Source: a virus. Taken from it: a DNA stretch of 22,663 nucleotides. The stretch is taken from positions 1 to 22,663 of IMG/VR virus record IMGVR_UViG_3300028553_000184. One strand, 5' to 3'. A program made the position numbers and the translations under genes. Below, one piece after another: positions 1-22,663 of this stretch (position 1 is its first letter; each line of letters opens with the position of its first letter). The notes beneath the pieces are model-generated. The model was not told where the DNA came from and searched no databases. It saw nothing but the letters and a program-made list of their open reading frames with translations.

Positions 1-1512
1 GTCATCTCCCTGGAAAGAGTCAATAGATTTTTGTTTTTCTTTTTCATTCATTGGGCCGTGATGGCATACGGCAATATCACCAAGTCTACGTTTTAATTCT
101 AGAAGTGAATCCGTGAAACAGGTAAAAATAATAACTTTATGACCTTCTTCTATAGCCTTTTCAGCTAATTCGACTGTATGTTGAACCATCTCCATAGCTA
201 AAAATTTACGTAAAACCACTAATTCAACCATATGTCTACCAGCACCAAGATTCTTACCCTCACTTTTTGCCCATTCAAGATATTCTTCGAAAACAGATTC
301 ATATCTTTTTCTATCATCAACCTCAACATAATAAGGTGATATAATTTTAGGTGGTAAATCTAGATGATCTTCTTTCTTTCTTCTTAAAACCAAATTTGTA
401 GTTCTTTTATGTAACTCTTCTAAATTTGAAGCACCGTCAGTAATCCAAATAATTCTCTCCTTACCTAATTTAGTTTTTTTCCTGAATTTTTTTGCCGCAC
501 AATAACGAAAAGCGAAGAATTGCCAATTTGATGTTACAGGGGAATCACAAAGGTGTAGTAAATTATAATAATCCATTGGACGATTAGCTATTGGTGTTCC
601 AGTTAATAACCACCTTCTTTTAATTGGTTTAGCAATCTCATTTACAATTTTAGTTCTATCTGCTTTTGGGTTTTTAACATAATGAGCCTCATCTAATATT
701 AATAAATCAAATCCCTCATCAACTAGAAATCTTTTAATTTCATAGTCCTTATATTTTTTTCTACCGTCAATTAATGTATGGAATTTATTTAATATATCGT
801 AATTAATGATAGTGAACCTTTTAGGGTCCCAATGTCCAGATTTGATTATAGAAATTTCATCTTCATCAACAAAATTCATAATCTCACGTTTCCAATTAAT
901 TTTAGCGTTTGCTGGACAGATAACTAATACTTTCTCAGCTTTAACTTCTAGAGCCGACACAATTGACATAAAGGTTTTACCCAAACCCATATCATCAGCT
1001 AAAATACATTTGTTTTTCTTATATAAAAATTTAATACCCGATTCTTGATGTTTAAACGGTACCCTATTTTTCTTATCTAGTTCTATGTATTTTTCAAAAT
1101 CTATTGTAACATCATCTAGGTTCTCTTCAAATAAGTCTGTATGTACTTGTGTTTTTGGGAGATAGTATAATGCTGATTCTTTTTGGTTTTTATATAACTT
1201 ACCTCTAATATGATATGATTTATCACTCTCAGCTAAGAGTTTTTCTATGAAAACACGTTCTGGAACGTTTTTTAATTTGTATTTTTCTTTTAGTTGTTCA
1301 CCTAAGTATGGTGCTATATCAACAACTTTATTGATATCAATTGGTTCTCTTTCAAAATTTTCTTCAATGTAACTTATTTGACTAGGTGTGAGCAAGAAAA
1401 ACCCATCCATATCTAATTTTTTCTTCATTTTTAAGATATGTTCATTAGTTCCTTCGTAGGTTCGAATTCTATCTAATGTCGTTTTATTCTTTAATTTGGT
1501 TAGATCCACCAT
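1..1512 (-). CDS. SNF2-family DNA helicase/translocase (SMARCAL1-like), C-terminus cut by window edge
   Basis: Reading the minus strand from the ATG at 1512 gives 504 codons without a stop, running off the left edge. The first 150 residues are a non-conserved N-terminal part. Then comes a superfamily 2 helicase core: Walker A variant DDMGLGKT (residues 173-180), VLVICPANAKINW (195-207), DEAH box preceded by LIL (274-277), LLTGTP motif III (302-307), and the start of the second RecA lobe, KVIIFTCFTDS (459-469) with HHGPMNEKEKQKSIDSF (484-500). The DDMGLGKT and LLTGTP signatures are typical of SNF2/SMARCAL1-type annealing helicases. In phage T4 the related recombination and replication-restart role is filled by UvsW, so DNA repair or late DNA metabolism is a reasonable inference. 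The gene is divergent from the neck gene, and a TATTTATT motif lies 7 bases upstream of its start. The final motifs V and VI are probably beyond the edge. Confidence 0.88.
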   Translation of the reverse strand, partial: MVDLTKLKNKTTLDRIRTYEGTNEHILKMKKKLDMDGFFLLTPSQISYIEENFEREPIDINKVVDIAPYLGEQLKEKYKLKNVPERVFIEKLLAESDKSYHIRGKLYKNQKESALYYLPKTQVHTDLFEENLDDVTIDFEKYIELDKKNRVPFKHQESGIKFLYKKNKCILADDMGLGKTFMSIVSALEVKAEKVLVICPANAKINWKREIMNFVDEDEISIIKSGHWDPKRFTIINYDILNKFHTLIDGRKKYKDYEIKRFLVDEGFDLLILDEAHYVKNPKADRTKIVNEIAKPIKRRWLLTGTPIANRPMDYYNLLHLCDSPVTSNWQFFAFRYCAAKKFRKKTKLGKERIIWITDGASNLEELHKRTTNLVLRRKKEDHLDLPPKIISPYYVEVDDRKRYESVFEEYLEWAKSEGKNLGAGRHMVELVVLRKFLAMEMVQHTVELAEKAIEEGHKVIIFTCFTDSLLELKRRLGDIAVCHHGPMNEKEKQKSIDSFQGDD

Positions 1513-1519
1513 ATGACAA

Positions 1520-1527
1520 AATAAATA
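1520..1527 (-). promoter_or_regulatory. TATTTATT late-promoter-like motif before the helicase gene
   Basis: The minus strand reads ATATTTATT seven bases before the helicase ATG. It differs at the last base from the octamer TATTTATA found before most other gene starts in this window. The assignment as a promoter is inferred from recurrence and position only. Confidence 0.45.
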
Positions 1528-1571
1528 TAGTGTTTGACTGTGGAAAATAAAGAAAATGGTACATATTCAAA

Positions 1572-1579
1572 TATTTATT
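1572..1579 (+). promoter_or_regulatory. TATTTATT late-promoter-like motif before the neck gene
   Basis: ATATTTATT lies 17 bases before the ATG at 1597. With the minus-strand copy at 1520-1527 it forms a divergent pair in the 84-base gap between the helicase and neck genes. Confidence 0.5.
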
Positions 1580-1596
1580 AAAATATAAGTGTGCAT

Positions 1597-2115
1597 ATGG
1601 TTAAGCGTAAATTCCCTATAAATAGGATGGGCAAATTTTTTGATGAGATTGATTTCGGTATTGAAAACGAAATGTCTCGTGAATATGTCGAGGGTGACTT
1701 AAACATAGTGGTTGTTTTATTTCAAGTAGATAGGAAAGAAACACAAACTGATGATGTTTATGGAGAAGCTAAAACAAATGAAATTAGATTTAAAGCACCT
1801 AAAGAATTAAGAGTTAAACTAGCCTTAGATGAGGCTGAGAATAAAACCTATTCTGAAGGTATGAATAGGTATCTGGATTACGGCCAATTTAAATTCCATA
1901 TTTTTCAAGAACAATTAGAAGAATTAAGTGCTGAAATTAGTTACGGTGATTATATCGGTTATTCCGATAGAGAAGATAATATAAAATATTTTACAGTTAA
2001 CAATGATGGTAAGATATTTTCAGATAACGCACATACAAGAATTGGGTATAAGGGGTATTATAGAACAATCACCTGTATTACAGCTGACGCTAACGAGTTT
2101 TTACCAAATTATTAA
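1597..2115 (+). CDS. Candidate head-tail neck protein (T4 gp14-like)
   Basis: A 172-residue protein from the ATG at 1597; an in-frame GTG at 1591 is possible, but ATG is preferred because GTG only adds two residues. The layout recalls T4-type gp14 neck proteins: a VYGEA...EIRFKAP segment (about residues 56-70), a central strand-rich part, then SYGDYIGYSD (about 114-123) and a C-terminal YRTITCITAD strand. GDYI/GDYV followed by a strand ending in a Cys is what I remember of that family, but overall similarity is weak. Its position directly before a gp15-like gene and ahead of the sheath agrees with the T4 order 14-15-...-18-19. The downstream gene starts 4 bases after the stop, so the two are probably cotranslated. 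An unrelated head-completion protein is the main alternative. Confidence 0.5.
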   Translation: MVKRKFPINRMGKFFDEIDFGIENEMSREYVEGDLNIVVVLFQVDRKETQTDDVYGEAKTNEIRFKAPKELRVKLALDEAENKTYSEGMNRYLDYGQFKFHIFQEQLEELSAEISYGDYIGYSDREDNIKYFTVNNDGKIFSDNAHTRIGYKGYYRTITCITADANEFLPNY

Positions 2116-2118
2116 TAA

Positions 2119-3159
2119 ATGGCTTTACCTAAGAAATATAAAAAAGATTTAAATGTTAAAAGGGTTGCTCTTGATGGGGGACCTAAAAAATATATTGATG
2201 ATTATCATGACCAAAATAAGGCTAACTTACCACGTGGTGTAGACCACGCTGATTTAGATAATGGATTTGTTGATTGGGTTGGTAATGATTTAGGTATTGT
2301 TATAGACGACAATAAAGTTCCAGTAACTTTTTTAACAGCACAAAGATGGGCTGAATTCACAAGAACTTGGCAAAATTCCGATAAGTATAAAAATATTAAA
2401 ATACCTTTTGTATCTGTAGTTAGAAAACCAGATGCACAACCAGGTACTAATCCAGCTGATTTTAAAATACCAGTTAGAAAAACTTTTCCCTATATGACTA
2501 TTCCAACTTGGGATGGTAATAAGAAAGGTTCAGATGTTTATATGATACCACAACCCGTTGGAGTTGATTTAACATATACTATCAGATTTTTCACCTTCAG
2601 AATGAATGAATTAAATAAGTTAAACCAAAAGGTTTTAACAACTTTCGCTTCAGCACAAGCATATGTCAATATAAAGGGTCATTACTTCCCTATTTATCTA
2701 GAAAGTATTGGTGACGAATCAACAATAGATGATATTGAGGGTAAACGATATTATGTTCAAACATACGAATTAAGAATGGCGGCATATATTTTAGATGAGG
2801 ATGAATTTGAGATTAAACCAGGTCTAGAAAGAGCAATACTTTCTTATGAGGTTGAATCTAAAAAGCCTAAAGTTGTCGTTAATAAAATTAAAGATGAAAC
2901 TAAAAATGATAAGACCGTAAGTTTTATCATACAATTTCTACCTAGTTCACCAACGACTATAACATTTCAATCTGATTCAGTAGCTAGTTTTACATCTATT
3001 GATACGAATAACATTTCATCAATCACATTCTATATTAACTCAATCCCAACTTCGGTACCATTTTCTGTTACCGAAACGGACATGATTAGCATAAGTATAG
3101 TAAGAACTAATTCTACTCAGTTATCTGAGTTAATACTAAGAGGAACAGTACCATTATAA
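2119..3159 (+). CDS. Tail terminator / proximal sheath stabiliser (T4 gp15-like) with an extra C-terminal beta domain
   Basis: A 346-residue protein, longer than T4 gp15 (272 residues). The core (about residues 90-245) matches the gp15 pattern: IPQPVGVDLTYTIRFFT, then VLTTFAS, a strand FPIYLESIGDESTIDDIEG, then RRYYVQTYELRMAAYI-like text, that is, substrate strands around a 'D..ID.I...R' turn. gp15 caps the tail tube and the last sheath ring and joins the tail to the neck. After about residue 265 there is an additional Ser/Thr-rich, strand-rich segment of about 80 residues that gp15 of T4 lacks; it could be a small Ig-like decoration domain. The gene is 4 bases downstream of the neck gene and its stop overlaps the next start by one base (TAATG). 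Confidence 0.62.
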   Translation: MALPKKYKKDLNVKRVALDGGPKKYIDDYHDQNKANLPRGVDHADLDNGFVDWVGNDLGIVIDDNKVPVTFLTAQRWAEFTRTWQNSDKYKNIKIPFVSVVRKPDAQPGTNPADFKIPVRKTFPYMTIPTWDGNKKGSDVYMIPQPVGVDLTYTIRFFTFRMNELNKLNQKVLTTFASAQAYVNIKGHYFPIYLESIGDESTIDDIEGKRYYVQTYELRMAAYILDEDEFEIKPGLERAILSYEVESKKPKVVVNKIKDETKNDKTVSFIIQFLPSSPTTITFQSDSVASFTSIDTNNISSITFYINSIPTSVPFSVTETDMISISIVRTNSTQLSELILRGTVPL

Positions 3160-3347
3160 TGACAGATTTTTGTGGAAATAGTGATATAACTAAAATTTTT
3201 ATTGTTGAACCATCTGGAGCACAACAAATACTTTCTGCCTCAACTTTAAACATAACGGGTGATTTAACTGTAGACGGAAATATTATTAATTGTGGTACTG
3301 GTAGACTTAAGATAGTTCGTCACCGTAGATATCTTTTTTTATTTTAA
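3159..3347 (+). CDS. Short ORF, possibly a 3'-truncated structural protein
   Basis: The ATG overlaps the last base of the preceding stop codon, which argues for translational coupling and a real start. The first 48 residues look like a virion protein: FIVEPSGAQQIL, then LNITGDLTVDGNIIN, a repeat-like beta pattern common in tail-fibre and decoration proteins. From about residue 49 the composition changes abruptly to RLKIVRHRRYLFLF, and this part is simply the antisense of the end of the minus-strand gene at 3307-3489. The overlap of 41 bases and the change of character suggest that the original 3' end was lost when the converging gene arrived. No function can be assigned. Confidence 0.45.
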   Translation: MTDFCGNSDITKIFIVEPSGAQQILSASTLNITGDLTVDGNIINCGTGRLKIVRHRRYLFLF

Positions 3348-3489
3348 CAGTATTTGTTTTTTCTTTACAACCCTCACGAATTAATTTTTCTACAAAAGCA
3401 AACATTCTTAAACCATTATCTTCACAATAGTTTTTTAATAACTCGTGTGTCGTGGTAGTTATCTTAATATTTTTATCTCTTTTTAACAT
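3307..3489 (-). CDS. Small ribbon-helix-helix-like protein, putative DNA-binding regulator
   Basis: The 60-residue product has the size and pattern of an Arc/MetJ-type ribbon-helix-helix protein: a strand NIKITT (residues 7-12), helix one HELLKNYCEDNG (15-26), and helix two RMFAFVEKLIREG (28-40), followed by a Lys-rich tail. RHH proteins bind DNA as dimers through the N-terminal strand, usually at tandem operator half-sites. Just upstream on its own strand are two copies of a 12-base element (3509-3520 and 3531-3542) and a TATTTATG motif, so autoregulation is plausible. It is the only gene in its orientation here and converges with the preceding ORF. The fold call is from pattern alone; another small helical phage protein is possible. 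Confidence 0.55.
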   Translation of the reverse strand: MLKRDKNIKITTTTHELLKNYCEDNGLRMFAFVEKLIREGCKEKTNTVKIKKDIYGDELS

Positions 3490-3498
3490 ATATTATTA

Positions 3499-3507
3499 CA
3501 TAAATAT
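3499..3507 (-). promoter_or_regulatory. ATATTTATG promoter-like motif before the RHH-like gene
   Basis: On the minus strand ATATTTATG lies 9 bases before the ATG at 3489. It is a one-base variant of the window's recurrent motif and directly abuts the first operator-like repeat. Confidence 0.42.
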
Positions 3508-3508
3508 C

Positions 3509-3542
3509 ACACTAGTCATATAAAAGTATTACACTAGTCATA
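3509..3542. repeat. Tandem direct repeat ACACTAGTCATA, two copies 22 bases apart
   Basis: ACACTAGTCATA occurs at 3509-3520 and again, identically, at 3531-3542. The start-to-start spacing is 22 bases, about two helical turns, so both copies face the same side of the DNA. Each copy contains the palindrome ACTAGT. Placement between the RHH-like gene's promoter motif and the sheath leader suggests operator sites. Confidence 0.6.
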
Positions 3543-3592
3543 CTAATACAGATTTATTCTTTACTTTAAAAAACTTTTGAAAAAGAAGCTAA

Positions 3593-3600
3593 TATTTATA
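3593..3600 (+). promoter_or_regulatory. TATTTATA late-promoter-like motif before the sheath gene
   Basis: AATATTTATAATAAAAAG begins at 3591, and the octamer ends 38 bases before the sheath ATG. The leader after it is A-rich and has no Shine-Dalgarno sequence. Confidence 0.55.
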
Positions 3601-3638
3601 ATAAAAAGAAAATAACTCTTTAAAAAATAAAAACAATA

Positions 3639-6407
3639 ATGGCTTCACAAAAAGTATTTGTATCACCAGGTGTATTTACATCAGAAAAAGATTTAACCTT
3701 TGTAGCACAACAAGTTGGTGTAACTACATTGGGTCTCGCAGGTGAGACTGTCAAAGGACCAGCTTTCGAACCAATATTCATTACAAATTATAATGAATAT
3801 TTAACAATTTTCGGTGGTTTAAATCCAGAAAAATTTGATAACGGTAAACCAAAATATGAGACATCTTATATTGCAAAAAGTTATTTAACCGAATCAAATC
3901 AATTATTCGTAACTAGAACTCTAGGATTAACTGGTTTTGACGCTGGTGATGCTTGGGCAGTAGTTTCTGAAGCTGGTTACGACCCAACAACAATTATTAC
4001 TGGTGTTACAACCTTATTTACTGCTGATTTTACTGGTAGTACTTACGCGAATATCACAAATATTAACGCACAATATTTATACACATTAGGTTTATTTCCT
4101 AATGGTCCAACATTAACAACAGCTAACGTACCAGGTGTTTCGGTAACATACCCACAAGGTATTGTTTTCAGTAAACAAGCTGGTTCATTTACTGGTGTTT
4201 CAGCAACGGTACTTCTTTCAAATTTATCTGGATTAAGTGGTACTATTTCTGGTACTGTTACAACTTACATTGCAAGTGCTTATACAGCATATGAAGGTAT
4301 GGTATTAGCGGTTTTAAGATCTAGAGGTAGATATATTAGTGATATCCTAAATTGGAGTACAGACCAATCGATTAATGGTTTAGTTGCTAATATGACAGGA
4401 GCATTAACAAATCCTTTAGGACAATTTGTATTATCAGCATCCTCAGTAGGTTTAACTGGTAGTACTTTCACATATGATGTATCTCTTGATAAAACAAGTA
4501 GAAATTACATACCTGGAGTATTAGGTGTTGATTGTCACGATAGAGGTAGTTTAGTTTATGTTGATGAAATTTATACTAACAACACACAAGATTTAATTGA
4601 TAACGGTTACATTATGGGTTTAAAAGAAGATTTAATTTATATACCATATAATAGTAACTATAAACAACAATATCAAACACCAGAAACACCTTGGGTTGTA
4701 TCTGAATTACGAGGTAATGTTGTTGTTAAATTATTTAAATTTATTTCAATTTCTGATGGTTCATCAGCAAATCAAGAAATAAAAATCTCTATTCAAAATA
4801 TTAAGCCAGATACAAAAGAGTTTGATATTATTATTAGACAATGGAATGATACTGACGCAAGACCGTCTATCCTCGAAAGTTACCCTAAGTGTAACATGGA
4901 CCCATCTTCAAACAACTATGTTGCAAGAAGAATCGGTACCGCTGATGGAGAAAACGTATTAAACAGTAGATTCGTAATGTTGGTTATGAACGCTAACGCA
5001 CCAATTGACGCTTTCACAGCTGGTTTTGAAGGTTATATCGTAAGTAATTATGTAGGTACTAACGGTACTGCATTAGCTCCGATGATTGACTATAAGATTC
5101 AATACTTCCCTGAGAATGAAAGAATTAAAAAGGTATACCTTGGTATTACTGATACTTTAGGTATCGACGAAGATATGTTTAACTGGAAAGGTTTAACGAA
5201 CGGTGATAACTATTGGACAGCAACAACTAAAGGTTTCCACATGGATAGTGGAGCTACTGTAGCTGGTAATTTTGAATGTGGTCTTTACCAATTCAGAGAT
5301 GGTGTGGGTATCGAAGGTACTGATTATGAAAGTATTTCAGCAAGAAAATTCACTTTCGTTCCGTATCTTGGATTTGATGGTTGGGATTGTTACAGAAGAA
5401 GTAGGACTAATACTGATAGATATAGAGTTGGTAAAGTTGGTTTCACAACTGGTGTAGCACAAGGACAATTTATCCAATTAGGGCCACAAGACGGTACATC
5501 CGATTTATACGCTTATTGGAACGCTATCAATACATTTAAAAACCCTGAAGCGGTTAACATTAACGTGTTCGCATCTCCTGGGATTGACTATACTGATAAC
5601 AACTATCTTGTTCAAGAAACAATCGATTTAATCGAAGAAGAAAGAGCTGACTCAGTTTATATTGTAACTTCTCCTGAGAATGTTACTTATGATACCGCTG
5701 ACCAATTAGTGGGTATTGGATTTAATTCTGTATCAATTGATACGGCAGATGCACTTGTTAATTTATTAGACGCAGCGGATATTGATTCTAACTACACAGC
5801 CACATACTGGCCTTGGGTACAAGAAAGAGACACTGAAAATACTGTTAACATTTGGTTACCACCAACATTAGAAGTTTGTAAGAATATTGCATTAACCGAT
5901 AATGTCGCTTTCCCTTGGTACGCAGTAGCTGGTTACAATAGAGGTCTTACAAACGCTATTCAAGCTAGAATTAAATTAACTGAAGATGATAGAGATACTT
6001 TATATGAAGGACGTGTTAATCCAATGGCAACTTTCTCAGATGTGGGTGTTGTAATTTGGGGTAATAAAAACTTACAGGTTAAAGATTCTGTTCTTGACAG
6101 ATTAAATATCAGAAGATTATTATTACAAGCTCGTAAATTAATTACAGCAGTTGGTGTTAGATTGTTATTCGAACAAAATGACCAAATCGTTAGAAATCAA
6201 TTCTTGAACTTAGTAAACCCAATCTTGGATAATATCAGAAAAGAAAGAGGTTTAGCAGACTTTAGGGTACAATTATCTAACGACCCAGAAGAAATCGATA
6301 GAAATGAAATGAGAGGTAAGATTTTCTTAAAACCTATCCCATCATTAGAATTCATTATTATCGAGTTCAACGTAACTACAACTGGAGCATCATTTGATAA
6401 TATCTAA
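3639..6407 (+). CDS. Contractile tail sheath protein (T4 gp18-like), enlarged
   Basis: A 922-residue sheath subunit, much longer than T4 gp18 (659). The N-terminus VFVSPGVFTSEKDL with GLAGETVKGPAF (about residues 6-45) and the ITNYNEYLTIFGG loop are classic. A mid-protein signature (about 394-435) reads FDIIIRQWNDTD...ILESYPKCNMDPSS...ARRIG. The C-terminal sheath domain (about 800-922) has RRLLLQARKLITAVG, then VNPILDNIRKERGL and a final LEFIIIEFNVT strand, used in inter-subunit strand exchange. Roughly residues 105-220 are a Gly/Ser/Thr-rich insertion not expected in the sheath core, likely an outward-facing domain. The gene is headed by its own promoter-like motif and followed by a strong terminator hairpin, which fits a highly expressed monocistronic unit. 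Confidence 0.95.
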   Translation: MASQKVFVSPGVFTSEKDLTFVAQQVGVTTLGLAGETVKGPAFEPIFITNYNEYLTIFGGLNPEKFDNGKPKYETSYIAKSYLTESNQLFVTRTLGLTGFDAGDAWAVVSEAGYDPTTIITGVTTLFTADFTGSTYANITNINAQYLYTLGLFPNGPTLTTANVPGVSVTYPQGIVFSKQAGSFTGVSATVLLSNLSGLSGTISGTVTTYIASAYTAYEGMVLAVLRSRGRYISDILNWSTDQSINGLVANMTGALTNPLGQFVLSASSVGLTGSTFTYDVSLDKTSRNYIPGVLGVDCHDRGSLVYVDEIYTNNTQDLIDNGYIMGLKEDLIYIPYNSNYKQQYQTPETPWVVSELRGNVVVKLFKFISISDGSSANQEIKISIQNIKPDTKEFDIIIRQWNDTDARPSILESYPKCNMDPSSNNYVARRIGTADGENVLNSRFVMLVMNANAPIDAFTAGFEGYIVSNYVGTNGTALAPMIDYKIQYFPENERIKKVYLGITDTLGIDEDMFNWKGLTNGDNYWTATTKGFHMDSGATVAGNFECGLYQFRDGVGIEGTDYESISARKFTFVPYLGFDGWDCYRRSRTNTDRYRVGKVGFTTGVAQGQFIQLGPQDGTSDLYAYWNAINTFKNPEAVNINVFASPGIDYTDNNYLVQETIDLIEEERADSVYIVTSPENVTYDTADQLVGIGFNSVSIDTADALVNLLDAADIDSNYTATYWPWVQERDTENTVNIWLPPTLEVCKNIALTDNVAFPWYAVAGYNRGLTNAIQARIKLTEDDRDTLYEGRVNPMATFSDVGVVIWGNKNLQVKDSVLDRLNIRRLLLQARKLITAVGVRLLFEQNDQIVRNQFLNLVNPILDNIRKERGLADFRVQLSNDPEEIDRNEMRGKIFLKPIPSLEFIIIEFNVTTTGASFDNI

Positions 6408-6415
6408 TAAATTAT

Positions 6416-6447
6416 AAAAAGAACCTATGTAAAAATAGGTTCTTTTA
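6416..6447 (+). terminator. Rho-independent terminator after the sheath gene
   Basis: AAAAGAACCTAT (6417-6428) pairs perfectly with ATAGGTTCTTTT (6435-6446) around a six-base loop, giving a 12-bp stem ending in T residues. It begins about 9 bases after the sheath stop. The A-rich left arm means it could also work in the reverse direction. Confidence 0.9.
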
Positions 6448-6459
6448 CTAATATAAACA

Positions 6460-6467
6460 TATTTATA
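6460..6467 (+). promoter_or_regulatory. TATTTATA late-promoter-like motif before the Lys-rich accessory genes
   Basis: CATATTTATATAAAAACA lies just after the sheath terminator, and the octamer ends 14 bases before the ATG at 6482. Terminator followed at once by this motif is expected for a new transcription unit. Confidence 0.6.
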
Positions 6468-6481
6468 TAAAAACAAAAAAC

Positions 6482-6670
6482 ATGTCAAAAATTGTTAAAA
6501 AGAAAGACCTTGATGTACTTATTGAAAGTACCCTTAAAAAGGCAGGCATTGAAACTCCTAAAAAAAAGGTTGTTACAGAATCAAAGGTTAAAGCTGAAGT
6601 TCTTACTGAAGATTTTAAGAAAGAATTAGCTCAATTTAATAAGCTTACTAACTTCAAATACAAATACTAA
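6482..6670 (+). CDS. Small Lys-rich protein with ΦΦxE N-terminal leader, candidate internal virion protein
   Basis: The product has 62 residues, 16 of them Lys, and no recognisable domain. It starts MSKIVKKKDLDVLIES: a basic, helical leader ending in V-L-I-E at residue 15 followed by Ser. That arrangement resembles T4 capsid-targeting peptides, which gp21 protease cuts after (L/I)-x-E. A second possible site is VVTE|S around residue 33. High Lys content and small size recall T4 internal proteins IPI-IPIII, which are packaged with DNA, but there is no direct sequence similarity to claim. It is 7 bases upstream of the next gene, which has the same type of leader, so the two form an operon behind their own promoter-like motif. 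Confidence 0.7.
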   Translation: MSKIVKKKDLDVLIESTLKKAGIETPKKKVVTESKVKAEVLTEDFKKELAQFNKLTNFKYKY

Positions 6671-6677
6671 AACAAAA

Positions 6678-7304
6678 ATGGCAACTGTAAAAAGATATAG
6701 AATCAACAAAGAACAACTTGAAAGAGTAGTTGAGAACTTTGTTATGGAGGCAGCTTCAATTAACAATAAGAAGGCTCCAGTTAAGAACCACATCCCTTCA
6801 CAAGGTGCTGAGGCAAAAAAACACATTAAAAATAAGATGTCAGGTAAGATGGTAGAAAAAGGTGAAGGGGTTCCTGCGGCAGGAAAACTTCAAAAGAAAT
6901 TACCTCAAGCAGCTGACGCAAAAAAACATATGTCTTCAGCTAAAGCAACCCATTCAAACAAAGCCAAAATGGTTAGAGAACACTATAGCAAAGAATTAAT
7001 GAACGAGGGTGTTGGTGAAATGTGGGACAAACTTATGAAATGGATGGGTCACAGATGGGACCAAAAGAAAGCTGAACAAGCTTGGAACCAAGTTTATGTT
7101 AAAAACGCTGAAAAGATGTCAAAAGCATATGCTAACGGTGATGTTCAAGATTTCAAAAACGCTGTTATGAAATTTATGAAAGCTAACGCTGGTCTTCCTA
7201 TCCTTGCTGGTAACGGTAAAAACGCTGAATGGAACGATGAAGAAAAAGAATTTAAACGTCTAGGTTCTAAACTTGGTGGACCAGGTGGAGTAGTAGGTGG
7301 ATAA
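6678..7304 (+). CDS. Basic protein with ΦΦxE leader and internal AKKH repeat, candidate internal virion protein
   Basis: A 208-residue protein I do not recognise. The leader MATVKRYRIN...ERVVENFVME|AAS places F-V-M-E at residues 21-24 before Ala, like a prohead-protease site. The next 75 residues are very basic and hold an imperfect internal duplication: GAEAKKHIKNKMSGK and AADAKKHMSSAKATH, a pattern that could bind DNA. Residues from about 112 (VGEMWDKLMKWMGHRWDQKK) are helical and Trp-rich, with the run AYANGDVQDFKNAVMKFMKA. The C-terminus is Gly-rich (GGPGGVVGG). It follows the 62-residue gene after 7 bases and is closed by a bidirectional terminator. The role as a packaged protein is inferred from leader, charge and context only. 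Confidence 0.75.
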   Translation: MATVKRYRINKEQLERVVENFVMEAASINNKKAPVKNHIPSQGAEAKKHIKNKMSGKMVEKGEGVPAAGKLQKKLPQAADAKKHMSSAKATHSNKAKMVREHYSKELMNEGVGEMWDKLMKWMGHRWDQKKAEQAWNQVYVKNAEKMSKAYANGDVQDFKNAVMKFMKANAGLPILAGNGKNAEWNDEEKEFKRLGSKLGGPGGVVGG

Positions 7305-7320
7305 TTAAATTATTAGATAT

Positions 7321-7354
7321 AAAAAAACCCTAACATTACTGTTAGGGTTTTTTG
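7321..7354. terminator. Bidirectional rho-independent terminator between convergent units
   Basis: AAAAAACCCTAAC (7322-7334) pairs with GTTAGGGTTTTTT (7341-7353) around ATTACT. There is a T-run on both strands, so it can stop the + unit ending at 7304 and the minus unit ending at 7377. Confidence 0.92.
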
Positions 7355-7376
7355 TTTTATAACGTGTCGAACGTCT

Positions 7377-7838
7377 TTATTTTAATCTACTCTTATCCAC
7401 TATGACAACATATATTGTGTCAATAACTTTTCCAGTAACTTCTTTTGGATTTTCTGATTTACCGTTAAAGGTGTTTCCAAAATTTTTCTCAAGAACTTCC
7501 ATTTTATTAACAAAATAATCCGTCTCACCACGATTACCAAGCCAATTCCATCCAGACACTTGAGTATATGTAAGTTTAACTTTCCAACCGTATTCAGCCG
7601 CACTATCCAATTGTGCCACCAACCCATCTGGTTCGTTATCATTATCAATCGAAAAATCCCAACTATCTGTTGAGGTCATTCCTGTTTGGGTAATGTTAAG
7701 GTGACCTTCCCATGTATCCCAAATAAGACCTTTCTTGGCAAGTTTGTTTACTGTTCCAATACGTTCACCGTTTGAATAGTTGTTACTACAAGAAGTTAAG
7801 AATAGAACCCCTACTATTAATGCTAAAAATTTTTTCAT
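7377..7838 (-). CDS. Small secreted lipoprotein
   Basis: The preferred start is the ATG at 7838, giving 153 residues that begin MKKFLALIVGVLFLTSC, a type II signal peptide with lipobox L-T-S-C and lipidation at Cys17. A longer reading from 7895 would overlap the end of clpP and bury the signal peptide, so it is rejected. The mature part has GERIGTVNKLAKKGLIWDTWEG (about residues 22-43, key residues G-R-G-K-KGLIW-T-EG), which I recall as a small widespread bacterial lipoprotein family also seen in phages; its function is unknown. The residues after Cys17 are Ser-Asn-Asn rather than acidic, so a surface-export signal of the Bacteroidota type is not seen. The gene starts 4 bases after the clpP stop, so the two are coupled. 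Superinfection exclusion is a possible but unproven role. Confidence 0.82.
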   Translation of the reverse strand: MKKFLALIVGVLFLTSCSNNYSNGERIGTVNKLAKKGLIWDTWEGHLNITQTGMTSTDSWDFSIDNDNEPDGLVAQLDSAAEYGWKVKLTYTQVSGWNWLGNRGETDYFVNKMEVLEKNFGNTFNGKSENPKEVTGKVIDTIYVVIVDKSRLK

Positions 7839-7842
7839 CTTA

Positions 7843-8547
7843 TTATTTTTTAATTGTTTTTTGTAAAGGTTTAATAACTTCATCAATAATTCCATACGCT
7901 AAAGCGTCGTCTGCTGATAACCATAAATCACGTGAAGCATCGTCAGCAACTTGTTCACGAGTTTTACCACAATAACCACCCAATAATTCAAAAAGAATTT
8001 CATTGGTTTTTTCCCATTCTTTCATTGTGATACGGGCGTCTTGGATATTACCCATTGCTCCACCACTTGATTGGTGTAACATTGTTTTTGAGAATCTTAA
8101 GGAACTTCTCATACCTTTTGTTCCAGCTCCCAATAAAACTGAACCCATTGATGCCGCCATACCAGTATTAATGGTGGCGATTGGGGCTTTGATGTATTCC
8201 ATTACATCAACAATACTCAAACCTGACTTCACAGACCCACCAGGTGAGTCTATATGCATCGTAATGGTTTTCTTATGGTCTTGTTGGTCTAAGAATAAAA
8301 GTTGTGCCTGTACAACCGTAGACATTCTATCATTTACTGGACCAGCAACCCATAGGATTCTATCCATCATCAATCTAGAAAAGATATCAATTTGTGTTGC
8401 TCTCATTTCTCTTTCTTCCAAGACATAGGGAGTCATACTACCTTGGATTGTCACAGGAACCTCTGACATAAAGTTTTGGTAAGCGTGCAACGTGTTAGAA
8501 CCAACCCCTTGGTCTTTAATTGCAAATTTTTCGAATTCGTTTAACAT
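7843..8547 (-). CDS. clpP: ClpP-like ATP-dependent protease proteolytic subunit
   Basis: A full-length 234-residue S14 serine peptidase. All catalytic elements are present: SPGGSV (residues 101-106), GMAASMGSVLL with nucleophile Ser133, MLHQSSGG with His158, and DASRDLW with Asp207. The N-terminus (NEFEKFAIKDQGVGSNTLHA, then MTPYVLEERE and DIFSRLMMDRI) is of the type seen in Bacteroidota ClpP, so host origin is likely. In cells ClpP forms two stacked heptamers and degrades substrates fed by Clp ATPases; no Clp ATPase gene lies in this window, so it may use the host ATPase or act on its own, for instance in head or tail maturation. It is transcribed against the surrounding tail genes and followed after 4 bases by the lipoprotein gene. 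A TTTATATAAAC element sits directly before the ATG on the minus strand. Confidence 0.93.
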   Translation of the reverse strand: MLNEFEKFAIKDQGVGSNTLHAYQNFMSEVPVTIQGSMTPYVLEEREMRATQIDIFSRLMMDRILWVAGPVNDRMSTVVQAQLLFLDQQDHKKTITMHIDSPGGSVKSGLSIVDVMEYIKAPIATINTGMAASMGSVLLGAGTKGMRSSLRFSKTMLHQSSGGAMGNIQDARITMKEWEKTNEILFELLGGYCGKTREQVADDASRDLWLSADDALAYGIIDEVIKPLQKTIKK

Positions 8548-8575
8548 GTTTATATAAATTTTGTTTAAACAATGA

Positions 8576-8583
8576 TATTTATA
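8576..8583 (+). promoter_or_regulatory. TATTTATA motif, distal copy before the tail tube gene
   Basis: ATATTTATAATAAAAT is the first of two copies 48 bases apart upstream of the tube gene. It lies between the start of clpP (minus) and the proximal copy at 8624-8631. Confidence 0.4.
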
Positions 8584-8590
8584 ATAAAAT

Positions 8591-8607
8591 TAGCAGTCAA
8601 TCTGCTA
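8591..8607. repeat. Short inverted repeat between two promoter-like motifs
   Basis: TAGCAG (8591-8596) and CTGCTA (8602-8607) are perfect inverted repeats around TCAAT. There is no T-run on either side, so a terminator is unlikely; an operator or a minor leader hairpin is possible. Confidence 0.35.
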
Positions 8608-8623
8608 AAAATAAAATAGAGCA

Positions 8624-8631
8624 TATTTATA
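8624..8631 (+). promoter_or_regulatory. TATTTATA late-promoter-like motif, proximal copy before the tail tube gene
   Basis: CATATTTATAATAAAAAG ends its octamer 36 bases before the tube ATG. The flanking text is almost identical to the motif before the sheath gene (both TATTTATAATAAAAAG), in agreement with the two partners being expressed together. Confidence 0.55.
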
Positions 8632-8667
8632 ATAAAAAGATAACAACTTAAACAAAAAGACATTACT

Positions 8668-9156
8668 ATGGCAGATTTACTAATGAGGATGCCGGTTCCT
8701 TACGAACCAAAAAAGCAGAACCGATTCATACTTAGATTCCCTTCACCTCTTGGAATTCAAGAGTGGTTTGTGAAAACAGCATCAAGACCTAAAATTTCTC
8801 AAGAGGAAACAGAAATTCAATTTCTTAACACATCAACTTGGGTAATTGGTCGTTTTACTTGGGATACTATTGACGTTACATTCCGTGACCCAATTGGTCC
8901 TTCAGCGGCACAAGCAATTATGGAGTGGGTACGTCTTCACTCTGAATCAGTAACAGGTCGTCAAGGTTATGCAGCTGGTTATAAGAAAGACATTGAATTA
9001 GAATTATTAGACCCAACAGGTGTTGTAATTGAAAAATGGATTCTTCAAGGTACAATGTTAACAAACGTTGACTTTGGTGGGTTAGATTATTCAACTTCTG
9101 AAATTGCTGAAATTACTGGAACTTTACGTTTCGATAGAGCTATTCACGTATTCTAA
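8668..9156 (+). CDS. Tail tube protein (T4 gp19-like)
   Basis: The 162-residue length matches gp19 (163 in T4). Family landmarks are in order: KKQNRFILRFPSPLGI (residues 15-30), WFVKTASRPKISQEE (33-47), WDTIDVTFRDPIGPSAAQAIMEW (about 64-86), TGRQGYAAGYKKDIELELLDPTG (about 95-117), and a C-terminal strand ITGTLRFDRA. These stack as hexameric rings to form the inner tube through which DNA passes. It has two promoter-like motifs upstream and a terminator 24 bases downstream, so it is its own unit, as befits a major structural protein. Confidence 0.93.
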   Translation: MADLLMRMPVPYEPKKQNRFILRFPSPLGIQEWFVKTASRPKISQEETEIQFLNTSTWVIGRFTWDTIDVTFRDPIGPSAAQAIMEWVRLHSESVTGRQGYAAGYKKDIELELLDPTGVVIEKWILQGTMLTNVDFGGLDYSTSEIAEITGTLRFDRAIHVF

Positions 9157-9179
9157 TTATTTTACAACAAATTATACAA

Positions 9180-9209
9180 AATCCTCACTCAAAAGGTGGG
9201 GATTTTTTA
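9180..9209 (+). terminator. Rho-independent terminator after the tail tube gene
   Basis: AATCCTCAC (9180-9188) pairs with GTGGGGATT (9196-9204), one G-T pair included, around TCAAAAG, followed by a run of T. The right arm contains a GTG at 9196 that would extend the next ORF; being terminator stem, it is unlikely to be a start codon. Confidence 0.88.
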
Positions 9210-9221
9210 TGATTCCATCGA

Positions 9222-9229
9222 TATTTATA
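9222..9229 (+). promoter_or_regulatory. TATTTATA motif only 5 bases before a start codon
   Basis: GATATTTATAAAGAAATG: the octamer ends 5 bases before the ATG at 9235. If it acts like a -10 element, the transcript would be leaderless or nearly so. Confidence 0.5.
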
Positions 9230-9234
9230 AAGAA

Positions 9235-9726
9235 ATGAAAAACTTAATCCGTAAGATATTAAAGGAACAAGAAAACGAGTTTGACTGGGTGAAAGATATA
9301 AACCCTAGTGAGGCTGAAAAACTTGTTATACAACCTTTTAGAGATATGGATTACGAATATAGTACCGATTTTGTAAGTGAAATGGTACCTTTATTAATAG
9401 AAAAGGGTATCACAAGACCAGAAGATTTAACTGAAATCGGTAGGGAAATTAAAAAGGAATTTAGTCGTTCTTATTATAGAGCTTATGATAGTGGATATGA
9501 TAGTGGACAAAATGACTGTGGTTGTGATTATTGTTGTGATGACATGTATTATATCGATGATGTGAGAGAAAAAGAAAAAGAGGCTCGTGAAGAAGGTTAT
9601 GAGGAGGGTCAAGAGACGGGTTATGAAGCAGGAAAATCTGAAATGCAAGATAAAATTGAGGAATTAGAAGAACAAATTGAAGAATTACAGGCTAGATTAG
9701 CTGGTAGTAACGATGATTTAAATTAA
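9235..9726 (+). CDS. Cys-cluster/coiled-coil protein with ΦΦxE leader, copy 1
   Basis: A 163-residue protein of unknown function from the ATG at 9235; the GTG at 9196 lies inside the terminator stem and is rejected. The leader MKNLIRKILKE (1-11) is nearly the same as in the next gene and as in the C39-GNAT protein. It continues FDWVKDI, a helical region, then a Cys cluster CGCDYCCDD (about 100-108) that could bind a metal, and a strongly charged C-terminal half: EKEKEAREEGYEEGQETGYE, followed by heptad-like EELEEQIEELQARL, a coiled coil. The whole arrangement is repeated in the next gene, so the pair arose by tandem duplication. The leader may direct packaging into the prohead. Confidence 0.8.
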   Translation: MKNLIRKILKEQENEFDWVKDINPSEAEKLVIQPFRDMDYEYSTDFVSEMVPLLIEKGITRPEDLTEIGREIKKEFSRSYYRAYDSGYDSGQNDCGCDYCCDDMYYIDDVREKEKEAREEGYEEGQETGYEAGKSEMQDKIEELEEQIEELQARLAGSNDDLN

Positions 9727-9737
9727 TAAGAAGGTTA

Positions 9738-10184
9738 ATGAGAGATTTAATTAAGAAAATATTAAAAGAACAGGAAGACCATTTTGAATGGGTTAAGGAT
9801 CTTGATGTTCATATTGCCGAAAAAGAGATTAAAAAAGATTTCATAAAAGCTGACCATGATTATGACTTTGGGGGTGAGGGACTTTATCAAATGTTGATTG
9901 GTGCTGGTGTCCACGATTTAGAAAAATTAAAAGAAATTGGGGAATACGTATATCAACAAGCTGATAATACATACACTTACGCGCAAGATAATTACGACTA
10001 TAGTTGTGATGGATGTTGTGACGATTATGTATATGAAGATGTGGTTTCTGATAGAGAAGATACAGCACGTGAAGAGGGTAGGGAAGAAAGGCAGGAAGAA
10101 ATTGATGACCTAAAAAGTCAAATAGATGAACTAAATTCAACAATTGAAGAATTACGCAATCAAATTATAAGTGGTGAGGAGTAG
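9738..10184 (+). CDS. Cys-cluster/coiled-coil protein with ΦΦxE leader, copy 2
   Basis: A 148-residue paralogue of the preceding protein. Shared landmarks in order: leader MRDLIKKILKE (1-11), FEWVKDLD (15-22, FDWVKDIN in copy 1), a middle region ending LKEIGEYVYQQA (ITEIGREI-like position in copy 1), the Cys cluster SCDGCCDD (three Cys rather than four), and AREEGREERQEE followed by a coiled coil IDDLKSQIDELNSTIEEL. The gene begins 11 bases after copy 1 and its end overlaps the start of the C39-GNAT gene by 11 bases, so the three are one translational block. Loss of one cluster Cys compared with copy 1 means that metal binding, if any, may differ. Confidence 0.8.
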   Translation: MRDLIKKILKEQEDHFEWVKDLDVHIAEKEIKKDFIKADHDYDFGGEGLYQMLIGAGVHDLEKLKEIGEYVYQQADNTYTYAQDNYDYSCDGCCDDYVYEDVVSDREDTAREEGREERQEEIDDLKSQIDELNSTIEELRNQIISGEE

Positions 10185-11544
10185 AATTAAAAAAATATTA
10201 TCCGAAATACAAGTCCCACATCACTATCAACCAACAGGAAATAGTTGTGGTCCGACTTGTTTAAAGATGGTTCACGATTTTTTTGTTGGTAACAGGTTTA
10301 AAATATCTGATATATGTCGTGCTTGTGGTACTGATTGGGTTGTTGGAACACCTCCTGATAGAATGGTCAAAGGTCTTAAATACATGGGTATTGAATATAT
10401 TGAACATATGAGTGAAGAAGATCCTTATCAATCACTTAAAGACTCTATCGACAAAGGACACCCTTGTGTTGTTAGAGCAAACGTTCAAGGAACACCACAT
10501 TGGATTATTGTTGTTGATTATGACCATGATACACTTATGGTAAACGATCCTTGGTTGGGTAGATTACTTTATGAAATTGATGGATTTGATGAGATTTGGT
10601 TCTCTGGTAGAGACAAAATACGTGAATATTTTTATTATGAAATAACAAATGCCAATGAAGATATATATCCAGATGATGATATAGAAGATGAAGAGTTTCC
10701 AGAAGATGAGAGAGAAGATTTTATGACAGAAGAATCTGAAACCACCGAAAAAGAATGGTGGGAGGATTGGACTGACGAGGATATTAGTTATTTTATTCAT
10801 GAACTACAATCTGTTCATGGGGTTACAGCAAATGTCGCTGAAGTACAAGAATTTTCAAATGAGGTTGATGTAACGGATTTATCTATTGAACAATTTGCAG
10901 AAGAATTTGTTAGTTGGTTAAAAGATGGTGATGATTATGTTAGTGATGAGGAGGAAGAGGTTGATGGTGATCCAAACCAATTAGAAATAGAATTTCCAGA
11001 AGATAAAAAAACATATTCTGAAGGAATAGAAATATCTAATTTTGAAGATGAAGATGAGATTCTTGACGCCTTAAGAGTTGGTTTGAAGGTTTTTGAGGGT
11101 CAAATGACACCAAAGGCATTAATAAAATACCTTTCTGAGGCCACCGATTGGGATATATCTGTTAAAGCAACTTATCAAGGTAAGGTGGTTGGATTTTATT
11201 TTTTAGCTGAAAATCAAATTGCTGATTATATGTTACACTATATGCAAAGAGATTATAATTGTTACTCGCCAGAAGAATGTGAAGAAAAAAACCCAGGTTC
11301 AATTAAGGTTAATCCAATGGAATTCCAAAATTTAGATGGTGTTGAGGGCGTGGCTTTAGGTATTGACCCAGAGTATAAAGGGTTAGGTATTGGTAAAAAA
11401 TTAATAGAATACTCACAAAGTTTACCCTATGATTATCTTTGGGGTCAACAATACGAACATTTAGAAAACATTGACCATTGGACTAAGAGACGTGAAATCG
11501 CAGCTTACTTTCCAGGATTATACCTAACATATCAAATGTTATAA
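10174..11544 (+). CDS. C39-like cysteine peptidase fused to GNAT acetyltransferase, with ΦΦxE leader
   Basis: The GTG at 10174 (or 10171) must start this gene: no in-frame ATG occurs before the catalytic motif, and from 10174 the leader M-R-S-R-I-K-K-I-L-S-E aligns residue for residue with the 11-residue leaders of the two preceding genes. Domain 1 (about 13-150) is papain-fold/C39-like: QPTGNSCGPTC with Gln19 and nucleophile Cys25, GTPHWIIVVDYD with His109, and NDPW with Asp125. A very acidic linker (about 155-290) follows. Domain 2 (about 290-456) is GNAT-like: a strand pair VKATYQGKVVGFYFL and the acetyl-CoA loop IDPEYKGLGIGKKLIEY (397-413, G403-G405-G407). No transporter gene is nearby, so bacteriocin export is unlikely. 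Both domains look intact, so a packaged, host-modifying enzyme is an attractive inference. Confidence 0.82.
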   Translation: MRSRIKKILSEIQVPHHYQPTGNSCGPTCLKMVHDFFVGNRFKISDICRACGTDWVVGTPPDRMVKGLKYMGIEYIEHMSEEDPYQSLKDSIDKGHPCVVRANVQGTPHWIIVVDYDHDTLMVNDPWLGRLLYEIDGFDEIWFSGRDKIREYFYYEITNANEDIYPDDDIEDEEFPEDEREDFMTEESETTEKEWWEDWTDEDISYFIHELQSVHGVTANVAEVQEFSNEVDVTDLSIEQFAEEFVSWLKDGDDYVSDEEEEVDGDPNQLEIEFPEDKKTYSEGIEISNFEDEDEILDALRVGLKVFEGQMTPKALIKYLSEATDWDISVKATYQGKVVGFYFLAENQIADYMLHYMQRDYNCYSPEECEEKNPGSIKVNPMEFQNLDGVEGVALGIDPEYKGLGIGKKLIEYSQSLPYDYLWGQQYEHLENIDHWTKRREIAAYFPGLYLTYQML

Positions 11545-11545
11545 C

Positions 11546-11553
11546 TATTTATA
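11546..11553 (+). promoter_or_regulatory. TATTTATA late-promoter-like motif before the Gly-rich membrane protein gene
   Basis: TATTTATAAATAAAACC starts one base after the stop codon of the C39-GNAT gene, and the octamer ends 12 bases before the ATG at 11566. Confidence 0.5.
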
Positions 11554-11565
11554 AATAAAACCACA

Positions 11566-12204
11566 ATGAGAAAACAAGATAAATTAAAAGTAATTATGGA
11601 AGCCAATCAAAGGGTGGAAAATTCTTACTTAAAATCTAAGGGATTATTAAAAGAGGATTATTCTTTATCACAAAATAAAGAAGTACAAGATATCGCTAAA
11701 GATTTAGCGTCAGACCCAGAAACCCTTAAAAAAGCCATCAAAGAATTAATCTCAATGGGTGTACCAAAAGAGGTTTTAGTTCAGTCAGTAAAAGCAATAA
11801 AACATGGTGAATCTATTGATTCCATTGTAAAACCAGCTGTAGATTCTATTTCAGAAGGTTATTCAGTTAATGAAGTTGAAGATAAACCATTACCAACATA
11901 TAAAGGTGATATCGAATCTTCCGATTCAGAGGTTGAAAAGAAAGAAGATAAAAACGATTATTTAATGGGCAGTAAAGTTACACCATTGAGTGGTGCTGGT
12001 ATAGGTGGTACTCTCGGGACTGTTCTTGGTTCTTTATTTAGTGCTGGTGTAATGACTGGTGGTGGTAACCTTGAAGACCCTAAAACTTATTTAATACCTT
12101 TAATTTGGGTTGTTGCGGCAGCTGCCGCAGGTGGTGTTGTTGGTAAAACAATCAAAAAACACGATGATGAATTTGCCGAGTATAAAAGAAGTAGTAATGA
12201 ATAA
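11566..12204 (+). CDS. Two-segment Gly-rich membrane protein with ΦΦxE leader
   Basis: A 212-residue protein without a recognised family. The leader MRKQDKLKVIME|AN has V-I-M-E at residues 9-12 before Ala, and a second L-L-K-E at 27-30. Residues 35-100 are helical (KEVQDIAKDLASDPETLKKA...), and 105-135 are charged. Two hydrophobic segments follow: GAGIGGTLGTVLGSLFSAG (about 143-161) with a glycine-zipper-like spacing, and TYLIPLIWVVAAAAAGGVVG (about 174-193). The C-terminus is charged. Glycine zippers occur in pore-forming and membrane-inserting proteins, so a role at the host inner membrane during DNA entry could be imagined, but this is inference. Its 3' end is a bidirectional terminator shared with the peptidase gene. 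Confidence 0.75.
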   Translation: MRKQDKLKVIMEANQRVENSYLKSKGLLKEDYSLSQNKEVQDIAKDLASDPETLKKAIKELISMGVPKEVLVQSVKAIKHGESIDSIVKPAVDSISEGYSVNEVEDKPLPTYKGDIESSDSEVEKKEDKNDYLMGSKVTPLSGAGIGGTLGTVLGSLFSAGVMTGGGNLEDPKTYLIPLIWVVAAAAAGGVVGKTIKKHDDEFAEYKRSSNE

Positions 12205-12205
12205 T

Positions 12206-12235
12206 TAAAAAAGGGACTTTTAAGTCCCTTTTTTG
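12206..12235. terminator. Bidirectional terminator between convergent genes
   Basis: AAAAAAGGGACTT (12207-12219) and AAGTCCCTTTTTT (12222-12234) form a near-perfect palindrome with T-runs on both strands. It separates the + membrane protein gene from the minus peptidase gene, which ends at 12237. Confidence 0.92.
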
Positions 12236-12236
12236 T

Positions 12237-13256
12237 TTACCAATTAAATCTGTCTTCATCCCAGTGACGACCATAATAAGAAGATCCACCCTTATCACGG
12301 TTTGTATATAGATACTCACCACTATTAAAAAGGTCGGCCCAATCATCATATTCTTTTTCATCACCATCTTTCTCCTTACCTTCAGTAAGAAGTTTTTGAC
12401 CACCAGTATCGGGTTTTTGGGTCTTTTTATAACTACCAGTACCGTAACCACCATTCCAAGAATATGTTCTTTCTTCTTTTGGGTTTTCGTATCTGTTTTC
12501 ACCTAGTTGTTCAAGTAATTTCAAACCAAGTTCATAACCGTTTTGAACATCATCAACTTTTACATATTCATTGTCAGAATGCATTCTGTAATAACCAGCT
12601 GCTAAATTCAAACATGCGATGTTAAATTTCTCAAATATTTGCCAAACATCGGTATAAGGGTGATAAGCCCAATTTGTAATACCATGTTCTCTGATTAAAC
12701 CAGAAACCTTATCAGAAAATTCTGATTTTTGGTTGAACAAGTATCTACCCATTAATGTTAAACTCATTGAATCCCCTTCAGGAGAATCGTATTGAATTAC
12801 ATAACCAACATTCTTGAAGAACTCTGGGTCAGCGTATTGACTACCCTTACAACCAATTTCTTCCGAAACAAATAAAGCTATTTTAACGTTTGGTAATGTG
12901 TCTAACATTTCAAGACATAAGTACACACCACATTTATCATCACCACCACATCCTGATGGCATGTTGTTCGTTTTATCGATACCTCTAAGAATAGTTTCAC
13001 CATTCTTTTCTTCCTGAATGATAACTAAGTTTTCATTCACCTTATGTACTGTGTCTGTGTGTGCAATAAAACAAGGATACCATTCTGCGGTACCTTTCGT
13101 CACATAAACATTCCCCCACTCGTCAACGGTCGGTTCATACCCTTTTTCTGTTAACGTCTTTCTCAAATACTCAATCATGAGTGCTTCATCCCTAGAATAA
13201 GTAGGAACTGAAAGCACTTCTTTTAAACGATTAAGTTTATCTTCTGTCATTTTCAT
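12237..13256 (-). CDS. M20-type zinc metallopeptidase with C-terminal extension
   Basis: A 339-residue protein with the metal and catalytic residues of the M20 clan (peptidase T/carboxypeptidase G2 type): HTDTV (His66, Asp68), GCGGDDKCG (Asp106/107), SEEIGCKGS (Glu132 general base and Glu133), YDSPEG (Asp157) and MHSDNE (His226). This set suits a two-zinc exopeptidase acting on short peptides. The dimerisation domain typical of many M20 enzymes is not clearly seen and the catalytic core ends near residue 250. The last 85 residues are low-complexity, rich in Gly, Tyr, Asp and Lys (SWNGGYGTGSYKK, GGSSYYGRHWDEDRF). It sits alone on the minus strand between + tail genes, closed by a bidirectional terminator, so it looks like an acquired cassette. 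An in-frame ATG two codons downstream is an equally possible start. Confidence 0.85.
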   Translation of the reverse strand: MKMTEDKLNRLKEVLSVPTYSRDEALMIEYLRKTLTEKGYEPTVDEWGNVYVTKGTAEWYPCFIAHTDTVHKVNENLVIIQEEKNGETILRGIDKTNNMPSGCGGDDKCGVYLCLEMLDTLPNVKIALFVSEEIGCKGSQYADPEFFKNVGYVIQYDSPEGDSMSLTLMGRYLFNQKSEFSDKVSGLIREHGITNWAYHPYTDVWQIFEKFNIACLNLAAGYYRMHSDNEYVKVDDVQNGYELGLKLLEQLGENRYENPKEERTYSWNGGYGTGSYKKTQKPDTGGQKLLTEGKEKDGDEKEYDDWADLFNSGEYLYTNRDKGGSSYYGRHWDEDRFNW

Positions 13257-13342
13257 ATGTTTGTTTAGATTTATACGTAAAGATAATAATAATTCTCAGA
13301 AAGAACAAATCTTTCACGAGAAAAAACCGAAAATAATGTATT

Positions 13343-13350
13343 TATTTATA
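13343..13350 (+). promoter_or_regulatory. TATTTATA late-promoter-like motif before the baseplate gene
   Basis: TATTTATAGAACC lies in the 162-base gap between the divergent peptidase and baseplate genes. The octamer ends 68 bases before the ATG, the longest leader predicted in the window. Confidence 0.45.
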
Positions 13351-13381
13351 GAACCTTTACAATTATAGATATAGTTTTAAA

Positions 13382-13396
13382 GTTATTCTGAATAAC
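13382..13396. repeat. Perfect 7-base inverted repeat in the baseplate gene leader
   Basis: GTTATTCTGAATAAC is a perfect dyad with one central base. It lies between the promoter-like motif and the start codon, where an operator or a leader hairpin could act. No T-run follows directly. Confidence 0.4.
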
Positions 13397-13418
13397 AAAG
13401 TTAAAAAAAGTTTTTAAT

Positions 13419-14198
13419 ATGTCAAAACAAAATCAACAACAAGCTCAAGATATTCAATTCCAAGCTCCGTTTGACGTTCTACCTTTACCATCTAAGGGGT
13501 TATTGTATCCTGGACAGGTTGGTACAGTTAAAGTGGAATATATGACAGCAATGGATGAGAACATCCTAACATCACCTAACTTAATTAAGAATGGTAAAGC
13601 CATTGAAATATTGTTAGAAAGAAAGATTAAAGAATCCCCAGTACCTTTCGACCAATTATTAGTTGGCGATAGAAACGCCATTATGATTTGGTTAAGAGCA
13701 ACAGGATACGGTGAGATGTACCCAGTTAAAATAACAGATCCTACAAGTGGTGTTGAATTTGAACATGAATTCGATTTAAGTGCTTTAGCCTCAAAAGAAT
13801 TACCAGATGGTGTAACACCAGATGAAAGAGGTGAGTTCTCTTTTGATTTACCTAGAAGTAAGAAAAAAATTAAATTTACATTATTAACTGTTGGTGATGA
13901 ACGTTCTATTGTTAATAGGGCTGATAAATATGAGAAAGCAACAAAGTCTCAAATTTCAAACACATTAACATATAGGTTACAAGCACAAATTAAAGAAGTT
14001 GATGGTAATAGGGATTCTAATTACATTCAACAATTCGTTAATGTGATGCCAGCATTCGATTCTCTTAAATTTAGAGAATATTCAGATAACATTGAACCAG
14101 GAATTGAGATGTCGGCCGAAGTGGAGGGACCGACAGGCACATTTCAAGCTCCAATTACCCTCGGACTCAACTTTTTTTGGCCTAACGTCAGAGTATAA
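13419..14198 (+). CDS. Baseplate protein of the T4 gp26/T4_baseplate type
   Basis: A 259-residue protein with the family signature near the N-terminus: LPLPSKGLLYP (residues 22-32), VEYMTAMDENILTSPNLIKNG (about 40-60), then KAIEILLERKI and LLVGDRNAIMIWLRATGYG (about 80-100). This block, LPSKG...MT..DE.IL.SP.L...GKAI..LL and LL.GDRN..., is what I recognise as the T4 baseplate (gp26) domain. The C-terminus ends GLNFFWPNVRV. In T4, gp26 is needed to assemble the baseplate hub. The gene has its own promoter-like motif and is followed by a short ORF in the +1 frame, which remains open across the end of this gene. A run of seven T (14172-14178) sits in the last codons and would allow a slip into that frame. 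Confidence 0.85.
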   Translation: MSKQNQQQAQDIQFQAPFDVLPLPSKGLLYPGQVGTVKVEYMTAMDENILTSPNLIKNGKAIEILLERKIKESPVPFDQLLVGDRNAIMIWLRATGYGEMYPVKITDPTSGVEFEHEFDLSALASKELPDGVTPDERGEFSFDLPRSKKKIKFTLLTVGDERSIVNRADKYEKATKSQISNTLTYRLQAQIKEVDGNRDSNYIQQFVNVMPAFDSLKFREYSDNIEPGIEMSAEVEGPTGTFQAPITLGLNFFWPNVRV

Positions 14199-14226
14199 TT
14201 TAGGTCTTAAAAGAGAAATATATTAT

Positions 14227-14373
14227 ATGGTAAAACATATGAGATTTTCTTACGAATCAACGTTAAGTATGCCAATCTGGGAAAGAAGAATCTATCTCGA
14301 CATGTGGCAACAAGAATTAGAAGAACAAAAGAAAGAATACGACAAAGCTAAAACAAAAGGAAAATCAAGATAA
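14227..14373 (+). CDS. Small baseplate/assembly partner protein, perhaps made as a frameshift extension
   Basis: From the ATG at 14227 the product is 48 residues: MVKHMRFSYESTLSMPIWER, then RIYLDMWQQELEEQKKE and a basic tail. Short proteins with a 'MP.W.RR.Y...' core regularly follow baseplate genes of the gp26 type in phages I recall, and would serve in baseplate or tail assembly. The frame stays open upstream to 14092, overlapping the preceding gene by 107 bases. The codons just before the ATG read SEYNLGLKREIYY, and they look like protein rather than random text, but no ATG, GTG or TTG lies between the T7 run and 14227. Hence either the start is at 14227, or the protein is joined to the preceding one by a +1 or -2 slip. 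The earlier ATG at 14092 is unlikely. Confidence 0.6.
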   Translation: MVKHMRFSYESTLSMPIWERRIYLDMWQQELEEQKKEYDKAKTKGKSR

Positions 14374-14399
14374 AAGATGGGACGAAAGTCCCATTTTTA
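14374..14399 (+). terminator. Rho-independent terminator with GAAA tetraloop
   Basis: ATGGGAC (14377-14383), loop GAAA, GTCCCAT (14388-14394), then TTTTT. It directly follows the stop of the small partner gene and is extended by A-T pairs and a G-T pair. Confidence 0.9.
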
Positions 14400-14409
14400 A
14401 TTTAAGTGA

Positions 14410-14417
14410 TATTTATA
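14410..14417 (+). promoter_or_regulatory. TATTTATA late-promoter-like motif after a terminator
   Basis: GATATTTATAAAGAAATC, nearly the same text as before the gene at 9235, lies 11 bases upstream of the ATG at 14429 and directly after the terminator, so a new transcription unit begins here. Confidence 0.6.
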
Positions 14418-14428
14418 AAGAAATCATT

Positions 14429-16300
14429 ATGAGCATTAATACCTTAATTAAAAAAGTCACATCAGACAAGATACTGTTAGAATATATCATGACTGAAGCT
14501 AAACCAACTTCAGTTACTGGTGATGAGGCTGCAGCATCTGGAGCTAGAGGTGAGATGGCCGCTGGAAGAGCTAAAGAAATAATGGCTCGTATGGGTGTTA
14601 ATTTACCAGAACTAGACACTATTTTTTCAATACAACAATTATCTGTTGAACCTTTTAAATTAAGTTACGTTTTACAGGATTTATTAGATAACCCAGAGGA
14701 ACTAACACTACCAAAATCACAAACATTTACTGGATTAGCTAGGGTTGTTAAAGATTCTAATAATTTAATTTTAGAATTCAAACCACAAAATAGTGAATCA
14801 ACTTTTTTAATAAAATTTACTGAAAGTAATGAGGTCTATACTGTATTACCAGGTACCAAGAAAAAAATAATTGCTTTAGCTGTGGGTGAAAGTGAGGGTA
14901 AATTTTATACGGTAGAGTTTGGTCCTTCTTTTGTTACCACAATAAAAAGTGGTGATTTAGAAACAGAGGGTGAGGAATACAAAGTGGGTGATACGGTTGA
15001 TTTTACAACTGATGGTGGAGAGAACGGTAAAGGTGGTATTACTAAAATAGACGGTGATAATTTTACGATAGGTGATGGTAAGGGTGGTACCGTTATCGTT
15101 AATAGAAAAAATATTAAAAAAGGTGGAGAAGATAATAATTCTACTCAGAATGAAAAGGAAGGTAATTTTTATAACGGAAAAGATTTAAAGGAGGTTAACG
15201 CTAAGCTTTCCAGTACGAAAGATAAAGCTCGTTGGTTTAACATATTAACAGCGTACAAAGACGACCCAGAATTCCAAAAGATTTTTTTAGATGCTATTAT
15301 TGATGGGACAAAATCTATTAAAATAAATCAACAACCACTTTTAACAGCCTTAAAGGGTTTAAAATCACAAGGGTTATTAGAAGCACCAACTTCAATGTCT
15401 GGTAATCAAAGAAAATATTTAAAGGTTAAACTAAACCTACAGAATTTTATGTTCGATGTTTTTTCTATTTTCGCTAAGGTAGCAAAAAATGGTAGAAACT
15501 CACAAACTTTTCAAGTTATTAAAGATTTCTATAAACAACTATACTTTATAGCTACTAAGGGTAAAACTAGTATTGCCGATGTACAAACAAGAAAACAACT
15601 TTGGAAAAAATTAGTAGGAAGTTTTAAAAACTTTTTAGTTAGTTTTTCAAAACTATCCGAAATGATTAAAGGTAATGGGAAACAAAATAGTGGTAAGAAT
15701 GTGAAAGTAAAAAACATGCCAAAGGCGTCAATGTCAAATACTGGAGTGGCAGAAGATTTTTATCGTTACATATCAGATAATACAGAGTTAATATTTGAAG
15801 CTGACGAAGATCAAAAAAAATCTAATACAACAGCAAAAATATATTTAAAGGGTATAGTTTTAGGTCCAAAGGGTAAAGCTAAAAAAGATGGTGATATTGA
15901 GACCACTTATGGCGGTGGGGGTAAAGGGGGTGAACAAGGTAAGCCGTTAACCAATACCTCAATGGAGGATAAGAAATTTTACCCAGTTATTGGTAGGTTA
16001 TATGATGTTGAAAAATCTGATACCCCTTCCGATTTAAACGTAAAAGAAATAATAAATTTATTTAATCAGGGTGATCAAAACCTAGAGATTAGAAAAAGTA
16101 TGAGTGGTGATAAAGGTGAAAACTTTTCTATCATTATCAAAAAATCAGGATCTGGTGATGGGTTTTTAATGGTAAAACCAAAAGATGGTGGTCTAATTAA
16201 TTGGACCTCTTCTAAACCTATTGATGTTTTAATAGGTAAGAAAGCTTTGGGTTATCCACAAGAACCTTTTGAAGGGGTCTTAATACTAAAAAATAGATAA
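14429..16300 (+). CDS. Large protein of unknown function with ΦΦxE leader
   Basis: A 623-residue protein I do not recognise. The first 23 residues form a basic helical leader ending Y-I-M-T-E|A (I20-M21-T22-E23), which is a good match to a T4-type prohead-protease site. An Ala/Gly-rich helix follows (GDEAAASGARGEMAAGRAKE, about 31-50). Around residues 180-235, EYKVGDTVDFTTDGG...GGITKIDGDNFTIGDGKGG has the look of a small SH3/KOW-like barrel. A helical middle (about 330-430, LNLQNFMFDVFSIFAKVAK and LGKSFKNFLVSFSKL-like text) precedes a low-complexity Gly/Lys linker (about 485-510) and a C-terminal strand-rich domain. It overlaps the tape measure start by one base (TAATG), so it is coexpressed with the tail genes. 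It could be a virion component, a chaperone for the tape measure, or a packaged protein. Confidence 0.75.
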   Translation: MSINTLIKKVTSDKILLEYIMTEAKPTSVTGDEAAASGARGEMAAGRAKEIMARMGVNLPELDTIFSIQQLSVEPFKLSYVLQDLLDNPEELTLPKSQTFTGLARVVKDSNNLILEFKPQNSESTFLIKFTESNEVYTVLPGTKKKIIALAVGESEGKFYTVEFGPSFVTTIKSGDLETEGEEYKVGDTVDFTTDGGENGKGGITKIDGDNFTIGDGKGGTVIVNRKNIKKGGEDNNSTQNEKEGNFYNGKDLKEVNAKLSSTKDKARWFNILTAYKDDPEFQKIFLDAIIDGTKSIKINQQPLLTALKGLKSQGLLEAPTSMSGNQRKYLKVKLNLQNFMFDVFSIFAKVAKNGRNSQTFQVIKDFYKQLYFIATKGKTSIADVQTRKQLWKKLVGSFKNFLVSFSKLSEMIKGNGKQNSGKNVKVKNMPKASMSNTGVAEDFYRYISDNTELIFEADEDQKKSNTTAKIYLKGIVLGPKGKAKKDGDIETTYGGGGKGGEQGKPLTNTSMEDKKFYPVIGRLYDVEKSDTPSDLNVKEIINLFNQGDQNLEIRKSMSGDKGENFSIIIKKSGSGDGFLMVKPKDGGLINWTSSKPIDVLIGKKALGYPQEPFEGVLILKNR

Positions 16301-19059
16301 TGGCGAACGAAGGTAACTTTAAAAGAAACAAAAAGGACGAAATAGAGTTTCTCAAAATTCAACAAGACATTAAGGAGAACTTTAAGAGTCAGGTAGACTC
16401 CATACAATCATATGCTGAATGGCAAGCAAAGATTGGTAAGATATGGAAAGAACTTAAAACAATGCAAGCAGAAATCCTCGAATTAGAAAAAGAGGGTACA
16501 AAGGAGTCGTTAAAAAAGGCTAAGGTTTTAAGAAAAGAATACGACCAACTATTAGAAGTTAATAAAGAATTAAGGAAACAAGGTTCCCTACTTAAAGCTA
16601 GCGCTAACATTTTAGACAAACAGTTTTTAGGTGTAGTAGGTAATATTTTAACTAAGTGGTTTGATTTTGATGAGGCTGTTCGTAAAACAGCTAATACCAT
16701 GGGTATATCTGGTCAAAGGATGAGTGTCATGCAAACCAACATCATTAATGCCGGAATGAAAACCGCTGCGTGGGGTGTATCTGCTACAGCTCTAGCTGAG
16801 GCACAAGGTTCTTATTCTGACGAATTAGGTCGTTCCGTTATATTAAGTGAACAAGCCCTTGAGAATATGGCTATACTAGGAACCAAAACTGGTTTGGGTG
16901 TTGATGGTATTTCTCAAATGGCAGCTCAAATGGAGGCGTTTGGTTTGGGAGCGACAAAGTCTGTTGAGTTGGTAACACAACTTTCTTCTGATGCTGAATC
17001 AATAGGTGTTAACTCAGCCAAGGTACTTAAAAGTTTTCAATCAAATTTAGGTTTAATGAATAAATTAAACTTTAAGAACGGTGTTAAAGGAATGATGGCA
17101 ATGTCCAAATATTCTGAGAAATATAAATTAGATATGAATTCTGTGGCAGCGGTAGCTGATAAAGTATTCAGACCCGAGGGTGCTATTGAGGCCGCGGCCC
17201 AATTACAAGTCTTAGGTGGTTCGTTATCCTCATTAGGTGACCCATTCCAATTAATGTATAAAGCACGTAATTCACCAGAGGAGTTGGCTAAAAGTTTAAC
17301 TAAGGCTGCGACAGCCTCAGCAACTTTTGATAAAACCACGGGTGAGTGGAAGGTTAACGCCTATGAATTAGATAGGTTAAAAGAAGCTGGTGCCGCTTTA
17401 GGTATTAGTTATGAAGAGTTAGTGAAAACAGCTAAACAGGGTGCTAAAATAAACATGTTTGAGGGTTTATTAAAAGGTAAGGGATTAGATCAAGAACAGA
17501 TAGATATGTTAAGTGGGTTAGCTGATGCTGACGGTACAATTCAAGTAGGGTTTAATAAAGATGGTACTGCTAACATAAAAAAACTGTCTGAACTTACTAA
17601 GGGTGATGCTGAAGTTTTAATGGAAAAAAGAAAATTAGCTGATAAAAGTCAGAAGGATGCTGTTAGTATGAGACAACAGTGGCAGGGTGTGTTAGATCAG
17701 TTAATGATGGCAACATGGCCTTTGTTACAAGCTTTACAGGAATATCTTAAACCCGGCGTTGATGTTTTGACAACCAAAATCACTGAATTTATGGGTTCCA
17801 TTAAAACTTGGACTAAGGGTATCGGTATATTCCTAGGTGCTGTAACCCTACTTTGGGCTGGTATGCAGGTCTTTAAAGCTATAGATATTGTTAAGGGGTT
17901 TTTTGGAACTGGGAAACATTTTAAAGCTGGATTAGAAATGGCGAAAGGTTTCCAGGCGGGAACCACAGGTAAAGGTGGACTATCTACAAAAGGTTTCCAG
18001 GCGGGAACCACAGGTAAAGGTGGACTATCTACAAATACTAAAGACTTTTTAAAAAGTCAATCTGGTGGTTTTAAGAGAAACGCTGGGGGGGGTTTAACTA
18101 GAGTAACACAAGGTCCTGCAATAGATAATGGGCCGGGTCAGATGACAAAGGGTCTTAATCCAATGGATATGATTAAGGGGGCTGCCGCAATTTTAATCTT
18201 GTCGGCCGCATTATTTGTGTTTGCTAAAGCCCTACAAGAATTTGATAAATTACAAAACGGTTGGGAAACATTGGCTCAGGCCGCTGTCGGTTTGACGGTG
18301 TTGGGTGTTGCAGCTTGGTTAATCGGTAAAGCCTCTGGTTCTATGATTGAAGGGGCTATTGCGATAACACTACTTGGTGCCTCATTAATACCGTTTGCTT
18401 ACGGTATGAGTCTTATGCAGGGTCTATCTTGGGAGTCTCTAGCGATAGCTGGGGTTGCGTTAGTGGTTTTCACAGCCGCAATATTTGGTTTGGGTTTACT
18501 GATGGCAACTGGTATTGGAGCTGTTTTATTTGGTGCTGGTATTATAGCGATGATAGCTTTAGGGGGTGCCTTATTAGTATTGGGGTTAGGATTAAGTGCT
18601 GTCACGGCACCATTAATTCAATTTAGTACAGCTATCGGTGGTGATGGTTCTGGTTTAATTTCCGCGGGTACTGGTTTTATGGTAATGGCAATGGGTGTTG
18701 AAAAATTAGGTCAAGCTATGTTTGGTTTAACCACTACAGCCATAGTTGGATTACCAATTATAATGATGTTAACAAAAATGGGTTCTACACTTGCCTCATC
18801 TGTAGGTGCGATAAATAGTGTAGATACCGACAAATTAAACTCTTTAAAGGAACTTGCACAATGGTTGTCATTGTTAGGTGGTACCACAACAATTAAATTC
18901 GATGAGTCTCTTACAGTGGATGGGGAAATAGAATTAACGGGTAAGAATGGTAGTAGTACGGAAATAGACCTTAGTAAATTAAATTCTGCACAAAAAGAAG
19001 AACTTGCCAAAATGATTTTCTCCACACACGAATATTCCAAAAGAGGGATGGCTAGTTAA
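16300..19059 (+). CDS. Tape measure protein
   Basis: A 919-residue tape measure, identified by composition and context: a charged coiled-coil N-terminus (residues 1-100, EILELEKEGTKESLKKAKVL), a helical Ala/Gly-rich middle (MANTMGISGQRM-like segments to about 470), and a C-terminal half with five or more long hydrophobic segments, such as IGIFLGAVTLLWAGMQVF (about 507-524), AAAILILSAALFVFAKAL (about 629-646), and LAIAGVALVVFTAAIFGLGLL (about 713-733). Such proteins set tail length and enter the host membrane during DNA injection. The start overlaps the previous stop by one base. Between residues 548 and 578 a 15-residue unit (KGFQAGTTGKGGLST) is present twice in perfect tandem. No lysozyme or peptidase domain was seen in it. 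Confidence 0.9.
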   Translation: MANEGNFKRNKKDEIEFLKIQQDIKENFKSQVDSIQSYAEWQAKIGKIWKELKTMQAEILELEKEGTKESLKKAKVLRKEYDQLLEVNKELRKQGSLLKASANILDKQFLGVVGNILTKWFDFDEAVRKTANTMGISGQRMSVMQTNIINAGMKTAAWGVSATALAEAQGSYSDELGRSVILSEQALENMAILGTKTGLGVDGISQMAAQMEAFGLGATKSVELVTQLSSDAESIGVNSAKVLKSFQSNLGLMNKLNFKNGVKGMMAMSKYSEKYKLDMNSVAAVADKVFRPEGAIEAAAQLQVLGGSLSSLGDPFQLMYKARNSPEELAKSLTKAATASATFDKTTGEWKVNAYELDRLKEAGAALGISYEELVKTAKQGAKINMFEGLLKGKGLDQEQIDMLSGLADADGTIQVGFNKDGTANIKKLSELTKGDAEVLMEKRKLADKSQKDAVSMRQQWQGVLDQLMMATWPLLQALQEYLKPGVDVLTTKITEFMGSIKTWTKGIGIFLGAVTLLWAGMQVFKAIDIVKGFFGTGKHFKAGLEMAKGFQAGTTGKGGLSTKGFQAGTTGKGGLSTNTKDFLKSQSGGFKRNAGGGLTRVTQGPAIDNGPGQMTKGLNPMDMIKGAAAILILSAALFVFAKALQEFDKLQNGWETLAQAAVGLTVLGVAAWLIGKASGSMIEGAIAITLLGASLIPFAYGMSLMQGLSWESLAIAGVALVVFTAAIFGLGLLMATGIGAVLFGAGIIAMIALGGALLVLGLGLSAVTAPLIQFSTAIGGDGSGLISAGTGFMVMAMGVEKLGQAMFGLTTTAIVGLPIIMMLTKMGSTLASSVGAINSVDTDKLNSLKELAQWLSLLGGTTTIKFDESLTVDGEIELTGKNGSSTEIDLSKLNSAQKEELAKMIFSTHEYSKRGMAS
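17944..18033. repeat. Perfect 45-base tandem duplication inside the tape measure gene
   Basis: The unit at 17944-17988 is repeated without change at 17989-18033. It begins AAAGGTTTCCAGGCGGGAAC and encodes KGFQAGTTGKGGLST twice, in frame. Two more bases after the second copy also match, so the exact boundary is uncertain by two bases. No substitution between copies points to a recent event. Confidence 0.97.
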
Positions 19060-19188
19060 TTTTTGATCTGCTTTATTTATTTACCTTTTATATTAACTTA
19101 TAAGCTTATTATTTAATATTAGGATCTGTGCTAAATTTAGCAAGAAAATAGTAATAAGTAAATATTTATAGAAAAATAGATTGGAATT
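19060..19188. other. Intergenic stretch between tape measure and baseplate genes
   Basis: These 129 bases are very AT-rich. They contain a perfect 12-base palindrome GCTAAATTTAGC (19130-19141) and a promoter-like motif at 19163. No convincing terminator hairpin with a T-run was found, so read-through from the tape measure unit is possible. Confidence 0.5.
19163..19170 (+). promoter_or_regulatory. TATTTATA late-promoter-like motif before the baseplate/OmpA-domain gene
   Basis: AATATTTATAGAAAAATAG: the octamer ends 18 bases before the ATG at 19189. Confidence 0.5.
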
Positions 19189-22100
19189 ATGCCGTCAAAT
19201 CAAATAAACCCAAATAACTATAATATTGATAACTTTGATAGTGGTATCTTAGGACCAATAACTGATAATAATTTCAGGGATTTCCTATTGGGTCATAATT
19301 TAAAAGATATTAACCCAATTATTAACACGGCTTTAGGATCTTCAATATCAAACGATAAGGGTGCAGAGTATAACGTATCAGAAAGTACTTTTAACGTCAC
19401 AGACGTACCAGATTTACAAACTGTAGCGGTAACACCATCTCTTTATAATAATCTAACTAGTCCACTCCCTGACGGTATTACGAAGAATCCAACAGAGACT
19501 GAGTTATCTGCTTGGCATCCAGATTACAGCTTTATATTTTCCCAAGGGTTTCCATCACAAGGAACTTCTTATGGTGTACCACAAACCTTTAAATTAGGTT
19601 TTGCTGGTAATGTTGAGGAATGGGTTAATGAAGGGGGATATACATCAACCGTCCATGAGATTAGGGATTTAAAAATGTTCGCTAGGGAGAATAATAAATA
19701 CGGCCCAGCTGAAATTATTGCATATAATGACCCAGATAATCCAGGTATTAATACGGGTTTCATTCAATACAACGACAAAATACAATTAGACTTTAGAGAA
19801 ACATATTTAAATAGAACTTTAGGTGTTGGTGGTATACCCTTCAGTACTTTATCATCAGGAATTAACTATAAACCAGACGGTCAAAACATTTCCGAATTGG
19901 ATACTATCGCCAGAAAAAGAAGGGGTGAGGAACTAAAGAATAGAATAAAACTAAATTTTGTTGATAATACGGTTGGCGCTATCAATACAAGTCCTTTTGG
20001 TCTTTTAGCTGGTGGTAATTTAATCGAAAGAAATTATACCATTACAGTCCCTAAAACAGGTCTTGGAAAGGTAGCTGAATTTACAGCCAAATTAGCTGGA
20101 TTTAACTTACCGACAAGTATCATACCACAAGACGCTTTTGGTGGATATGGTGTGGTTCCAGATCCAAATAACCCAGATATAACCAATGAACTATTGGATT
20201 ATACAGGTGCCGGACAGAAATCGTTATTATTTGATGCTCTCTATATTAACAAATACGGTCCAGTATTGGGGTCATCATATACTACACCCACTAACGCAAC
20301 AGTTAAAAAGAATTTAGCTGGAGCGGGACAACCACCAAGTACAATAAATTATTTATCACCAGCACCAACAGACCCCACTAATACTAGAAACCCTTCTGTA
20401 ATAGAAGATATTAATGACAAAGTAAAAAGTATTTTTGGTGGTAATAAAACCCCAGTAAAACCAGGTCCTGATTTTAACACATTAGACCCTACCACACCAT
20501 CTTTAACAATTAGTAGTGATGGAAAAAGTGTGGTGGATCGTAACGGTTTTGACACCCTATTAAATAACGTTACAGACACTTGGGATGTAAGGGGACCGTC
20601 ACCCATGGGTAGTGGTGGTGAGTTTGATAGAGGTGGTATTGGGACGGCGATGCCTGCTGGGATATTACCAGACTTCCATCAACCGTTAGATAATGGTATG
20701 TACTGGGGATTTAGAAAAAACCCATTTAAAAAAGGTATTTTAAAATACACACAAGATTTAGTTAATAATTCTATAACTAAAAAGGGTACTGCTGGTCAGT
20801 ATATTGGTGTTATAAATGATGATTCTAACTATAAGTTTGATGGAAAACATGATTTCTATTCAAATGGTAATACAACATTAACACAAGAGGGTGACGCTTA
20901 TTGTCGTTCTTGGTCAGTTAGAAGGCCTTATAAAGATTTTGGTCATTTAATTAGAAGTGAAAAAAATTGGTGGAGAAACGTAGATGAAAGAGGTTTAACC
21001 AAAAATATGACGTTAACTGAAACTGGTATACCTAAAATTGCGTGGGATTCTGCGGATAACACAAATTATAAAGATTCACTACCAACTAGAGCTCAACAAT
21101 TACAAAAGGAGAATTTAGACAACGCGACTAATTTAACTGCTATAAAAGGGTTGTTAGTACCATATATGTTATCTATTGAAAATCTAGCTTGGGTAGATGC
21201 ACCACAATACAACTACTTACCTAATTCCGAAAAAGGACCTAATAGGGGGAGAATTATGTGGTTTCCACCATACAATTTAGATTTTAATGATAACACATCT
21301 GTTAGTTGGGATGCTACCACTATGGTTGGAAGGGGTGAACCTATATACACATATAATCACACTGAACGTTCTGGAAATTTAAGTTTTTCTATCGTAGTAG
21401 ATCACCCAGCGGTGTTAAATCAAATAAAAAAGGATTTCGAAACAAATGCGTTAACCGATGATTTTGTACATTCATTTTTTGGTGGGTGTGCGGATTTAAA
21501 AAGTAAGTTTAAAGATTTTCTTCCTGAAGAAATTAAAGTGCCAGATCCAGCTCCATGTAAAGATTGTTTACCACCTAATGAAACACCAGTAAAAGTTGAT
21601 CCACCAAAAGAACCACCTATAAATAATATAAATATATTTTTCCAGAATGCTAGAACAGATGAAAAATGTCCAGCAAATAAGGGATGTACCAGTGTTAATA
21701 CAACACAACTTGGTAGATCGGTATTTTTAATAGATTTAGCAAACCCAAATGGTTATGAGGTGGGCCCTTTGGACTGTCCTAATAGTTCAAGAGCTGGTTT
21801 AAATGAGGGTAAAGAGGATGATTTAAATAATTTAGCTAAATTTCTGGTAACATCTGACGGTAAAAACTATACAATAAAAATTAATGGTTATTGTTCTGGT
21901 ACCGCATCAGGTGGTTATAACAAAAAATTGGGAAATGATAGAGCTTTAGCAACTAGAGACTATCTATTAACTAAAATGCAAGATTACGAATTAAATCAAG
22001 GGGGTCCACCTAAGTTAGAGGGTACTGATAAAACTTACCCTTCTGAAATTGTAATTGAAAATAGTAAGGATAGATGGGTAATGACAAGTGATGGTGAGAG

Positions 22101-22663
22101 TGGAGCGCCACCAGATACCCAAGACGAGGATTGGAAAGTGGAGGCGGCAATAGATCCGTGTAGTGCAAACGGTAAAAATGAGAATTCTTTAAATTCTAGA
22201 CAAGCTAGAAAAGTAACCATTAAATTAGAGAAAAACCCAGTACTCCAATCTAATCTACTTAACGAAGTTAAAAGTGAAGAGAATAAATCGATTATTGAAA
22301 AGAACAAAGAAGCTCAACAATTAGCTGATGCTAAAAAACAAATAGCAAAGCTTTTTATAAACGAATCGGATTATTTTATGGAGATGAAACATAAAGATCC
22401 ATTTATATACAATTCAATGAAAGATAGATTGGATAATTTTCATCCGGCATTCCACGCTATAACCCCAGAGGGGTTTAACTCTAGGTTAACCTTCTTACAA
22501 CAATGTACTAGACAAGGACCACAATTAATGGATCCTACCTCACCACAAAATATGGTATTTGGTAGACCACCAGTTTGTGTGTTAAGAATCGGTGATTTCT
22601 ATCATACTAAAATCATTATTGATAGTATAAACTTTACCTATGATCCTTTAATATGGGATTTAA
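19189..22663 (+). CDS. Large baseplate protein with an inserted OmpA-like peptidoglycan-binding domain, 3' end beyond the window
   Basis: Open from the ATG at 19189 to the right edge (1158 complete codons). The first 600 residues are a Pro/Asn/Gly-rich structural part. From about residue 655 a baseplate-type domain begins: LVPYMLSIENLAW, then RGRIMWFPPYNLDF and MVGRGEPIYTYNHTERSGNL (about 710-735), a pattern seen in baseplate proteins after the tape measure. This domain is interrupted by about 280 residues and resumes near residue 1085 with HPAFHAITPEGFNSRLTFLQ, then FGRPPVCVLRIGDFYH and INFTYDPLIWDL. The insert holds an OmpA-C-like domain (about 812-1015): NINIFFQNA, YTIKINGYCSGTASG, NKKLGNDRALATRDYL (911-926, Arg918) and NSRQARKVTIKL (1002-1013). 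The usual Asp of the 'GHTD' turn is replaced by Cys-Ser. Several Cys (APCKDC, DEKCPANKGC) suggest disulphides. It probably contacts the cell wall at infection. Confidence 0.82.
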   Translation, partial: MPSNQINPNNYNIDNFDSGILGPITDNNFRDFLLGHNLKDINPIINTALGSSISNDKGAEYNVSESTFNVTDVPDLQTVAVTPSLYNNLTSPLPDGITKNPTETELSAWHPDYSFIFSQGFPSQGTSYGVPQTFKLGFAGNVEEWVNEGGYTSTVHEIRDLKMFARENNKYGPAEIIAYNDPDNPGINTGFIQYNDKIQLDFRETYLNRTLGVGGIPFSTLSSGINYKPDGQNISELDTIARKRRGEELKNRIKLNFVDNTVGAINTSPFGLLAGGNLIERNYTITVPKTGLGKVAEFTAKLAGFNLPTSIIPQDAFGGYGVVPDPNNPDITNELLDYTGAGQKSLLFDALYINKYGPVLGSSYTTPTNATVKKNLAGAGQPPSTINYLSPAPTDPTNTRNPSVIEDINDKVKSIFGGNKTPVKPGPDFNTLDPTTPSLTISSDGKSVVDRNGFDTLLNNVTDTWDVRGPSPMGSGGEFDRGGIGTAMPAGILPDFHQPLDNGMYWGFRKNPFKKGILKYTQDLVNNSITKKGTAGQYIGVINDDSNYKFDGKHDFYSNGNTTLTQEGDAYCRSWSVRRPYKDFGHLIRSEKNWWRNVDERGLTKNMTLTETGIPKIAWDSADNTNYKDSLPTRAQQLQKENLDNATNLTAIKGLLVPYMLSIENLAWVDAPQYNYLPNSEKGPNRGRIMWFPPYNLDFNDNTSVSWDATTMVGRGEPIYTYNHTERSGNLSFSIVVDHPAVLNQIKKDFETNALTDDFVHSFFGGCADLKSKFKDFLPEEIKVPDPAPCKDCLPPNETPVKVDPPKEPPINNINIFFQNARTDEKCPANKGCTSVNTTQLGRSVFLIDLANPNGYEVGPLDCPNSSRAGLNEGKEDDLNNLAKFLVTSDGKNYTIKINGYCSGTASGGYNKKLGNDRALATRDYLLTKMQDYELNQGGPPKLEGTDKTYPSEIVIENSKDRWVMTSDGESGAPPDTQDEDWKVEAAIDPCSANGKNENSLNSRQARKVTIKLEKNPVLQSNLLNEVKSEENKSIIEKNKEAQQLADAKKQIAKLFINESDYFMEMKHKDPFIYNSMKDRLDNFHPAFHAITPEGFNSRLTFLQQCTRQGPQLMDPTSPQNMVFGRPPVCVLRIGDFYHTKIIIDSINFTYDPLIWDL

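Follow-up and report, generated by a model that had tools for sequence, protein, structure and literature searches.

Our analysis showed that the baseplate-type protein encoded at the end of an uncultivated viral contig carries an OmpA-C-like domain, and that this domain lies within an insert that interrupts a beta-barrel of the protein. The DNA analysed, referred to here as the window, is the 22,663-bp viral record IMGVR_UViG_3300028553_000184 in its full length, and its features are collected in Table 1. Both the identity of the domain (residues 812-1015), confirmed by profile searches and structure prediction, and its position between the two barrel halves are shared by a large family of viral relatives. 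We offer the fuller picture tentatively, as possible rather than probable: an OmpA-type domain in the tube-initiator ring, with a specificity changed by the exchange of Asp for Ser, would bind a peptidoglycan peptide while crossing the wall, would be carried by a widespread group of large, uncultivated phages with contractile tails and would be shared with a Bacteroidales envelope family by transfer.

Table 1. Features of the window, in order of position.
Feature	Position	Strand	Residues and basis
Tail sheath protein (contractile tail)	3639..6407	+	phrog_23, E 4e-51
Tail tube protein	8668..9156	+	phrog_4542, E 5.5e-30
T4_baseplate family protein (hub-type)	13419..14198	+	PF12322, E 1.6e-8; phrog_150
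Probable tape measure protein, directly upstream of the OmpA-bearing gene	16300..19059	+	position; L015 counterpart
Baseplate / putative tail-tube-initiator protein with OmpA-like insert	19189..22662	+	1158 aa read
Tube-like beta-barrel, first half	21241..21405	+	residues about 685-739 (GRIMWFPPY ... GRGEPIYTYNHTERSGNLSFSIVVDH)
Insert (helices, OmpA-like domain, helices)	21406..22461	+	residues about 740-1091
OmpA-C-like domain	21622..22233	+	residues 812-1015; PF00691, AF2 topology, Foldseek
Pocket core, strand then YNKKLGNDRA helix	21868..21978	+	residues 894-930
Ser903 (Asp position)	21895-21897	+	
Asn911	21919-21921	+	
Leu914	21928-21930	+	
Arg918	21940-21942	+	
Helices that follow the OmpA domain and return to the barrel	22240..22434	+	residues 1018-1082; AF2
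Tube-like barrel, second half (cut off)	22462..22662	+	residues 1092-1158 (TPEGFNSRLTFLQQCTRQGP ... RIGDFYHTKIIIDSINFTYDPLIWDL)

The original prediction placed an OmpA-C-like fold at 21622-22230, that is, residues 812-1014 of the open reading frame, and this was borne out by Pfam as well as by AF2 and Foldseek. The Pfam OmpA model (PF00691) spans residues 868-928 with an E-value of 1.4e-7 and 32.2 bits in a scan of the whole protein, against a gathering cut-off of 27.2 bits, and two further scans gave 35.3 and 35.5 bits against the same cut-off. When the relatives' inserts were scanned singly, 50 of 72 matched PF00691 at E<0.01, and in the remaining ones OmpA is visible only by the family profile or by motif. 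The profile of 71 relatives matches about 40 PDB chains of the OmpA/Pal family (best E 7e-8), and a profile restricted to the domain reaches 7.6e-10 against the PDB. From an alignment of 71 rows, AF2 modelled the entire protein poorly on the whole (mean pLDDT 56) but the OmpA domain well, with means of 84-95 in most blocks of residues 871-970 and of 79-89 around 1001-1020. The predicted strand and helix order of OmpA runs through residues 813-1015 (beta 813-817, alpha 875-886, beta 894-900, alpha 908-936, beta 963-967, alpha 1001-1006, beta 1008-1015), and 50 of the 50 Foldseek matches listed for the domain in the PDB are of the OmpA/Pal/MotB/TagL/TssL/PorE type or similar. Structure prediction covering residues 800-1030, put forward earlier as a check, thus returned an OmpA/Pal/MotB fold and not another one, and the residues named at the time (N911, L914, R918, C902-S903 and SRQARK 1003-1008) are as stated. 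A chance resemblance or an isolated oddity is ruled out by about 170 relatives and the profile statistics. Pfam scans of the window proteins and of the relatives' inserts found no LysM domain.

The insertion point lies directly after the strand ending SFSIVVDHP. The first barrel half is near-invariant among relatives and forms long strands in predicted models, and every relative that has both barrel halves carries an insert of 227-758 aa between them, at the same place; about 170 relatives from other contigs all have an insert at this site. Three homologues whose barrels are homologous to that of the window protein are without the OmpA domain, namely those of the cultured Flavobacterium phage immuto (immuto35A_235), Microcystis phage Mel-JY01 (WWT39329) and the uncultured 484-kb phage LR756508. 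The immuto protein is 716 aa long and encoded at the corresponding gene position, and only about 27 residues separate its barrel halves at the insertion site. For profile comparison, its C-terminal domain was aligned with those of viral-contig relatives, Mel-JY01 and LR756508. The first barrel half matches this profile with a probability of 96 and an E-value of 2.4e-9, and the second matches it downstream of the first (E 7e-4, probability 26); none of 150 column shuffles was as good in either case. Protein 048 of SP-15, of the contractile-injection tube type, is also collinear with both halves, more weakly than immuto, and here column shuffles did as well in 0 of 150 trials for the second half and 1 of 150 for the first. 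The claim that the domain interrupts a baseplate-type protein therefore stands, since the halves flank the insert in all two-half relatives and immuto aligns to both, and the comparison with homologues lacking the insert has defined its edges. The counter-view that the stretch is an integral baseplate domain holds within the clade, every member of which has the insert, and fails for the wider family. As far as can be read from these sequences, the OmpA domain is an insertion relative to immuto, Mel-JY01 and LR756508 and a constant part of the protein in the clade to which the window belongs.

The open reading frame of the interrupted protein runs off the end of the contig, so the 3' end of the gene is missing; complete open reading frames of relatives encode about 1060-2200 aa, compared with the 1158 aa read here. 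It follows genes for a contractile tail whose nearest annotated relatives, judged by the tail sheath, are Mel-JY01, immuto and SP-15. The L015 gene at the place of the tape measure gene matches the tape measure family phrog_4372 (E 4.8e-7). The order tape measure, OmpA-bearing gene, gp25-like wedge protein (phrog_7145) was read in the window up to the OmpA-bearing gene and, beyond it, in L015, L009, L013 and immuto, which shares the gene order of the window's clade. The OmpA-bearing gene accordingly occupies the position of a tube-initiator gene, after the tape measure and before the gp25-like and wedge genes. A model of the corresponding region of L007 (581 aa, mean pLDDT 73.5) has long strands on either side of the insert, and Foldseek matched it weakly (E 0.03-1) to the tube or baseplate initiators of A-1(L), AFP, Milano, PVC, AlgoCIS and pyocin R2, in a list that also contains MotB; matches in BFVD include contractile-injection tube proteins. 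The insert flanks may thus be described as two halves of one beta-barrel that resembles contractile-tail tube initiators, with a weak structural match and with the C-terminal part absent in the window, and the protein is likely a baseplate protein of the tail-tube-initiator type from a large phage with a contractile tail.

Known sheath families match the 922-aa tail sheath protein only over about residues 605-920, and a 457-aa protein (10171-11544, +) combines a C39-like peptidase part with a GNAT acetyltransferase-like part. A ClpP-like protease (7843-8547) and an M20/M42-type peptidase (12237-13256) are encoded within the tail cluster on the opposite (-) strand. The adjacent open reading frames 9196-9726 and 9738-10184 (+) look paralogous, each with a Cys-rich stretch (CGCDYCCDD and CDGCCDD).

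In canonical OmpA-C domains, an Asp binds the amine of diaminopimelate (DAP) and an Arg its carboxylate. It had been predicted that the window protein keeps the Arg, as Arg918, and has lost the Asp, and both parts agree with the alignment, in which the Arg is found in 71 of 71 relatives and the Asp in one. Position 903 is Ser in 67 relatives, Thr in 2, Asn in 1 and Asp in 1, and the Asp that would contact the DAP amine (TD motif) is hence absent in 70 of 71. The exchange is real, but it is not a quirk of this phage, being clade-wide and common to a cellular Bacteroidales family. The sole relative with Asp at the pocket is L067:8949-9332 (GQTDNSASPEANMSISKRR). The Asn-x-x-Leu-x-x-x-Arg pattern of DAP-binding OmpA-C domains is retained with its carboxylate Arg: Leu914 is conserved in 69 of 71 relatives, Asn911 in 68 and Phe818 in 67, and the last-strand R1007 in all 71. 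Ranked by conservation, the top seven of 142 insert columns are R918, R1007, N820, L914, N911, F818 and S903. PorE holds a DAP peptide by Phe541, Asp576, Asn584, Ile587 and Arg591 (PMC7192894), which correspond to Phe818, Ser903, Asn911, Leu914 and Arg918, all five among these seven columns. Three of the five also correspond to Asn494, Leu497 and Arg501 of TagL, which are needed for interaction with the cell wall and whose mutation abolishes it (PMC8253398). Canonical DAP binding is not assumed here, because Tp0624, with Ala at the Asp position, does not bind DAP (PMC5104382). Nor does pocket conservation, as read from an alignment, by itself prove ligand binding, since these are general OmpA-family positions too. 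The fold alone seems not to force the pocket residues, since a sister clade whose inserts measure 227-261 aa, and to which a Prochlorococcus single-cell contig belongs, keeps the last-strand motif (RRVDI or similar in many members) while its pocket is eroded: reading its sequences by eye, we found Asn lost, Ser often lost and Arg lost in several members.

Lytic enzymes are the usual explanation for how the tube tip of a contractile tail copes with the cell wall, and the original prediction saw in the OmpA-like domain an alternative to a tail lysozyme. Pfam and phrog scans found no lysozyme among the window proteins, as this idea would have it, but the window ends inside the OmpA-bearing gene, before the gene two downstream, and the absence is therefore uninformative. 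In relatives, the gene two downstream encodes a domain of a peptidoglycan peptidase, either M23 (L023; just under the Pfam cut-off in L007 and L016) or a VanY domain (L015 and L022), and VanY is found at the same place in the OmpA-less immuto. These peptidases led us to reject the domain as a substitute for a tail lytic enzyme, a reading that we consider very improbable. This gene two downstream is large in L013 (12715-17889) and L011 (about 15599-17881), where its product ends C-terminally in an intein/Hint domain; in L013, the next open reading frame begins right after it.

A role for the domain can be proposed from these data, and we put at about even the chance that it acts at the tube tip, binding a peptide of the cell wall with a changed specificity, alongside a peptidase. 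The OmpA-like domains would form part of a ring at the distal end of the tube and would move with the tube at contraction. The pocket (Phe818, Ser903, Asn911, Leu914 and Arg918) would most likely bind the stem peptide at a part that bears a carboxylate. Arg918 would clamp this carboxylate, and Ser, standing where an Asp normally binds the DAP amine, may alter or relax specificity. The tip might in this way be held or guided at the wall, beside the M23- or VanY-type peptidase encoded two genes downstream in relatives.

A rival explanation that we regard as a serious contender, though with less than an even chance, is that the domain is a structural connector, joining the ring of the tube initiator to the wedges or the sheath initiator, and has no cell-wall ligand, its pocket binding a partner baseplate protein or being just the core of the fold. 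There are precedents for this in LysM domains: that of A-1(L) gp16 has wedge, sheath-initiator and tube-initiator subunits all around it (PMC10966104), that of AlgoCIS Alg7 reaches the wedges and has its linker cleaved (PMC8894135), and that of Mu gp43 is counted as a structural part (PMC11915804). By analogy, contacts of LysM with wedge proteins in other tube initiators and baseplates show that such folds can be structural. The presence of the insert in every clade member, the sister clade with its last-strand motif and eroded pocket, and the loss of the DAP-binding Asp also favour a connector; this loss and the generic OmpA-family nature of the conserved residues, both read from the alignment, speak against wall binding. 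On the other hand, the rank of the five pocket positions among the most conserved of the insert is less easily explained by a connector, contractile-tail genes are present in immuto and Mel-JY01, which lack the domain, and tethering at both ends would make a fixed connection to the wedges awkward at contraction. We lean slightly towards the wall role because a doubly tethered domain cannot be freed by one cut.

The closest cellular counterparts found come from Bacteroidales. Searching 31 genomes of the order of a Bacteroidales MAG with the phage domain profile yielded as best matches six proteins that share an FDNDxP-like start, a long linker from beta1 to alpha1 and Ser at the Asp position. 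TPR-propeller parts of the PorE/CHU_0125-like kind are present in five (L122, L123 and L125-L127), and one is fused to TonB_C (L124). They score 77-105 bits with the whole-insert profile, compared with at most 42 bits for other OmpA domains among the fetched loci, and in the reverse direction a profile of the six recovers 47 of the 91 phage proteins (E<1e-3). Tree building nested the cellular domains of the six within the phage ones (support 100/98) and away from other OmpA domains, although the short domain, few columns and long branches make this placement uncertain. We read these sequence data to mean that the domains share an ancestor and passed between phage and host, in one direction or the other. 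The cellular relatives are predicted envelope proteins, not tail proteins; those that match NF052230 (PorE, cut-off 600 bits) score 118-167 bits, far below the cut-off, as they also fall far below that of the CHU_0125 NCBIfam model, and the phage insert has no match to NF052230. The features shared with this PorE-like family, together with the nesting, could mean that the phage domain mimics a cellular one and binds a host envelope protein (e.g. a PorE-like complex), not the wall itself; given the uncertainty of the tree, we judge this unlikely. DUF1573 (HYDIN-like Ig) lies C-terminal to the OmpA domain in L125 and L126, and also at residues 1386-1468, the C-terminal end, of the OmpA-bearing protein of L015 (7998-12440; E 1.7e-4, below cut-off). 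Two further cellular proteins, L106 and L108 from a Bacteroidales MAG, combine an outer-membrane-beta-barrel-like N-terminal part with an OmpA domain with GYASPEG, and these too have Ser at the OmpA Asp position.

Scans of viral contigs, which reach 380 kb, found homologues numbering at least in the hundreds, of which we examined 91 sequences from the first three scans (the window's included) and 80 from a fourth, some sharing a record. Four family proteins had no match by tblastn among the cultured phages of the INPHARED set, and cultured relatives were reached through the tail sheath instead of the OmpA-bearing protein. Matches to canonical OmpA in INPHARED were set aside as largely records resembling bacterial chromosome; of two such records inspected, Microcystis phage MaAM05 has its OmpA between pomA and fliM, and MT835480 carries no annotation. 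Rumen MAG contigs, the link to immuto and the cellular relatives suggest a Bacteroidota host, although one clade occurs in a Prochlorococcus single-cell contig.

These observations place a wall-binding-type fold in the putative tube-initiator ring of hundreds of phages, with a peptidase gene close by in relatives. The defined pocket and the cultured relatives without the domain, which provide a natural control, make it directly testable whether such a domain grips peptidoglycan or only scaffolds, a question that extends to the LysM domains which other tube initiators carry. In the literature searched, which was outside subscription journals, we found no precedent for OmpA in a phage baseplate or inserted in a tube-initiator barrel. 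Compared with the envelope proteins OmpA-C/Pal/MotB (PorE 6TOP, TagL 7BBA, A. baumannii OmpA 3TD5), the phage copy, part of a tail protein, shares the fold order, the N-x-x-L-(S/A/G)-x-x-R core, the last-strand Arg (R1007) and the Arg, Asn, Leu and Phe of the pocket, but has Ser at the pocket Asp and long insertions that separate beta1 from alpha1 and alpha2 from the last strand. That a tube initiator can carry a peptidoglycan-binding-type fold is itself already known from LysM, and the window protein is akin in this to the tube initiators AlgoCIS Alg7, Mu gp43 and Milano gp25 and to the baseplate proteins A-1(L) gp16 and T4 gp53, which carry such a fold on a tube-initiator or hub-wedge protein. 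In Alg7, however, LysM is C-terminal and the linker to the barrel is cleaved, whereas the phage protein has an unrelated fold inside the barrel, tethered at both ends.
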